64,000 nt of DNA from Dyadobacter luteus (GTDB lineage Bacteria > Bacteroidota > Bacteroidia > Cytophagales > Spirosomataceae), in NCBI RefSeq assembly GCF_003383615.1, contig NZ_QNUL01000015.1, forward strand, positions 62,001 to 126,000, read 5' to 3'. The notes under the pieces are model-generated. The model had not been told where the DNA came from. It worked only from the letters and a program-made list of their open reading frames with translations, and ran no database searches. Below, one piece after another: positions 1 through 64,000 of the stretch. A program made the position numbers and the translations under genes. The stretch's first letter is position 1; each line of letters starts with the position of its first letter.

Positions 1-70
1 CTGAAGCTGATTTGTATTTGTGAGAAACCTGCTGAATCTCAATTGCCGGCGGTTGTATCATGCTCGAATC

Positions 71-1102
71 TTACTTCCCAAGGTTAAGTTTGGAAAGCTT
101 TTGAAATGCCTCCTTTTCCACTTCCCGGATATTCACAAGCATATCGGCAATTTCTTCGAAATCCTTCTGTTCTGTAAGGCGTCCTTTATAAACTCCGGCC
201 ATTTTGATGGCACTCCCCCGCCACAAATCTCCCGCCCGTGTGAAGTCTTCTGAAAGATTCGCAAGACGATCGTCCTGTAACCAGGCCGCCGATTCTTCCA
301 GGAACGCGCCATACAGAAAACGGAAACCTCCGCCACCCGTACCGATTTCTTCCTGCATACGCACGATTTGCCCGAGATATAAACTGGCCTTTTTGAGACC
401 AAGTTTATCACGCCATTTTCTGATATGATTGGAGGTATGTCTGATACCATCCACACCAGCGAAGTTGCCGGGAATCCTTAACATATCCCTGACATTTCTC
501 TTGATACCTGTTACGATACCTTTTCTGATCAGATCGTCATTAATTGCGCCAATGCGTTCAGGAAAATAAATATGACCCTTAGGCGCAAGCGGCCCTTGTG
601 CAAATCGTACCCGGTTAAGTTCCTGAGCAGAAAGATGTGTTACATCTTCCATAATAGGGTCACTGATATTGTACTGATCACCTTCACGGCCGTATACAAT
701 CAGATTATGAGCATTGAAGTGAAAGCGGTATTCTTTTGGAAAATAGGTAAGATGAAATACACCTACCTGGCAACCTACAGGCACTCCTTCACTTATTTTC
801 TTATCCAGAAAAAGCTGCGCTTTTTCCTGACTACTAAATTTCTTGCGACTTACTTCCACGCCAAGTGCCTTGCAGGTACGGGCGAAAATAGCACCCGGCA
901 TCGTCCTGAAAGAAATAGCAGGACCGTTGTTAATAGTAAGAAATGGAATTTGTATATAAAACAGCCCTGATCCCATACCAAACGCCAAAGGCTCTGTCAT
1001 GAAATCAAGGCCGTGGTGACGAAGCAGAGCCGTTGTCACACCATTCTCACAGTGTGCGGCCTGAACGTGATGAAATTCTTCTGTCCGTATATCTGTATTC
1101 AA
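71..1102 (-). CDS. BtrH-like acyltransferase/peptidase-fold protein (BtrH_N + DUF4872)
   Basis: The 343-residue protein matches the pattern of BtrH N-terminal-domain proteins followed by a DUF4872-type C-terminal half. BtrH in butirosin biosynthesis moves an acyl group from an acyl carrier protein to an amine; the fold is papain/C39-like. A plausible triad is visible: Cys18 in AAHCENG, His132 in NAHNLI and Asp148 in ISDP. There is no signal peptide, so it should be cytoplasmic. It is the last gene of the minus-strand pigment train seen here, 4 bp after the 132-residue gene, and the train probably continues past base 1. In this setting I infer an acyl transfer step, possibly joining acyl and resorcinol parts of a flexirubin-like ester; the substrate is not shown by the sequence. 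Family call fairly sure, role tentative. Confidence 0.8.
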   Translation of the reverse strand: MNTDIRTEEFHHVQAAHCENGVTTALLRHHGLDFMTEPLAFGMGSGLFYIQIPFLTINNGPAISFRTMPGAIFARTCKALGVEVSRKKFSSQEKAQLFLDKKISEGVPVGCQVGVFHLTYFPKEYRFHFNAHNLIVYGREGDQYNISDPIMEDVTHLSAQELNRVRFAQGPLAPKGHIYFPERIGAINDDLIRKGIVTGIKRNVRDMLRIPGNFAGVDGIRHTSNHIRKWRDKLGLKKASLYLGQIVRMQEEIGTGGGGFRFLYGAFLEESAAWLQDDRLANLSEDFTRAGDLWRGSAIKMAGVYKGRLTEQKDFEEIADMLVNIREVEKEAFQKLSKLNLGK

Positions 1103-1106
1103 TTGT

Positions 1107-1505
1107 TTAACCTTTAAAATTTTTCAATTCGTCTACAGTAATATCAAAGGCATTGGCATATTTTTGAAGCTTTTTATCACTAAGCTCCTTGAATACAGAA
1201 GGTTTCAGATGTCTTTTTATAAAAAAACTAAAAAAACCTGTATAACCTGCCAACACTGTAAGATCCATAAGCCGGAGTTCCATAAAATAGTATACCGGAC
1301 TTTTCTCCCCGTTTGCCACAGCCTTCCGCGCCTCTTCTACCCTATCATTTACATTATCCCAGGCACTGTCAAGCGCTTCCTTCTTCACATCCCAGCCCTT
1401 ACTCAGTGCTGTTTCATATTTCCCGTCTTCATTTTTGACATAGCAAAGTTCACGTGTTAAGCGCGACAATGCCCCCGGTTCTTGTGGCAAATCTTCCTTT
1501 TTCAT
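1107..1505 (-). CDS. Conserved hypothetical protein of the flexirubin-type cluster
   Basis: A 132-residue, charged, mostly helical protein without signal peptide. One hydrophobic stretch (about residues 78-96, LMDLTVLAGYTGFFSFF) could lie against or in a membrane. The C-terminal 25 residues (SDKKLQKYANAFDITVDELKNF) resemble the second half of a small helix-turn-helix or an ACP-like helix, but nothing specific can be claimed. It lies between the BtrH-like gene (4 bp) and the DarB-like ketosynthase (66 bp) on the same strand, so it is very likely co-transcribed with them. Function unknown; a small accessory or membrane-association factor for the acyl chemistry is one possibility. Confidence 0.7.
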   Translation of the reverse strand: MKKEDLPQEPGALSRLTRELCYVKNEDGKYETALSKGWDVKKEALDSAWDNVNDRVEEARKAVANGEKSPVYYFMELRLMDLTVLAGYTGFFSFFIKRHLKPSVFKELSDKKLQKYANAFDITVDELKNFKG

Positions 1506-1571
1506 AGTGAACGATTATTAAAACAGCATGAATCAGATAGAGAAATCGGATAACAATTTAATCAATTATTA

Positions 1572-2714
1572 CTAGCAAACCGTTAACAGACAGAACATAT
1601 ATGAAAATCTTGAACTCTCCGGAACAGCGAGCAGCACCTTCTGACCCTTTTCAAGTTTACCACTCGCGAAAAGTTCTTCAACCATCATGTATATAGATGC
1701 CGCGCCAACATTTCCTTTAGTCGCCAGATTCGTAAACCATTTTTCCTTCGGAACCGGAATACCGTTTTCAATCAGTACATCTTCAATTTTACTTTCGAAG
1801 AAATAACTCGAAATGTGAGGGAGAAAATAATCAACATCATTCATGTCAAATCCTTTCTCTGTCAATATTCCCTTCAGGTTGGTGAAACCCAGTCTCACGA
1901 TCTTCTCACTGAGCAATTTCACATCCTGCTTGATACCAAATACCGATTTGGACTGAATTTCCTCATTGGAATAGTCCTTAAAGCTTTTCAAAGTACCATC
2001 TTCCAGTTTATGCGCACCCTGATACATACAGGCTTCCTCCTCGTTGGCAAACGAACAACCTTCAATCCAGTCAATCCTGAGAGACGGTCCGGTTTCATTA
2101 GGCTTCCCTTCAATCAAAAATGCACCGGCACCATCCGAAAGCATCCAACGCAGAAAATCTTTATCAAAAGAAACATACGGGTTCTGCTCCAAGCGGATCA
2201 GTTCCTGCACTTCTTCTTCAAATTGCTCCGCCCTTAATGAGGGAGAAAAACGCTCTGAAGCAACTGCAATGGCCTTTTTCTTATCCTGAAGCTTTACCGA
2301 CATATACGCATATTTCAACGCGTGCATACCTGCACAGCAAACTCCGGACGGAGAAACTACTTCAATCGAACCAGTTTCAGGTAACCAGCCATGAATCATG
2401 ACGCCATGTGAAGGCATAAGCTGGTCGGGGCTGGAAGTTCCTGCACTCAGCAAATCTGCTTCTTTGATTTCACTCGTATTCTCAGAAAACAAACCTTTTA
2501 CTGCCAACGCAGCCATTTCAGCGTTCGTATGAGTAGGCTGTCCCTCACGGGTATATGCATAGTAGCGGTTCTTTATTTTATTGTTTCTTAAAACAATTGC
2601 CTTCGATTTGGATGACTTACCGTTTATGAATCCCAGATATTCTTCCATCTCCTCGTTGGCAACGCCTTCGTTAGGAAGAAATTTGGAAACTCTGGTTATG
2701 TATGCTTCTGACAT
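1572..2714 (-). CDS. darB: Beta-ketoacyl-ACP synthase III family protein (DarB-like ketosynthase)
   Basis: A 380-residue KAS III (FabH-like) thiolase-fold enzyme. The active-site triad can be placed at Cys127 (GVCCAGMHAL), His300 (FLPHISS) and Asn335 (KGNVGAAS), as in FabH and in DarB of dialkylresorcinol clusters. DarB-type enzymes condense two beta-keto or acyl chains and help cyclise them to the cyclohexanedione precursor of dialkylresorcinols. The DarA homologue follows upstream in the operon with a 48-bp gap, the pairing typical of flexirubin clusters in Bacteroidota. Start at 2714 gives the expected N-terminus (AYITRVSKFLPNE). A plain fatty-acid FabH is less likely because of the neighbours. 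The gene symbol rests on family and context. Confidence 0.85.
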   Translation of the reverse strand: MSEAYITRVSKFLPNEGVANEEMEEYLGFINGKSSKSKAIVLRNNKIKNRYYAYTREGQPTHTNAEMAALAVKGLFSENTSEIKEADLLSAGTSSPDQLMPSHGVMIHGWLPETGSIEVVSPSGVCCAGMHALKYAYMSVKLQDKKKAIAVASERFSPSLRAEQFEEEVQELIRLEQNPYVSFDKDFLRWMLSDGAGAFLIEGKPNETGPSLRIDWIEGCSFANEEEACMYQGAHKLEDGTLKSFKDYSNEEIQSKSVFGIKQDVKLLSEKIVRLGFTNLKGILTEKGFDMNDVDYFLPHISSYFFESKIEDVLIENGIPVPKEKWFTNLATKGNVGAASIYMMVEELFASGKLEKGQKVLLAVPESSRFSYMFCLLTVC

Positions 2715-2762
2715 TTTAATAATGGTAATAATTAATAGGTTGATGATTTGCTGATCACTGGC

Positions 2763-3665
2763 TCAGTCTACACCATAATAATATTCTTTCGACTTCTTTA
2801 TAGACTTCTGACTGAACGGGGCAATCAGTATAAAATACACGGTCAAAATGATCGGCGACGCGACAAACAGCGCAATCAGCAAATAGTATTTAAACAGATT
2901 AACGAAGAACGCACGCTTTTCAGCAGTAACACCTTTTTTCTTGATCAGGCTCGCCCATATTCTGAATATCTTCTTTCCTCTCATTTCGATAAACCAGATA
3001 TCCGTCGGGATATCGATCAGTCCAAGAGAAAGGATTTTCTTTTGAAGCCCGTCAAAATTATTCTCGCTCAGTGCCTTGTTTACAATTACGCCAAATTTAT
3101 CAGCGCTTTTGATATCCTGGTCGCTTACACCCGGAACGGGCAAAACACCCCATTTTCTCTCCTTTTTGCCCGTAAGCATCCAGTGAAAAATGGTAAGAAC
3201 ACTGATCAAATTCGGTTCGCGGTCCATAAGAGGGACGTTCCCAACGAGCTTTCCACCTGCATTGCGAATATACGCTTTGATACTTTCCTGAGAATTGAGC
3301 CACATATTCCTTCCGCCTATTACCGTAACAACCGGTGTTCTTTTCAGCTTTTGCTGAAAAGAAGGATCCTGTAAAATTGATGTTGCCGGAAGCGATGGTG
3401 ATAAAAACCATGGCTGGTATCCGAACACGATCAAATCATATTTTTCAGATCCATACTGAATAGGCTTCAGAGCTACCGGTTCTTCATTCACACACTCAGG
3501 CATGGTATTGTAAAAAACTTCACTCGTCCACGGAAATGCAATGGGCTGCACTGGTTGTATGGCAACTCTTTCAATTTCTGCATTTTCAAAAGGGATCAAA
3601 AAATTGTCGATAATTTCGTTCAATTGTCCCGATTGAGAATAATTTATTACTAGCACCTTTTTCAT
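2763..3665 (-). CDS. darA: Dialkylresorcinol condensing enzyme DarA homologue
   Basis: A 300-residue protein with a flavodoxin/NADPH-FMN-reductase-like N-terminus (KVLVINYSQSGQLNEI, residues 3-18) and a hydrophobic C-terminal segment near residues 260-283 (LFKYYLLIALFVASPIILTV region). It fits the DarA family that works with the KAS III protein DarB to make the dialkylresorcinol part of flexirubins; DarA is thought to act at the aromatisation step. It sits directly upstream of the DarB-like gene in the same train. The putative C-terminal membrane anchor suggests resorcinol formation at the inner membrane, which is inference. No in-frame defects seen. Confidence 0.85.
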   Translation of the reverse strand: MKKVLVINYSQSGQLNEIIDNFLIPFENAEIERVAIQPVQPIAFPWTSEVFYNTMPECVNEEPVALKPIQYGSEKYDLIVFGYQPWFLSPSLPATSILQDPSFQQKLKRTPVVTVIGGRNMWLNSQESIKAYIRNAGGKLVGNVPLMDREPNLISVLTIFHWMLTGKKERKWGVLPVPGVSDQDIKSADKFGVIVNKALSENNFDGLQKKILSLGLIDIPTDIWFIEMRGKKIFRIWASLIKKKGVTAEKRAFFVNLFKYYLLIALFVASPIILTVYFILIAPFSQKSIKKSKEYYYGVD

Positions 3666-3692
3666 TTGAACAAGCTAATATTTCAGATGCCT

Positions 3693-4175
3693 CTACCGCA
3701 AATCTACTGTTTTAATAATTTTTGAATCTTCTGCATAATTCCTGATCACCTTCTTTAAGTCTTCATCAAGCTTCTTAAAGTTGCTTATGATCAATTGTTT
3801 ATCAGATTGTATATCCTTATTGTATTTTAAAATTCCCGGCGCGTGCTCCTGGATAGTCAACCGAATGAAACGATACTCTACGTTATCAGGATTCCGGCTA
3901 ATCTCTGCTTCCAGCAACTTTGCTCCCGACTTGAAAGTTTTCACCTTATTCCCAGCCCCTTTCAAAAACTCCGCCTTCTTCATCAAAAGTGCACCTTTCC
4001 TGGCATTCTCCAGAGAAGTCAAACCTTCCGACTCCAGCTTTTCAAGTTCCAGGTTTATACCAGCTTCGGAGTGACCCGACAATGCCTTAAAAAAAGAACT
4101 CCTGTCCCTTCCTATACTTTGCAAGGCACAAAATAGAGTCAATAGCACAATCGTCAAACTAATCCTTCCTTTCAT
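3693..4175 (-). CDS. Secreted conserved hypothetical protein in the flexirubin-type cluster
   Basis: The chosen start (ATG at 4173-4175, MKGRISLTIVLL) gives a 160-residue protein with a clean signal peptide ending near SIGRD. A start 45 bases upstream would put an unlikely 15-residue extension before the signal peptide and overlap the methyltransferase stop. The mature part is helical and charged (Lys/Glu-rich, LEKLESEGL, FKKLDEDLKKV), with no recognisable catalytic motif. The tight position between the methyltransferase and darA implies co-transcription. Small exported helical proteins of this kind occur in other flexirubin clusters, perhaps linked to outer-membrane placement of the pigment, but that role is speculative. 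Confidence 0.75.
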   Translation of the reverse strand: MKGRISLTIVLLTLFCALQSIGRDRSSFFKALSGHSEAGINLELEKLESEGLTSLENARKGALLMKKAEFLKGAGNKVKTFKSGAKLLEAEISRNPDNVEYRFIRLTIQEHAPGILKYNKDIQSDKQLIISNFKKLDEDLKKVIRNYAEDSKIIKTVDLR

Positions 4176-4219
4176 TCTCCGTCCTGAATCAATACTACAA
4201 AGATAGAAATTACCCGACA

Positions 4220-5284
4220 CTATACATCAGCCCTTTTCCGGCACTCCAGAATCGAATGGTAGCTGTCCCCGATTAATGGATAGGTTTCTACCACTTCAAA
4301 TCCCGACTCCTTCACAAGTTCCTTCATCACATCAATGCTGTACATTTTGCTGTTTCCGTTGGCCATAATGGTAAAGTACAAAGATGTAGCTACCAAACTG
4401 TACTCGGCAGCAGGGTACGCCTGGTTGTCAAAAAATGGTTCCAGGATATACAAAGTAGTGGTTTCAGAAGCCGCCTGATAGGCGTTTTTGAGTATCTGAA
4501 CAATTTCTTCTTTTGAAAAACAGTCCAGAAACTGACTCATCCAGATGACATCGGGACCCTGAGGAATTTTTTGTTCTGTATTTAAAAGGTCAATTGCGTG
4601 AAAATCGATACGATCCAGCAGTCCCTTTTCTGTGGCATTTTGCCGCGCCACTTTTAACTGAACCGGCAAATCAAGTATTTTTATCCTCACATCAGCATCA
4701 TGAGCACAGCAGGCAAAAGACCACTTACCTGTATTACCGCCCACATCAAATATCAGTTTAGGCTGATTTCTGAACACGATTTTTAAAGCTTCCGGAAATG
4801 CTCCGTCAGAATAATAATGATCAAAATCAAACCACGATTTTTTTGCAGGCTCCGGTAAAATAGAAAGTCCTTCATAAATCGTAGGCCAGTCACCCAGCAC
4901 TTTCAATCCTTCCGGTTTTCCTTTCACAATACTATCCGTCATGGCCTTGGCACCCATATAGCAAACGTCGTTCATGAAGTTCACATTGATGCGCGTCATT
5001 TCATCTTTCAGAAGAAAAAATCCTATTTTCGTAATTTTAACTACCTTATTTTCAACCTCCAGAACGCCTATTACTGCGGCTGCTTCAATCAGCAAATTGA
5101 TTCCGTATTCACTTACATCCAGTGTTTCTACAATGGTATCAATACTTACTCCTTTACGGTGCTTGTTGATAAACTCCAGAATACCCAGATCGCGAAGTGC
5201 AATCACAGACTGGAAGAACATGGGGCCAAAAGCTATTTTTTGCGCTTCATATTTGGCTTCAATCGCCGACAATTCCTTTTTCAT
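4220..5284 (-). CDS. SAM-dependent methyltransferase (O-methyltransferase family 2-like)
   Basis: A 354-residue protein with an N-terminal winged-helix dimerisation half (residues ~15-95) and a Rossmann SAM-binding half. The glycine-rich SAM motif is FDVGGNTGKWSF (179-190), followed by an acidic loop (ILDLPVQ) and a DVIWMSQFLDCF stretch resembling the family-2 catalytic region. Such enzymes methylate phenolic hydroxyls or ring carbons of small molecules. Flexirubins often carry ring methyl groups, so methylation of the aryl or resorcinol unit is a reasonable inference. It sits between the YdcF-like lipoprotein gene (20 bp) and the secreted hypothetical gene. Confidence 0.85.
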   Translation of the reverse strand: MKKELSAIEAKYEAQKIAFGPMFFQSVIALRDLGILEFINKHRKGVSIDTIVETLDVSEYGINLLIEAAAVIGVLEVENKVVKITKIGFFLLKDEMTRINVNFMNDVCYMGAKAMTDSIVKGKPEGLKVLGDWPTIYEGLSILPEPAKKSWFDFDHYYSDGAFPEALKIVFRNQPKLIFDVGGNTGKWSFACCAHDADVRIKILDLPVQLKVARQNATEKGLLDRIDFHAIDLLNTEQKIPQGPDVIWMSQFLDCFSKEEIVQILKNAYQAASETTTLYILEPFFDNQAYPAAEYSLVATSLYFTIMANGNSKMYSIDVMKELVKESGFEVVETYPLIGDSYHSILECRKRADV

Positions 5285-5304
5285 TCGCTGTATTTATGGT
5301 TCCC

Positions 5305-6030
5305 TTATTCCTTGGCAGGCAGGGTTCTGTTTTTATATCTTCTTTTTAGCTTTTTCGTCTTTAAGTCGGATTCATACCATTGGATATAACCTCCCATCGT
5401 TCCTTTGAATCTCTGAAAAAAATGTTCCCGTTCCGACAATCTCACAAAATCTTTCCTCATCGCAAGAGCAGGATTTATTCCTGGTTCATCCATCTTCAAC
5501 GACCGCAAAGTATCCAAAACCGTGGGTAAAAAACCAATAGGTAATTCGAACCGGCGTGCAAATTTAGACATATAACTGTTTTGGTACGGATCGGTGGCGA
5601 GCGCTACTTTGGTAAACCCCATATCGCGTGCCATGCAAAACGAGTAATACACATTTTCAGTACTGTGCTCTGCTTTTTCTTCTATGAAAATCCTGTCTTC
5701 GGCAACACCCATAGCAACAGCATATTGCTTCATAATTCTACTTTCAATATAGGGAGTCGCAACCGCTGAGCCTGAAAAAATAATATTTTTAGCATAGCCC
5801 TTCCTGTATAGAAAATTGGCCCAATGCACTCTCATTTTTACGACTCTGTCCCAGTTTTGCCCATTGTAAGGAAAGCCAGGCACTATTACTACATCGTAAG
5901 GTTGCTGACCGATTCCTTCTTTAAATGCCTTTTCTGCCGAACGAAACATCATTTTCGTACAACCGGTTGAGAGCAGAATAAGTAAGAGCAGTAAACCTAA
6001 ATATCGGAATTTCACGCTGATTGGTTTCAA
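5305..6030 (-). CDS. YdcF/DUF218 family lipoprotein
   Basis: A 241-residue protein with a lipoprotein signal (hydrophobic 11-20, LLSTGC, lipid-attachment Cys24) followed by a DUF218/SanA-YdcF domain (VVIVPGFPYNGQ; NIIFSGSAV; STENVYYSF; KVALATDPYQ). YdcF proteins are Rossmann-like with largely unknown roles; SanA affects envelope permeability. Here the protein should be anchored outside the inner membrane. The 115-bp gap upstream holds a strong hairpin (6038-6078), so this gene may begin a separately tuned part of the operon. It is a frequent companion of flexirubin genes, but its reaction is unknown. Confidence 0.8.
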   Translation of the reverse strand: MKPISVKFRYLGLLLLLILLSTGCTKMMFRSAEKAFKEGIGQQPYDVVIVPGFPYNGQNWDRVVKMRVHWANFLYRKGYAKNIIFSGSAVATPYIESRIMKQYAVAMGVAEDRIFIEEKAEHSTENVYYSFCMARDMGFTKVALATDPYQNSYMSKFARRFELPIGFLPTVLDTLRSLKMDEPGINPALAMRKDFVRLSEREHFFQRFKGTMGGYIQWYESDLKTKKLKRRYKNRTLPAKE

Positions 6031-6037
6031 AATAAGG

Positions 6038-6078
6038 AAGCTGTGAGACGTCCAAAAAAGAAGAACGTTTCACAGCTT
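6038..6078 (-). terminator. Hairpin inside the pigment operon (possible attenuator or RNA-stability element)
   Basis: Arms 6038-6051 and 6065-6078 pair over 14 bp with one G-T position (AAGCTGTGAGACGT against ACGTTTCACAGCTT). It lies between the 209-residue gene and the YdcF gene. In the direction of transcription it is followed by CCTTATTTTG rather than a clean T-run, so a strong terminator is uncertain; it may lower downstream expression or protect the upstream mRNA. Confidence 0.5.
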
Positions 6079-6145
6079 ACAGGAAAACTTATTGTTCGTA
6101 TCAGTTTTGAAAACCTGAAAATAGAAAACTATTTCCTATTTCTCA

Positions 6146-6775
6146 TTATTTGGCAGCCTGGCTCCACTTCTTGTAATAGTCCGAACCTATGTTACCGTTG
6201 ATCTTGTATACAGCTCCGGCCCAGTAGTTACGGAAGCCAAAACCAGCTGCTTTACCCTCTACTTTCTCAATCAGCAACACTTTACGTGTTGACAGATCAA
6301 TGAATGTAACCCAAACAGTCATTTTTTCCAGGGTTTTATTCAGGCTCTCTACAACGTACACAACACCAACACCTTCTTTTTCACTCAACGCATATTTAGA
6401 AACCGCCTTTCTGGCCTGATCCTCGGTCAAGGTATAAGATTCGTTGATGATGTTATCAGCTACGTTCGCATTCTTGTTCTGTTTGATCATGTCCGCAACT
6501 TTTGCGCTGTATTGATCGGCTCTCAGTTTAAGCGGCTTTTCAAGAGAGAACTTCTTGGGTTCAGCCTCAATCAGCGTATTCCAGCTCACCATATGCTGAT
6601 TCTGGATCGCATTCGGATCTGTAAAGCCCGGACTACCAATATACTTCGCATGCGTAAAATCCAATCCAAGAAAAACAACTTTTGCTTTTCCATTGAAAAC
6701 ATCAGCAAGAGTGTTTTGTGCGTAACTCTGCACGAAACTTAAAACCAGAAGGCCTGCAATAAAGAACTTTTTCAT
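6146..6775 (-). CDS. Secreted conserved hypothetical protein (209 aa)
   Basis: A signal peptide is evident (MKKFFIAGLLVLSFVQSYAQ, cleavage after SYAQ). The mature protein starts with a beta-strand/Asp-Phe motif (AKVVFLGLDFTHAKYIGS) and has a helical middle rich in Lys and Asn. No known domain is recognised. It is followed 115 bp downstream by the YdcF gene and preceded by another secreted unknown with only 30 bp between them, so the two probably form a functional pair in the periplasm or outer membrane. The LGLDFT start of the mature part resembles other Bacteroidota secreted proteins of unknown role. Function not assigned. Confidence 0.75.
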   Translation of the reverse strand: MKKFFIAGLLVLSFVQSYAQNTLADVFNGKAKVVFLGLDFTHAKYIGSPGFTDPNAIQNQHMVSWNTLIEAEPKKFSLEKPLKLRADQYSAKVADMIKQNKNANVADNIINESYTLTEDQARKAVSKYALSEKEGVGVVYVVESLNKTLEKMTVWVTFIDLSTRKVLLIEKVEGKAAGFGFRNYWAGAVYKINGNIGSDYYKKWSQAAK

Positions 6776-6805
6776 TTTATGTGTTTAATTCAATTAATCA
6801 GATGG

Positions 6806-7420
6806 CTATTTTAATTTTTTATCCAGAAACGCCGCTAAACTTTTGCCCGCTTTCGCATAAGATTCCGCTATGCGAACGCCGGTATCAAAGTCATATCCGC
6901 CAAATTGACCGCCCGGCACTTTTGCCAGAACAATTTCCGCCAGTTTTGCGGATTTGTTAGCAGATTCTACCAATTCTATTTCATAATCGACAGAAGCATT
7001 TTTACGCACAACGCCTACATTGAAACCCGGCTCCACAAACTTGGTCTTCACTATAAAGGTGTATTTTGTATCCGGCCGGCCATGCACAGCCGTGAGGCCT
7101 TTGTCCGCTAATCCTTTCGAAAACAACTCCTCGAACTTGGGCTCATATTTATTTTTACGATCATCTACCCAGTCTTTTTGCCAGGCATCTCCTTTGCCGG
7201 CTTCCTTGGCATTATACTCCGCAGCTTTCTTGTCGAGGTACTCCTTTTCCGTAGCAAACTTCCCTACACCGAAGGAAGAATAATCGTACTCAATGTTCAC
7301 ATTTTTTTCACCAGAAAGTGCATCCACACTCCCCGATTTCAAATCAACACGCTGAGCAAAGGAAACATCAGACAGGCACAAAGATACCACCGCAGAGGCA
7401 GCAAACACCAAAGATTTCAT
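6806..7420 (-). CDS. Secreted conserved hypothetical protein (204 aa)
   Basis: The N-terminus is a signal peptide (cleavage after DVSFA). The mature protein has a beta-rich central part (KYTFIVKTKFVEPGFNVGVV; ASVDYEIELVES) and a helical C-terminus (AGKSLAAFLDKKLK). It resembles small envelope proteins that bind or sense lipids, but no domain can be named. Short gaps to the PaaK-like gene (30 bp) and to the other secreted unknown (30 bp) place it in the pigment operon. A role in handling or placing the pigment at the outer membrane would fit the setting, but is only inference. Confidence 0.75.
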   Translation of the reverse strand: MKSLVFAASAVVSLCLSDVSFAQRVDLKSGSVDALSGEKNVNIEYDYSSFGVGKFATEKEYLDKKAAEYNAKEAGKGDAWQKDWVDDRKNKYEPKFEELFSKGLADKGLTAVHGRPDTKYTFIVKTKFVEPGFNVGVVRKNASVDYEIELVESANKSAKLAEIVLAKVPGGQFGGYDFDTGVRIAESYAKAGKSLAAFLDKKLK

Positions 7421-7450
7421 ATTGTGAATTTGTTAGGAGTTAGAGACAAA

Positions 7451-8701
7451 TCAAATATATATCAATTTTTCAGGTTTGCGTTTTTCCTGTTTGTATATTC
7501 TGAAATTGAGTTCTTGAGCGGTAATAAATTCAAGCTGCGGCGACACCCGAAGCTTAGATTTAAACAGCGAATGCAGCATTTCTCTGAAAGTTGGGTTGGA
7601 TAAATTGAGTGGTAACAGAACCGTAATTTCGTCGTTACCGTATTCGTTCTTCGAAATCACAACCTGATACAATTCTATCTCCTTCACCATATCCAGCACA
7701 TCGAAAATGGCTGGTGGAAATATCGTCGTTCCTTTGAATTTGATCATCTGCTGCTTTCTTCCCACCACCGGGCCCAAACGCTCGCTGGTTCTCCCACATT
7801 TACACGGTTCATAATATACATGACAAAGGTCTCCTGTTTTATAACGGATCAGAGGCATTCCTTCCACGCCAAGCGTTGTAACGACCACTTCACCTAATCC
7901 TCCCTCCCCCACTGCATTTCCGTCTTCATCCACCACTTCCAGTATCAACAGGTCAGGATTAACATGACCGCCATTTCCATATTCACATTCCGTGAAGGCT
8001 GCCCCCATTTCCGTGGATGCATAAGTAGAGTATAATTTGATATCCCATTGAGAAGTGATACGCTTCCCCAACTCGTTGTAGGTAAAATCGGCATTCCGGA
8101 TAGGTTCTCCGATACAGATTACGGATTTCACACTTGAAGCTGCAAAGTCTATTCCGTTGGCCTCGGCGTAATCCAGCAATCTGGGAATGAAGGAAGGAAT
8201 AGCAATTAACACCGTCGGAGAAAAACGCTGGATTGATTCCCATTGTAGAAACGGTGCCCCCGGCCCTACGCGGATCATTCCGGCTCCTATTTTCCGCGCA
8301 CCCATCCAATAGGCCAATCCGGCCATAAAACGCTTGTCGATGGTGGTCATCAGTTGGTAAATATCATCCGCACCGCCACCAGCACAACGGAAAGATTCTG
8401 ACTCATTAGTTGCCAGTCGTTCAATATCCGAATCCGTCAGATAAAAAGCAACCGGATCGCTCATGGTTCCAGAAGTCGTTACAAAATCAGCAATACGGCT
8501 TTTAGGGACGCATAAAAAAGCATCATTCTCACGCGCCAGATCATCCTTCGTAGTAAACGGAAGTTGTATCAGATCAGAAGCCGACTGAATCGTTTTGTAA
8601 TCAATAGTATGTTCACTGAATATTCGCTGGTAATAAGGCGAGTGCCCGGCAACGTATTCGATAAGTGATGGTAATCGTGTATCAGGTATTTCGTTTTTCA
8701 T
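7451..8701 (-). CDS. PaaK-like AMP-forming acyl/aryl-CoA (or -ACP) ligase
   Basis: A 416-residue ANL-superfamily enzyme of the phenylacetate-CoA ligase/CoF-synthetase type. Seen motifs: P-loop-like TTSGTMSDPVAF, adenine-site YASTEMGAAF, and the conserved RYKTGDL with a Cys pair (CKCGR) as in PaaK. The family activates aromatic or other carboxylates with ATP to acyl-AMP and transfers them to a thiol. In flexirubin clusters an AMP ligase loads the aromatic starter (cinnamate- or hydroxybenzoate-type) onto carrier protein, so this is the best candidate for that step; the substrate cannot be read from sequence. Co-directional with the C45-like gene upstream (18 bp). Confidence 0.85.
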   Translation of the reverse strand: MKNEIPDTRLPSLIEYVAGHSPYYQRIFSEHTIDYKTIQSASDLIQLPFTTKDDLARENDAFLCVPKSRIADFVTTSGTMSDPVAFYLTDSDIERLATNESESFRCAGGGADDIYQLMTTIDKRFMAGLAYWMGARKIGAGMIRVGPGAPFLQWESIQRFSPTVLIAIPSFIPRLLDYAEANGIDFAASSVKSVICIGEPIRNADFTYNELGKRITSQWDIKLYSTYASTEMGAAFTECEYGNGGHVNPDLLILEVVDEDGNAVGEGGLGEVVVTTLGVEGMPLIRYKTGDLCHVYYEPCKCGRTSERLGPVVGRKQQMIKFKGTTIFPPAIFDVLDMVKEIELYQVVISKNEYGNDEITVLLPLNLSNPTFREMLHSLFKSKLRVSPQLEFITAQELNFRIYKQEKRKPEKLIYI

Positions 8702-8719
8702 GACTTGACTGTAATGTAA

Positions 8720-10414
8720 TTATGCTTTGGCCAGCGAGTTTTTACAAGCCTCTATTTTATCAAGTATAATCTTTTTTTCGTTTTCCGAAGCCACTTCGTG
8801 CGTCAGCGAGCGCTTATAATAGGCAATTGCCTTCGGATATTCCTTTCGCGCTTCAAAGTAATTCCCTAATGCCATATAGGTCACATAGCTTTCCGGATTA
8901 TTACTTATAAAATCCTTTTCCGCTGCTGCACTCAGGTCAAACGGAATGCCCAGCATTACAAACTTATTAATATGCTGCCTGGTGACTTTATAGGCCTCAT
9001 ACTTTTTGTAATCTGCCGTATTCAGGAAAGGATCGCTTTCTACAGTTAGCGAATCAATCGCATGAAATGTCTTCGCATTTCCGAAAACGTTATTGAGATC
9101 ATAACAAATAAATACCCCTAACTGATACGGTGGCGTCGAAACCCAGATTTTAGCTTGTTCGGGCTTAAACAAAACACCATGATGTGCAATGAGTTGGTTC
9201 AGCGACTTGGCATTCCCATACCCGATAAACTTATCATTCACACCATTTTTATCCCGCAAAACTCCCGCAGCTTTTTTGATATCTATTGGAAAAGAACGGG
9301 AAAGTAATTCGTTCATACGCTCAAAACGATAGCGTGAATCGCTCGATTGTATGTTTTTTATATTGACCGAATCTTTCACGAAAGCTTTACTCTGATAGTG
9401 ATTAGCACATACCAGCTGATCTCCTGCGGGCTGGTAAACGTCCATTTTGCCGGGAGACTTCTCAATAATCGCCGCATCGTGATCAGCAGCTGAGCCAATC
9501 AGTAATGATTCAGAAACGAAGGTCTCACTTTTTGCAGCAATTTTTCTCGCCTCTTCTATCGTTCCGGCATATTGCAAAATTTCCCGTGCTAACAAAGAAA
9601 TAGGCTCTTTGGCTGCAAACGGGATGTCAGATTTTGAAGCGTTAAGTGTGACAGTGATCCCTTTTTCGTTCATGCCGGACACAACGCCTGTTAGCCCTGC
9701 CCAGGCGTAAGAAGCAAATTTGTAGCCCTTATCAGGATTCATGAATACGATCAGCTTATCCTCAGCAAATGCATCGCCCATGTAGAAGTCAAAATTTCTT
9801 CCGATCAGCAAGGATGAGTCAGCAGAGAATTGGTTCTTCACAGCAAAAGAAGTACAGCCCACCATGTTCAGGTCCGTAAGTGCATGACCAATATCATGCG
9901 CTGCGTGGTAGTTCAGTATGCGGTAATACTTAGGACCGATGTAGTTGTATTTGTCTGAAAAAGATTGGGAAGCGCCATATATTTCCTGCAGGTTTTCTTC
10001 AGGAATGTATTTGTAAATGTCTCTGTTGAACCACCCTACGAATCCTCTCAATATCTGCAAAAAGAAAGTATTCGGTATCATTTCATTGATCTGATTCACG
10101 AAATGTACCTCCTGCTTTTCCATCAGTTCCCTTGCCAGGATTCCGTATATCAGTCCCCTCTCGTACGGTGAGCCTTCCAGGTACATTTCCCAAATCCCGT
10201 GTTCATTTTTGCGCAGCCAGCAATTATCGACCTGGTAATGATTTTCACTTACCTGGATACGCTTATAGCTTGCGACAGTTTTGGCACTACCTATTTCCGG
10301 TGCCGGAATACGGATACACCAGATAAACAGAGCGAAAAGAAAAGCCATAAGCAGCAGGAAAATCAATAGGATCTTTCCGGCTTTCCTGACTACTTTATTT
10401 TTGATCAACATCAT
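8720..10414 (-). CDS. C45-family autoproteolytic acyltransferase/hydrolase-like membrane protein
   Basis: A 564-residue protein with an N-terminal membrane anchor (residues ~14-34) and an Ntn-hydrolase fold of the penicillin acyltransferase/C45 type. The self-cleavage and nucleophile site is Cys187 in MVGCTSFAV, with downstream motifs IGRNFDF, GLTGVVSGMNEKG and VCANHYQS. The C-terminal ~60 residues look like one to two TPR helices (YMALGNYFEARKEYPKAIAYY). C45 enzymes exchange or hydrolyse amide or ester acyl bonds. As the first gene of the minus-strand train with the BtrH-like gene at the other end, it is the second acyltransferase-like protein of the locus. A part in forming or editing the flexirubin ester outside the inner membrane is inferred. 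Confidence 0.8.
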   Translation of the reverse strand: MMLIKNKVVRKAGKILLIFLLLMAFLFALFIWCIRIPAPEIGSAKTVASYKRIQVSENHYQVDNCWLRKNEHGIWEMYLEGSPYERGLIYGILARELMEKQEVHFVNQINEMIPNTFFLQILRGFVGWFNRDIYKYIPEENLQEIYGASQSFSDKYNYIGPKYYRILNYHAAHDIGHALTDLNMVGCTSFAVKNQFSADSSLLIGRNFDFYMGDAFAEDKLIVFMNPDKGYKFASYAWAGLTGVVSGMNEKGITVTLNASKSDIPFAAKEPISLLAREILQYAGTIEEARKIAAKSETFVSESLLIGSAADHDAAIIEKSPGKMDVYQPAGDQLVCANHYQSKAFVKDSVNIKNIQSSDSRYRFERMNELLSRSFPIDIKKAAGVLRDKNGVNDKFIGYGNAKSLNQLIAHHGVLFKPEQAKIWVSTPPYQLGVFICYDLNNVFGNAKTFHAIDSLTVESDPFLNTADYKKYEAYKVTRQHINKFVMLGIPFDLSAAAEKDFISNNPESYVTYMALGNYFEARKEYPKAIAYYKRSLTHEVASENEKKIILDKIEACKNSLAKA

Positions 10415-10544
10415 TTTTCAAATACAGAAACACACTTCCAAACAAACGCACCGGGCGCCGAATAAATCTCTTACACGAAAAACTTTTTCATATACGAGCT
10501 CTGGGAATAACTTTACATCAGTAACTCCGGTCTCCTACGGTGGT

Positions 10545-10552
10545 CAAAATTA
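10545..10552 (-). promoter_or_regulatory. Candidate -7 element for the minus-strand pigment operon
   Basis: Read on the minus strand this is TAATTTTG, matching the Bacteroidota -7 consensus TAnnTTTG. It would give a leader of roughly 125 bases before the C45-like gene. No clear TTG -33 box was found, so the call is weak. Confidence 0.3.
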
Positions 10553-10559
10553 GAAATAA

Positions 10560-11186
10560 ATGGGTCTTGTCTATATAAAAAAAGTATCGAAAACTGCTCG
10601 GCTGGGTCTTTGGGAAATTACCGAAGCTGAAGATGTTCTCCGGCAACAGCTGACATTGACAGGCGAAGAGGAGACGGTGCTGGTGAACAAACGGAGCGAA
10701 AGGAAGAAAAAAGAATGGCTTGCGACCAGAAATCTTTTGCAAACCATGTTTCCTTACAATACCGGACTAAGCTATGACGCTCATGGAAAACCTTACTTAG
10801 TGAATAGTAAAGCGTATATTTCCATTTCACACTCTGCCGGGTACGCCGTAGTTTACATCGACAGCATAAAACCGGTTGGCATTGATATTCAGAAATTGAA
10901 ACCTGATATCAGCAAGGGCGTTGCTTTTTACATGAATGATACCGAACTGAGCTATTTTGAAATCACGGACAACATCCTGCTCCATATTGTGTGGTCGGTG
11001 AAGGAGGCGGTGTTTAAATACCTCGGCGATCCGGAGCTTAATTTCAAGGAAGATGTGACTTTGTTACCTTTTGCCCGCAACCAATCTGGCACAATTCAGG
11101 TTAATATTTTACATTACAGTCAGAAACAAAGTATACGCGTGGAATACGAAGAATTCGGCGACTATATACTCACCAGAACACTCTGA
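10560..11186 (+). CDS. 4'-phosphopantetheinyl transferase superfamily protein
   Basis: A 208-residue Sfp/AcpT-type enzyme that moves the phosphopantetheine arm of CoA to the serine of carrier proteins. Signature motifs are present: VGIDIQ (Mg-binding Asp109) and WSVKEAVFKY (Glu149, Lys153), plus ISISHSAG. It is divergent from the pigment operon with 145 bp between starts. Flexirubin assembly needs dedicated ACPs, so this enzyme most likely primes them; those ACP genes would lie beyond the left edge of the window. Length is normal for the family. Confidence 0.88.
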   Translation: MGLVYIKKVSKTARLGLWEITEAEDVLRQQLTLTGEEETVLVNKRSERKKKEWLATRNLLQTMFPYNTGLSYDAHGKPYLVNSKAYISISHSAGYAVVYIDSIKPVGIDIQKLKPDISKGVAFYMNDTELSYFEITDNILLHIVWSVKEAVFKYLGDPELNFKEDVTLLPFARNQSGTIQVNILHYSQKQSIRVEYEEFGDYILTRTL

Positions 11187-11205
11187 AACAGCATCATTTA
11201 TCCCT

Positions 11206-13707
11206 ATGAAGTACATTCCTGAAACCTTTGTAAAACCTATCCTCAACTTACTTTCCTTACTTGCAGCATGGCCCACGCTGGCGCAGGTTCCTTCTCTCTC
11301 TTCCGCGGAAATCTTTCAGAATATCAAAAAACTGAATGTGGTAGGCTCCGTGCTCCACATAGCCGCCCACCCGGATGATGAAAACACATTGTTGCTGACT
11401 TACATGTCCAAAGACCAGCTGGTCCGAACCGGTTATCTGGCGCTTACCCGTGGCGACGGCGGGCAAAACCTGATCGGCGCAGAGCAGGGTTATAATATTG
11501 GTGTGATCAGAACGCAGGAGCTTTTGGGAGCACGTAAAATAGATGGTGCTCAGCAATATTTCTCCCGCGCTTATGATTTTGGATTTTCCAAAACGAGGGA
11601 AGAAACGCTCAATTTCTGGGATGAAAACAAAGTGCTGGGCGATGTAGTATGGCTGATTCGTAAATTTCAGCCGGATGTGATCATTACCCGCTTCCCGCCG
11701 GATCCGCGTGCAGGCCATGGTCATCATCAGACATCTGCTTATCTGGGAGAAAAAGCGTTTGAGATGGCTGCAGATAAAAAAGCCTTTCCTGATCAATTAA
11801 AATATGTAAAAACATGGCAGGCGAAAAGGTTGGTTTGGAATACATTCTCGCCGGGTTTCACAAACAAAGCACCTGCCGATGAGAAAAGCACCTATATATC
11901 GATCCCGATAAATGGTTACAATGCATTGTTAGGAACATCGTATTCCGAGATTTCAGCATTGAGCCGCAGTCAGCATAAAAGTCAGGGATTCGGAAGCGCA
12001 CCTGCACGCGGAGAGCGGATTGATTACTTTCTGCATAAAGCGGGAGAACCTGCATCCAAAAGCGTTTTCGACGGAATCGACCTGACCTGGAAACGGATTC
12101 CAGGCAGCGGACAAGTACAGGAAACGGTTTCTGCTTTGATCAAAAATTATAGTGTAAATGATCCTAAGGCGTCACTTCCTGCTCTTTTACAACTGAACCG
12201 GCAACTGGCTAAACTCGACAGCTCTGACATCAATGTCAAATCTAAAATACAGGAAGTTCAGGATCTGATCATACAATGTGCAGGTTTGTGGTTTGAAAGT
12301 AATCCGGTAAGCTTTTCGGCAACGCCTGGCGATTATGAGAAGGTCAACATTGGTGTAGTCAACAGAAGCGGTTATCCGGTGAAACTGGTTTCCGTTCGCT
12401 GGACAGGCAGTAGCAAAGACAGTACACTGAATCTGAGCTTAAAAGAGGGAGACGAAAACCGGTTTGCGGTGAATCCGCTGATACCCAAAAATCTGAAGAT
12501 TTCTCAACCTTATTGGCTTGAAAAACCCATCGTGAAAGGTATGTTTCAAATTGACGACCAACGCGACATAGGCTATCCGGAGAATCGTCCTGAAACGGTC
12601 ACCACTTTTGTATTTGACATCGACGGACAACAATTTTCATATACCCGACCCTGGTTGTACAAATTTACCGACCCGGCAGAAGGCGAGATATATCGCCCGT
12701 TCGAAATACGTCCGGCTGTTACCGTCAACATCAGTGAACCTGTATATATTTTCGCCTCAGCAGCTGCCAAAACCGTGAATGTTACAGTTGAAGCACAGAA
12801 AGGCAAGGTAAGCGGAACCGTAAAACTGAATGTTCCTGCAGGATGGAAAACAGAGCCTGCCTCTACACCATTCAGTATTGAGGATAAAAACCAGGTTAAG
12901 AATTTCAGTTTTAAAGTGATTCCGCCTGCCAAAGATCAGGAAGTAGGTATGACGGCGTCGGCAGAAGTAGGCGGACAAACTTACACTAAATCCATCAGAA
13001 CCATTTCTTATCATCACATTCCAAGCCAAACGATTTTCCCCGATGCCGAAGCCAAACTGGCCAAAATAGATGTACGTACCACAGTCAAAAACATCGGATA
13101 CATTGCCGGCGCAGGCGACGATGTACCGACAGCATTGCGTCAGATCGGTTGCCAGGTAACCATGCTCGACGCTTCTGAACTGGCTAAAGATCTTTCTTCC
13201 TATGAGGCAATTGTTATTGGGGTACGTGCTTACAACACGGTTGGTTATTTATCTCATTACCAGTCCAAACTGATGGAATATGTCAAAAACGGAGGAACGA
13301 TGATTGTTCAGTACACGATCCCGGGCAGCGTAAAAGTCGCCAATATCGGACCGTATCCGCTTACAACAGGCCGTGACAGAATTACAGAAGAAGATGCCGC
13401 TATCAAATTCCTGATTCCAAATCACACCTTGCTGAATCATCCCAACAAAATCACGCAAAAAGATTTCGATGGCTGGATTCAGGAGAGAGGTTTGTATTTT
13501 GGTCAGGATTGGGATAAAACCAAATATCAGGCTCTGCTGGCTGGAAACGATACAGACGAAACGATCAAAGAAGGAAGTTTGCTTTACGCGCAATATGGAA
13601 AAGGGCACTACATCTACACAGGACTTTCGTTTTTCCGCGAACTGCCTTCCGGTGTTACAGGTGCTTACCGATTGTTTGCCAACATGATTTCTGTGGGGAA
13701 AAAATAG
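11206..13707 (+). CDS. Secreted multidomain PIG-L family deacetylase
   Basis: The start at ATG 11206 gives 833 residues with a signal peptide (MKYIPETF... cleaved near LAQ) and avoids overlap with the PPTase gene. The N-terminal PIG-L domain has the zinc motif AHPDDE (54-59) and the later RAGHGHHQT, typical of LmbE/PIG-L N-deacetylases acting on N-acetyl-glucosamine-type substrates. The middle (~370-620) looks beta-rich, like NEW3 domains (VNIGVVNRSGYPVKLV; KVSGTVKLNVPAGW). The C-terminal ~190 residues resemble a glutamine-amidotransferase-like Rossmann domain (YEAIVIGVRAYNT; GGTMIVQY). Such large secreted PIG-L proteins are common in Cytophagales. Exported carbohydrate deacetylation is the likely role; substrate unknown. 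Confidence 0.85.
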   Translation: MKYIPETFVKPILNLLSLLAAWPTLAQVPSLSSAEIFQNIKKLNVVGSVLHIAAHPDDENTLLLTYMSKDQLVRTGYLALTRGDGGQNLIGAEQGYNIGVIRTQELLGARKIDGAQQYFSRAYDFGFSKTREETLNFWDENKVLGDVVWLIRKFQPDVIITRFPPDPRAGHGHHQTSAYLGEKAFEMAADKKAFPDQLKYVKTWQAKRLVWNTFSPGFTNKAPADEKSTYISIPINGYNALLGTSYSEISALSRSQHKSQGFGSAPARGERIDYFLHKAGEPASKSVFDGIDLTWKRIPGSGQVQETVSALIKNYSVNDPKASLPALLQLNRQLAKLDSSDINVKSKIQEVQDLIIQCAGLWFESNPVSFSATPGDYEKVNIGVVNRSGYPVKLVSVRWTGSSKDSTLNLSLKEGDENRFAVNPLIPKNLKISQPYWLEKPIVKGMFQIDDQRDIGYPENRPETVTTFVFDIDGQQFSYTRPWLYKFTDPAEGEIYRPFEIRPAVTVNISEPVYIFASAAAKTVNVTVEAQKGKVSGTVKLNVPAGWKTEPASTPFSIEDKNQVKNFSFKVIPPAKDQEVGMTASAEVGGQTYTKSIRTISYHHIPSQTIFPDAEAKLAKIDVRTTVKNIGYIAGAGDDVPTALRQIGCQVTMLDASELAKDLSSYEAIVIGVRAYNTVGYLSHYQSKLMEYVKNGGTMIVQYTIPGSVKVANIGPYPLTTGRDRITEEDAAIKFLIPNHTLLNHPNKITQKDFDGWIQERGLYFGQDWDKTKYQALLAGNDTDETIKEGSLLYAQYGKGHYIYTGLSFFRELPSGVTGAYRLFANMISVGKK

Positions 13708-13740
13708 TTTTCTATTCCTAAAATCCATTCCTCAATACCA

Positions 13741-13780
13741 AAAAAGAGACCGTCACCATTGAGCAGGTGACGGTCTCTTT
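13741..13780. terminator. Strong bidirectional intrinsic terminator
   Basis: A perfect 15-bp stem (13743-13757 with 13766-13780, AAAGAGACCGTCACC/GGTGACGGTCTCTTT) around an 8-base loop, with an A-run on one side and a T-run on the other. It lies between the convergent PIG-L gene and the YncE-like pseudogene and should stop transcription from both. Confidence 0.85.
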
Positions 13781-13818
13781 ACATTACTAAACACATTAAC
13801 TATCACAAATCAACAACA

Positions 13819-14867
13819 TCAAATCTTAGTGATCTTCACTACGGCATTGGTGTTGGTCAATTTTTCGTCGGGCGTACGGCTTGTTTTATTGGTTACATAA
13901 ATAGCCCCTGTCTTTTTATCCAGGCTGATTGTATTCGGAAGCCCCAGCGTCGGAATTCTTTCAATGACTTTATATTCCTTCGCGTCGATTACGGCTACTT
14001 CCTTTTTACTTCTGTTTGCGGTATAGACCACATTCAGTTTCTCGTCATACACCAGCCCGATTGGCGATGTGTCATAACCCAGATATATTTTGTTGATGAT
14101 TTCTCCTGTATTTCCGTCTATAACCGTCACGTTATTGTCGTTAGACTGACTTACGAAAAGGCGGTTGTTTTTATAGTCAATTGCGATATTGAGCGGGCAA
14201 TACGACCATGTTTTAAACTTATTGACCAACTGATTTTTTTCTGAATCAAAAACCAGAATATTTCCTTCCATCGTGTTGCTGTCCGTTGTGTAGATCTGGC
14301 CGCGATCAGCATCTACATTCAAACCCAACAAATAAGAATCAGGATATTCGAGAGGTGCTTTGAGCGAGTTCGTAGCGCCGTCGATCACCCATACGGAAGA
14401 GTGCCCATGATCCGAAACGTAAACCAGATTGCGTTTTTCGTCTACCGCCAGCTCCCGGATTTTACCTTTTTCATGGCCTCCTTCAATAACCTTTTGTGTT
14501 TTCGATTTAATATCTACCACACTAACAGCATTTTGCGTAGCATGACCTACATAAAGTGTTTTTTCTTGTTGTTGATGGCAATACCGAACGGCAGTTTTTT
14601 ACCCAGACTAATCGAATCGATCACCGCCAGACTTGAACCGTTCAGCACATACACAAAATTCTCAGCATTCTTATTGAAGCCAGCTTTTGGCCCTACCACG
14701 TACACATTTCCGTTGGTAGGATTATGTACCAACTGATACACTTCAGCATTAATTTTTTGTACCCCTTCGATTTTATAAGTAGGCTCAGGTTTCTTTTGAG
14801 CATTTGCAGCCATCACGAACGCTGCCAGGCATGCAGTGATAAATATCTTGCGAATTGCCTTATGAAT
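13819..14867 (-). pseudogene. YncE-like beta-propeller protein, frameshifted and lacking a canonical start
   Basis: Two reading frames together encode a seven-bladed YncE/40-residue-repeat propeller (blades such as NLVYVSDHG, GQIYTTDS, NRLFVSQS, NVVYTANRS, GAIYVTNKT). The upstream part ends at INNKKKHFM-stop (14547). One extra A in the A-run at about 14558-14563 would restore KKKTLYVGHATQNAVSVVDIKSK and join the two parts. The apparent signal peptide (IRKIFITACLAAFVMAANAQ) reads upstream of the first ATG/GTG back to a stop at 14871, with only ATT (14865-14867) as possible start. YncE-type proteins are secreted binding or sensor propellers. Either the gene is decaying, or the A-run deletion is an assembly error and an ATT start is used. 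Confidence 0.75.
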
Positions 14868-14991
14868 GTTTTAAAAATTAAAAACTCCTTTTTTACAGGT
14901 AGTAGCTTAAACAGCGCTTTACCCGAAGCATTGCCGCATTTTTTTTATCACATATAATTAAAACCGGATCCACACTCTGACTTAATGCTAT

Positions 14992-15378
14992 CTATACGGC
15001 GTCCATCAACAGCGCAATACGATTTCCTTCACTATCCCGGAACTCAGCCACAAATCCATAGGCTCCATTGGATGTTTTGGTATACAACACTTCTCCCCCG
15101 TTTGCCACAGCAAGGTCCAGTAGCGTATCAATATCTTCTGCTTTAAAATAAATCAGTACACCATCAATGGTAGGTTTATATATCTCTCCTTTTGCCAAAG
15201 CTCCCGAAATACCGGAGCTATCTTCTGAAAAAGGAAATACAGACATCTCGTTGTGGTCTATGACCTCACTTTCAAATTCAAATCCGAATACTTTGGAATA
15301 GAATGCAACAGCACGGCTCATATCCTGCACAGGAATCTCAAAATACACGACGGGATTAGATCTCTTTTTATCTTTCAT
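14992..15378 (-). CDS. VOC family protein (glyoxalase/dioxygenase fold)
   Basis: Start taken at ATG 15376-15378 (MKDKKRSNPVVYFEIPVQD), giving 128 residues, the usual VOC length. It shows the paired beta-alpha-beta-beta-beta modules: FEIPVQDMSRAVAFYSKVFGF at the start and FRDSEGNRIALL near the end. The VOC fold covers glyoxalase I, antibiotic-binding proteins and ring-cleaving dioxygenases. The metal ligands are not clearly complete (a Glu in VAEFRDSEGN is present), so the reaction cannot be given. It is divergent from the M24 peptidase gene (90 bp between starts). Confidence 0.85.
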   Translation of the reverse strand: MKDKKRSNPVVYFEIPVQDMSRAVAFYSKVFGFEFESEVIDHNEMSVFPFSEDSSGISGALAKGEIYKPTIDGVLIYFKAEDIDTLLDLAVANGGEVLYTKTSNGAYGFVAEFRDSEGNRIALLMDAV

Positions 15379-15468
15379 ATCATCTTTTTGCCTCAATATC
15401 TGCAACTAAACGTAATCTGTCAACCCATTTTTACCTATATTGAAATACTCAATGTAACTACTCCTATT

Positions 15469-16824
15469 ATGATCAAAGCATTACGTATTTCACTTCTGTT
15501 TGCCATCCTGCCTTTTTACCATTCCTTTTCTCAGAAAATTCCGGTTGTACTTCCTGAAAGGGAACGCGCTGCAGTAATCGATAATATTCTGGAAGACCGC
15601 TTCGAAAATCTTTTACCCGCATTGATGAGACGGGAAGGAATTGACATGTGGATTATTATTTCAAGAGAATACAATGAAGACCCGGTCATGAAAACGATGC
15701 TACCCAGTGTATGGTTGTCGGCACGAAGAAGAACCATAATGGTTTTTTATGATCCCGGAAACGGAAAACCGCTGGACAAACTTGCTATAGCACGTTACGA
15801 CGTTGGCACACTCCTGACAGGCGAATGGGATATCAGCTCTAATCCCGACCAATGGGATGCTTTGATGAAAGTGATTAAAGCTAAAAATCCAAAAAAGATC
15901 GGACTAAACTATTCTGCTACGTATGCACATGCCGATGGACTCACCTTTACCGAACGGGAGGAGTTTATGCAGAAGCTTCCCAAAGAGTACCATGCAAAAG
16001 TTACGTCAGGAGAAAAGCTTTCTATTGGGTGGCTTGAAACGCGCACAGAAAAAGAAATGACCATATACCCTATGATATGCCGTATTTCTCATGAGATTAT
16101 CAATGAAGCGTTCTCTGAAAAAGTAATTCAGCCGGGTGTTACTACCACCGATGATGTGGTGTGGTACCTCCGCCAGCGTGTGACTGATCTGGGATTGGGA
16201 ACATGGTTTCATCCTACGGTTGATATTCAGCGGGCAGATGACAAGAATTTTGATCATTTGAGAACATTTGCCAAGCGCCCCGGCTCGCAGCCAATTATGC
16301 CGGGCGATCTCATTCATGTCGATTTTGGGATTACTTATCTCAGGCTTAACACCGACCAGCAGCAACATGCTTACATTTTAAAACCTGGTGAAAAAGAGAT
16401 TCCTGAGTACCTGAAAAAAGCATTTGCACAAGGAAACCGCTTGCAGGACATTCTTACTGAACGCTTTAAAGCAGGTAAAACAGGTAACGAAATGCTGGCG
16501 GAAGCGCTCAAACAAGCCGAAAGCGAAGGCATTACAGGCTCTATATACTCACATCCCATTGGCTCACACGGACACGCCGCCGGACCTGCCATAGGTATGT
16601 GGGATAACCAGAAAACCGTAAAAGGTACAGGCGACTATCCGTTGCATGAAAATACAGCCTATTCGATTGAGCTGAATGTCGCCGTTCAGCTTAAAGAATG
16701 GAATAAAACCATCAGGATTATGCTGGAAGAAGACGGCTATTTTGACAAAAACGGTTTTCGCTATATTAATGGCCGGCAAAAGGAGATTTTTACCATCCCC
16801 CGACAACTTCATGGTGTAGAATGA
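15469..16824 (+). CDS. Secreted M24 family metallopeptidase (aminopeptidase P/prolidase-like)
   Basis: ATG 15469 gives 451 residues with a signal peptide (MIKALRISLLFAILPFYHSFSQ). The pita-bread fold metal ligands are all visible: Asp in IHVDFG, Asp in NTDQQQH, His in GSHGHAAGP, Glu in SIELNV and Glu in MLEEDG. This is the complete set for a dinuclear (Mn/Co) M24 peptidase. The enzyme should cleave N-terminal Xaa-Pro or dipeptides in the periplasm. The next gene (31 bp downstream) is on the same strand. The longer open frame from 15253 reads through the VOC gene and is rejected. Confidence 0.88.
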   Translation: MIKALRISLLFAILPFYHSFSQKIPVVLPERERAAVIDNILEDRFENLLPALMRREGIDMWIIISREYNEDPVMKTMLPSVWLSARRRTIMVFYDPGNGKPLDKLAIARYDVGTLLTGEWDISSNPDQWDALMKVIKAKNPKKIGLNYSATYAHADGLTFTEREEFMQKLPKEYHAKVTSGEKLSIGWLETRTEKEMTIYPMICRISHEIINEAFSEKVIQPGVTTTDDVVWYLRQRVTDLGLGTWFHPTVDIQRADDKNFDHLRTFAKRPGSQPIMPGDLIHVDFGITYLRLNTDQQQHAYILKPGEKEIPEYLKKAFAQGNRLQDILTERFKAGKTGNEMLAEALKQAESEGITGSIYSHPIGSHGHAAGPAIGMWDNQKTVKGTGDYPLHENTAYSIELNVAVQLKEWNKTIRIMLEEDGYFDKNGFRYINGRQKEIFTIPRQLHGVE

Positions 16825-16855
16825 CGTTGGAAAAAGAAACTCTGTATTGCCTGTT

Positions 16856-17941
16856 ATGAAATTGCAGTATATCATTTGTATGTTTTTTTTGTCACCCGGA
16901 ACACTGCTGGCTCAGGAACAAAGTTACTGGACTGCCTTCATGAATGCGAACAGCTCTCTGATAGGATACAAAGATAAGAATGACCATATTCGCATTCCTC
17001 CCAGGTTTGAAACCTACTCTCCTGCTCGAAAGTTTGACGATATTATTGCTGTGCACGAGCAGGTTTCGGGGAAAATAAGCAGCTATTATCTGAGCAAATC
17101 CGGCAGGGTTACAGCCCGCGATAGCATGTACGTTTTCGACAATACGCTTGATTGTGAAAGTGAAGGATTTATCCGTTTTCGTGATCAGAAAACGGATAGA
17201 GCTGGTCTTTTGAACAAATCAGGAAACATAGCGATTCCAGCCGTGTACAATGATTTATCCCGAGTTGAAAACGGATTGATTATCGCACTTTCAGGAGCCA
17301 ATAAGAAGCAATCTCCTGATGGTGAGCACACGATGTGGGAAGGCGGAAAGTATATACTGATTGACACCACCAACCAGCTATTGATTGATAATTTTGAAGT
17401 CGAAGATCCAATCAGCTTACATACCTTACAGGTTTCAGACAAGCCGGGAAATGATCATAAAAGAAAATACTTTAAAGGATTGAATGGCAAATATTACGGA
17501 TTCATTGATACCGATGCCGAATTCAAATTATGGCTTAAAACCACCCTGCTGACTGAGAGAAGTGAATCATCCTTTCACAAAGCAACTTTCGAGGAAATAA
17601 AATATTGGGATGAGTCCTCTGGCTGGATTTCAGAAAACGGAAAGACTTTTATAGAGCAGAACTTTAATATACTGCAAAAACTATTGGCGCGACTGAACGC
17701 ACCTGATTGCCAGTATGATATATTCAATGAAAGTCTGAACCCCTTTCTGTTCGAATCTGAATTGTTTTCATCTTACCTCAATAATTGCAACGAGGCGCTC
17801 GAAAACCGGTATCCTGTTAAAAATATAGTAATCAGTCATGGTAAGGGAGTCGGAGTAAAGCAAGATCATCTCGCATTCCTTCGTACGGATTCAGGTTACA
17901 AATTGATAAGTGTATCTCTCAGCACTGAAAGACTTAGATAA
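16856..17941 (+). CDS. Secreted WG-repeat-like protein of unknown function
   Basis: The ATG at 16856 (MKLQYIICMFFLSPGTLLAQ) gives a 361-residue protein with signal peptide; an upstream TTG at 16847 is less likely. The segment GLLNKSGNIAIPAVYNDLSRVENGLIIA looks like one or two WG beta-propeller-type repeats, and LIGYKDKNDHIRIPPRFETYSPARKF like another. The rest has no recognised domain. It probably sits in the periplasm or on the surface. Co-directional with the M24 peptidase and maybe co-transcribed. It ends next to a hairpin shared with the convergent hydrolase gene. Confidence 0.75.
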   Translation: MKLQYIICMFFLSPGTLLAQEQSYWTAFMNANSSLIGYKDKNDHIRIPPRFETYSPARKFDDIIAVHEQVSGKISSYYLSKSGRVTARDSMYVFDNTLDCESEGFIRFRDQKTDRAGLLNKSGNIAIPAVYNDLSRVENGLIIALSGANKKQSPDGEHTMWEGGKYILIDTTNQLLIDNFEVEDPISLHTLQVSDKPGNDHKRKYFKGLNGKYYGFIDTDAEFKLWLKTTLLTERSESSFHKATFEEIKYWDESSGWISENGKTFIEQNFNILQKLLARLNAPDCQYDIFNESLNPFLFESELFSSYLNNCNEALENRYPVKNIVISHGKGVGVKQDHLAFLRTDSGYKLISVSLSTERLR

Positions 17942-17942
17942 A

Positions 17943-17975
17943 ACAGGAACAGTTCCCGTGTAGAACTGTTCCTGT
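17943..17975. terminator. Hairpin between convergent genes
   Basis: Arms 17943-17954 and 17964-17975 (ACAGGAACAGTT/AACTGTTCCTGT) pair perfectly over 12 bp with a 9-base loop. No strong T-run follows on either side, so termination strength is uncertain, but its place between two convergent stops supports the role. Confidence 0.65.
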
Positions 17976-17990
17976 GTGACAACTATAGTT

Positions 17991-18782
17991 TTATTGCTGC
18001 GATTCCAACCAGTTATGAATGTAGGCCGCCACTTCTTCCCAACCCGGCTCTCCACATATATAATGAGAACGGTTGTCAAACTCACGAAAAAATGAACCGC
18101 CACTTATATCATCCGTGTAAGCCTTGCTGTTTTTTTCCACCAGTTCGGTAGGTACGATCAGGTCTTCTTCTGCACCTATAAAAAGCAATGGCGAATGCGG
18201 AACATCCAAATCGACCTGTCCGGCAGAACCCAGGCATCCGCGTAAGACATTCCGGCTATCATGCGTTGCGGTTTCGTCATAAGCACGCCGTGCAGCCGCT
18301 TCATCCAGTGTGTTGCAAAACCCTTCGTGGAAACTTTCGGGTGTCTGCTTAAATGGCTCATCTCCTTTAAACGGATTCGTAATAGCGGCAACATTTTTGA
18401 AAAATGGCCAGTCGAGCGTCATCATCATATTCGGAGCCACGGAGCAAATCGGTACACCTACGCTCACCAGATTTCTGTTTACGAAGATCTGCGTTAGCAA
18501 TCCGCCAACGGAGTGCCCTATTACAATCGGTTTGTCTTTTACCTCAACCTCCCCGCCACCTGCGCTGATCACAACCTGCTCGATAGCGCTGATCACATCT
18601 TCGAGCATCAGGTCACCCAAAGTTGCGGGAGGGTTCGCCCTCAATGTTGCCGGATCGCCCTCATGATCGGGCCATGACGGTGCTATACAGTTGTAGCCTC
18701 TTTCGTTAAAATACGCTACCCATTTGTCCCAGCTGCGCGAATTCTGAAACATTCCATGGATAAAAACAATCGTCTTTTTCAT
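17991..18782 (-). CDS. Alpha/beta hydrolase
   Basis: ATG at 18780-18782 gives 263 residues starting MKKTIVFIHGMFQNSRSW, the usual oxyanion-hole strand. The nucleophile elbow is GHSVGG, the acid probably lies in GAEEDLIVPTEL, and the catalytic His in NRSHYICGEPGW. There is no signal peptide, so it is cytoplasmic. This type covers esterases, lipases and haloperoxidase-like enzymes; the substrate cannot be inferred. It is convergent with the WG-repeat-like gene and divergent from the YdeI-like gene. Confidence 0.85.
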   Translation of the reverse strand: MKKTIVFIHGMFQNSRSWDKWVAYFNERGYNCIAPSWPDHEGDPATLRANPPATLGDLMLEDVISAIEQVVISAGGGEVEVKDKPIVIGHSVGGLLTQIFVNRNLVSVGVPICSVAPNMMMTLDWPFFKNVAAITNPFKGDEPFKQTPESFHEGFCNTLDEAAARRAYDETATHDSRNVLRGCLGSAGQVDLDVPHSPLLFIGAEEDLIVPTELVEKNSKAYTDDISGGSFFREFDNRSHYICGEPGWEEVAAYIHNWLESQQ

Positions 18783-18817
18783 AACATTGGTTTTTAGTTT
18801 TGACAATCAGTTTTTGA

Positions 18818-18825
18818 TAAATTTG
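18818..18825 (+). promoter_or_regulatory. Candidate -7 element (TAAATTTG) for the YdeI-like gene
   Basis: Matches TAnnTTTG on the plus strand, about 95 bases before the start codon at 18920. A TTG at 18800-18802 is nearer than the usual 19-base spacing, so support is modest. Confidence 0.35.
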
Positions 18826-18919
18826 AGTCGATTATATAAAAACCAAGCCAATATTTGGGGTTATAGCTCTGAGTTGTGGTTTACTTCTTTACCCTGATTA
18901 TCATATTTTCGATCCTGTT

Positions 18920-19414
18920 ATGAATGCGCCGGATAAACCATTAGTCGATAAATTATACATGCTCGAAAAACAGGCAGGCAAAGGTGGCTGGACGTACGTA
19001 GTCATTTCTGAAATCGCTCCGGATAAACATAAGTATTTCGGTTTGGTAAGAGTACGTGGTACGATTGATGACTATGAAATCAAATCTTACAACCTGATGC
19101 AGATGGGAAATGGCAAGCTATTTCTCCCGGTGAAAGCGGAGATCCGTAAAAAGATCGGGAAAGCAGAAGGTGATCAGGTACATATTACGCTTTACGCGGA
19201 TGACCTTCCGATGGATATTCCCGAAGAGCTGAAACTTTGCCTGGCCGACGAACCGGAAGCTTACAAAAACTTCATGTCGTACAGCGAAGCCATTCAGCGC
19301 CAGTTTATCGAATGGATTTACAATGCAAAACAGGAGGAAACCAAAATTGAACGTCTTGCCAAAACTGTGAATATGGCTTTGCTCGGACAGACACTTCACA
19401 AGGCTAAACCGTGA
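18920..19414 (+). CDS. YdeI/OmpD-associated family protein (DUF1905-type N-terminus)
   Basis: A 164-residue cytoplasmic protein. The N-terminal ~95 residues form the DUF1905-like beta barrel (GKGGWTYVVISE; FGLVRVRGTIDDYEIK; KADEVRKKIGK-type region at KAEIRKKIGKAEGD). The C-terminal helical part (MSYSEAIQRQFIEWIYNAKQEETKIERLAKTV) is the YdeI/OmpD-associated motif typical of the family. The molecular function is unknown; it has been linked to bacteriocin or peptide protection in related proteins. It stands alone upstream of the cation transporter gene with a 98-bp gap. Confidence 0.82.
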   Translation: MNAPDKPLVDKLYMLEKQAGKGGWTYVVISEIAPDKHKYFGLVRVRGTIDDYEIKSYNLMQMGNGKLFLPVKAEIRKKIGKAEGDQVHITLYADDLPMDIPEELKLCLADEPEAYKNFMSYSEAIQRQFIEWIYNAKQEETKIERLAKTVNMALLGQTLHKAKP

Positions 19415-19512
19415 TCATGATTTCGAATTCAGCCCTGAAAACTTAATATTAGAATCGGTATACATTCCGTTAGCTTTGTACTGCCGGATATCCGGAACAG
19501 GGCAACATCATC

Positions 19513-20436
19513 ATGAAACTGAATGCAAGATACAGAAGGCTGGAAGAGCGTAAGCTTATCAAGATTTCTATGTCTATTGGTTCCGTTCTTACAATTTGGG
19601 CGATTATCACAGGTATTCTCGGAGATTCCAAATCGATCATTTTTGATGCGCTCTTCTCCATGGTCGGTATCAGTTTGTCGGGAGTTTCACTGTTTGTAAG
19701 CAATTTTATCCGCAAACCTGACGACGAAAATCTGCCATTCGGCCGGTCTCAGTTCGAGCCTTTTGCCATCACAGTGCAATCATCAGTCATTATTTTTCTT
19801 TGCCTCTATTCATTGGCAACATCCATTATGGACATTACTGATGGTGGAAAAGTAGTGGAACTCGGCGTTGCTCTCCCCTATCTGATAACTTCAATTCTCG
19901 GGTGTTTCGGATTGTGGTTGTTCTTTAAAAACAAAGCAGCAAAACTGGAATCAGAATATGTGCGTATTGAATCTACGGAATGGCAGCTGGATGCACTGCT
20001 GAGTCTGGGTGTATTGATCGGTTTGTCGCTCGGGTATTTTCTCAAAGATACTTCTCTGGACTATATCACTCCCTACCTGGACCCAGGCATGGTTCTGATT
20101 ATCTCCATACTTTTCCTCCGGATTCCGGCTCAGACTTTCATCAAAAATATACGAGAATTGCTTCAGTTTGCTCCGGATGATGAAGTGGAAGAACGGATTC
20201 ATAACGCAGCCGAAAAAATGGTGCTTGATCAGGGATTTCTTGATTCGCTCGTCCGCGTGGCCAAAACGGGCAGCAGCTATACTGTAGAAATCGATTTTTT
20301 ACTTCCCATGTCCTTGTCTGCTATGGAAGTGGCGGAGCTAGACGTACTCCGCCAGGAATTGTATGATCAGATCAAAGGCAGTTTTCCGATGTGGCTGACG
20401 ATCTCCTTCACAACCGAACGGAAGTGGATGATATGA
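19513..20436 (+). CDS. Cation diffusion facilitator (CDF) transporter with an atypical metal site
   Basis: A 307-residue protein with about six membrane segments and a C-terminal cytoplasmic domain, the layout of CDF metal/proton antiporters. Aligned by eye with the E. coli transporter YiiP, the transport site DxxxD/HxxxD appears as Asp45-Ser49 (FDALFSMVG) and Glu156-Asp160 (TEWQLDAL), so two of four ligands are changed. The FGRSQFEPF segment replaces the usual HPFGHxRxE. It probably still moves a divalent cation out of the cytoplasm, but with altered selectivity. Its stop faces the SUMF1-like gene stop with 5 bp between them. Confidence 0.82.
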   Translation: MKLNARYRRLEERKLIKISMSIGSVLTIWAIITGILGDSKSIIFDALFSMVGISLSGVSLFVSNFIRKPDDENLPFGRSQFEPFAITVQSSVIIFLCLYSLATSIMDITDGGKVVELGVALPYLITSILGCFGLWLFFKNKAAKLESEYVRIESTEWQLDALLSLGVLIGLSLGYFLKDTSLDYITPYLDPGMVLIISILFLRIPAQTFIKNIRELLQFAPDDEVEERIHNAAEKMVLDQGFLDSLVRVAKTGSSYTVEIDFLLPMSLSAMEVAELDVLRQELYDQIKGSFPMWLTISFTTERKWMI

Positions 20437-20441
20437 TCCGG

Positions 20442-21185
20442 TTATTTTGAAATTTCCTCCACGATTCTGAAACCAATATAGTCAAACCGTGGCGTAGCAG
20501 CCACTTTTTCACGATGTTTATTAGTGCAAAATGTGCTTGTATTGTACCAGCTCCCGCCACGTACCATTCTGAAAAAGCTCGTCTGATTTCCTTTGGGATT
20601 CGTCACTTTCCTGCTTGTGTAACTTCCAAACCTATCCTGGCAAAACTCTGCAGCATTACCACTCATATCATAAAGTCCCAATGCATTCGGTTTTTTACTC
20701 CCTGCAGGATGTGTTTGATTCCCCGCATTTTTCACAAACCAGGCCACTTCCTCTATATCGTCAGAACCGCTAAAAACGGTACTATTGCCGCCGTTTGCTG
20801 CAAACTCCCATTCAGCTTCTGTAGGCAGCCGGTATATCTTTCCGTTTTGTTTTGAAAGCCACTCCATGTATTTGCCGACATCATTCCAACTGACATTTAC
20901 AATAGGGTGGTCTTCCTGCCAACCCCAGCCGGGAGGTGAAGGCATGGCTATCTTTAGAGCTTCGCAATAGACCCGCCACTGTGCAACGGTTGTTTCTGTG
21001 GCAGCGATCCGGAATGGACTGAGTACCACTTCGTGCCTGCCTGAGGTTGCATCCTGTAAGGAATCGCCCATCCAAAAACTACCACCGGCAACATCCACCA
21101 TGTTCGGATAGTGCTGGGCAAAACCCTGCTCAGTTACAAATAGCAAGAGAAATAAGCGGTATATAAAATTTCTCATTTTCTTCAT
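20442..21185 (-). CDS. Secreted SUMF1/formylglycine-generating-enzyme-fold protein
   Basis: A 247-residue protein with signal peptide (cleaved near GFAQ) and the full FGE-sulfatase/SUMF1 fold: FWMGDS, ATETTVAQWRVYCEA, HPIVNVSWNDV, YRLPTEAEWEFAA, NALGLYDMSGNAAEFCQDRF, VRGGSWYN and YIGFRIV. In true formylglycine-generating enzymes two cysteines bind copper after GGS; here the first position is Asn and only the second Cys is kept (GGSWYNTSTFC), so sulfatase activation is unlikely. It is the last gene of the SusC-SusD-peroxidase operon (24 bp after the peroxidase). The role may be ligand binding or an undefined oxidation. Confidence 0.85.
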   Translation of the reverse strand: MKKMRNFIYRLFLLLFVTEQGFAQHYPNMVDVAGGSFWMGDSLQDATSGRHEVVLSPFRIAATETTVAQWRVYCEALKIAMPSPPGWGWQEDHPIVNVSWNDVGKYMEWLSKQNGKIYRLPTEAEWEFAANGGNSTVFSGSDDIEEVAWFVKNAGNQTHPAGSKKPNALGLYDMSGNAAEFCQDRFGSYTSRKVTNPKGNQTSFFRMVRGGSWYNTSTFCTNKHREKVAATPRFDYIGFRIVEEISK

Positions 21186-21209
21186 TTTTTCAGATCAATA
21201 ACAAGCCTT

Positions 21210-22355
21210 TCATTTAGGCAATACCGGCGGGTCTGTATCATCCGGATTGGATGTGAGCGATTCCAGAAAAGCAATAATCGCGGATTGCTCGGCACCGGTA
21301 AGTCCAAGCGGTTTGATGTGTGGTGAGAGTTTGGGAAACATTGGATCTTTCAATTGCTCAACAGTAGGCGGCGTTATGTTGAAAGCTGCGTTGTAAAAAA
21401 CCATCATCGGTACCAAATGCGTAAACTGCCCGCGGTGAAACCATGGATGTGTACGCATGACATTACGCAAGCCAGGCGTCCGAAACTTGCCTACGTCTTC
21501 CGGATTTTTGGTAGTGTTATACAAGCCCAAATCCTGCTTTAGAGAATCACCATAAAAGGTTTGTCCCAAATTATGAAACTGTCCATCAGTCAATAGTGGG
21601 CCGTTATGACAGTTAATGCAACGCCCTTTGGTTCTGAATAAGTGCAAGCCAAATAATTCCTGGTCTGTGAGCCGGCTACTCATACCTGCCAGAAAAAAAT
21701 CGAAGGAAGTGTAGTTGCTGGATACCGTTTGCTGAAATATGGATAAAGCTTTCAGGATACGCATTTCGGTAATGCCGGCATCTCCGTAAGCCAGCGTAAA
21801 CAATGGTCTGTAACCTTTGATCTTTCTCAGTTTGCCTGGTATCTTTTTGATTTCCTGATGCATTTCCACATCAGCGCTTATGGGCAAACGCGCCTGTTCT
21901 TCCAAGGTTGCAGCCCGACCGTCCCAGAATAATTTCTTCTGAAACCATACATTCTCGATCGTTTGTGTACTTCGGATATTGCGCTGATGATCGTGCCCCA
22001 GAGCCAGCTTGCGCCCATCTGTCCAGAAAAGATCCGGATTATGACAACTGCTGCATGATATCTGGTTGGAGCCGGACAGACGCGGATCAAAAAACAACGT
22101 TCGCCCCAAATCAACCAGATATCTGACTGAATCCAGATCTACTCTCAATGGTGGCTCAGGCAAAATACCCAGTTCTCTGAACACAATTCCTGAGTCGATA
22201 TGCGGCGCAGGCCAGCGATCGGAAGAGCGTGAATAAACCTTTCTCAACGAATCCAGATACCGGTCTTCGGCAAAATAGGGCTTATCCGAAACAGTGGCAA
22301 CAAACATGGCAGCCACCGAAATAGCTGCCATTGTAAGAATGAATTTTGAAGTCAT
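21210..22355 (-). CDS. Di-haem cytochrome-c peroxidase / MauG-family protein
   Basis: A 381-residue protein with an N-terminal signal/anchor and two c-type haem sites, CSSCH (101-105) and CINCH (246-250). It also has the typical LGRTLFFDPRLSG, FWDGRAATLEEQA and FRTPGLRNV motifs. Family members reduce peroxide with electrons from small cytochromes, or (MauG, MbnH) oxidise protein residues. It should work in the periplasm. It overlaps neither neighbour but follows SusD by 7 bp and precedes the SUMF1-like gene by 24 bp, so the four are one transcription unit. Its presence in a SusCD operon is unusual for a glycan locus. Confidence 0.9.
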   Translation of the reverse strand: MTSKFILTMAAISVAAMFVATVSDKPYFAEDRYLDSLRKVYSRSSDRWPAPHIDSGIVFRELGILPEPPLRVDLDSVRYLVDLGRTLFFDPRLSGSNQISCSSCHNPDLFWTDGRKLALGHDHQRNIRSTQTIENVWFQKKLFWDGRAATLEEQARLPISADVEMHQEIKKIPGKLRKIKGYRPLFTLAYGDAGITEMRILKALSIFQQTVSSNYTSFDFFLAGMSSRLTDQELFGLHLFRTKGRCINCHNGPLLTDGQFHNLGQTFYGDSLKQDLGLYNTTKNPEDVGKFRTPGLRNVMRTHPWFHRGQFTHLVPMMVFYNAAFNITPPTVEQLKDPMFPKLSPHIKPLGLTGAEQSAIIAFLESLTSNPDDTDPPVLPK

Positions 22356-22362
22356 ACTACTA

Positions 22363-23754
22363 TCAATTGTAACCCGGATTCTGAATCAGCTTCGGATTGC
22401 TTTCCATATCGGCACGGGAAATAGGCAGTAAGGCTGCGTGTGATTTCCAGGTTGGCTTCTCAGCACCGAATACGGCATCTGCCCGACCAGTTCTTGTGAT
22501 ATCAAACCAGCGATGACCTTCTACAAACAACTCCGCACGTCTTTCTTTTTCTATTTGAAGAATCATTTGTGCCTGTGTCATCGTTTCAGGAAGATTGGGT
22601 AATTCGGCCCGTTTTCTCAATACATTGATATCTGCAACCGCTTCTTTCAGATTCCCCTTTTGAATATTTGCCTCTGCACGGATCAGATATTGTTCTCCCA
22701 ACCTGAGGATGATCGCATCCTCTGCCAGGCTTGCGTCAGCCGGCGTAGCCCGTTGTTTGTATTTATTGGAAAAAGTAAGCGTATCAGTACCGCTGATTCG
22801 GTAGCCAATCCATTTCTCTTTCCTCTTATCGCCCTTTTCGAAACTTCTGTACAAGGAAGTATAATTAGGATACGTAGGCAAACCCGTTTCCGATGGCACA
22901 ATCATTTGTGCGTAGGATGTTCGATCAATCAGTGAGGGATTACTGTTCTGGCTACTGATCTTCCAGATTGCTTCAGTGCTGGTTCTCAAAAATACTTTGT
23001 TCAGATCTGATTCCAGTTTTGCACTTCCGGCAAGTACTTCCGTCGCCTTTAGTATCGCCAGATCCCAGTTTCTTTCATACAGGTATACTCTTGCCAGCAA
23101 AGCGGATGCCGCCAGTTTATTCACCTTCGTTGTCGGCATAGCAACCGTTGCCAGTACTGTTTCGGCCTCCTGAATATCCTTAATCACCTGTGCCATCACT
23201 TCGGCTTTGGGAGTTCGGGGAGCTACGGAAGTTTCACTCATGGTTGTTGTCAGTATCAGAGGAACATCGCCGTAATAACCAGCGATGAGCATGTACATAT
23301 ATGCCCGGATAAATTTGGCCTCAGCAGTATAACGCTGCTTTAGAGCTTCACTTACCACTGTATTTTTTTCCAATCCATTGATGATGCTATTGGCCTGATA
23401 AATGATTTTGTAACCATTGGACCAGAACAAACCATAGGTAGCAATATTTGGATTGTAAGTATTATATCGAAGGTCATCAAAAACCGTTGCCGTTCTTGCA
23501 TAGATCTCGTCGGCAATCATCCCGCCATAAAAATGTGGGGCATAATGCCAGAAATTCCCTGAAATAAAAGCGCTGCTATATAGTCCCGTAACCGTCGCTT
23601 CCACGGTTTTAGGGTCTGCAAAAACCACATCTACAGTAAGATCCGAAGCAGGCGGATCTATCTCAATGAAACTTTCGCATGAAACCGTGAACGTAAGGCA
23701 AACCAGCGAAAGTGCTCCCTTACAAATTGTATTTTTAATATTTTGAAATAACAT
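22363..23754 (-). CDS. SusD/RagB-family outer-membrane nutrient-binding lipoprotein
   Basis: A 463-residue lipoprotein (signal ending TVSC, Cys26, then ESFIEIDPP, the usual SusD start). The SusD-like helical TPR region and C-terminal RagB/SusD domain are visible (AEAKFIRAYMYMLIAGYYGDVPLI; LGEQYLIRAEANIQKGNLKEAVADINVLRKRA; ERRAELFVEGHRWFDITRTG; LLPISRADMESNP). It forms the lid of the SusC channel encoded 12 bp upstream. Ligand class cannot be read from the sequence. Expression should follow the FecR/ECF-sigma pair. Confidence 0.93.
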   Translation of the reverse strand: MLFQNIKNTICKGALSLVCLTFTVSCESFIEIDPPASDLTVDVVFADPKTVEATVTGLYSSAFISGNFWHYAPHFYGGMIADEIYARTATVFDDLRYNTYNPNIATYGLFWSNGYKIIYQANSIINGLEKNTVVSEALKQRYTAEAKFIRAYMYMLIAGYYGDVPLILTTTMSETSVAPRTPKAEVMAQVIKDIQEAETVLATVAMPTTKVNKLAASALLARVYLYERNWDLAILKATEVLAGSAKLESDLNKVFLRTSTEAIWKISSQNSNPSLIDRTSYAQMIVPSETGLPTYPNYTSLYRSFEKGDKRKEKWIGYRISGTDTLTFSNKYKQRATPADASLAEDAIILRLGEQYLIRAEANIQKGNLKEAVADINVLRKRAELPNLPETMTQAQMILQIEKERRAELFVEGHRWFDITRTGRADAVFGAEKPTWKSHAALLPISRADMESNPKLIQNPGYN

Positions 23755-23766
23755 GATAGCCGATTT

Positions 23767-26700
23767 TTAAAGTGTCAGACGAATACCTGCAATGAAGGTT
23801 TTGCTTGGAGGTGTCAGCCTCGGTGTCTCGGGATCCAGACCATCGTAATTCGTGATCGTCAGCAGATTTTGCCCTTGTACATAAAACTTAATGTTCTCCA
23901 TCCGCAACGTATTCGACCATTTCGCAGGCAAATTGTACGACAACGACAGGTTTTTCAGACGGATGTACGAAGCATCACTAAAGGCTGCATCAGAGTAGGC
24001 ATATTGTCCGGTGTAATTCCTTCCTGCTTCTGTTGAGGTAGAATTCGTAAGTCTCGGACGGGTCGCGATTTGTCCCGGTGTAGTCCAGTAATCCTGAGCC
24101 AGTTCACGCTTCACGTTTTCTCTTCCTCCCACCGGAGTATAATACGACCACAGATAACCATAGTCGACAGGCTTGCGGGAAAACTGAAAGAAGACGTCCA
24201 GTTCCAAACCTTTGAATTTAAAATTGTTACCCAATCCTCCATAAAATTTGGGATCGTCACTTCCTATTGAGAAATAGTCATTTCCGGCATTAAATACTCC
24301 GTCGCCATTTTTGTCTTCTACCATCGCCAAGCCGTTGTCAGGGTTGATTCCTTTAAACTTATAGACTCTGAAAACATTCACAGACTGGCCGATTTCAAAC
24401 TTATTGGCATAGGTTGTAGAAGCTAATCCAGGGAATTCGAGAAGCGTATTTTTTAATGTTGTAAGGTTGAAACTGGTTGTCCATTTCAGTGCGCCGTGTG
24501 TGATGTTCTGAGATGTTATCTCAAACTCCCATCCTTTGTTTTCTACCAAAGCAGGCAGGTTATATTGGTAAGACGAAAATCCCGACTGGCTCGGAAGCGG
24601 ATAACTTACCAGTTGATTACTTGATCTGTTGCGGTACCACGAAACATTTACCCCCAGACGGTTTTTCAGAAATGCAGTTTCTAATCCGAATTCCATCTTT
24701 TTGTTCACTTCCCAGCTGTAATTCGGGTTAGCAACGCGACTTGGCACAATGCCTGTTACGCCCATATACGGAGAAATTCCAGTTGCTGAATACGTCTCCA
24801 GATAACGGTAATTCCCGATCTGATCATTACCCGTAGTTCCGTAACTCGCACGAAGTTTACCGAAAGTCATTACCGGAAGCAATTGTGCGATGAAAACCTC
24901 GTTCGAGAATATCCAGCCCGCTCCTACTGCCCAGAAGTTACCAAACCTGTTACCTTCACCAAATCGCGACGATCCATCCCTTCTTACCGTTCCGTTCAGG
25001 ATATACTTATCATCCCAGGTATAAGACAACCTTCCAAACACGGATTGATATTTATATTCTTCCCGGTTCGACCCTTTATCGGCTATCACTGCTGCCGCTG
25101 CAAAACTGCCCATCAATGCATCGCTCGGAAAGTTCCGACCTGTGAAATAGTCGAGCGTGGTAGTGGTGTGCTGATAAGTTGACCCCAGTAAGGCAGAAAA
25201 CAAGCTGCGGTTCATCCGCACAGTGTAATTCAGCTGAGGCTCCACGCTGATGGTACCCATTTGTGTGCTCGCCAAATAGGATTCATTGGTATAAGAAGAA
25301 CTGGAAAAAGGGTTGACATTATTCGAAAAAATCTTCTGCGTCTGGCGCACATTCATCCGCGTATAACCAATATCCGCTTTAGCCTCCAGGCCATTGAGTA
25401 GCTGATAGCGTAATGTAGTGTTTCCAATAAAATTATCCGTTTTGGTCTGTACATCCACGAATTTGTATGAAGATGGATTGGTAGAAGTTGAAAACCAAAA
25501 AGGTTTGGTTCCGGTGCTGTCGTACATCTGCAGGTTCGGGCTTGTCAGCAGATACGAAAATGGATTAAAACCAGTTGTTTTCAGATGATCCACCCCGTAC
25601 GTAAGTGTCGTGTTCAGGTTGAATTTCTTATTCGGAGATGTATGCTGAAGATTCAAATGCGCACTTCCGCGTTTATCAAAGTTATCTCCGATCAGCGTTG
25701 CACCTTCATTGCGGAAACTGGTTCCAAACAAAAACCTTGTATTTTCATTTCCTCCTGAGATGTTCAACTGTGCATTGTGAACAGGTGCTTTATTTCCCAT
25801 CAATTCCTTTTGCCAGTCTGTATGCTGATTAGGATTCCAGTCCACCAGATCCGGTGCATTCGTGGAATTAGGCGTAATACCATCTGCAGCAAAAGCAGCT
25901 CTTCTTAAATCGAGATATTCAGAAGTACTCAACACATTCAGCGTGCGCGTAGCTTTGGAAAAGCCCGTATAGAAATCAAGTTCCACCTTTGTCTTTCCGG
26001 CTTTCCCCTTTTTTGTCGTGATCAAAATAACTCCGTTTGCACCTCTCGAACCATATATAGCGGTAGCATCCGCATCTTTCAGGACTTCGATGCTTTCTAT
26101 ATCCGCCGGATTGATCGCACTCAAAGGGTTCATCCCGCCTCCAAAAGCAACAGGTCCCTGTGCTGCGGGAAAACGGTTCAATGCCGTATTTGTCACGGGC
26201 ACCCCATCAATCAGATAAAGTGGGTTTCTACCTGATTCAATCGTATTCGTACCTCTGATCTGCACATTCACAGCGGCGCCCGGTATACCAGAAGTATTAT
26301 TGATAAAAACACCTGCCATTCTTCCCTGCAATGCAGCGAGCGGATTCCCTAGTGGTTGTCTTTCAATGGTTTCGGCTGTGACCTTACTGATATTTCCGGT
26401 ACTCATCGCCCTGGTAGTCTCGAAATAACCGGTAGATACTACCACTTCTCTCAGTACTGTAATATCTCTGTTCAGCCTGATCACCAATTCGAATTGCAAC
26501 GGAAGCGTTACCAATGTATCCACTGAACGGTAACCTATAAATGACACAACCAGGTTCGCACGATTTCCGGCTACAGAAATACTGAAATGACCGTTTTTAT
26601 TTGTAGTAGTACCGTTTTCTTCATTTTTAACCAAAACTGTTGCTCCCGGCAAAACTTCCCCGTTTTCAGCCGCGACCACCCTTCCCTGCAATACATATTG

Positions 26701-27162
26701 TACCGCATTTTCTGATGTATTTACCAGATGAGCTCCTTCCTTTACTTTTTCGAAAAGAATGATACTTCTATTAATCTGCCGGAAGTCAAGATCTGTGTCA
26801 GCCAACAACTCCTTCAAAGTTTGATGTACGGATCTCATTTCCCTGTTGAGCGTTACTGACCTGTATTGTCCCACTTTTTCAGACGGATAGGCCAAACTAA
26901 AACCAGAAGCATTCTCCAGTTTTTTCAATGCAGTTTTGAGCGAACTGCTTTTTAACTCCATGGATATAGCGGTCTCTTTGATACTTTGAGCTGCCGTTGC
27001 TGCTGCGAACAAGGTTTGGCTCGTTACCAAAACAATTGCACACCAGTAAAAAGTTAATTTCATAATCGACACCAGGTTGTAGCGTAATGAAAAGCGCAGG
27101 CGACTAGCCGACGAATGCCACATAAGGAGCAATCGCCTTGCATACGCATGGGATTTTTGCAT
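23767..27162 (-). CDS. SusC-family TonB-dependent transporter with N-terminal STN signalling domain
   Basis: A 1131-residue transporter. After a long signal region (true start may be internal Met34, MKLTFYWCAIVL) comes an STN domain (~65-125, LKTALKKLENASGFSLAYPSEKVG), a CarboxypepD-regulatory-like domain (VLQGRVVAAENGEVLPGATVLVK), the plug with IRGTNTIESGRNPLYLIDGVPV and IESIEVLKDADATAIYGSRGANGVILITTK, and the 22-strand barrel ending FIAGIRLTL. The STN domain contacts FecR, encoded 132 bp upstream, so substrate binding can signal to the ECF sigma. It pairs with SusD (12 bp). The partner enzymes (peroxidase, SUMF1) suggest a non-standard substrate. Confidence 0.93.
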   Translation of the reverse strand: MQKSHAYARRLLLMWHSSASRLRFSLRYNLVSIMKLTFYWCAIVLVTSQTLFAAATAAQSIKETAISMELKSSSLKTALKKLENASGFSLAYPSEKVGQYRSVTLNREMRSVHQTLKELLADTDLDFRQINRSIILFEKVKEGAHLVNTSENAVQYVLQGRVVAAENGEVLPGATVLVKNEENGTTTNKNGHFSISVAGNRANLVVSFIGYRSVDTLVTLPLQFELVIRLNRDITVLREVVVSTGYFETTRAMSTGNISKVTAETIERQPLGNPLAALQGRMAGVFINNTSGIPGAAVNVQIRGTNTIESGRNPLYLIDGVPVTNTALNRFPAAQGPVAFGGGMNPLSAINPADIESIEVLKDADATAIYGSRGANGVILITTKKGKAGKTKVELDFYTGFSKATRTLNVLSTSEYLDLRRAAFAADGITPNSTNAPDLVDWNPNQHTDWQKELMGNKAPVHNAQLNISGGNENTRFLFGTSFRNEGATLIGDNFDKRGSAHLNLQHTSPNKKFNLNTTLTYGVDHLKTTGFNPFSYLLTSPNLQMYDSTGTKPFWFSTSTNPSSYKFVDVQTKTDNFIGNTTLRYQLLNGLEAKADIGYTRMNVRQTQKIFSNNVNPFSSSSYTNESYLASTQMGTISVEPQLNYTVRMNRSLFSALLGSTYQHTTTTLDYFTGRNFPSDALMGSFAAAAVIADKGSNREEYKYQSVFGRLSYTWDDKYILNGTVRRDGSSRFGEGNRFGNFWAVGAGWIFSNEVFIAQLLPVMTFGKLRASYGTTGNDQIGNYRYLETYSATGISPYMGVTGIVPSRVANPNYSWEVNKKMEFGLETAFLKNRLGVNVSWYRNRSSNQLVSYPLPSQSGFSSYQYNLPALVENKGWEFEITSQNITHGALKWTTSFNLTTLKNTLLEFPGLASTTYANKFEIGQSVNVFRVYKFKGINPDNGLAMVEDKNGDGVFNAGNDYFSIGSDDPKFYGGLGNNFKFKGLELDVFFQFSRKPVDYGYLWSYYTPVGGRENVKRELAQDYWTTPGQIATRPRLTNSTSTEAGRNYTGQYAYSDAAFSDASYIRLKNLSLSYNLPAKWSNTLRMENIKFYVQGQNLLTITNYDGLDPETPRLTPPSKTFIAGIRLTL

Positions 27163-27205
27163 ACTTTGTAAAAGTTAGTAGAATTGAGAGATTTTATTTA
27201 GCTCG

Positions 27206-27235
27206 AACCCTTCAATGCTTGCCGGCGGAAGGGTT
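27206..27235 (-). other. Hairpin in the fecR-susC intergenic leader
   Basis: Arms 27206-27213 and 27228-27235 (AACCCTTC/GAAGGGTT) with a 14-base loop in the 132-bp gap before susC. Read in the susC direction no T-run follows, so it may tune mRNA processing or fecR/susC ratio rather than end transcription. Confidence 0.4.
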
Positions 27236-27294
27236 TGTTTTTATTTGGGTTTATTTGTAATTCGCATTATCGTATTTCATTAGGCATCTGTCAT

Positions 27295-28275
27295 TTACAG
27301 ACCACATCCTTTGCCTTCCACCACAATCAGTTTTCCTTTATTTTCAATCTTGTAAGTGGCTCCTCTGGTTGCGGTAAGTACATCCAATATTTCCTGAATA
27401 GTTTCTGTTCCCTGAAAAGAGGCAGTCACCGGACAACCTTCCAGCTCCTTATTTCCAAATCTGATGGTTATACCATAACGTTGCTCCAGTTGCCTGGCTA
27501 TGGTTTTAAACGATACTGACTCAAACTCCATCCTTCGTTTTACCGGATCCTGTTCTTCTTCGTTAGTATGTGTTTCTGCATTCCGGCTTTTGGCATCATA
27601 TACGATTTTCTGATCCTGTATTAATATTCCTAAAAGCTCGTCTCCTTTTTCCACTTTTACCTTTCCCCTTGTTACGGCTACAGTTACCTTATTCTGATCC
27701 CGATAGGCCTTCACGTTGAAAGCAGTGCCCACTACTCTGACAGTTATATCACCTGCACGTATTACAAAAGGTTTTTCCGGTTTATGCTGAACATCGAAAT
27801 AAGCTTCGCCTTCCAGAGCTACTGTCCTTTCATTTTCATGGTCTTCATATTGAACTTCACTTCCTGCCTGAAGCAGAATCCGGCTGCTATCGGGTAGCAT
27901 AAAATGGCGCGAATCGCTTGCCGACTGCGGAGTGACAAAGGATATGGTATTTATGTCAGTCTTGTTATGTTGCAATACCCGGTAACCAATGCCAAGTAAA
28001 AACACAACTCCTGCCAGTGTAGCCACCAGTCTCCACCAATTGCGAAGTGGCCTGAGCTGAACTATTTTTCCGGATGGCACCTTACGACTCATCAGATCAT
28101 CATAAAGCTCACTTGCCAGCGCTGCCTCGCTGCCTGCCTTTCGCAGCCATTCCCTGAAAGAATGATCCGACGCTCCTAATTGATCATACCAGTTTTCCAG
28201 CTCGTCCAGCTCCTGCTCCGTGGTATCGCCCCGGTCATATTGCTCCAATAAGTAAACGAGTCTGCTGTGCTCCAT
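27295..28275 (-). CDS. FecR-family anti-sigma/signal transducer
   Basis: A 326-residue inner-membrane protein. Residues 1-78 are the cytoplasmic sigma-binding part (EQYDRGDTTEQELDELENWY), 80-99 a membrane helix (WWRLVATLAGVVFLLGIGYR), ~118-215 the FecR domain (LPDSSRILLQAGSEVQYE; VALEGEAYFDVQHKPEKPF; VVGTAFNVKAY), and the C-terminal ~70 residues the DUF4974 domain (FKTIARQLEQRYGITIRFGN). It couples the STN domain of the SusC downstream to the ECF sigma factor encoded divergently 186 bp away. Confidence 0.92.
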   Translation of the reverse strand: MEHSRLVYLLEQYDRGDTTEQELDELENWYDQLGASDHSFREWLRKAGSEAALASELYDDLMSRKVPSGKIVQLRPLRNWWRLVATLAGVVFLLGIGYRVLQHNKTDINTISFVTPQSASDSRHFMLPDSSRILLQAGSEVQYEDHENERTVALEGEAYFDVQHKPEKPFVIRAGDITVRVVGTAFNVKAYRDQNKVTVAVTRGKVKVEKGDELLGILIQDQKIVYDAKSRNAETHTNEEEQDPVKRRMEFESVSFKTIARQLEQRYGITIRFGNKELEGCPVTASFQGTETIQEILDVLTATRGATYKIENKGKLIVVEGKGCGL

Positions 28276-28442
28276 TTTGTGGCTTTTAAATACAAGACAC
28301 TTTTTGCTTCTATTACCGTTACTCCCGGCTTGATTATTTTTAGACTTTTTCCAAATATCATTACCTATACATGTTAAAAATTGGAATAGTTATATTAAAT
28401 CAGAAAAATCAAAATATTTTTTTAGACATTTTCTAAATAAGC

Positions 28443-28450
28443 TACATTTG
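28443..28450 (+). promoter_or_regulatory. -7 element (TACATTTG) of the ECF sigma gene
   Basis: A perfect TAnnTTTG match only 12 bases before the TTG start at 28462. If used, the transcript would be nearly leaderless. It lies in the 186-bp divergent region with fecR. Confidence 0.5.
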
Positions 28451-28461
28451 TAAAATCATTT

Positions 28462-29064
28462 TTGCACTCAGAGATTATCAATACACTTACCAGACACGAA
28501 GATTCAGAGTTGCTCCTGCAATGGAAACAGGGGAATGATGCTGCATTTGAAACTTTTTATAAAAGACATATCGTGCAGTTGCTGGGTGTAGCATGTAAAA
28601 AAATAAATGACGAAGAAGCAGCAAAGGACATTGTTCAGGAAATGTTTCTTTCAATGATCAGCAACCGTGATAAGCTTCCTGAAATAGATTCGCCGAAAGC
28701 TTATTTACATACCAGTCTGAAACACAGTATTTACAATTATTACCGGCGTGAACTGGTCAGTAAACGGTATGAAGAATTTGCGGTGACCACGGCCACCGGC
28801 ACCGACGACACATTGCTCCATCAGCTACATGCCAAAGAACTTGAAACACAACTGGTTTTGGCTATAGAGACCTTACCTCCGCAGTGCAGGCACGTTTTCA
28901 AACTGAGTCGTCAGGAGTTTTTATCCAATAGCCAGATTGCCGAAAAGCTGCAGATTTCGGAAAATACCGTAGAGCAGCACATGAGAAAGGCACTGCGTTT
29001 GCTGAGAATTTCTTTGGGTGAATATCTTCCCATCGCTATTATACTGTGGTCGATCGTAGAATGA
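28462..29064 (+). CDS. RNA polymerase ECF sigma-70 factor
   Basis: A 200-residue ECF sigma factor with region 2 (NDAAFETFYKRHIVQLLGVA; AAKDIVQEMFLSM) and region 4 (LPPQCRHVFKLSRQEFLSNSQIAEKLQISENTVEQHMRKALRLL). No ATG occurs near the N-terminus; TTG 28462 is the best start (an ATT follows at 28474). It is divergent from fecR, unlike the common co-directional sigma-fecR-susC order, and should direct transcription of the SusCD-peroxidase-SUMF1 operon when released by FecR. The C-terminal ~15 residues (LPIAIILWSIVE) are hydrophobic, as in many Bacteroidota paralogues. Confidence 0.88.
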   Translation: MHSEIINTLTRHEDSELLLQWKQGNDAAFETFYKRHIVQLLGVACKKINDEEAAKDIVQEMFLSMISNRDKLPEIDSPKAYLHTSLKHSIYNYYRRELVSKRYEEFAVTTATGTDDTLLHQLHAKELETQLVLAIETLPPQCRHVFKLSRQEFLSNSQIAEKLQISENTVEQHMRKALRLLRISLGEYLPIAIILWSIVE

Positions 29065-29231
29065 AACTCCATACAAACAAAAAGAGAGCAAAACTGCTCC
29101 CTGTTTGTAACTTCAATATCCACTAGAAGCCTTACTATTATTTCCAATGCCTGAGCGCAAAGGTCGTTATACAGTATTACCCCAATCTTACCTGAAAGTT
29201 AAAGTCCTGTGAAATGGTGATTGGATCCTTG

Positions 29232-29642
29232 CTACGACTTATCCTGAACATGACCGTACGCACAATGCCTGCAACCATTGCGACAACAATAGCCTTTTTG
29301 AATATGATACAGTTCGGTAAATACAAGATAAGGTCCTTCCATATAGTAATGGACGCCTTCAATCAATTCAGATCCACTTTTGGAAATAGCAATGTCTTTC
29401 GAAGCAGTAACTAGCTGATTCACATCAGACAAACAACTATTACATAAGCAACCATAATTTGTCTTTCCCAAAAAACGGATGGTCTCCGGTTGCAGACGAA
29501 TTTTGGAGCATTCGCATTGAGCGATGTCGGAGGCGAGGCATTGAATGGGTTGCTGGCAGCGAGAGCAGGAAGCAGCTGTGGCGTGGCTGGTTGTAATTGT
29601 TTTAGCTGCTCCCATGGTATTGAATATCGCAAATTGACGCAC
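29232..29642 (-). CDS. Cysteine-rich CWC + DUF5522 protein
   Basis: A 136-residue protein with twelve cysteines. The N-terminal part carries the CWC pattern (SCSRCQQPIQC...CEC...GCLCNSCL) and the C-terminal part a DUF5522 motif (LIEGVHYYMEGPYLVFTELYH and GYCCRNGCRHCAYG). Both are short metal-binding-type families of unknown role, usually separate small proteins; here they form one chain. The start may instead be Met10 (MGAAKT, 29615). Cytoplasmic. The following gene (20 bp upstream on the same strand) is the DUF3800 protein. Zinc binding is likely but not shown. Confidence 0.78.
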   Translation of the reverse strand: MRQFAIFNTMGAAKTITTSHATAASCSRCQQPIQCLASDIAQCECSKIRLQPETIRFLGKTNYGCLCNSCLSDVNQLVTASKDIAISKSGSELIEGVHYYMEGPYLVFTELYHIQKGYCCRNGCRHCAYGHVQDKS

Positions 29643-29662
29643 AAAAGCAACATAAGCTAACT

Positions 29663-30355
29663 CTATATTCTTTCACAAAGTCCATGTTTTATCCCACCCA
29701 CCTCATCAAATCTATCCTGAATAATTGAATAAAATTGATCATCCCCGAACTCATACTTCCGAAAAAGCGAATATGCGATCAGATCTGAAAGTTGTATCAA
29801 ACGAGATGCTTTCGAATCCAGAAAAAGAGGAACTTCTGACAGATTTCTCAATACCCCCCAACGATGACCAATGGTTCGAAAGTCTGTGGCAAGGCCCTGA
29901 ATGGTACTTTCATAAGTAGACTTATCAAAAATGATTATTCCTCTTTGTGAATCATTATTTTTATGTAATCGGGAAAGATACTGGTCAAAGCGACTTGCTA
30001 CTTGTTCAAAAGAATAATTAACAGGATCCGCAGGTGAAATGTTTTGTTTGTTAACAACGCAGGCAAAAATCCTATTTGAGTGGTGAGAACGCGCCAAAAT
30101 TTCTAACGCCTCTTTTATGATATGCCAACGCTGCTCTTTTGGATACTGTCTCCATATTTTCTTGCCGCCAAACATCGGACTTCCATGAAGCTCCAGTGGC
30201 GCTGGGTCTGCCGGATTAATGCTTGAAACAAGTTTATCAAGCTCATTAGCAATCCAATATCCTTGTCTTTCAAAAAGAGAGACCCCCGCTAAAACAAAAT
30301 GAGTTTGTCCAGCGTCTCCTGCACTCCCAGCTTCATCAAGGTATAGTAGGTGCAT
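29663..30355 (-). CDS. DUF3800 domain protein (RNase H-like fold)
   Basis: A 230-residue protein with the DUF3800 layout: LLYLDEAGSAG at the start (acidic pair Asp6-Glu7), FVLAGVSL, IIIFDKST in the middle and the C-terminal LIQLSDLIAYSLFRKYE. DUF3800 is thought to have an RNase H/retroviral integrase-like fold with acidic metal ligands and often occurs in mobile or defence-like settings. The coding sequence is visibly more AT-rich than the pigment genes, suggesting acquisition. It sits beside the CWC/DUF5522 gene and a decayed lipoprotein gene, with no transposase in contact. Activity unknown. Confidence 0.85.
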   Translation of the reverse strand: MHLLYLDEAGSAGDAGQTHFVLAGVSLFERQGYWIANELDKLVSSINPADPAPLELHGSPMFGGKKIWRQYPKEQRWHIIKEALEILARSHHSNRIFACVVNKQNISPADPVNYSFEQVASRFDQYLSRLHKNNDSQRGIIIFDKSTYESTIQGLATDFRTIGHRWGVLRNLSEVPLFLDSKASRLIQLSDLIAYSLFRKYEFGDDQFYSIIQDRFDEVGGIKHGLCERI

Positions 30356-30543
30356 AAAAAAGGCAGCCGAGGAGAAACCATGTTCTCACGATCTGATTAA
30401 GTCAAACCTCCCAACTGCGATACAAAGATAATAATATACAAATTGTATTCAAAAGCAAAAGTATGACAGATAGAACTACATACTGATTTTCAACATGATA
30501 ACTTCTTCATATCAATTCCTTTTAAGTATTTAAACCAAAACTT

Positions 30544-31906
30544 TTGCTTTCTTATACACGTCCTCATCTGACCCAGTTCGTCATTCAAAAGTTACTACCC
30601 TATCTGGTATTCCTGCTCCTATCTCAGTGCAAGCAGGATATAAAGTCAAATGATTTTCAGAAAATAAAGGAATCATTCTCTCTCGAAACCATTAACTACT
30701 TCTATGAAACAGCGTTTCGTATGAATACAAACGACAAGCGAAGTACAGTTCAGAAATGGAAAATGATGTTGCTGTATCCCTGGATGGAAATTTACTGAAA
30801 AATGATTCAGCTGACATTACAGCCGCTTTGAGGGAATTGGACCAAATAGGGCTTCCAATTAACATAGCGCTGACAGACAATCCCTTATTTGCCAATATCC
30901 GTATCTTCTTTGGAAATAAAATATACGTTCAGGAGAAACTGGAAATTGACCAAATAGGTGAAAAGCATAATCCAATCATTGTAAACTGGCGGGAAGATAT
31001 CGGACACGTTTCTATAGGCATTGTTGACGGTATTGCAAACAATCAATTGTCTGGCAATGTGGATGTTGCCACCATAAGGCGCAGCAATATTATCAAGGAT
31101 CTGACAAAAAGTTTGGGGATATTGGGAGGTAGCTGGAATGTGTATCACAAAAGATTTTATGCGGGAGACAATGTTACTGCTACATTATCGGATATAGATA
31201 AAAGCGTACTTCCTTTACCACTCTTCCACTCCGGACAATCTGGACAGAGCTGATTTTGAAAGTTACTTCGGCGATATTCTTTACACCGTTGACAGTGAAC
31301 TGAAATTGATGCATTACGTGCAGGAGAATAAAATACCCATTAGCAGACTGTGGAATTCATTCGGGATCATTGCTTTATCGACAAATCATTAAAGAAGTAT
31401 CCTACGGAAGTTTTCGTCAATATTCAGGGGTAAGAGGAAGATCTTAACTTCTGGAACATCGCTATCAAAAACTTAAATAGTATTACTGGGCAAAACTTAA
31501 AACTTGCGATTGGATCGCATTCCCTATCATCTCATGTCCCCTCGATTGATATTCTTTACAACAATTCAGATATCAAAGAAATCGATATTAAAACAAATAT
31601 GACCTTTTATCCTAAGCTATTTGTCGGGCGTTTTAAAGGAGAAATAAGATTTCCGAAAAAATCTGATCATCGACTCAAGAACCAATTTAACAACAAGGCA
31701 TTCAATTCTCTTTACTGTCTTTTAGCCTTCAATAGCGGAAAGCTGGAAGTTGCCGAGTCAATGATCAAGGCAATATCAGCTGAAAACCTGAGTTCAGAGA
31801 GATACTTTCACTAATTTACAACCCCATTATTCCGCAAGGTTTTACGTTGCAACAGATGGATGCGCTTATTGCTTCCTGTAAAAAACAGAAAAGGGATAAC
31901 TGCTGA
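30544..31906 (+). pseudogene. Decayed tandem DUF2927 lipoprotein gene
   Basis: Pieces in changing frames read as a lipoprotein signal (LVFLLLSQC) followed by two DUF2927-like modules. Module one runs ETINYFYETAF, STVQKWK/NDVAVSLDGN, LRELDQIGLPINIAL, FANIRIFFGN, SDIDKSVL. Module two runs KKYPTEVFVNIQG, EDLNFWNIAIKNLNSITGQNLKLAIG, FNSGKLEVAESMIKAI and ends EILSLIYNPIIPQGFTLQQMDAL. Frame changes occur near 30758 (one A missing from WKN), 31250, 31385-31435 and 31800, so no full protein can be made. The family's function is unknown. The number of lesions argues for real decay. Confidence 0.75.
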
Positions 31907-31929
31907 TCACCAGCTGTTACCCCTTTTCT
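31887..31929. terminator. Bidirectional hairpin terminator
   Basis: Arms 31887-31900 and 31916-31929 (AGAAAAGGGATAAC/GTTACCCCTTTTCT) pair with one mismatch; A-rich before, T-rich in the arm after. It overlaps the end of the DUF2927 relic and lies just beyond the DUF1684 stop, serving both strands. Confidence 0.6.
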
Positions 31930-31954
31930 CCTATACTAAGTTTTAAATATCTGC

Positions 31955-32833
31955 TCAATGATCTCCGAACCGCTTCTCGCCTGCTGTAATCGCCACGGCA
32001 AGTTTGTTTTGCTTGGGAGGTAACGGGCAGGTTGCATACGGTGAGAACGCACATGGAGGATTGGTCGCTTTATTGAAATCCAACCAGTAGGAACCGTCCT
32101 CCGCTTTTTCAGAAGCATATACAAAACGACCTGCACCGTAAGTTTCTTTCTTGTTTGTTTCATCCCCGAAAATGATGAAAAGGTTCTTTTCGGTTCCAAC
32201 TGCATCCAGTCTGTATTCCTTTCCTTTGATATTGAAAACCAAAGTACCTGGAGAATCCTCTTGTGAAAGTCGTCCGGTAATATCCGTAATCGCAACTTTT
32301 TTCCCTTCTGTCTTTTCCAGTTTCGCTTTTACCTTCCAGTTTTCATTGATCGGATAGGTATGAATACCTTTGAAATCCTTCAATGTCTGGCTTTCCAGAT
32401 CCCGAAGACGCACCGCATATTTATCACCTCTTTTGATGATGAACCAGCGCAGTGACTGATGTTTTACCACCACGGGTTTTTGATACGGGAAGAGCGTTAT
32501 TTTCTCAACAGGCTCTGTACCATTGAAAATCTCAGCATCTTTATCAGCTTCAAGCGTTACCTGTCCGTTTTGCAGGATAATTTTACCCAGAGCTGGTTTA
32601 CTGTGATCCTGCGGAAAAATAATGTCATTTTCTGAGCTTCCTCCGAAGGTATTCACACCTTCTTCCAGCCAGAATAAACCCGCAAGATTAAGCCAGCCTT
32701 CTTCTGCTTTCAGACCCTCTACCCGTTTTTTATGCCACTCTTTGATCTGATTCTCATAAGCAGCATCTCCTCTGAAACTAAATAACACAACGCCAAGCAA
32801 CAGCCAGGAAACTGCAAAGATTGATTTTTTCAT
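31955..32833 (-). CDS. DUF1684 domain secreted protein
   Basis: ATG at 32831-32833 gives 292 residues with signal peptide (MKKSIFAVSWLLLGVVLFSFRGDAA). The DUF1684 family signatures are clear: WHKKRVEGLKAEEGWLNLAGLFWLEEG near the N-terminus, YGAGRFVYA, and the C-terminal LDFNKATNPPCAFSPYATCPLPP. The family has a beta-barrel-like fold and unknown function. It lies 89 bp downstream of the TonB-dependent receptor gene on the same strand and is probably co-expressed, suggesting a periplasmic role tied to that transporter's cargo. Confidence 0.87.
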   Translation of the reverse strand: MKKSIFAVSWLLLGVVLFSFRGDAAYENQIKEWHKKRVEGLKAEEGWLNLAGLFWLEEGVNTFGGSSENDIIFPQDHSKPALGKIILQNGQVTLEADKDAEIFNGTEPVEKITLFPYQKPVVVKHQSLRWFIIKRGDKYAVRLRDLESQTLKDFKGIHTYPINENWKVKAKLEKTEGKKVAITDITGRLSQEDSPGTLVFNIKGKEYRLDAVGTEKNLFIIFGDETNKKETYGAGRFVYASEKAEDGSYWLDFNKATNPPCAFSPYATCPLPPKQNKLAVAITAGEKRFGDH

Positions 32834-32922
32834 AGTAATAGAAGTCAGTTGATTTTTAATTGACAAATAGTCAGACCGGGAAGTCATGGTTCCCGGTCTG
32901 ACATCAGTCTTTACTCATTGGA

Positions 32923-35487
32923 TTAGAATGAATATCTTACTGTTACACCGTAGGTACGTTGGTCACCTACGATTCCGGCATATTGTCCGTAGCTACCAGG
33001 AGCAGCCAATAGTTGTTCGTAATAATTTTTGTTAAACAGGTTTCTGCCCCACAGGAAGAAAGAAACTCCGTTCGATGCTCTGAAACCAATGCGGCCGTTC
33101 GTCAGAGAATATTCGTCAATGTTGAGATATTGAGATGGTGACGGGCTCGATGAGAAACCTGAGCGGTAGAATACATCGGCAGCTACGAAGTAGTTACCTT
33201 TCAATCCAAGGAAAGTTCCTTTTGCAACAGCTTCACCTCCTGCAGATCCCGACCATTTCGAAATACCTGGCAGACGACCACCTGAAATGTCTTTGAATGC
33301 TGCAGCCCCACCTACTTCTTCAAGAGGAACAGGCGCGTTCGTGAATTTCACATATTTACCATCTGTATATGCAACAGCAGCATTGAAGGTGAAAGCACCA
33401 AAACGGATATTTCCATCCAATTCAGCTCCCTGCACACGTACTTTCTCAGCATTAGCAAGGTATCCACGGTTCACACCAGGCTCCGGAGTTTGCACCTGCG
33501 TCTGGAAATCGTCGATGTCAGAACGGTAGAACGTAAGGTTCAACACCGAGTTAGGAGACGGTTTGGTTTTGATACCAATTTCTTTGTGCGCTACGTACTC
33601 AGGCTTCACTCTTGCAAGATCAATCAAAACCTGTCCGTTTGCACTTGGCAATCCACCCACGTTCACACCAATTGGCTTGTAACCAATCGAGTAAGTTGCA
33701 TAAGCATTTACCTTGTTTGTTGCTTTATACTGAACAGAAACCTGTCCTGAGAAATTTCCTTCTGCGTAATCCGTATTGAATGCCTGGTTAGAATAAACAC
33801 CGTTTTTCAATGCCAACAGTGCAGGGTCAGTTGTTTGCAAACCGCCATAAGCTACACGGCTGTAGTCAACCACTTTTTTGTCGTAGTTATAACGAACACC
33901 TGGTAGTACATGAAGTTTGTCAGTAATAGCCCAGTCAGCCTGTGCGAAAGCAGCCACTGAAGTACTTTTGATACGGTTGGTAGTGCGAATACCGAAGTTG
34001 TCAAACAATCCCGGAGTTGCCCACAATGCACTTGTTGAACTCTGAGCAAATCTCCATTGAGCAGAACCTGCTTCTTCTGTCTGAACCGGATCAGAAGTAA
34101 GATCCTGCCATAAACCAAATACTCCCACAACCCCACTCAATTTCGGAGAAATCTTTCCTGAGTAACGGATCTCCTGAGACCACTGGTCATGCTTGGAGTT
34201 ACCAGAAGAAATCGTAAATACCGGCAAACCAATGTAGTCACGGTCATTCAAAGGAACCCATTTCCAATATCTCCATGCTGTGGTAGAAGTAAGTGTACCG
34301 TTTCCGATTTTGATATCTGCGTTTACAGAGACACCCCCAAGCTGGTTATCTGCTTTCGAAGGCGTATCCAGATCTAACTTACGTTCGAATGCACTTTTGT
34401 AAGGAATCTCGTAATTAAGGTCCTTGATAATCGCGTTGAACTGACGATAAGCAGCTCTTTGTGTGGTTACCACCCCTGCTACCGGCCATCCGTAACCAGT
34501 TGGTTTCTGATCAGAAATGTCTCCGATTAATGTAATATTTATGTTGTCATTTGGCTTATAAAGCAACTGACCTCTTACACCAATATTATTGATATCATTG
34601 ATCGGCAATTGCGTATGCTCGTTGTAGAAAGTACCGTTACGTTGTGTACCTGTGAAAGAAACGCGTGCAGCCAGTTTTTTGCTGATCGGCCCTGTCAAAG
34701 AAGCTTTTGCCTGAACAAAACCTAGATTCCCATAGCTCAGCTCAAAGCTGGCACCCGGATCAAAACTAGCTCCACGGGTTGTAATGTTAAACGCACCTGC
34801 TGTTGTATTTTTACCAAAAAGTGTTCCCTGTGGACCACGAAGTACTTCAACGCGCTCAATATCAATAAAATCCAAGGCTGTTGCCGCCGGACGAGCGTAA
34901 TAAACACCGTCCACATAGAATCCTACACCCGGGTCAATACCGTCATTAGTAAGACCGTAAGTAGATCCCAAACCACGGATGTTAAGAGTTGTGTTACGTG
35001 CGTTGGAGGCGTAAAGCTGTACAGTTGGTACAAGCTCTTTCAAACGGTTTACGTTGAAAGCACCCGCGTCTTCTGCGCGCGTACCGCCAATCACGGAAAT
35101 AGGAATTGGTACATCCTGTGCCGATTCCTGGCGGCGACGTGATGAAATTACAACGTCTTCCAGTTGTGTATTGTTAGGATCTAGACGAATTTCTACTTTC
35201 TTGTCATTGATCAGAACCTCTTTTTTCAAATAACCTACATACGTTACGATCAAAGTAAAAGGAAGTGTCTGTCCTGTAACGAGTTCGAACTCCCCGTTGG
35301 CATCAGTTACGTCGCCGTTGGTAGTTCCTTTAATGGTAATAGTCGCTCCGATAAGAGGTTCGTTGCTGCGTGAATCCAATACTTTACCGGTAACGTTGGC
35401 ATTAATCAAAGTTCTGTCCTGTGCAGACAGTAATAGCGGAAAGATCAATGCCGTCAGGAGGAAGGCCGACTTAAGAACTTGTTTCAT
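32923..35487 (-). CDS. TonB-dependent receptor (non-SusC type, with regulatory-like N-domain)
   Basis: An 854-residue outer-membrane receptor: signal peptide, CarboxypepD-regulatory-like domain (VTGKVLDSRSNEPLIGATITIK), TonB-box-like region (LEDVVISSRRRQE), plug (LNIRGLGSTYGL, DFIDIERVEVLRGPQGTLFGKNTTAGAFNI) and a beta-barrel ending in the terminal Phe (TYGVTVRYSF). No SusD gene is nearby, so it resembles siderophore/vitamin-type receptors more than glycan SusC. No STN domain is seen. A -7 element lies 175 bp upstream. Together with DUF1684 it forms a two-gene uptake unit; substrate unknown. Confidence 0.9.
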   Translation of the reverse strand: MKQVLKSAFLLTALIFPLLLSAQDRTLINANVTGKVLDSRSNEPLIGATITIKGTTNGDVTDANGEFELVTGQTLPFTLIVTYVGYLKKEVLINDKKVEIRLDPNNTQLEDVVISSRRRQESAQDVPIPISVIGGTRAEDAGAFNVNRLKELVPTVQLYASNARNTTLNIRGLGSTYGLTNDGIDPGVGFYVDGVYYARPAATALDFIDIERVEVLRGPQGTLFGKNTTAGAFNITTRGASFDPGASFELSYGNLGFVQAKASLTGPISKKLAARVSFTGTQRNGTFYNEHTQLPINDINNIGVRGQLLYKPNDNINITLIGDISDQKPTGYGWPVAGVVTTQRAAYRQFNAIIKDLNYEIPYKSAFERKLDLDTPSKADNQLGGVSVNADIKIGNGTLTSTTAWRYWKWVPLNDRDYIGLPVFTISSGNSKHDQWSQEIRYSGKISPKLSGVVGVFGLWQDLTSDPVQTEEAGSAQWRFAQSSTSALWATPGLFDNFGIRTTNRIKSTSVAAFAQADWAITDKLHVLPGVRYNYDKKVVDYSRVAYGGLQTTDPALLALKNGVYSNQAFNTDYAEGNFSGQVSVQYKATNKVNAYATYSIGYKPIGVNVGGLPSANGQVLIDLARVKPEYVAHKEIGIKTKPSPNSVLNLTFYRSDIDDFQTQVQTPEPGVNRGYLANAEKVRVQGAELDGNIRFGAFTFNAAVAYTDGKYVKFTNAPVPLEEVGGAAAFKDISGGRLPGISKWSGSAGGEAVAKGTFLGLKGNYFVAADVFYRSGFSSSPSPSQYLNIDEYSLTNGRIGFRASNGVSFFLWGRNLFNKNYYEQLLAAPGSYGQYAGIVGDQRTYGVTVRYSF

Positions 35488-35661
35488 TAGGATGATTTTT
35501 TTGGTGGTGTTTTTCTTCTCTGTTTGTGTTGACCGGCTTTGGTGTCAACCGGCAGAATCACGCCTCGACGCAATTCTTTGAATGTGGTGCTAACAACAGC
35601 AACAGGAAGCAGGGTGAAGTAACTGTTTTTTCATAAATGCTAATTTATCTTGATTCTCATG

Positions 35662-35669
35662 CAAATGTA
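35662..35669 (-). promoter_or_regulatory. -7 element of the TonB receptor promoter
   Basis: On the minus strand TACATTTG, a perfect TAnnTTTG. It predicts a leader of about 170 bases before 35487. The -33 TTG is not clear; an AT-rich TTTTATATAG stretch lies there. Confidence 0.5.
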
Positions 35670-36044
35670 CAATCTGTTTTTATATATACTATATAAAATT
35701 GGTAGATTTTATAGGTATTGAAAATTTTAACAATCAATTAATTGATTTACAGATAATTAAATTTTAAAAATAATTTATAAATTTTCACCAAAATGCTAAC
35801 AAATGCCTGTTTCCATAAGACTTCACCTTCAGATAAGATAGCATTAAAATCATATTTGAGGAAAAAAGAGACAGTTACTTTTCTTTAAACGGTTACATTT
35901 ATTAACCGAAAAAAACAGGAACTAAGAGGCAAATTCTTTCCTGTTACTACACATCAGGTTGAAAGAAATACGGTAATTTGCCCTTCAATTCAATCCGCTT
36001 TCGGACAATATTCCGAAAGGAACGACCTTACATAACTTACCTGT
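35670..36044. promoter_or_regulatory. AT-rich divergent intergenic region with three inverted repeats
   Basis: The stretch between the TonB receptor and the GH95 gene has no gene. It holds a perfect 16-bp palindrome AATCAATTAATTGATT (35732-35747), CGGTTA-7-TAACCG (35890-35908) and CTTTCGGA-6-TCCGAAAG (35998-36019), the last 25 bases before the GH95 start. They are candidate operators or leader hairpins. No exact TAnnTTTG box was found for GH95. Confidence 0.4.
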
Positions 36045-38534
36045 ATGAAAATAACTTTAATGCTGGCTGCGTCGCTTACCGCTTGCCTGACAGCCTTCGG
36101 ACAAGAAAGTAACAATGCCAAACTCTGGTATGACAAACCTGCAAAACACTGGGTTGAAGCACTTCCGGTCGGGAACGGCCGCATCGGCGCTATGGTTTTC
36201 GGAGGCGTGGAGAAAGAATTACTTCAATTGAATGAAAGTACGCTTTGGTCGGGTGGACCGGTGAAAACCAAAGTAAACACAGCTTCTGTAGATTATCTCC
36301 CGCAGGTACGCAAAGCACTTTTGGAAGACCAGGATTACCAGAAAGCGAATGAGCTTACCAAAAAGATGCAGGGCTTATATACGGAATCTTATATGCCGAT
36401 GGGTGATATTTCCATCACTCAGGATTTCAAAGATGCAAAACCAACTGCGTATTACCGCGACCTGGATATTGCAAATGCAACGGCAACTACTCACTTTACA
36501 ATCAATGGTATAGAATATAAAAGAGAAATTTTCACTTCTGCACCCGACAACGTAATGCTGGTTCGGTTTACAGCATCCAAACCCGGACAACTAAACTTTA
36601 AAGTGGCAGCAACAAGCCAGCTGAAGTATACAGTGGAAGCCTCTCAAACCAAAGAGCTGGTTCTGAAAGGAAAAGCGCCTGCGCACGTGAACCCGAGTTA
36701 TTACAATCCGAAGGATCAGCAACCCATCATTTACGAAGATCCATCTGGCTGTAATGGGCCCAGATTTCAATTCCGTATGAAAGCCGTAAACAAGGGTGGA
36801 CAGATCTCTACTGATACAAGTGGAATCACAGTAAATGGTGCTACAGAAGTATTACTCTATGTAGCTGCAGCCACCAGTTTTAATGGTTTTGATAAATGTC
36901 CTGGCAAGGAAGGAAAAGACGAGAATGCGCTGGCCAAATCTTTTCTGGATAAAGCCTTAAAAAAGACCTACCCAGTCCTGCTCAAATCGCACACCTCCGA
37001 CTATCAATCCTACTACAACCGGTTGGTATTGAATGTACGCGACACCACGGCAAACAACCCGAATATCAAACTTCCTTCCGATGTACGCTTGCAGCAATAT
37101 TCAAAAGGAGATTACGATCCCGGTATTGAGATGCTGTATTATCAGTTTGGCCGCTACCTACTGATCTCCTCATCACGACCCGCGCAATATGGCCTACCGG
37201 CAACACCACCAGCCAACTTGCAGGGTATATGGAACAAGGAACTTCGCGCGCCATGGAGCTCTAATTACACAATCAATATCAATACCCAGATGAACTACTG
37301 GCCGGCAGAGGTGACTAACCTTTCAGAAATGCACCTGCCGCTGATGAGCTGGATCAAAGACCTTTCGGAGACTGGCAAAGTAACTGCAAAGGAATTTTAC
37401 GGCGCAAAAGGTTGGGTAGCACATCATAATGCGGATATATGGGGACTTTCCAATCCTGTAGGTGATGTTGGTGCCGGTGATCCTGTATGGGCCAACTGGT
37501 ATATGGGCGGCAACTGGCTTTGCCAGCATCTGTGGGAGCATTACCGTTATACTGGAGATAAGACATTTTTACAGCAAAAAGCCTATCCTGTAATGAAGGA
37601 GGCTGCCTTGTTCAGCATCGACTGGCTTGTGGAAGATAAAGACGGATACCTTGTCACTGCTCCTTCCACCTCTCCCGAAAACCTTTTCCGCGATGCAAAT
37701 GGAAAACCAGCGGCAGTATCGGTAGCGACCACTATGGATATGTCCATTATCTATGATTTGTTTTCCAACCTGATTGATGCGGCTGAAGTGTTGGGCAATG
37801 ACGATGCATTCAGAAAATTACTGATTGACAAACGTGCAAAACTTTATCCATTAAAGGTTGGAAGTAAAGGACAGTTACTGGAATGGTATAAGGATTTCCC
37901 TGAAACAGATACGCTGCATCGCCACGTATCTCACCTGTTCGGATTACATCCCGGACGCCAGATATCGCCCGCAACACCTGAATTCTTCAATGCGGCCAAA
38001 CGTACGCTTGCCATCAGGGGTGATGCCGGAACGGGATGGAGTAAAGGTTGGAAGATCAACTTCTGGGCGAGACTCCTGGATGGAGATCACGCCTATACAC
38101 TGATTCGCCAATTGATGCAATATGTGAACGCTGACGGCAGCTCAAAAGGTGGCGGAACTTATCCTAATTTCTTTGACGCACACCCGCCATTCCAGATCGA
38201 CGGTAACTTTGCCGGAACCGCAGGTATGTCCGAAATGCTGATTCAGAGCCATTTGAAAGAAATACAGCTTTTACCTGCATTGCCTTCAGTTTGGAGAGAA
38301 GGTTCTGTGAAAGGACTCAGAGCGCGTGGCGGATTTGAAGTCGATATGAAATGGAAAAGCGGGAAACTGGTTTCATCTTCCATCAAATCACTGAATGGTG
38401 ATCAGTGTGTAATCAAAACTTTGCAGCCTGTCAAATTTACCGGAGTAACTGCGAAGGAAGAAAAGACGGATTCGGGATTTGTATATACCTTCAAAACGCA
38501 AGCTGGAAAGACTTATCAGGTTACAGCACTTTAA
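36045..38534 (+). CDS. Glycoside hydrolase family 95 (alpha-L-fucosidase/galactosidase type)
   Basis: An 829-residue secreted enzyme (signal [20 protein letters not shown]). GH95 motifs: the N-terminal [37 protein letters not shown], the catalytic-region [20 protein letters not shown] (Asn pair that activates water), STSPEN (general acid Glu region) and the C-terminal [17 protein letters not shown]. Inverting GH95 enzymes release alpha-1,2-L-fucose or L-galactose from plant or host glycans. The gene is not in a SusCD locus; it stands alone, divergent from the TonB receptor, with its own terminator. Periplasmic location likely. Confidence 0.92.
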
Positions 38535-38548
38535 ATTCAAGATATACA

Positions 38549-38588
38549 AAAATCCCCGCCACTCCTTTATCAGGACGGCGGGGATTTT
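38549..38588. terminator. Bidirectional intrinsic terminator after GH95
   Basis: Arms 38549-38560 and 38577-38588 (AAAATCCCCGCC/GGCGGGGATTTT) form a perfect 12-bp stem with A- and T-runs at the ends, between the convergent GH95 and GMC oxidoreductase genes. Confidence 0.85.
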
Positions 38589-38601
38589 ACTTTATATCCA
38601 C

Positions 38602-40317
38602 TTACAAATTTTTCCGGTTCAGCTCCTTCACAGCATGATCCGCCGCACGTGCGGTCATAGCCATATAGGTGATAGAAGGATTCACACAACCTGATGAAAC
38701 CATTGCAGCGCCATCCGTTACAAACACATTTTTGGCTGCATGAACCTGATTGTATTTATTGAGGACGGATGTTTTCGGATCTTTTCCCATACGGGCAGTA
38801 CCCATATCGTGAATACCCAATCCCAGGTGCGTATCCTGTCTGTTGTTGCCAGTAATGTTTTTAAAACCAGCCGCTTCCAGCATCTCCATCGCTGAGCGCA
38901 TCATGTCTTTTCGCATGGCGATTTCATTCTCGCCAAAAGCAGCATCAAAGACGATCATCGGTACTCCCCATTTGTCTTTCTTTTCTTTATCCAGAAACAT
39001 CCTGTTTTCAGGATTAGGCAGTACTTCACCAAAACCTCCGAAACCGATGTTCCAATTTCCCGGTCGCGTAAGATCTTCTTTAAAGGATGCACCAAAGCCA
39101 TCCTGACCTATCCCCCTTTTCCAATCCGCACGACTCGCTCCTCCCTGATAACCATAACCACGAAGAAAATCCTGTTTATCACTTTTCCAGTTCCGGAAAC
39201 GAGGAATATACAAGGCAGTAGGTCTTTGACCGAATATATAATCATCGTTAAACCCTTCCACCGTTGCGTTAGCTCCTACCCCCAAATGGTGATCCATAAT
39301 ATTACGGCCCACCTGATCGCTGTCATTCCCGAAACCATTCTGAAAGCGGTTTGAAACCGAATTCAACATCAGCCCGGCTGTATTCATGGAGCCTGCATTC
39401 AGGAAAACGATTTTGGAAAAGAATTCTTCCACCGCCATTGTATGCTGATTGATTACGCGCACACCTTTTGCTTTTTGCGTCTTTTCGTCATACAAGATCT
39501 CTGTGGCGATGGTATCGTGTAATACCGTCAGCCGATCCGTTTTCCTTGCTGCCGGTATTGAGCCGGCTATAGAACTATAATATCCTCCGTAAGGGCATCC
39601 TCTGGCACATTTGCTTCTGTACTGGCAAGCAGCACGCCCCAGTTCGGTATGCCAGGATTGTGGCTGGGTCAGGTTGGCAATACGACCTATGGTGACCGGT
39701 CGGTTAAGGCTCTTTTTCATCTGATCCCGAAAATGGCGCTCAGGTGCATACATAGCCATGGGAGGAAGAAAATGGCCGTCGGGCAGTACATCCCAGCCTT
39801 CCTTTTGTCCGCTGATACCGACAAATTTTTCAACGTGGGTATACCATGGCTCCAGGTCATCATAGCGGATCGGCCAGTCAACAGCGATTCCCTCCTTCGC
39901 ATTGGCTTCAAAATCTTCCCTGCACATCCTGTATGACTGACGTCCCCAGTGCATCGATTTCCCTCCCGTATGATAAGCCCTGATCCAGTCGAAAGGACGT
40001 TTTTCTATGTATGGATTCTTTTTGTCGTCTGTAAAAAACGGAGAGGTTTCTTCATTCGCCAATGAGCCGAAGCGATTATTAGCCCAATATTCCTCCGCCG
40101 AATGAATAGAAACCTTTCCCCTGTGCTCAAAATCCCAGGGAGCCTTCATGGCAGTTTCATAATCTTCAATATGCTTGATTTCCCGCCCCCGCTCAATCAT
40201 CAAAACCTTTAGCCCTCTCTCAGTAAGTTCTTTGGCAGCCATGCCGCCTGTCATCCCCGACCCTACTACAATAGCATCAAAGGTGTGCGTTTTATTAACT
40301 TGTAAATTTAAGTTCAT
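38602..40317 (-). CDS. GMC family oxidoreductase (FAD-dependent sugar/alcohol dehydrogenase)
   Basis: A 571-residue flavoprotein with the FAD-binding motif DAIVVGSGMTGGMAAKELTERG near the N-terminus, CARGCPYGGYYSS in the middle, LGLGIHDMGTARMG and the C-terminal NPSITYMAMTARAADHAVKEL. Such enzymes oxidise sugars or polyols at the periplasmic face, together with a small Tat-exported subunit 3; that partner gene ends 10 bp upstream. There is no own signal sequence, so it is probably carried across with subunit 3. No cytochrome subunit gene adjoins, so the electron acceptor is unknown. Confidence 0.9.
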   Translation of the reverse strand: MNLNLQVNKTHTFDAIVVGSGMTGGMAAKELTERGLKVLMIERGREIKHIEDYETAMKAPWDFEHRGKVSIHSAEEYWANNRFGSLANEETSPFFTDDKKNPYIEKRPFDWIRAYHTGGKSMHWGRQSYRMCREDFEANAKEGIAVDWPIRYDDLEPWYTHVEKFVGISGQKEGWDVLPDGHFLPPMAMYAPERHFRDQMKKSLNRPVTIGRIANLTQPQSWHTELGRAACQYRSKCARGCPYGGYYSSIAGSIPAARKTDRLTVLHDTIATEILYDEKTQKAKGVRVINQHTMAVEEFFSKIVFLNAGSMNTAGLMLNSVSNRFQNGFGNDSDQVGRNIMDHHLGVGANATVEGFNDDYIFGQRPTALYIPRFRNWKSDKQDFLRGYGYQGGASRADWKRGIGQDGFGASFKEDLTRPGNWNIGFGGFGEVLPNPENRMFLDKEKKDKWGVPMIVFDAAFGENEIAMRKDMMRSAMEMLEAAGFKNITGNNRQDTHLGLGIHDMGTARMGKDPKTSVLNKYNQVHAAKNVFVTDGAAMVSSGCVNPSITYMAMTARAADHAVKELNRKNL

Positions 40318-40327
40318 GGTGGTGAGT

Positions 40328-40936
40328 TTAATAAGCGTAAGCCCTTTGACCAGGTTTCAGTTTGATAAGTTCCAGCTTTCCGGGAATAGGCACATACTCG
40401 AAGGAGCCCTTGATTCCCGCCTCCGAAGTGAAATACCCGAGCAAGGTAAGTTCCTTCATCAGTCTCCAGAACGGCAAACCCTTTGCCACTTCTTTCATTT
40501 GTTCACGGTCTTCATTATCGCCCATTTTGGTCTGCTGTACCTGATATTCTTTCATCAACTCAACGGTTCTGGCTTCCAGATCGCGAATAGCTGTTTCCTT
40601 CTGTTGTTTGTTGAGCGACAGAAACTGACTCTTTTCAAGATCCTGTAAACCTGACGCAAAGCTTTCATGTTCAGGTTTGCGGTAACAATCCTTCAACATC
40701 ATCACTATAAATACGGGTACACCTGCGTCGGCAGCACCCGGCGTATCCGTGCGGGGAATGATAATCTCCGCTACTTCAGCAATAATCTGCTCTTGTGCTT
40801 TAGAAAATTCGGCTCCGGAGCTCTTTCCCGAGTGGTGGTTTCGTTGCTCCCATGCATCCATCGCCTGTAAGGTAGGAGCCGAAAAGGCACCTCCCAGCAT
40901 TATTGCGACGCTTTTAAGTACTTCCCGTCTGTTCAT
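40328..40936 (-). CDS. Gluconate 2-dehydrogenase subunit 3-like protein (Tat-exported)
   Basis: A 202-residue protein with a twin-arginine signal (MNRREVLKSVAIMLGGAFSAPTLQA) and the subunit-3 family core (AQEQIIAEVAEIIIPRTDTPGAADAGVPVFI; DLEKSQFLSLN; FWRLMKELTLLGYFTSEAGIKG). It is the small partner of the GMC oxidoreductase that follows 10 bp later and probably hitch-hikes the flavin subunit through the Tat pore. It is divergent from the SRPBCC gene across a 156-bp region with a long inverted repeat. Confidence 0.9.
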   Translation of the reverse strand: MNRREVLKSVAIMLGGAFSAPTLQAMDAWEQRNHHSGKSSGAEFSKAQEQIIAEVAEIIIPRTDTPGAADAGVPVFIVMMLKDCYRKPEHESFASGLQDLEKSQFLSLNKQQKETAIRDLEARTVELMKEYQVQQTKMGDNEDREQMKEVAKGLPFWRLMKELTLLGYFTSEAGIKGSFEYVPIPGKLELIKLKPGQRAYAY

Positions 40937-40979
40937 GATTGTATAGTTCAGGTGATTACAACAAATGGTATTAAAGCAA

Positions 40980-41020
40980 AATACTTTTGTGTTTTAATAA
41001 TTGTATAAAACACAAGTATT
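40980..41020. promoter_or_regulatory. Long imperfect inverted repeat with -7 element in a divergent promoter
   Basis: Arms AATACTTTTGTGTTTTA (40980-40996) and TAAAACACAAGTATT (41006-41020) pair apart from a two-base bulge. The left arm contains TACTTTTG (40982-40989), a -7 match for plus-strand transcription; the right arm read on the minus strand gives TACTTGTG, one base from consensus. It may be an operator or paired divergent promoters for the dehydrogenase and SRPBCC genes. Confidence 0.45.
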
Positions 41021-41092
41021 CCCGATTCTACCGATTCATTTACTGAATTTTGACTATAATTACACGAAATTTAACATAACCTGCTCCGAAGG

Positions 41093-41569
41093 ATGCCCAG
41101 CACAGATCAAACTCCGACCGTAACAGCTCAGATGCGCATCAGAAAACCTGTGCATGAAGTGTTCAATGCGTTCATCGATCCTGAAATCACCAGGAATTTT
41201 TGGTTTACAAAAGGAAGTGGTAAACTGGAGGCAGGTAAAATAATAGTCTGGGAATGGGAAATGTACAATGTGTCGACAGAGGTACATATCGAAGAAATTA
41301 AACCGGACGAAGAAATCGTCATCAGTTGGGGTGAACCTGCTACCAAAGTGGTTTTCTCATTCCAATCCTTGTCTGACAACTCCACTTATGTAAGCATCAC
41401 CAACACTGGTTTTTCTCAGCAAGGATCTGAGCTTTGGGCTGTTATCAATGATAGTACGGGCGGATTTACAACAGTACTGGATGGAGCAAAAGCATGGCTG
41501 GAATTTAACATCAATCTGAATCTCATCGCAGATAAATTCCCGAAGGAAGTATCCGACCATGGAGCTTAA
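41093..41569 (+). CDS. SRPBCC (AHSA1-like) family protein
   Basis: A 158-residue cytoplasmic protein with the START/AHSA1 helix-grip pattern: TAQMRIRKPVHEVFNAFIDPEITRNFWF at the N-terminus, KIIVWEWEMYNVSTEVHIEEIKPDEEIVISW in the sheet and the C-terminal helix GAKAWLEFNINLNLIADKF. These proteins bind hydrophobic ligands or modulate chaperones; the specific ligand is unknown. It is divergent from the dehydrogenase pair and converges with the TetR gene (31 bp). Confidence 0.88.
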   Translation: MPSTDQTPTVTAQMRIRKPVHEVFNAFIDPEITRNFWFTKGSGKLEAGKIIVWEWEMYNVSTEVHIEEIKPDEEIVISWGEPATKVVFSFQSLSDNSTYVSITNTGFSQQGSELWAVINDSTGGFTTVLDGAKAWLEFNINLNLIADKFPKEVSDHGA

Positions 41570-41600
41570 TATAAGATGGTGTAATAACCGATAAAACGGT

Positions 41601-42296
41601 TTAGTGCAAAACTTTAAAAAGCAGATCGGTCAGAAAATCAGAAGTAAACTCACTCTTGTTCTGCGGATTGACATCCGTAAGTTTGGGCAGAAACTGACAG
41701 AAAAATTGTTGATGATGTGCCGTCTCTATGAGCGTGCTGCTCAGAGAATAAGGATATGCGTATTCAGGATCATAAGCCGTAATAGCTCCGGCAATTTTTG
41801 CACAAAGATCTTTATAGGGTTTAAAAACCTCGTTTTTGTTGTACTCGCTCACTTCCTTCACCAGATACACCTTGCTGCTTTCAGAAATGACGATATGGTT
41901 AAGAAACTTTTTGTTGTAGTCAAGCTGCCCCGAACTCTCAGGTAGTTCATGCGTCAGGAGCTCTACAATGGTTTTTAATTTTACTTTTTTATCCTCCACA
42001 TTCTGCAATTTGAACACCAGCAGAAATTCCATGTAGCTCCAATACCAGTTAAGGATATACAGCAACAATTTGTGTTTGTTTTCAAAATAGCGGTAAATAG
42101 TAGCCTCCGTTGTATGAATTTCTACCGCCAGCTTCTTAAATGTAAAATGCTCAAAACCAAGATCATAAATTAAATCAATCGCACTTTTTACAATATGTTT
42201 ACCTATCTCGCTCTTCTCTGGATCCCGAAGATAGATATTCTCATTAAGGTGAAAAGTAAGTTGAAATTCCATGCCGCGTGAATAATGTTTCTGCAA
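41601..42296 (-). CDS. TetR/AcrR family repressor, likely of the adjacent exporter
   Basis: A 231-residue regulator with the TetR helix-turn-helix FEHFTFKKLAVEIHTTEATIYRYFENKHKLLLYIL (residues ~45-80) and a helical ligand-binding C-domain. It is divergent from the ABC-HlyD-TolC operon; the 121 bp between them carries a 17-bp palindrome overlapping the operon promoter, which fits TetR-type binding. The protein probably represses the exporter and perhaps itself until a small molecule binds. Start gives MQKHYSRGMEF; Met9 is an alternative. Confidence 0.88.
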   Translation of the reverse strand: MQKHYSRGMEFQLTFHLNENIYLRDPEKSEIGKHIVKSAIDLIYDLGFEHFTFKKLAVEIHTTEATIYRYFENKHKLLLYILNWYWSYMEFLLVFKLQNVEDKKVKLKTIVELLTHELPESSGQLDYNKKFLNHIVISESSKVYLVKEVSEYNKNEVFKPYKDLCAKIAGAITAYDPEYAYPYSLSSTLIETAHHQQFFCQFLPKLTDVNPQNKSEFTSDFLTDLLFKVLH

Positions 42297-42358
42297 AGTT
42301 GCAAAAATTCTACGGACAAAAGTTAAAATATCATTAGAAATATTATAACTACTTTATG

Positions 42359-42375
42359 CAATAGTATTACTATTG
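42359..42375. promoter_or_regulatory. 17-bp palindrome: candidate TetR operator
   Basis: CAATAGTATTACTATTG is perfectly symmetric (8+1+8). It ends on the TTG at 42373-42375 that could serve as the -33 box for the exporter, so repressor binding would block RNA polymerase. A near copy of a half-site (TTACTAATG) follows at about 42383. Confidence 0.6.
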
Positions 42376-42392
42376 TTTTTCGTTACTAATGT

Positions 42393-42400
42393 TATATTTG
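42393..42400 (+). promoter_or_regulatory. -7 element (TATATTTG) of the exporter operon
   Basis: Perfect TAnnTTTG, 18 bases before the ABC start codon at 42418, with TTG 17 bases upstream. Confidence 0.6.
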
Positions 42401-42417
42401 TAGAAAAAAACCGCTTC

Positions 42418-44082
42418 ATGAAAAAAATGACTCCCTTACAAAGGCTTTGGAGCCTCATAAAGCTGGAGAAACCCGAAATAGTATCGATATACTTTTATGC
42501 CATACTGAGTGGACTCGGACAACTCAGCGTACCCGTAGGAATTCAAGCCATTATCGGCTTTGTACTGGGCGCAGCTATGGTGACTTCAATATATGTACTG
42601 ATTTTTCTTGTTGTACTTGGCGTAGCAGCGGTAGGTATTTTCCAGATTAATCAGATGAAGATTATCGAAAAAATCCAGCAAAAGATCTTTGCAAGAAATG
42701 CTTTCGAATTTGCCGATATCATTCCGCGATTTGATCTCATCAAAACAGATAACCTTTATCTCCCCGAAAAGGTGAACAGGTTTTTTGATACCCTGAATGT
42801 TCAGAAGGGGCTGTCGAAATTATTATTAGATGTGCCAGTTGCCAGTATTCAGATTGTGTTCGGCCTGTTGCTTTTGGGCATTTACCACCCATTCTTTATC
42901 ATATTCGGCTTATTCCTCTTGCTGATCTTATGGCTTATCTTTTACATGACAGGTAAGGACGGTCTGGATTCAAGTCTGGAAGAAAGTAAGTACAAATACA
43001 AGACCGTTGAGTGGCTTACAGAAATGGCACGTGTGATTACGCCTTTCAAAGTAAACCGGAATTCTTATCTCAATCTGACCAACACTGACAATTATGTCAC
43101 CAAATACCTGAACTCGCGTACGGATCACTTCAGGGTACTGTTGTTTCAATTCAAGACACTGGTTTTCTTCAAGGTAGCGATAACCCTGGCCATGCTTTCG
43201 GTAGGTACTTATCTTTTGCTGAGCCAGCAACTTAATATTGGTGAATTCATCGCCGCCGAGATCGTCGTACTTACGGTGATCGGAGCCGTTGAAAAACTGA
43301 TCGTAAGCCTTGAAAGCGTTTATGACGTAGTAACTGGCCTTGAAAAACTGGCATCTGTAACGGAAGGGCTGACAGAGTCCAATAACGGACTGGATATAAG
43401 CCAGGTAAAAAACGGACTGAATATCGAATTAGACAATCTTACGTTTGGTTTCCCTGGCACGCGAAAAATCGTACAGAATCTTAGTCTGAAAATTCCGGCA
43501 GGTAGCAAAATTGCCATTGCGACAGGAGAATCTACAGGAAAATCGACACTCCTTAAGTTACTCGCCGGCGTTTACAGGGATTTTGAGGGTATATTTAATG
43601 TTAACGATATACCGCTGACCAACTATGAGAACAAGTCGCTTCGCGGGCATTTTGGTCTGTACCTGAACCAGAAAGAAATATTCGGAGGCAGTGTTTTCGA
43701 AAATATCAGCATGGGTAACAAGGCGGTAACGCACGAACACATCATTGACCTGGCTCAGCAAACCGGTCTTATCGAATACATCAAGCAATTACCTAAAGGA
43801 CTCGACACCATCGTGAATCCGAATGGTAAGAAACTGGTGGGGCGTACGCTGAGAAGCATTCTGCTACTTCGTGCTTTCGTTACCGAACCTGACGTGCTGA
43901 TCCTGGAAAAACCATGGGATCACATGGGGCCGGAAACCAGAGAGCACCTGATTTCGTATCTAAAAAACAGACCTCCGCATGTGACCGTAATCGTTGCCAC
44001 ACAGGACAAAGATTTCGTAGAAGAAAGCGATTACACACTTTCTCTTCAGGCTGGATTTGTAAACATCACTAAAAACAACTAA
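42418..44082 (+). CDS. ABC exporter-type membrane/ATPase protein with degenerate nucleotide-binding motifs
   Basis: ATG 42418 (MKKMTPLQRLWSL) gives 554 residues: an N-terminal membrane domain (~20-300, several hydrophobic helices) fused to an ABC ATPase-like domain, like type-I secretion/LapB-HlyB proteins but without a peptidase domain. By-eye alignment with HlyB shows changed motifs: Walker A begins T369 instead of Gly (TGESTGKST, Lys375 kept), Q-loop Gln is Asn417, LSGGQ is LVGRT (473-477), Walker B Asp/catalytic Glu are Glu497/Lys498, and the H-loop His is Thr528. The frame is intact and is followed 2 bp later by an HlyD gene. It probably transports with impaired or unusual ATP use; the substrate is unknown. 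Confidence 0.85.
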   Translation: MKKMTPLQRLWSLIKLEKPEIVSIYFYAILSGLGQLSVPVGIQAIIGFVLGAAMVTSIYVLIFLVVLGVAAVGIFQINQMKIIEKIQQKIFARNAFEFADIIPRFDLIKTDNLYLPEKVNRFFDTLNVQKGLSKLLLDVPVASIQIVFGLLLLGIYHPFFIIFGLFLLLILWLIFYMTGKDGLDSSLEESKYKYKTVEWLTEMARVITPFKVNRNSYLNLTNTDNYVTKYLNSRTDHFRVLLFQFKTLVFFKVAITLAMLSVGTYLLLSQQLNIGEFIAAEIVVLTVIGAVEKLIVSLESVYDVVTGLEKLASVTEGLTESNNGLDISQVKNGLNIELDNLTFGFPGTRKIVQNLSLKIPAGSKIAIATGESTGKSTLLKLLAGVYRDFEGIFNVNDIPLTNYENKSLRGHFGLYLNQKEIFGGSVFENISMGNKAVTHEHIIDLAQQTGLIEYIKQLPKGLDTIVNPNGKKLVGRTLRSILLLRAFVTEPDVLILEKPWDHMGPETREHLISYLKNRPPHVTVIVATQDKDFVEESDYTLSLQAGFVNITKNN

Positions 44083-44084
44083 GA

Positions 44085-45422
44085 ATGGATCAGGCAAAAT
44101 ATCAGATTCCTCTGAGGTCCTTCGATCAGATATATCGTATCAACGAAGATAGTAAAGTAGCGAAATGGTCCTTTGCTTTTCTCGTGTTCCTGTTGGCGAT
44201 CTTGTTTCTGCCGTGGACACAGAACATCAAGTCAAAGGGAAATATCACAACGCTTTACCAGGAACACAGAGCACAGAATATCAACTCTCCTATCCCGGGG
44301 AAAATTGTAAAATGGGCTGTGCGGGAAGGTGAATTCGTAAAAAAGGGTGATACCATCATGCACATTTCCGAGATTAAGGAAGATTACCTTGATCCCAACC
44401 TGATTGGCCGGACACGTGAACAGCTTGAAGCGAAAAAAGGTACGATTGAGTTTTATGAAAGGAAAGCAGCAACGGCATCGGTTCAGATGGAAGCGCTGAG
44501 GGAATCAGAGAAACTAAAAATTGATCAGCTAAATAACAAACTTAAACAGCTGGACAACAAACTCGCATCAGAGAAAGCAGAACTGGAAGCTGTTACAAAT
44601 GAATACGAACTAGCCAAAAACCAGTACGAGCGCCAGCAGAAGATGTATGAAGATGGGCTGGTATCTCAAACCCAGCTGCAACAGCGTAACCTGGCTTTCC
44701 AGAATGCTTTGGCCAAGCGTGTAATGGTAGATAACAAACTGGCACAAACCCAGCAGGAGGTCATCAATACACGTATTGAGCAGAACAGTGTAAAACAGGA
44801 GTACGCGGAAAAAATAAGCAAAACAGAAGGAGATCGTTTCCAGAGTATGAGTAATGTTACGACAGGAGAAGCTGAAGTGGCAAAACTTGAAAATCAGGTA
44901 AGCAATTATATCATTCGTAACGATATGTACACGATTCTGGCTCCACAGGACGGTCAGATCGTACAGGCTAATAAAGCGGGGATCGGCGAAATACTTAAAG
45001 ACGGAGAACGCATTGCTGTTATAGTACCAACACGTGTACACTACGCTGTAGAAATGTATGTCGAGCCGGTGGACTTACCGCTGATCAGCGTCGGACAAAA
45101 AGTACGGTTTATGTTTGACGGTTTTCCGGCAATTGTATTCAGTGGATGGCCCAACAACAGCTACGGAACCTTTGGTGGGAAAATTGTGGCTTATGAAAAC
45201 ACGATAAGTCCAAACGGTATGTTCCGCGTATTGGTAGAAGAAGACGATACAGAAGACAAAAAATGGCCCGCTCAACTCAAACTGGGAACAGGAGCTCAGG
45301 GCATTGCCTTGCTAAAAGACGTACCGGTTTGGTACGAGCTATGGCGGAATATCAATGGCTTCCCGCCCGACTATTACAACCTTCAGGAGCAGAAGGCTAA
45401 CGAAAAAGTGAAAATCAAGTAA
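44085..45422 (+). CDS. HlyD-family periplasmic adaptor protein
   Basis: A 445-residue adaptor with one N-terminal membrane helix (~28-45, WSFAFLVFLLAILFLPW), a biotinyl/lipoyl-like half (INSPIPGKIVKWAVREGEFVKKGDTI), a long coiled coil (~125-270, Lys/Gln/Glu-rich) and the second lipoyl half (YTILAPQDGQIVQANKAGIGEILKDGERIAVI). It bridges the ABC membrane protein and TolC across the periplasm. The stop overlaps the TolC start (TAATG), so translation is coupled. Confidence 0.92.
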   Translation: MDQAKYQIPLRSFDQIYRINEDSKVAKWSFAFLVFLLAILFLPWTQNIKSKGNITTLYQEHRAQNINSPIPGKIVKWAVREGEFVKKGDTIMHISEIKEDYLDPNLIGRTREQLEAKKGTIEFYERKAATASVQMEALRESEKLKIDQLNNKLKQLDNKLASEKAELEAVTNEYELAKNQYERQQKMYEDGLVSQTQLQQRNLAFQNALAKRVMVDNKLAQTQQEVINTRIEQNSVKQEYAEKISKTEGDRFQSMSNVTTGEAEVAKLENQVSNYIIRNDMYTILAPQDGQIVQANKAGIGEILKDGERIAVIVPTRVHYAVEMYVEPVDLPLISVGQKVRFMFDGFPAIVFSGWPNNSYGTFGGKIVAYENTISPNGMFRVLVEEDDTEDKKWPAQLKLGTGAQGIALLKDVPVWYELWRNINGFPPDYYNLQEQKANEKVKIK

Positions 45423-46855
45423 TGTTACATATTCATAAAATTGTCTTTACGGTCGTGCTGCTGCTAGCCTGCATGCTATATACGCGTAGTGCAGGCCAGA
45501 CCCGTGATTCCATACCGGAACTGAATGCAGAAGAGGTATTGGAAATTGTACGGAAGCATCATCCGGTTGCAAGGCAGACCGACTTACATATTGATCAAGC
45601 CAAGGCTGAACTGCTCGTGGCCCGCGGCGCATTTGATCCGGTAATCAGCGCTTACCTTTCCCGCAAGAGATTTGCCGGGACCAACTATTACCAGCAAACT
45701 TCCCCCCAAATCACCATCCCCACCTGGTTTGGGATTGAAATACAAAGCGGACTCGAAAATCTGCGTGGAAGCCGGCTGGATCCTACCATGACCGCCGGAA
45801 AATCAAGTTACATAGGCGTAACCGTGCCATTAGCCAAAGATTTACTAATGGATAAGCGAAGAGCTGCTTTGAAACAAGCGCGCATATTCAACACCATGGC
45901 CGTGACGGAACAACGGGCGGTAGTCAACAACCTGCTGATGGACGCTATGGACGCGTATTGGCTATGGGTCCGCTCCTACCAAATCTTTAAAATTGTAGAA
46001 AATACGGTACTAATCAACCAAAGAAGGCTTGACCTCGTACGCCAGTCTTTTCAAAATGGCGAAACTGCCGCAATTGATACCGTAGAAGCATTGGCCCAGC
46101 TACAAAGTTTTCAGTATCAGCAAAATGAACGATGGCTGGAATTTCAGAATACCGGCCTTGAATTATCTGCCTTTTTATGGACAAAAGATACTGAGCCTTA
46201 TGACCTGCCGGTCACAGTTATTCCACAAGGTGGCTGGGAAAATGAAGAGGCCGTCAAAAACTTCAATACGAGTCTGGAAGAACTGCTGAGTGTGGCCAAC
46301 AAAAGTCATCCGGAGCTTCAGATATATGATTTTAAACTGGATGCACTTGATATTGAAAAGAAGCTGAAATTTCAAATGCTTTTGCCTAAAGCTGACTTCA
46401 CATACAATCACCTGAGTAAAGATTACGGCATTGTCAGCAGTGAATATCTGACGCCATTTTTTGATAACAACTACCGCTACGGATTTAAGTTTGCCTTGCC
46501 TCTCCGTCTTTCTGAAGGACGCGGGGAATACAGAAAAGCGAAGATCAAAATTGAGTCGACCAGACTCGACCTTGATCAGAAAAGGCTAAGTGTGCAGGTT
46601 AAGGTAAAAAGCTATTACAACGAACTCACTAACCTGCGCAACCAGATCGCCCTGCAAAGCAATAACTATATCAACTATCAGCGCCTGGTACAAGCAGAAG
46701 AAGCGAAATTGGAGAGTGGAGAAAGTTCGCTGTTCCTGATCAATACCAGAGAAAATAAAGCGCTCGAAGCGCAACAAAAATTGCTGGAATTGAAGACAAA
46801 GTATTTCAAAACAATTTACGCCTTGCAATGGAGCGCGGGGTTGCTGGCATTGTAG
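45422..46855 (+). CDS. TolC-family outer-membrane efflux protein
   Basis: A 477-residue protein with a signal peptide (cleaved near SAGQ) and the two alpha-helical repeats of TolC-type ducts (NAEEVLEIVRKHHPVARQTDLHIDQAKAELLVARGAFDPVISAYLS; VDLVRQSFQNGETAAIDTVEALAQLQSFQ; YRKAKIKIESTRLDLDQKRLSVQVKVKSYYNELTNLRNQI). It gives the outer-membrane exit of the exporter. Overlaps the HlyD stop by 1 base; last gene of the operon, ending against the REP array. Confidence 0.92.
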   Translation: MLHIHKIVFTVVLLLACMLYTRSAGQTRDSIPELNAEEVLEIVRKHHPVARQTDLHIDQAKAELLVARGAFDPVISAYLSRKRFAGTNYYQQTSPQITIPTWFGIEIQSGLENLRGSRLDPTMTAGKSSYIGVTVPLAKDLLMDKRRAALKQARIFNTMAVTEQRAVVNNLLMDAMDAYWLWVRSYQIFKIVENTVLINQRRLDLVRQSFQNGETAAIDTVEALAQLQSFQYQQNERWLEFQNTGLELSAFLWTKDTEPYDLPVTVIPQGGWENEEAVKNFNTSLEELLSVANKSHPELQIYDFKLDALDIEKKLKFQMLLPKADFTYNHLSKDYGIVSSEYLTPFFDNNYRYGFKFALPLRLSEGRGEYRKAKIKIESTRLDLDQKRLSVQVKVKSYYNELTNLRNQIALQSNNYINYQRLVQAEEAKLESGESSLFLINTRENKALEAQQKLLELKTKYFKTIYALQWSAGLLAL

Positions 46856-46861
46856 CGCGCT

Positions 46862-47056
46862 CGGCCCGATTTGTAATCGGGTCGGACAAGGCTTAGCGTT
46901 TGTAACGCGACTTAACCCAGTTTGCAATCGTGGCGCCTATGACTCAGCGTTTGCAATGCAAATTTTATAAAAGCGTTACAAACGCTAAGCCAGCTAACCC
47001 CGATAGCAAATCGGGGTTAGCGAGTTACAAATCCTCCGACGTAACGTCATAGCCAT
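46862..47056. repeat. REP-like palindrome array, left of RAYT relic
   Basis: At least five short palindromes with a shared TTGYAA/TTRCAA core follow each other: CCCGATTTGTAATCGGG (46866-46882), GCGTTTGTAACGC, GCGTTTGCAATGC paired with GCGTTACAAACGC, a perfect 12-bp stem GCTAACCCCGAT/ATCGGGGTTAGC (46993-47021) and GACGTAACGTC. Parts recur right of the transposase. The array may also end transcription of the TolC gene. Confidence 0.75.
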
Positions 47057-47074
47057 GAACCTAAAATTCCCATC

Positions 47075-47600
47075 ATGGCCTCATCTCAATATTTTATACG
47101 AAATCAAAATGGAAATTACTTCCTCACAATGACAGCAGTTGATTGGGTAGACGTTTTTTCGAGAAAAGAATACCGATTCATCATTGTTGAAGCTCTCAGG
47201 TATTGTCAGAATAACAAGGGCTTGATCATACATGGCTGGTGCCTTATGTCCAATCATCTGCATATGCTCACAGCCGCAAAGGAGGGGTTTCAACTTTCAG
47301 ACATCATCCGGGATTTCAAGAAATTTACATCGAAAAGAATCAGAAAGCAGGAGAGATTGGATGCTTTACAGATTTCAATATGCCAGAAAGTTCAAAACCA
47401 ATGTCAAAGAGTACAAATTTTGGCAAGATGGGAATCATGCTACCGAATGCTTTAATTATGAGTTTGCTATGCAAAAACTTTACTACATTCATCAGAATCC
47501 GGTTCGGGCACTGATTATTGAAGAGGCAGAGCATTACCTTTTTAGTTCAGCAAAAAACTACTGTGGTCAAAAAGGATATTTAGATGTAAAGTTGATATAG
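47075..47600 (+). pseudogene. REP-associated tyrosine transposase (RAYT, IS200-like) relic, frameshifted
   Basis: The first part has the HUH motif in IHGWCLMSNHLHML and the preceding FLTMTAVDWVDVFSRKEY; the second part has the tyrosine helix QKLYYIHQNPVRALI and the C-terminal YLFSSAKNYCGQKGYLDV. They are in different frames: the break lies at about 47338-47350, between FTSKRI and ESRRDWML, and some family residues seem missing, so a small deletion is likely. RAYTs cut and move REP hairpins as single strands; this copy should be inactive. It is flanked on both sides by REP-like palindromes, as expected for a RAYT locus. Confidence 0.85.
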
Positions 47601-47630
47601 AGCCGCTGGAGATTCACCTTGACACCATTT

Positions 47631-47731
47631 ATAATCGGGTCGGCTGAGGCTCAGCGTTTGCAATGCCAATTTTTATATACGCGTTGCAAACGCTAAACCA
47701 TGCAACCCCGATTACAAATCAGGGTTAGCGC
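47631..47731. repeat. REP-like palindrome array, right of RAYT relic
   Basis: TAATCGGGTCGG, then GCGTTTGCAATGC paired with GCGTTGCAAACGC, then AACCCCGAT-TACAA-ATCAGGGTT. It copies the order of the left array (46873-46919 and 46940-47022) with point differences. It overlaps the 3' end of the DUF6055 gene on the minus strand. Confidence 0.75.
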
Positions 47732-49089
47732 AAAACTTTCGTCCCCGTCAACTTAAACTGATACGGCCACTGCTCTTCCGGTGATGGCGATTTTTGTCTC
47801 CCAAACGGTATCGCCCAATGTTCTGCAGGAGCTCCGCTTACAACTAACCACAGATGCTCAGTATCCTTAGGAACTGCAAACTCTGCCTCTCCTTCTGCAT
47901 TTTTGTATACATCACTATATACCCTGCTTCCATTCTTCTTCTGCGCCACAAAACCATAACGCCATCCCGCTTTATCTGTTTTCACATTCGCATATCCAGG
48001 GGCACCGGCCATTCCTTTAAAATTCAGATGAAGCTTTGCATCCCCAGCCGGAACCTGCAATGGGATACCATTATACCCATAATTCTGCGGACAGTTGGTA
48101 GAATCCACTTTATACCATCCGTCTCCAACCTCGTTCAATTTGGTTGTATGCTGATTTGCATATTGAGCGGCCACTTTTTCGACCCTCTTCAAATCCCAGG
48201 TCATGAATTTACGGGCAGCATCAAAAATTTCATCATTGAACTTGTCCTGATCTGTGTTAGTAATACGCTTATAGGTTGCCACAGGATCCTCTCCCTGTTC
48301 TGTTTCTCTGCACAATTTCCCAAAGAACTCCTTCCCATGCTTCTCCGACCAGTATTCAAGTACATATGGGGAGTGATACATATTGGTAGGATGAAGAAAG
48401 GCATAATGCGTTTTCTTCATGAAGTTCACAAGGTGGTAATTTTCAAATGTCATCCATTCCGGATAAACCTGCCAGAGCATATACTGAGCAGACATTTCCA
48501 TGATAGGCCCACGAGGTCCCTTTTTGTTATCAGAACTCGCCATATATTGAAAAGCGTGACCCAGTTCGTGAGCCAGCGCCCCATAAGGTGCTTTTGACAT
48601 ACGCACAGCCGGCGTCCACAGAATTCCTATTTTATTCTCAACACCTCCGCCAAATGCTGTTTGTTCTTCCCCTCCGAACACATAAAGAATCATCTTGTAC
48701 TGATCCGTCAGCGATTTGCCTTTCTGAACAATTTTAAGATCATTCACGTAATAATCATAGAAGCGTTCGCACTCTCTGAGCGCAGCCTTCGGATCAAACC
48801 GTGCTTTTTCGTTCGGATTTTTTGTGGGGTCCTGCCCAAATTCCTTATTCCAGAAAATCGCTATATTATCAGATTGAACCATACGCTTGAAACTATATTC
48901 ACTGGCATCATTGGTATAGTCATTACCGTCCGGCACCTTCATTACTTTTGCAGGAATATACAATTCCTTTTCTTTCGTTACCTCTTTCGACTTGTCATGG
49001 CCATCTGCAAAAGACGTCACAGGCGTGACGACTAACCCACCAATATAAAATAGGACGGCGGCGGCTTTCAGAAAAATTTTACTTTCCAT
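47725..49089 (-). CDS. DUF6055-type secreted protein with HExxH metallopeptidase motif
   Basis: ATG at 49087-49089 (MESKIFLKAAAVLFYIGGLV) gives 454 residues with a signal peptide. The central domain has HELGH (174-178) with downstream PIMEMSAQYMLWQVYPEW, matching DUF6055 proteins, which look like gluzincin metallopeptidases. The C-terminal ~120 residues (LQVPAGDAKLHLNFKGM... HLWLVVSGAPAEHW) form a beta-sandwich-like domain. It is likely a secreted or surface protease; substrate unknown. The C-terminal codons run into the right REP array. Divergent from the TonB-dependent protein gene. Confidence 0.85.
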   Translation of the reverse strand: MESKIFLKAAAVLFYIGGLVVTPVTSFADGHDKSKEVTKEKELYIPAKVMKVPDGNDYTNDASEYSFKRMVQSDNIAIFWNKEFGQDPTKNPNEKARFDPKAALRECERFYDYYVNDLKIVQKGKSLTDQYKMILYVFGGEEQTAFGGGVENKIGILWTPAVRMSKAPYGALAHELGHAFQYMASSDNKKGPRGPIMEMSAQYMLWQVYPEWMTFENYHLVNFMKKTHYAFLHPTNMYHSPYVLEYWSEKHGKEFFGKLCRETEQGEDPVATYKRITNTDQDKFNDEIFDAARKFMTWDLKRVEKVAAQYANQHTTKLNEVGDGWYKVDSTNCPQNYGYNGIPLQVPAGDAKLHLNFKGMAGAPGYANVKTDKAGWRYGFVAQKKNGSRVYSDVYKNAEGEAEFAVPKDTEHLWLVVSGAPAEHWAIPFGRQKSPSPEEQWPYQFKLTGTKVLR

Positions 49090-49343
49090 TTGTGCTATAT
49101 AGAGAAATAAATGATTTAATCTCATAAATATAGCATTTCCAATATCTCTCACTTTAACCGCTGGCGGATAGGTTAAAATCCGCGTTATATCGGTTAATCT
49201 CAGCCAATTGCGAGGGTTCAAATTTCCGGTTATAGGTTTTTTTCACACAGTCTGCAACATTCGAGAAACTAAAGTGTCCTTACTCCATCAATTGGACACA
49301 CACGCACCATTTCGTTAAACTAACCCCTAATCACCATGTTACC

Positions 49344-51740
49344 ATGAAATTTCTACCAGCCCTAATTCTGGCGCTTTTTACTTCTGTGGCATTCGCCCAA
49401 CAGTCCCGATTAACCGGCATTTTAGCCGACTCCTCCAGCAAAGTACCCGCTGAATTCGCGACAGTTGCTTTGATGAAAAACAACAAAATCCTTGAAGGAA
49501 CAACTGCCGACTCCCTAGGCAGATTCCACTTCGACAAAGTGGAGCCTGGCCATTATGCACTTCAGATTTCATTATTGGGCTACACCACCAAAATCGTTGA
49601 AAAAGTTCATGTAACCAAAGACCTCGACCTGGGCACAATCCTGGTGGTGTCCAATACAAAAAAACTGGATGAAGTAACCGTAACCGAACAAAAAGGTCTT
49701 TTCGAAGAACGCTCCGACCGTATGGTCTACAATGCGGAAAAGGATATTGGTATCAAAGGAGGTGATGCGACTGATGTATTGAAACGTATCCCCTCTATAG
49801 CCGTGGATATAGAAGGCAATGTGCAGCTTCGCGGTAGCGGTAACATCAAAGTTTTGATCAATAATAAGCCTTCAAGCATTGTAGCACGAAGTGTTTCGGA
49901 TGCATTGAAACAGATCCCCGCAGACATCATCAAACAAGTGGAGGTAATCACCTCGCCTTCTGCAAAATATGATGCAGAAGGGACTGCCGGCATTATCAAT
50001 ATCATCACCAAAAAGAATAGCTTGCAGGGAACCAATGGATCGATCAGCCCCAACTTCAGCCGCTGGAATAACTGGTACAATGGTTCTATTAATCACCGAA
50101 TGAAAAGTATTTCTATCGCTGCCAACGGTGGTTTCAGCGACTGGAAAAATAAAAGGACAATCGACCTTATCCGAAACTTTGAAAGTGAGGGTGTCAGCAG
50201 CAATCAGAATCAGGGACAACTTGTTGCCGGCTCAGGAAAGAATTTTTATGGCAACCTGAATGTGGACTGGGATATCGACACCCTGAACCGCCTTGGTGCA
50301 GGGCTCAATTACTACAATGGTATCAATACCAATGGGTTTGATATCAACTTCCGGGAAATCAGCCAGGGAAACCTGATTCAGTTTTTCCAACGCGATATGA
50401 GCCGTACTTATGACTGGGCCGGAGCTACTGTAAATCTGGATTATACCCGATTATTTAAGAAACCTAAAAAGGAGCTTAATCTGCTGATGATGTACTCTTT
50501 TGAAGAGGAAGACAGCGACTATTGGTCAGATCTGGCAAATGAGTCTAATCTGACCTATTTCAGGGAAAAGAGCTACAATATCAGCAATAATAAGGAAGGG
50601 ACTATTCAGCTGGATTTCACCAATCCGATCGACAGCATCAGCACGATTGAAATGGGTTCAAAAGCCATATTCAGAGGCATTCTCAGCGACTACCGTATTG
50701 CCAGGGCAGAGGACGGTTCCACGGACTTTGTTAATATTCCGTCACTGGCAGATGTTTTTGATTATGCACAACAAGTGGCATCCGCCTATTTCGTTTACAG
50801 CCGTACGCCCAAAAAGAAATGGGGAATTAATCTCGGCGCGCGCTATGAGCAAACTTTCATACAGGCTAACTTTTTGAATCAGACCAGCTCATTCTCAAAC
50901 TCATACGGCAACTTCATTCCCAATATCAGTCTTTCAAAAAGCCTTCCCAAAGACCAGCAGGTTCGTTTCAGCTATACACAGCGTATTCAGCGTCCCCAGT
51001 TTTTCTTTTTGAATCCTTATATCAATCAGTCGGATTCTAAAAATCAATATGGAGGGAATCCATATCTCAAACCGGAACTAACGCACTCTCTGGAAGCCAA
51101 TTACACGGTTAACATCAAGGAAACCAATCTGAATGCTTCATTTTTCCTGAGACAAACCAACAATGCCATCGAGAGTGTGAGTACGGTAGACAGTGAAGGG
51201 GTATTGTTGCAGTTGTTCCAGAATGTTGCGCAAAATTCGGCTTATGGAGTAAACCTGAGTGCCAATACAAAAATCACGAAAAAATGGTCAGTGAATAGCT
51301 CGCTAAACCTCTTTTATAACATTTTAGAGAGCAAAGAATTACAAGCCCGTAATGCAGACTGGATGTACCGCATCAACCTGAATTCCACCATTGATCTGGG
51401 TAAAGGTTTCAAAGCGCAATTCTTTGGCTTCTATAATTCTGCGAAAGTGAATCTTCAGGGCAGGTTCGGCGCATTCGGATTTTACAATATGGTCGTACAA
51501 AAAGAAATATTGAAGAAAAAAGCCACCATCGGTGTCGGTTATGACAATCCGTTCAACGATACTATCAAGTGGCGCAATGACTTTAACGGTGCCAATTTCC
51601 GGCAAACTCAGGATGTAGCCATGTACCGCCGGGGCTGGAGAGTTAATCTCAAATATGAATTCGGTAAAATGAACGGATCACCACGTCAGAAAAAGAAAAT
51701 CAGCAATGATGATAAGAAATCCGGAGAAGGCAACGGTTGA
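49344..51740 (+). CDS. TonB-dependent outer-membrane beta-barrel family protein
   Basis: A 798-residue protein: signal peptide (ending VAFAQ), a CarboxypepD-regulatory-like domain (RLTGILADSSSKVPAEFATVALMK), a plug-like part (VQLRGSGNIKVLINNKPS; PADIIKQVEVITSPSAKYDAEGTAGIINIITKK) and an OMP_b-brl_3-type barrel (FFFLNPYINQSDSKNQYGGNPYLKPELTHSLEANYT). These proteins are TonB-dependent receptor relatives of unknown ligand. The basic tail (MNGSPRQKKKISNDDKK) extends past the barrel. It stands alone, followed by a clear terminator. Confidence 0.88.
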   Translation: MKFLPALILALFTSVAFAQQSRLTGILADSSSKVPAEFATVALMKNNKILEGTTADSLGRFHFDKVEPGHYALQISLLGYTTKIVEKVHVTKDLDLGTILVVSNTKKLDEVTVTEQKGLFEERSDRMVYNAEKDIGIKGGDATDVLKRIPSIAVDIEGNVQLRGSGNIKVLINNKPSSIVARSVSDALKQIPADIIKQVEVITSPSAKYDAEGTAGIINIITKKNSLQGTNGSISPNFSRWNNWYNGSINHRMKSISIAANGGFSDWKNKRTIDLIRNFESEGVSSNQNQGQLVAGSGKNFYGNLNVDWDIDTLNRLGAGLNYYNGINTNGFDINFREISQGNLIQFFQRDMSRTYDWAGATVNLDYTRLFKKPKKELNLLMMYSFEEEDSDYWSDLANESNLTYFREKSYNISNNKEGTIQLDFTNPIDSISTIEMGSKAIFRGILSDYRIARAEDGSTDFVNIPSLADVFDYAQQVASAYFVYSRTPKKKWGINLGARYEQTFIQANFLNQTSSFSNSYGNFIPNISLSKSLPKDQQVRFSYTQRIQRPQFFFLNPYINQSDSKNQYGGNPYLKPELTHSLEANYTVNIKETNLNASFFLRQTNNAIESVSTVDSEGVLLQLFQNVAQNSAYGVNLSANTKITKKWSVNSSLNLFYNILESKELQARNADWMYRINLNSTIDLGKGFKAQFFGFYNSAKVNLQGRFGAFGFYNMVVQKEILKKKATIGVGYDNPFNDTIKWRNDFNGANFRQTQDVAMYRRGWRVNLKYEFGKMNGSPRQKKKISNDDKKSGEGNG

Positions 51741-51769
51741 TTCATTATGAAATCAAAATAAGACTTTAC

Positions 51770-51803
51770 AACAGGCAGCTCTTGGTAGCTGCCTGTTGCT
51801 TTT
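51770..51803 (+). terminator. Intrinsic terminator
   Basis: Perfect 11-bp stem AACAGGCAGCT/AGCTGCCTGTT (51770-51780, 51787-51797) with a 6-base loop and GCTTTTT after it, 30 bases past the outer-membrane protein gene. Confidence 0.85.
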
Positions 51804-51866
51804 TAAACATATTTTTAACGCTCTAAGAATTCTTCTACGATCCGCCTCGTTATATGAAAACGTATA

Positions 51867-51874
51867 TAAATTTG
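51867..51874 (+). promoter_or_regulatory. -7 element (TAAATTTG) of the hybrid regulator gene
   Basis: Perfect TAnnTTTG, 43 bases before the ATG at 51918, downstream of the preceding terminator. Confidence 0.5.
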
Positions 51875-51917
51875 TATCGTATTTATATTGAGGGCCGCAA
51901 GGCCGGTATCAGCTTCA

Positions 51918-54900
51918 ATGACAAACAATAACAGGACGAGGAAGACGGGGCGCTTTAACAGATTCATTTGGATTACCTTCATTCTACTTCATACGCTCTG
52001 CCAGTCCTTCTCACAGGGATTAGGAAAAGTATCGCGCTACGGTATTCAGGAGGGGCTTTCCTATGGCGTTGTAAATGACATTGCCCAGGGAAATAAGGGC
52101 TTTTTATGGTTTGCTACCGGCGATGGACTCAACCGGTTCGACGGACACGACTTCAAGGTTTACAAACATAATCCACAGGATACCAACAGTATAGCAGGAA
52201 ATTATGTAAAGTCCATTCTTGCAGATCCGGACGGTACCCTCTGGATTTCCTCCAGAAATGGTATGAGCGAGTTCATTACCAGCCGGGAAAAATTTGTCAG
52301 ATACCTTCCTTCTTCCCAGAAAAGGGGAATCAATAATGATGTCAGCGATATATCAAAGGCAAGAAACGGAGATTTATGGATATCATTAAACGGATCCGGA
52401 TTTGCTTCTTTTAACAAGAAAAACAAAAAGTATAGATTTTATGACCAAAAGAATCTGCCCGGATTACAAACCAATTCCATTCTGAATATTTTTGAGGATT
52501 CTCATGGATTGCTTTGGCTGGGTACCAGAGAAACCGGTGTTGAACTCTTTGAAACCGACGCTCAGAGAAATCTGAAGAAATCCCGGATAGATTTCAGCAT
52601 TCTTCCCAAAACACGTATTCATCAGGTTTTTGAGGATCATTTCAAAAATATATGGATTGCATCCGCAAAAGGATTATTTGTATACCAGCGAAAGGAAAGC
52701 AGATTTTATCAGATCAACATTTCTACTTTCCACAAAAGCAACATTTATCTGTCTCTGTTGGAAAATAAGGCAGGTATACTCTTTGTGGGCGTGCAGGATG
52801 GAGGTGTCTACAGTGTTGACCTGAACAAGTTCCATAGTAAACCTGTGTCTCAGTATGAATTCATTCTGGTCAAAAACACGCAGAACGAAGGAATTACGCA
52901 GCGCTCGGTTCAGACCATGTTTCTTGATAAATATCAGAATATTTGGTTGGGTACATACGGCGAAGGCGTGTACATGATAGGCAGCATTCCCGAGAAATTC
53001 ACCCTTTTCCAGAAAAGAATTGCCGATTCACGGGCGGAGGCCTATCTGAGGTTCTACGGAATGTGTACTGACAAACAGGGAAATCTCTGGCTGGGGACAG
53101 ACGGTGATGGCATATACAAAACAACTCCTTCGGGGCAGTTACTCAAACATTACAAGGTGGACGGTCGGCCTGGCAGCCTCACGGATGGAGCAATCATTGC
53201 AGCTCATCGCGACAGGCAAGGCAATCTTTGGTTTGGAAGTTATTCCAAAGGTTTATTTCTATACAATGCTGATAACGATTCCTTTACCCGATTTCCCGGT
53301 AATACTACCCAACCGGGAAGCCCGCCGGTAAATGATGTCCGTGTCATTTATGAAGACTCTAAAAACAGGCTGTGGGTGGGAACAAATGGTGGCGGACTGT
53401 GTTTGCTTGACCGCAAAACCGGAAATTTCAGACAGTTTGTTCCGGGTAACAGCAGTATTAATGCCAATGACGTCCGGGCGATTGTTGAAGATAAAAAAGG
53501 AAACCTTTGGATTGGTACGTATGGCGGCGGACTTAATTACCTGAATACTGAAACACTGCGTTTTACTCAATTCTTCAACAGCACAAGGCAAGGATTTCTG
53601 ATTTCAAACCGCATCATTTTTTCACTATATCTCGACAACCAGGATCGCCTTTTTATCGGTACTGAGGGAAACGGGCTTGTGCTTTACGACATTCCTAACA
53701 AACAGGTTAAACGCTACAATGAACGAAACGGGTTGGCCAACAACGTAATCAATGCGATTCAAGCTGAAAATGAAAAACGCGTTTGGATCAGCACCAACAG
53801 GGGGTTGTCCCTGATTGACCTCGGTGCCAACCGCATCGAAAACTTTGATCATAGCGACGGACTACAGGCTGGTCAATTCAACCCAAATTCATTCCTGGCT
53901 GGCCCTGATAATCGTTTTCTGGTTTTCGGTGGGACTGAGGGCTGGAATATTTTTAATCCGGGAGATATCCACTTATCATCCTATAAGCCCCCGGTTTTGA
54001 TTACCGGTCTGCAACTATTCGGGAAGGATGTAGAAGTGGGCAGCATACAAAATGGCAGAGTCATTCTGGAAGAGCAGATCAATCCCTATTCAAGTATTAC
54101 ACTGAAGCCTGACGAATCAGTATTTTCCATCCAGTATACTGCATTAAACTATGCTTATCCGGAGAAAGGCCAGTTTGCCTATAAGCTGGACGGGCTGGAT
54201 CACGATTGGAACTATGTAAAAAACGAACGTACTGCTACCTACAGGTATTTGTCTCCCGGAGACTATACATTCAGAGTAAAGGCGTCCAACCAGGACGGAG
54301 TTTGGTCAGAAGAACAGAGTACACTTAGAATCCGGATCCTGCCCCCCTGGTACCAGACCTGGTGGGCGATTGTTTTGTATGTATTGGGAGCAGGTTTTTT
54401 AATCTATTATTACCAAAAATACAAGAACAGACAAGCTGCTCTGAAATATAAAGTAAGCCTCGCACAGCTGGAATCACAAAAAGAAAAGGAACTGAATGAA
54501 AGGAAAATTTCCTATTTCACGAACATTTCTCACGAATTCAGAACTCCGCTGACGTTAATCATAAACCCTGTAAAAGAGTTGCTGCTTAAACAGGACAATG
54601 ATAACAGCGCCAACCTGAATATTATTTACCGGAACTCTAAACGGCTGTTAAGTCTGGTAGACCAGCTCCTGCTATTTCGCAAGGCAGACCAGAAACAGAA
54701 TGAACTCCACCTTGGAACACATCTCCTGCCACCATTACTCAACGAAGTCTTTTCTTACTTTTTGCATCAGGCCGAACAAAAGCATCTCCGGTACGAGCTG
54801 ATCTGTGAAAATGAAAATATTGAGATCAATGCTGATAGCGAAAAACTGGAAATCGCGCTATTCAATCTCATTTCGAATGCGATCAAGTTCACACCTGATC

Positions 54901-56126
54901 GCGGAACCGTATTGGTGCGTTTGTCTGAGCGGGACAATGAAATCAGTATCATGGTAGAAGACAGCGGTATAGGAATCCCGGCAGATGCTGGAGAAAGAAT
55001 TTTCTCTGTTTTTGACCAATATCCGGATAAACGGGCACTTTCAAAGGGAGGTTTTGGTATCGGATTGTTTCTTGCAAAAACATTTGTAGAGACCCATTTC
55101 GGAACGTTGACTTACGAACCTAATCCTTCAGGAGGTACCATTTTTACGATAACATTGCCAAAAAATCATCCTGATCTGCAATCAGTTATAAAACCAGATG
55201 GCGCCGGACACAAATCTTCTGTTTTTCTGGAAGAACTGTCACTGGCAAATTTTGAAACTGAAAAGGATTCTAAAAGAACAAAACTGGGTCGGCCTGTTCG
55301 TGAAGAGCTGAACGCAAAAATGGAAACGATGCTGCTGGTAGATGATGATAGTGAAATGCGCACCTATCTGTCTGGTATTTTTGGCGATCAATACAAATTA
55401 CTTGAAGCTGACAGTGCCGAGCTTGGCCTTGAATTGGTAAAAAAACATAGCCCGGATATTGTACTCAGCGATGTGATGATGGGCGGGATGACAGGTATCG
55501 AAATGTGTGAGCGCATGAAAGAGGACATTTCGGTAAGCCATATTCCGGTCGTACTGCTGACCGCCAGCTCGTCTCAGGAATCCAGACTGAAAGGTATCGA
55601 AGGAGGTGCCGACGACTACATCAGTAAGCCATTCGACAAAGATTTACTCGTAGCCAGAGTGGCTTCATTGTTGAAAAGCAGAAGTGATCTGCAAAAGTAT
55701 TTTTACAACGAAATCACCCTGCAATCGGGCGACTCGAAGATATCTCCGGAGTACAAAGAGTTTCTTGAAAAATGTATTTCTATCGTTGAACAACACATCA
55801 CAAATCCGGAGTTCAACATCAAAGTACTGGCTTCTGAAATCGGGATGAGCCACTCCACTTTGTACAACCGGATCAAGTCTATTTCGGGCCAGTCGACAAA
55901 TAGCTTCATCAGGTTTATCAGACTAAGGCGCGCAGCCGAAATATTGATCAGTACCGACACTACCATACTCGAAACTGCCGAGCAGGTAGGCATCAATGAC
56001 GTCAAATACTTCCGCATTCAGTTCACCGCACTCTTTGGTATGAAGCCATCAGAATATATAAAAAAATACAGAAAACCCTTTCACGAACGACATCCACTCA
56101 ACAAGGATATTTTCAAATCGAAATAA
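51918..56126 (+). CDS. Hybrid two-component system sensor-regulator (HTCS)
   Basis: ATG 51918 gives 1402 residues; an in-frame TTG at 51888 is less likely. Order: signal/anchor, about 14 reg_prop beta-propeller repeats (GNLWLGTDGDG, NRLWVGTNGGG, GNLWIGTYGGG types), a Y_Y_Y domain (FAYKLDGLDHDWNYV...YTFRVKASNQDGVWSE), a membrane helix (WWAIVLYVLGAGFLIYYY), HisKA with phospho-acceptor His872 (SHEFRTPLT), HATPase (NLISNAIKFT, DSGIGIP, GGFGIGLFL), receiver with Asp1185 (DIVLSDVMM) and an AraC DNA-binding domain. It senses a glycan fragment in the periplasm and activates the SusC-SusD-GH30 genes that follow 295 bp downstream. Confidence 0.95.
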   Translation: MTNNNRTRKTGRFNRFIWITFILLHTLCQSFSQGLGKVSRYGIQEGLSYGVVNDIAQGNKGFLWFATGDGLNRFDGHDFKVYKHNPQDTNSIAGNYVKSILADPDGTLWISSRNGMSEFITSREKFVRYLPSSQKRGINNDVSDISKARNGDLWISLNGSGFASFNKKNKKYRFYDQKNLPGLQTNSILNIFEDSHGLLWLGTRETGVELFETDAQRNLKKSRIDFSILPKTRIHQVFEDHFKNIWIASAKGLFVYQRKESRFYQINISTFHKSNIYLSLLENKAGILFVGVQDGGVYSVDLNKFHSKPVSQYEFILVKNTQNEGITQRSVQTMFLDKYQNIWLGTYGEGVYMIGSIPEKFTLFQKRIADSRAEAYLRFYGMCTDKQGNLWLGTDGDGIYKTTPSGQLLKHYKVDGRPGSLTDGAIIAAHRDRQGNLWFGSYSKGLFLYNADNDSFTRFPGNTTQPGSPPVNDVRVIYEDSKNRLWVGTNGGGLCLLDRKTGNFRQFVPGNSSINANDVRAIVEDKKGNLWIGTYGGGLNYLNTETLRFTQFFNSTRQGFLISNRIIFSLYLDNQDRLFIGTEGNGLVLYDIPNKQVKRYNERNGLANNVINAIQAENEKRVWISTNRGLSLIDLGANRIENFDHSDGLQAGQFNPNSFLAGPDNRFLVFGGTEGWNIFNPGDIHLSSYKPPVLITGLQLFGKDVEVGSIQNGRVILEEQINPYSSITLKPDESVFSIQYTALNYAYPEKGQFAYKLDGLDHDWNYVKNERTATYRYLSPGDYTFRVKASNQDGVWSEEQSTLRIRILPPWYQTWWAIVLYVLGAGFLIYYYQKYKNRQAALKYKVSLAQLESQKEKELNERKISYFTNISHEFRTPLTLIINPVKELLLKQDNDNSANLNIIYRNSKRLLSLVDQLLLFRKADQKQNELHLGTHLLPPLLNEVFSYFLHQAEQKHLRYELICENENIEINADSEKLEIALFNLISNAIKFTPDRGTVLVRLSERDNEISIMVEDSGIGIPADAGERIFSVFDQYPDKRALSKGGFGIGLFLAKTFVETHFGTLTYEPNPSGGTIFTITLPKNHPDLQSVIKPDGAGHKSSVFLEELSLANFETEKDSKRTKLGRPVREELNAKMETMLLVDDDSEMRTYLSGIFGDQYKLLEADSAELGLELVKKHSPDIVLSDVMMGGMTGIEMCERMKEDISVSHIPVVLLTASSSQESRLKGIEGGADDYISKPFDKDLLVARVASLLKSRSDLQKYFYNEITLQSGDSKISPEYKEFLEKCISIVEQHITNPEFNIKVLASEIGMSHSTLYNRIKSISGQSTNSFIRFIRLRRAAEILISTDTTILETAEQVGINDVKYFRIQFTALFGMKPSEYIKKYRKPFHERHPLNKDIFKSK

Positions 56127-56161
56127 AATTTTTGTGACCATATTTTTAAATATGTTTAGTT

Positions 56162-56196
56162 AAAAATGCCCGATTCTAATAGGATCGGGCATTTTT
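56162..56196 (+). terminator. Intrinsic terminator after the HTCS gene
   Basis: Perfect 13-bp stem AAAAATGCCCGAT/ATCGGGCATTTTT (56162-56174, 56184-56196) with a 9-base loop and T-run. Confidence 0.88.
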
Positions 56197-56203
56197 ATTG
56201 AAT

Positions 56204-56236
56204 TACCCCCTCTTTATTATGAAAATACCCCCTCTT
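56204..56236 (+). promoter_or_regulatory. Direct repeat TACCCCCTCTT x2, 22-bp period: candidate HTCS operator
   Basis: Identical 11-mers at 56204-56214 and 56226-56236, exactly two helical turns apart on the same face, ending 19 bases before the susC -7 box. The place and spacing fit two AraC-type DNA-binding domains next to the -33 region. Confidence 0.6.
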
Positions 56237-56255
56237 CGTAACATTTAAATAATCC

Positions 56256-56263
56256 TACTTTTG
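56256..56263 (+). promoter_or_regulatory. -7 element (TACTTTTG) of the PUL susC promoter
   Basis: Perfect TAnnTTTG; no good -33 TTG, as expected for an activator-dependent promoter. It predicts a ~150-base leader before 56422. Confidence 0.55.
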
Positions 56264-56421
56264 ATCGATCAGTTTATAAATCTCCCCAACCCTTTCAGCA
56301 CTTGGTATTATTTCAAGATTCGCCTTATTCTGTACGAATCAATATTACTGTGAGCTGAAAAAACAAGGATAATCCAAGACTGACTAACTGACCAAATTTT
56401 AACTATCAACTTAATTCATGT

Positions 56422-59400
56422 ATGAAAAAAAGTTTTCATAAACATGCTGAATTCATTCGGCTGTCTTACGAAAAAACAAAAGCGGCAGGGCTTCTCCTGA
56501 TGCTGCTTTCGGTGCTTTCTACTTTCTCTTACGGACAAACTTTGTCGGTAAAAGGAGTGGTAACAGGCGACAACGGAGAGACACTTCCGGGTGCCAGTGT
56601 AATACTGAAAGGAACCACTACCGGAACTACAACGGATGTGGATGGAAATTATACACTGAACCTTCCTGACGGTAGCGGTACACTTGTGTATACTTATATT
56701 GGATACATCGCGCAGGAAATCGCAGTAGGCAACCGCAGCCAGATCGATGTAAAACTGGTGACGAACGACAAAACACTTGACGAGCTTGTTGTAGTTGGTT
56801 ATGGTGTTCAGAAAAAAGCAACACTTACCGGTTCCGTTTCCGAACTGAAAGGTTCTGAAATTGTGAAGAGCCCGCAACCCAACGTTTCCAACTCATTGGC
56901 GGGACGTTTCTCTGGTTTCGTAGCCAATAACCGTGGTGGCGAGCCAGGTTACGACGGATCTTCTTACACCATTCGTGGTTCTGCTTCCACAGGAAACAAC
57001 GACGTATTGGTTGTAGTTGATGGTATTCCTGGTCAGGTTGGTGGTTTGGACCGTCTTGATCCAAACGATATCGAAAGTATCTCGATCCTGAAAGATGCAT
57101 CTGCTGCCGTATACGGTAGCCGTGCTGCGAACGGGGTAATCCTTGTAACAACCAAACGCGGAACTACAGGTAAGCCAGTTATTTCTTACAGCTTCAACCA
57201 GGGTTTCTCCTCTCCTACCCGCTTGCCAAACATGGCCGATGCTTCTACGTATGCAACGATCATGAACGAGATTGATTACTACAACAATCCGGCGGGAGGC
57301 ATGAATCAGTTCTATTCAGCTGAAGAAATTGAAAAATTCAGAAATGGTTCTGACCCCATCAACTACCCGAACACAGACTGGCAGAAAGTAGCGTTGAAGA
57401 ATTTCGCGCTTCAAAACCAGCACAATCTGGGTATTAACGGTGGTACTGAAAACGTGAAGTATTACTTATCTCTTGGTACTATTTACCAGGATGCACTTTA
57501 CAAAAACTCCGCAACGAAGTACAAGCAATACAACTTCCGTTCGAATATCGACGCCAACGTTACAAAGGATTTCAAAGTGAGCCTGGGTCTGAACGGTCGT
57601 CAGGAAAACAGAATGTTCCCGGTTTCATCTGCTGAGAATACTTTCCGTTCCATCTACCGTGCGTACCCGACTTTGATCGACCGTTATCCAAACGGAAATT
57701 ATTCGACCGGGGTTGAAAACAGCAATCCGGCTGTATTGGGAACTGATATGGGTGGAACTACCAATAACCCGACTTCTATTTTCAATGGTATTCTGAGAGC
57801 AAGCTACAACCTGCCATTTGTACAGGGATTGTCAGTAGATGGTTTTTATTCGGTTGATAAATCTTTCAACTTTACCAAAACTTTCGCTGTTCCTTACACG
57901 CTTTATAGCTACAACGACGTAACTGATTCTTATTCACAAACCGTAACAGGTGGATCAGCAGGGAAAGCATCATTGTACCAGAAGCAGGTAAACCTTACCA
58001 ACCTTACTCAGCACATTCGTCTGAATTACCTGAAAAGCATTGGTAAGCACAACATCAACACTTTCGTAGCTTACGAGCAGAACAAAAGAAACGAGATCAT
58101 TTTCGACGCTAACCGTATCAACTTCCCCACAGTATCAACTCCTGAGTTGTCTCAGGGTGGTGCAGCAGCAACGGACAAAAACAACAGCGGTAGTACCATT
58201 AACTTCACAAGAAAAAGTTATATCGGTAGATTCGCCTACGATTACAATGAGAAGTACCTGGCTGAAGTGCAGGCGCGTGTAGATGGTTCTTCTATCTTCC
58301 CTAAGGGTAAGCAGTATGGTTTCTTCCCGTCGGTTTCTGCAGGTTACCGTATCTCCGAAGAAGACTGGTTCAAAAGCAGTGTGCGTTTCATCGACGATTT
58401 GAAATTCCGTGCTTCATACGGTTCATTGGGTAATGACAACGTAGGTCAGTTCCAGTTCTACAACAATTACACTTTTGTAAACCAATACGTTACAGGTGCA
58501 AATGTAATCACTCCTGGTATCGACCTTACGAAACTGGCCAACCCGAACATTACCTGGGAAAAATCGAAGAAACTGGATATTGGTTTGAACGCAGTGTTCC
58601 TTAAAAACTTCAATATCGAATTGATCTACTTCGATCAGAAACGCTCTGACATTCTTGCGACGCGTAACGCATCAATACCAAACACATCTGGTATTGTGAA
58701 TCCACATCCAACGAATGACAATACTCCTCTTGTACCAAGCGAAAACATCGGAAAAGTAAACAACAGCGGTTTTGAAGCTACATTGGGCTACAACCACTCT
58801 GGTAAATTCCGTTACAACATCTCAGGTAACGTAACGTATGCGAAAAGCAAAATCATCTTTAAAGATGAGGCTCCGGGCGCACTGGCTCACCAGAGAGAAA
58901 CAGGAAACCAGCTGAATACTTACCTGCTTTACAACAACCTTGGCATTTTCCGTACGCAAGAGCAACTTGACTCTTACCCGCATTTGAAAGGTGCACAATT
59001 GGGTGATTTGATCCTTGAAGACTACAACGGAGATGGACAAATCACAGCTGATGATAAAGTAAGAACAAAATATGGCAACATTCCTTTGCTTACTTACGGT
59101 GTTGTTTTCAGCGGAGGTTACGAAGCATTTGACATGTCTATCGTTTTCGCAGGACAAGGCATGGTTAGCCAGTACGTACTTCCTGAGTCAGGCCAGGTTG
59201 GTAACTTCTACAGCAGCTGGGCAGATAACAGATGGAGCCCTACAAACCCTGACGGATCGTACCCACGTGCTGATACCCGTGCATCTTCGTCGATCAATGG
59301 TGGATTAAACCAAAACAATTTCTGGTTGAACAACGCATCATTCCTTCGTCTTAAAAACGTAGAATTTGGCTATACGTTGCCAAAAGATGCTTTGTCGAAA

Positions 59401-59553
59401 ATCAAAATCCAATCACTGAGAGTGTATGCAAGTGGTTTCAACCTGTTCACCCTTACAGGCGTGAAAGATTTCGATCCGGAAGGAAGCCAGGGAAGCGGCC
59501 AGTTCTATCCTCAGCAGCGCATCCTGAACCTTGGGTTAAACATTAAGTTTTAA
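56422..59553 (+). CDS. SusC-family TonB-dependent glycan transporter
   Basis: A 1043-residue transporter: signal peptide (ending SYGQ), CarboxypepD-regulatory-like domain (LSVKGVVTGDNGETLPGASVILKGTTTGT), TonB box region (LDELVVVGYGVQKK), plug (YTIRGSASTGNNDVLVVVDGIPG; DIESISILKDASAAVYGSRAANGVILVTTK) and a long barrel ending LNLGLNIKF. No STN domain, so control comes through the HTCS instead of FecR. SusD follows 14 bp downstream. With the GH30 enzyme, uptake of a galactan, glucan or xylan-type oligosaccharide is likely. Confidence 0.95.
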   Translation: MKKSFHKHAEFIRLSYEKTKAAGLLLMLLSVLSTFSYGQTLSVKGVVTGDNGETLPGASVILKGTTTGTTTDVDGNYTLNLPDGSGTLVYTYIGYIAQEIAVGNRSQIDVKLVTNDKTLDELVVVGYGVQKKATLTGSVSELKGSEIVKSPQPNVSNSLAGRFSGFVANNRGGEPGYDGSSYTIRGSASTGNNDVLVVVDGIPGQVGGLDRLDPNDIESISILKDASAAVYGSRAANGVILVTTKRGTTGKPVISYSFNQGFSSPTRLPNMADASTYATIMNEIDYYNNPAGGMNQFYSAEEIEKFRNGSDPINYPNTDWQKVALKNFALQNQHNLGINGGTENVKYYLSLGTIYQDALYKNSATKYKQYNFRSNIDANVTKDFKVSLGLNGRQENRMFPVSSAENTFRSIYRAYPTLIDRYPNGNYSTGVENSNPAVLGTDMGGTTNNPTSIFNGILRASYNLPFVQGLSVDGFYSVDKSFNFTKTFAVPYTLYSYNDVTDSYSQTVTGGSAGKASLYQKQVNLTNLTQHIRLNYLKSIGKHNINTFVAYEQNKRNEIIFDANRINFPTVSTPELSQGGAAATDKNNSGSTINFTRKSYIGRFAYDYNEKYLAEVQARVDGSSIFPKGKQYGFFPSVSAGYRISEEDWFKSSVRFIDDLKFRASYGSLGNDNVGQFQFYNNYTFVNQYVTGANVITPGIDLTKLANPNITWEKSKKLDIGLNAVFLKNFNIELIYFDQKRSDILATRNASIPNTSGIVNPHPTNDNTPLVPSENIGKVNNSGFEATLGYNHSGKFRYNISGNVTYAKSKIIFKDEAPGALAHQRETGNQLNTYLLYNNLGIFRTQEQLDSYPHLKGAQLGDLILEDYNGDGQITADDKVRTKYGNIPLLTYGVVFSGGYEAFDMSIVFAGQGMVSQYVLPESGQVGNFYSSWADNRWSPTNPDGSYPRADTRASSSINGGLNQNNFWLNNASFLRLKNVEFGYTLPKDALSKIKIQSLRVYASGFNLFTLTGVKDFDPEGSQGSGQFYPQQRILNLGLNIKF

Positions 59554-59567
59554 TTGAAAGAATCAAA

Positions 59568-61250
59568 ATGAAGTATATAAAGAAAATAGCCGTTTCATCC
59601 GCACTTGCCGCATCGCTGTTTATGGTGTCCTGCCAGGAGAATTTCCTGGATGTGGTTCCTACCGACCGTGTATCTGATGCATCCATTCTGTCTGACTCCG
59701 TTTTGTTCGAAGCCTATGTTTTGAACAGATACATGGGTACAAGACTTACTGATAAAGAAGCTGAAGGAACTAATCCTGGCTTCGGACGTGGTTTTGAATA
59801 CGCGATGTGGTCTTCGTTGACAGACGAGTCCATTTACAACAATGACGACAATACCTGGCTGATCCAACGTGGACAAATTGCCCCTGAAAACACCGGTATT
59901 GCAGGTACTTTGTGGGGAAGAAGCTACCGAAGCATTCGTGAGATTAATTATGCATTGGCCAACCTTGAACAGGTGCCGATGAGTGAAGGTAAAAAGAGAA
60001 GTCTGAGAGGCGAATTACAATTCCTGCGCGCATTCCGCTACCACGATCTGATCCGTAACTACGGAAGTGTGGTGTTGATGGGTGACAAGGTAACTGAGAT
60101 CAGCGATGACCTTACGAGCCCGGATCTTTTCAAGCGCTCGGATATCAAGGCTGGTATCGACTATGTATCGGCTCAGCTTGACGAAGCGATTGCTTTGCTT
60201 CCTGCATCTAACGACAACAATAACTGGAAGCTTGGCCGTGCTACAAAAGGTGCTGCCATGGCATTGAAATCAAGAATTCTGCTTTACGGAGCAAGTCCGC
60301 TTTACAATAATGCTGCAACCTGGGCACAGGCAGCAGCCGCGGCTAAAGCTGTAATGGATTTGAACAAGTATACGCTTTATACAGGTGGATACGGAAATCT
60401 GTTTACGAGTAACGACAATTCTGAGATCATCTTCGGACGTCTTTATGCAATCGGTGCGCGCCACGTGTGTCTGGAGATTGCCAACGGTCCTAACAGCTAC
60501 AACGCATGGGGTGGTAATGTACCTCTTCAAAATCTTGTAGACGATTACGAGATGAAGGACGGTACCAGAATCACAGATGCCAATACAACTTATGATGCAA
60601 AGAATCCATACCTGAACCGTGATCCACGTTTCTACGCAACGATCCTTTACAATGGAGCAACGTACCGTAACAGCACGATAGAAACTTTCACGCCGGGTGG
60701 CAAGGATAGCAAAGATGGTCCGTCCAACTGGAACACCTCGAAGACTGGTTACTACATGAAGAAATTCATGAACGACAACCTGCCTATCGACAACCCATGG
60801 GATGTAGCAGGAACGCAAACCTGGATTTACTTCCGTTATGCTGAAATTCTGCTGAACTATGCAGAAGCACAAAACGAAGCATCGGGACCTGATGCAACTG
60901 TGCATGCAGCCATTAATGCCGTAAGACAGCGTACAGGTGTAAACATGCCAATACTTCCGGCAGGACTTACACAGGCACAGATGCGTGAGCGTATCCACAA
61001 CGAAAGACGCATTGAGCTTGCATTTGAAGAACACCGTTTCTACGATGTACGCCGTTGGAAAACTGCTCCTGTAAAAGAAAACGTACCTGCTTACGGTATC
61101 GAGATCACTAAGAGCGGAACCAACTATGTATACACGAGAAAAGAAGCACTTACCGGTAAAAGTTTCGTTGAGAAACAATACTGGTTGCCAATTCCCCGTG
61201 CGGAAATACAGGCTTCCAATAATCAGTTGACCCAGAATCAGGGCTACTAA
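59568..61250 (+). CDS. SusD/RagB-family lipoprotein
   Basis: A 560-residue lipoprotein (lipobox MVSC, Cys22) with SusD helical TPR units (KKRSLRGELQFLRAFRYHDLIRNYGSVVLMGD; KLGRATKGAAMALKSRILLYGASPLYNN) and the RagB/SusD C-domain (ILLNYAEAQNEASGPDATVHAAINAVRQRTGV; ERRIELAFEEHRFYDVRRWK; YWLPIPRAEIQASNNQLTQN). It binds the polysaccharide at the cell surface with the SusC encoded 14 bp upstream. A strong terminator follows its stop. Confidence 0.95.
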   Translation: MKYIKKIAVSSALAASLFMVSCQENFLDVVPTDRVSDASILSDSVLFEAYVLNRYMGTRLTDKEAEGTNPGFGRGFEYAMWSSLTDESIYNNDDNTWLIQRGQIAPENTGIAGTLWGRSYRSIREINYALANLEQVPMSEGKKRSLRGELQFLRAFRYHDLIRNYGSVVLMGDKVTEISDDLTSPDLFKRSDIKAGIDYVSAQLDEAIALLPASNDNNNWKLGRATKGAAMALKSRILLYGASPLYNNAATWAQAAAAAKAVMDLNKYTLYTGGYGNLFTSNDNSEIIFGRLYAIGARHVCLEIANGPNSYNAWGGNVPLQNLVDDYEMKDGTRITDANTTYDAKNPYLNRDPRFYATILYNGATYRNSTIETFTPGGKDSKDGPSNWNTSKTGYYMKKFMNDNLPIDNPWDVAGTQTWIYFRYAEILLNYAEAQNEASGPDATVHAAINAVRQRTGVNMPILPAGLTQAQMRERIHNERRIELAFEEHRFYDVRRWKTAPVKENVPAYGIEITKSGTNYVYTRKEALTGKSFVEKQYWLPIPRAEIQASNNQLTQNQGY

Positions 61251-61264
61251 TTGAGTCTTCACCG

Positions 61265-61300
61265 AAGCCCTTTTCCCACTAACAGGAAAAGGGCTTTTTT
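61265..61300 (+). terminator. Intrinsic terminator between susD and GH30
   Basis: Perfect 12-bp stem AAGCCCTTTTCC/GGAAAAGGGCTT (61265-61276, 61285-61296) followed by TTTTT. It ends only 14 bases before the GH30 start codon, so GH30 expression would need read-through. Confidence 0.85.
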
Positions 61301-61313
61301 TATCCCCTAACCC

Positions 61314-62876
61314 ATGTCCAATACCACTACCTCCAGCCGGGCACTTTTCTTCGCCGGTCTCACATCGCTCTTTCTGGCTTGCAAAGGATCAGAAACAGGT
61401 GTCAAAAAACAGGAAAGCGATAATGTGATTACGCTTACGGTTAATCCGGCAGCCACATTTCAAACCATTGATCACTTCGGGGCGTCCGATGCCTGGTCGG
61501 GGCAGTTTGTAGGAAACTGGCCGGATGCAAAACGCAAAGCTATTGCTGATTTATTATTTAGTCAGGAAGCGGATGCGAACGGTCAACCCAAAGGAATCGG
61601 TTTGTCGTTATGGCGATTTAACATCGGTGCCGGCACTGCCGAACAGGGTGCGCAAAGCGGGATCGGCGACGAATGGCGCAGAGCAGAATCCTTCCTGAAC
61701 AATGATGGCTCGTATGACTGGAACAAGCAAGCAGGTCAGGTTTGGTTTCTGAATGCTGCCAAAGAACGTGGTGTGAATGAATTCCTGGCGTTTCCGAACA
61801 GTCCTCCTGTGCAGTTTACTGTGAACAAAAAAGGTTATGCGAGTAACGGAAAAAGCAACCTTGCTCCTTCTGAATTTCCCAAATTTGCCAACTATCTGGC
61901 GGATGTGATTTCAGGTGTAAAAAACAAAACCGGCATCACATTTAACCATATCAGTCCTGTGAACGAACCTCAATGGGATTGGAGTGATGGCGGCCAGGAA
62001 GGAACCCCTTTCTATAACAACGAAATTGCACAAATTACCAAAGCGCTGAGTTCAGCTTTGATCAGCCAAAAGCTGCCTACCAAAATTGATATTGCGGAAG
62101 CAGGACAGATTGATTACCTGTATTCTGAATTTAATAAGCAGGATCGCCAGAATCAGATCTATGCGTTTTTTGATAAAGCATCTCCGAACTATGTTGGCGA
62201 CCTTCCAAACCTTTCCAGGAGCATTTCAGGACACAGTTATTTCACCACCTCTCCTTTCCGGGCAGCGGCTGAAAAAAGGACGAAACTGGCTGAAAAGTTG
62301 AAATCTGTTGAAGGGTTGAAATACTGGATGTCGGAGTATTGTATACTTGGTGATAACGATGGAGAAATCAACGGAAATGGGAAGGATCTGGGTATAGATC
62401 CCGGGATTTACGTCGCCAAGGTTATTCATAATGATCTGGTAAATGCAGGTGCTTCTGCATGGCACTGGTGGATCGCCATTTCTCCTTATGATTACAAAGA
62501 CGGTCTTATTTACATTGATAAAAACAAAACAGACGGTAATTTTCAGAGTTCCAAAATGCTTTGGTCATTGGGCCAATTTAGCCGTTTTGTTCGTCCGGGT
62601 GCAGTAAGAACAGAGATTATTTCCAACAAACCAGAAAATGATCTGCTGATTTCATCCTACAAAAATACTAACGGTGAACTGGTAACAGTATTGATCAATT
62701 CCGGAACACAAACCAGAGATGTAGTAATTAAAACAGGACAGAATAACCTGACTATTACCAAGGGATATCAAACTTCGGCAACTGCTGATATGGAACCTTT
62801 TGATATAACAGCCGCGACATCAGGTTTGAAAGTTAGTCCGAGAAGTATTGTTACGCTGATTGGGACGGCGAAATAA
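61314..62876 (+). CDS. Glycoside hydrolase family 30 lipoprotein
   Basis: A 520-residue lipoprotein (LFLAC lipobox) with a (beta/alpha)8 GH30 barrel and a side beta-domain at the C-terminus. The catalytic acid/base is Glu218 in SPVNEPQWDW and the nucleophile Glu341 in YWMSEYCIL; IDHFGASDAWSGQF is the family's N-terminal motif. Related GH30 enzymes are endo-beta-1,6-galactanases or glucuronoxylanases, so arabinogalactan or a beta-1,6-linked glycan is a plausible target. It belongs to the HTCS-controlled locus. No frame defects. Confidence 0.9.
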   Translation: MSNTTTSSRALFFAGLTSLFLACKGSETGVKKQESDNVITLTVNPAATFQTIDHFGASDAWSGQFVGNWPDAKRKAIADLLFSQEADANGQPKGIGLSLWRFNIGAGTAEQGAQSGIGDEWRRAESFLNNDGSYDWNKQAGQVWFLNAAKERGVNEFLAFPNSPPVQFTVNKKGYASNGKSNLAPSEFPKFANYLADVISGVKNKTGITFNHISPVNEPQWDWSDGGQEGTPFYNNEIAQITKALSSALISQKLPTKIDIAEAGQIDYLYSEFNKQDRQNQIYAFFDKASPNYVGDLPNLSRSISGHSYFTTSPFRAAAEKRTKLAEKLKSVEGLKYWMSEYCILGDNDGEINGNGKDLGIDPGIYVAKVIHNDLVNAGASAWHWWIAISPYDYKDGLIYIDKNKTDGNFQSSKMLWSLGQFSRFVRPGAVRTEIISNKPENDLLISSYKNTNGELVTVLINSGTQTRDVVIKTGQNNLTITKGYQTSATADMEPFDITAATSGLKVSPRSIVTLIGTAK

Positions 62877-62902
62877 TTACTACCACAAGTTAGTATTACA
62901 GT

Positions 62903-62956
62903 AATGCTCCATCACAGAATATCTGAATTAAGGGTAATTCCTGATGGAGCATTTAT
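62903..62956. terminator. Long-loop hairpin terminator between convergent genes
   Basis: Arms AATGCTCCATCA (62903-62914) and TGATGGAGCATT (62942-62953) pair perfectly; the loop is 27 bases and TATTTT follows. It lies between the convergent GH30 and SGNH hydrolase stops. Confidence 0.6.
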
Positions 62957-62968
62957 TTTACTCTCCTT

Positions 62969-63961
62969 TTAATACTTCAACTCCTTAATTTTAGCAATAA
63001 CCCTGTTCGCTACAATCTGATATCCTTTGTCGTTCATGTGAATATCGTCATTATTAATATCGCTGCGCATGCCTCTCGGAAAATTCATCCTTTCCAGATC
63101 CTGCCGGTCTGCAGCAGATGGGGTATATTCTATGGCAGCCATTTCCTCGTCAGTAGGAGGCGTCATCACTACAAAGTTTTTACCATACTTCTCAGCCAGG
63201 CGAGTATTAATCCCCGAAATGAGGTTATAATTGGATGTTCCCTGATTATCATTGGTGCCCTGAAGAATTCCAAGGATAATGTACCTGGCCGGGGAATTGA
63301 TGTAAGCTACCGAATCCTCCAAAGCAGGCATGATATCAGACTCCACCCCTCTTCCGATATTGTTACGGCCATACCAGAGGATTTGTGTTGCTGATCTCAC
63401 CCTTGGCCCGTCATCCAGAAGAAATTCCGAATCTTCGGGTACATCAATCACGCTGACAGTCGCCGGTGTAATTGTATATCTGTCTCCTGAAAATCTACGG
63501 ATCGTACAGCTCACACCATTGATTTTTCCCGTTCTGCTGTATTCGTGATTATTAGAGATTGTGCTCAGAAACTTGTCATTCAGTTTTGTAATAGTTACCG
63601 GCTGTATCCCATTCAATTTATTCCCTTCAATAGAAATAATCAAAGAGCGGCCGCCTTGTCTGACAGCAATACTCGAAGCCACCTGTCCCACAATGCCATC
63701 ACTCACAATGGGACGGTCTGGGAAAGCCAGACCGACAATATTACCGTATGGACGTATCCCACCAGCGCCAATGGTAAGACTATCCCCTATAAACGCCAGG
63801 GTTTTGTCACGATTCTTACGATTAGGGAAAATATCATCCAGCAATCCGCTGCATGAGGAAAGTAAAGTACTACTTAGTGCAACCGCTCCTGTGGTGCGAA
63901 GGAAGTCCCTGCGACTCGTATGGCCGGCAGGATATGATCGCTTATTCTGATCTGAAAACAT
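62969..63961 (-). CDS. Tat-exported SGNH/GDSL hydrolase lipoprotein
   Basis: ATG at 63959-63961 (MFSDQNKRSYP) is chosen over an upstream GTG at 63997. The protein has a twin-arginine signal (SRRDFLRTTGAVAL), a lipobox-like LLSSC (Cys37), the SGNH nucleophile Ser61 in FIGDSLTIGAG, a GTNDNQG block III-like site and the C-terminal DDIHMNDKGYQ Asp/His pair. Such enzymes remove acetyl or other esters from glycans. It converges with the GH30 gene, so it may assist in de-esterifying the same polysaccharide, though it lies on the other strand and may be separate. Confidence 0.88.
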   Translation of the reverse strand: MFSDQNKRSYPAGHTSRRDFLRTTGAVALSSTLLSSCSGLLDDIFPNRKNRDKTLAFIGDSLTIGAGGIRPYGNIVGLAFPDRPIVSDGIVGQVASSIAVRQGGRSLIISIEGNKLNGIQPVTITKLNDKFLSTISNNHEYSRTGKINGVSCTIRRFSGDRYTITPATVSVIDVPEDSEFLLDDGPRVRSATQILWYGRNNIGRGVESDIMPALEDSVAYINSPARYIILGILQGTNDNQGTSNYNLISGINTRLAEKYGKNFVVMTPPTDEEMAAIEYTPSAADRQDLERMNFPRGMRSDINNDDIHMNDKGYQIVANRVIAKIKELKY

Positions 63962-64000
63962 TCTATCTGATAAATCTACGTATATAGCTTTTAACACAAT

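Follow-up and report, generated by a model that had tools for sequence, protein, structure and literature searches.

A Bacteroidota family of HlyD/TolC-coupled ABC-type exporters with degenerate or missing nucleotide-binding domains

The gene at positions 42418..44082 (plus strand) of the window, which is the whole stretch of 64,000 nucleotides of Dyadobacter luteus DNA that was analysed, encodes a protein, P0001, that by its fold and by the profile match of its nucleotide-binding domain (NBD) is an ABC exporter, and by its motifs is a non-working ABC ATPase. The reading favoured here, to which we give about even chances, is that P0001 belongs to an ABC-derived three-part exporter, where transport is not powered by ATP hydrolysis, but probably by an ion gradient. 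A dimer of membrane domains (TMDs) in the inner membrane, an HlyD adaptor and a TolC duct would make up the tripartite exporter. The TMD dimer would keep its alternating access and would be driven, by analogy with SbmA, by protons or another ion passing through E84, E281, E292/K293 and nearby charges. The residual NBD would bind nucleotide without useful turnover, as a structural clamp or an energy sensor, and one lineage would have discarded it. This reading is supported by the fold, by the loss of motifs, by a graded series of relatives leading to a clade without NBD, by purifying selection and by family-specific charges in the membrane domain.

The frame is open over its whole length, as an earlier note on this DNA had it, and gives 554 amino acids. 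Profile PF00005 matches residues 352-499 with 50.5 bits, above its cut-off of 25, and from this follows that the C-terminal half of P0001 is an NBD. The TMD profile PF00664 gives 12.1 bits, under the cut-off of 28 that other family members pass (L016, for example, with 50.3 bits). The predicted structure is an exporter TMD joined to an NBD fold, and agrees with a type IV ABC exporter. The NCBIfam models of type I secretion lie far off, with LssB at 161.1 bits for a cut-off of 693.1 and two further models at 150.5 bits for 510.15 and 118.4 bits for 725.55.

Consider now the motifs of the NBD in an alignment with canonical exporters. Walker A reads TGESTGKS (residues 369-376; 43522..43545, plus strand as for all positions of this gene), which means that, with respect to GxxGxGKS, the first and second glycines are gone, while the third glycine and the rest of GKS, with the P-loop lysine K375, are present. 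The Q-loop position (43666..43668) has N417 for glutamine, the signature position (residues 473-477; 43834..43848) reads LVGRT, the Walker B region VLILEK (493-498; 43894..43911) has E497 for the aspartate and K498 for the catalytic glutamate, and the H-loop position (44002..44004) has Q529 for histidine. All five of signature, Q-loop, Walker B aspartate, catalytic glutamate and H-loop histidine are accordingly replaced. The earlier note had read by eye a change of Walker A glycine to Thr369, of Gln to Asn417, of LSGGQ to LVGRT, of Asp to Glu497 and of Glu to Lys498, with Lys375 retained, and all of this is borne out by the alignment; its replacement of the H-loop histidine also stands, but the aligned residue is Q529 and not T528. 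The profile PF00005, which it had proposed as a check, matches the NBD. Since ordinary exporters score as canonical in the same alignment, and the anchors G374, K375, N429 and R485 are kept, a shifted alignment is ruled out as the cause of the losses. Each of the two ATP sites of an ABC dimer consists of Walker A and B, the glutamate and the histidine of one chain and the signature of the other. P0001 has neither half in working form, so no complete site would be formed in a homodimer or together with an intact partner.

The losses are not peculiar to P0001. In a census, 14 NBD positions were scored in 148 full-length main members of the family (P0001 included) and in 27 basal members, i.e., distant relatives with 60-360 bits to the TMD profile, from the same phylum but another class. 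The census is a sample, with 21 of the 101 matches of a phylum scan with the TMD profile left out, and P0001 relatives are over-represented in its main set, since L042-L121 are the best 80 of at least 555 relatives; duplicate loci (L001, L027-L030, L122, L123, L127, L135 and L139) were removed before counting. Among the 148 main members the P-loop glycine is kept in 148 and the lysine in 147, but the Walker B aspartate in 11, the catalytic glutamate in 31, both of these acids in 1, the histidine in 1, the Q-loop glutamine in 9 and the second signature glycine in 3, while 52 keep none of six key positions. The combination of lysine, aspartate, glutamate and histidine was looked for, since close homologues with canonical motifs would have spoken for recent decay, and it occurs in 0 of the 148; that P0001 is a conserved exporter whose ATPase motifs are not the normal ones, as had been proposed, is thereby strongly supported. 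The 27 basal members have lysine in 27, aspartate in 27, glutamate in 25, aspartate and glutamate together in 25, histidine in 21, all four residues in 21, signature serine in 16 and second signature glycine in 22, and the Q-loop glutamine in none. From the two sets of counts follows that the glutamine and part of the signature have been lost more widely than the Walker B, glutamate and histidine residues.

These counts can be compared with those of ordinary exporters. Nine canonical exporters kept all 14 scored positions; the presence of Walker A and LSGGQ had been the ground for choosing three of them, and L154, which would have been the tenth, was dropped as it lacks LSGGQ. A second control consists of 28 loci not picked by signature, L154 included, among which a few are the same gene twice; here lysine, aspartate, glutamate, histidine, signature serine and second signature glycine are each present in 28 of 28, the combination of lysine, aspartate, glutamate and histidine likewise in 28, and glutamine in 27. 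The first signature glycine was dropped as a sign of decay: only 12 of these 28 keep it (the others reading LSVGQ, LSQGQ and the like), and its absence from 26 of the 27 basal members is therefore uninformative.

Two acids occupy the Walker B and catalytic positions in 97 of the 148 main members. In 64 of them the Asp-Glu pair reads Glu-Asp, an apparent swap, and in 27 it reads Glu-Glu; at the histidine position asparagine is commonest (57 of 148). The swap and the asparagine could perhaps mean that the site is altered instead of merely decayed. Slow hydrolysis is a possibility that the acid pair leaves for these members, and one may then suppose that the family still hydrolyses ATP, slowly, in an altered active site that has Glu-Asp where Asp-Glu is usual and asparagine where histidine is. 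Such an enzyme would have to account for the Glu-Lys of P0001 itself and for the third of the main members with none of the key positions, and we regard it as very improbable.

The NBD is nevertheless maintained. Residues N429 and R485 are invariant (129 members), and the phosphate-binding lysine is under selection in full-length members, its presence in all but one of them arguing for a real role of nucleotide. The dN/dS ratio of the NBD is 0.02-0.15 in ten of twelve full-length pairs, those for which it could be computed, and that of the TMD is 0.015-0.055 in eight full-length pairs, the ratios being rough since dS exceeds 1 in several pairs; in the two pairs with P0001 dS is saturated. Between P0001 and L002, dN is 0.237 for the NBD and 0.093 for the TMD, i.e., about 2.5 times larger for the NBD. 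Judged from these substitution rates, the NBD changes more quickly than the TMD, yet under purifying selection. Recent decay to a pseudogene is ruled out by the open frames, the low dN/dS and the identical losses across genera.

A retained P-loop, lost catalytic residues and an NBD under purifying selection with N429 and R485 fixed would all be expected if P0001 were an ATP-binding switch, where the TMD is driven or gated by nucleotide that is bound but not hydrolysed, nucleotide exchange resets it, and relatives with TMD only are a derived exception. A single-molecule paper from 2026 states in its title that ATP binding alone powers substrate translocation by an ABC transporter (PMC13040083). 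The switch would, however, have to work without the signature by which the ATP sandwich is closed, its second glycine being so rarely kept, and repeated cycles would require an input of energy. Furthermore, it is inapplicable to the clade without NBD, the HlyD and TolC genes of which are the same. The suggestion in the earlier note that the exporter uses nucleotide binding only thus fits the lysine of the full-length members and fails for this clade, and we consider the switch unlikely, although less so than the other alternatives.

The clade in question consists of open frames of about 335-367 amino acids, which in a search with P0001 cover its residues from about 4 to 320. The proteins stop near P0001 residues 316-333, ahead of the NBD, and the HlyD gene follows immediately. 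Among 37 genomes of the genus, the TMD-only form occurs in 22 (23 copies) and the full-length form in 12, with 4 genomes having both and 7 having none of the two; the Dyadobacter luteus genome of P0001 has two TMD-only copies, and the form is also found outside the genus, in other genera and families. All 17 loci have HlyD downstream of the TMD-only gene (joined to it in 14 of 15 by a stricter neighbour clustering), and TolC is present in the 15 loci with enough flank. A direct scan of the 17 neighbourhoods for an NBD frame found none. P0001 itself falls with same-genus loci and Dyadobacter arcticus both in a 157-row tree, which is a quick one with long branches, and in a 67-row tree, which is a chosen subset rooted on the basal group. 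In the latter, the TMD-only rows form a single clade (100/100), the sister of which is L197, a full-length protein of 748 amino acids with a degenerate NBD (support 100/98). An AU test gives p = 0.027 against the full-length main members as a clade excluding the TMD-only proteins. The nesting beside L197 and the AU test together point to a single loss of the NBD from an ancestor in which it was already degenerate.

The two TMD-only genes of P0001's own genome lie in cassettes of an AI-2E-type permease, the TMD-only protein, HlyD and TolC (L031, G000:C1 723000-734512, and L032, G000:C1 426000-437000). The two TMD-only proteins are 92% identical, and in L031 the permease match is divided between two ORFs. 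The permease was rejected as a motor for the TMD-only form, as only three loci of the 17 (L031, L032 and L035) have it ahead of the TMD-only gene in the same orientation, two of the 17 having short flanks.

The neighbourhood of P0001 is that of a tripartite exporter. An HlyD-family adaptor (44085..45422, plus strand; PF13437, 1.2e-16) and a TolC-family outer membrane protein (45422..46855, plus strand; PF02321, 8.3e-38) follow the gene, and a divergent TetR-family regulator, the start codon of which is uncertain, precedes it (41601..42296, minus strand; PF00440, 5.9e-9). The coupling to HlyD and TolC genes under an own TetR, and the lack of an intact partner ABC gene beside P0001, where the neighbours in the window are these three genes, agree with what the earlier note had seen. 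In the best 80 of the at least 555 named relatives, HlyD is downstream in 80, TolC in 77, and a TetR gene is grouped with the operon in 45; the neighbour clustering over these loci covered the top 14 clusters, with eight rarer ones (5-8 of the 80 loci) beside the operon genes.

Upstream, the palindrome CAATAGTATTACTATTG (42359..42375) is a candidate TetR operator. Its core, AATAGTA-N-TACTATT, is exact in 5 of 13 loci (the window, L004, L005, L011 and L042), and L003 has a shorter form. The element TATATTTG (42393..42400, plus strand) resembles the Bacteroidota -7 element, the consensus of which we take to be TAnnTTTG, and a match to this consensus starts 23-31 bases upstream of the start codon in 13 of 13 loci. 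The TetR gene and the palindrome suggest that the system is inducible and its substrate small. Beyond the TolC gene, two frames overlap at 47075-47600 (plus strand), perhaps as parts of a split gene, and the first of them matches Y1_Tnp, an IS200-like transposase; 47725-49221 (minus strand) strongly matches DUF6055 (PF19527), with 489 bits.

The missing catalytic residues might be supplied in trans, if the degenerate or TMD-only subunit paired with an intact ABC protein from another locus. Candidates are at hand, for eleven further NBD hits, in open frames of 581-757 amino acids, are found in the genome of P0001. But as a single chain lacking both halves of the ATP site, P0001 would leave the site of a heterodimer incomplete, and a second NBD frame occurs in only 3 of the same best 80 neighbourhoods (direct scan) and in none of the TMD-only ones. 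When the NBD of L014, a related full-length member, is used as query against the genome of P0001, the best hit is to P0001, followed by general exporters. Of the 12 genomes of the genus that have the full-length form, just 4 also have the TMD-only form, so full-length and TMD-only proteins are not obligate partners. The borrowed partner ATPase that the earlier note had considered is weakened by the loss of both site halves and, as far as linked genes go, by the scarcity of NBD frames nearby; we give it a low probability, clearly below that of the ATP-binding switch.

The contact regions of the TMD bear on the same question from both sides. In the predicted structure of P0001, the break between helices 55-104 and 115-156 (residues 105-114; 42730..42759) probably corresponds to coupling helix 1, and the short helix between 159-205 and 218-268 (residues 207-212; 43036..43053) to coupling helix 2. 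These are altered, not deleted, in the TMD-only proteins. When the latter are compared with 17 full-length relatives, conservation relative to expectation (window standard deviation 0.109) is lowest around 218 (-0.42), 180 (-0.30), 171 (-0.18) and 206 (-0.13), with further dips at 265 (-0.12), 15 (-0.11) and 110 (-0.11). This may hint that the loop adjoining coupling helix 2 is relaxed, which, in particular around 218 and 180, would count slightly against a partner ATPase; an indel is present in the loop, the dips at 206 and 110 amount to only about one standard deviation, and the windows at 171, 265 and 15 do not face the NBD. Conservation is better than expected around 131 and 101. The segment 117-135 is kept very well, and the 17 TMD-only proteins have E117 in 17, R121 in 17, D124 in 16 and, at the lysine position of coupling helix 2 (211), arginine in 17. 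The well-kept segment and the basic residue are what a partner ATPase would lead one to expect; these retained residues, in contrast to the lost coupling helices of SbmA, count against an ion-driven exporter.

What speaks for an ion-driven exporter is found in the membrane helices. E84 (42667..42669), in the long helix 55-104 of the model, is a family-specific acid, being E in 148 of 148 main members and 17 of 17 TMD-only proteins, and D or E in 27 of 27 basal members. E281 in TM6 (43258..43260), a candidate ion-coupling residue, is E or D in all 148 main members, and E in 17 of 17 TMD-only proteins and 26 of 27 basal ones. The pair E292-K293, also in TM6 (43291..43296), is kept as E in 147 of 148 main members and E or D in 17 of 17 TMD-only proteins at the first position, and as K in 147 and 17 at the second; K193 shows no variation in any of the three groups. 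By comparison, 26 ordinary exporters (of 27, L215 having been left out for an internal stop; a stricter filter left 9) have an acid at 84 in 0, at 281 in 0 and at 292 in 4, and lysine at 193 in 1. As the acids at 84 and 281 occur also in the basal group, which mostly keeps aspartate, glutamate and histidine, a role in structure or substrate binding is possible for them.

HlyD-type adaptors work with several kinds of inner-membrane component, and the TMD-only operon has no visible motor. Both facts would suit a gated pore or scaffold, i.e., a passive conduit, or a holder of HlyD and TolC for another transporter. The TM helices and charges are, on the other hand, conserved beyond the needs of a scaffold, and an ungated pore spanning the envelope would presumably be costly to the cell; the pore or scaffold is, in our estimate, improbable, a little more so than a partner ATPase. 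The ion-driven exporter has precedents. SbmA is described as an ABC-like TMD without NBD, with coupling helices lost and a ladder of glutamates, driven by protons and proposed to descend from a full-length ABC protein (PMC13316013). For the membrane domain of LmrA alone, ethidium-proton symport has been reported; on the other side of the balance, the same paper did not see one ATP-gated current when only this domain was present (PMC6155054). Together with the incomplete ATP sites and the operons without NBD, these two precedents lead us to prefer an HlyD/TolC exporter driven by ions, the NBD of which would be a vestige that binds nucleotide.

The family extends well beyond what the earlier note described, being phylum-wide and including relatives without NBD. 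The TMD profile (E <= 1e-30) finds members in 98 of 395 sampled genomes of the phylum, which belong to 50 of 171 genera, and the best 80 of the at least 555 named relatives include Dyadobacter, Chryseobacterium, Pedobacter, Flavobacterium, Polaribacter, Lewinella and others. A relative of 41.8% identity is carried by Riemerella anatipestifer plasmids of 102-105 kb (NZ_CP081938.1, NZ_CP081930.1, NZ_CP081932.1 and NZ_CP072187.1) and is annotated as an ABC transporter ATP-binding protein, a name given to 5 of 7 plasmid hits. An N-terminal extension of about 120-260 amino acids precedes the TMD in L015, L016, L018-L023, L025, L124, L126, L130 and L197, and in 22 of the 27 basal loci. In three relatives scanned no Pfam match above cut-off was found in the extension, and a profile comparison with the C39 domain lent no support to a C39-like nature (probability 0.1%). 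A full-text literature search, covering few subscription journals and no preprints, found neither an account of an exporter family that is linked to HlyD and TolC and has dead or missing NBDs nor biochemistry on any family member. A coevolution paper on Flavobacterium johnsoniae concerns a tolC operon with what its authors call an RND-type pump (PMC10197871).

A wider claim, which we hold to fall somewhat short of even chances, is that this natural, phylum-wide and HlyD/TolC-coupled family has been caught in changing from ATP-driven to ion-driven transport, independently of SbmA. The change would have gone in steps, in an order deduced from members living today and from rooting on the basal group: the Q-loop glutamine and part of the signature would have been lost first, the Walker B, glutamate and histidine residues next, and the NBD last. 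Every stage would still have living representatives, and the final two coexist in four genomes, P0001's among them. ABC exporters are defined by their coupling to ATP. With nearly intact, degenerate and NBD-less forms that share the same adaptor and duct, a change from primary to secondary transporter becomes testable by comparison of the stages, and the name ABC transporter ATP-binding protein in a database entry may not signify a functioning ATPase.

Among known systems, type I secretion of the HlyB, PrtD and LssB kind shares with P0001 an operon with HlyD and TolC, but P0001 lacks the catalytic motifs and is far under the NCBIfam cut-offs. The NHLP (NHLM) bacteriocin exporter models TIGR03796 and TIGR03797 are the best named models for two TMD-only members and one basal member, with scores far under the cut-offs (49 for 853 and 226 for 709). 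The heterodimers TM287/288, TmrAB and MsRv1273c/72c share the exporter fold and degenerate NBD positions; in heterodimeric exporters with one degenerate site an intact site remains (PMC7756269), whereas P0001 has lost both site halves in one gene, with no partner encoded nearby. The membrane domain of LmrA is, like the TMD-only form, an exporter TMD without NBD, but it is a laboratory truncation and not a natural family. The closest precedent is SbmA/BacA (SLiPT), which shares with the P0001 family an ABC-exporter-like TMD dimer and conserved membrane glutamates; its lack of an NBD is shared only by the TMD-only relatives. It differs in being an importer, with extra TM0 helices (PMC13316013), while the P0001 family is linked to HlyD and TolC, has a degenerate NBD in most members and includes surviving intermediates. 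The SbmA family profile PF05992 matches neither P0001 (E up to 1) nor the TMD-only L032 (E up to 0.1), and by this profile and its NBD P0001 is placed outside SLiPT. NBD-less ABC-like transport is thus already known from SbmA/SLiPT, and what is new here is probably the case that is coupled to HlyD and TolC.
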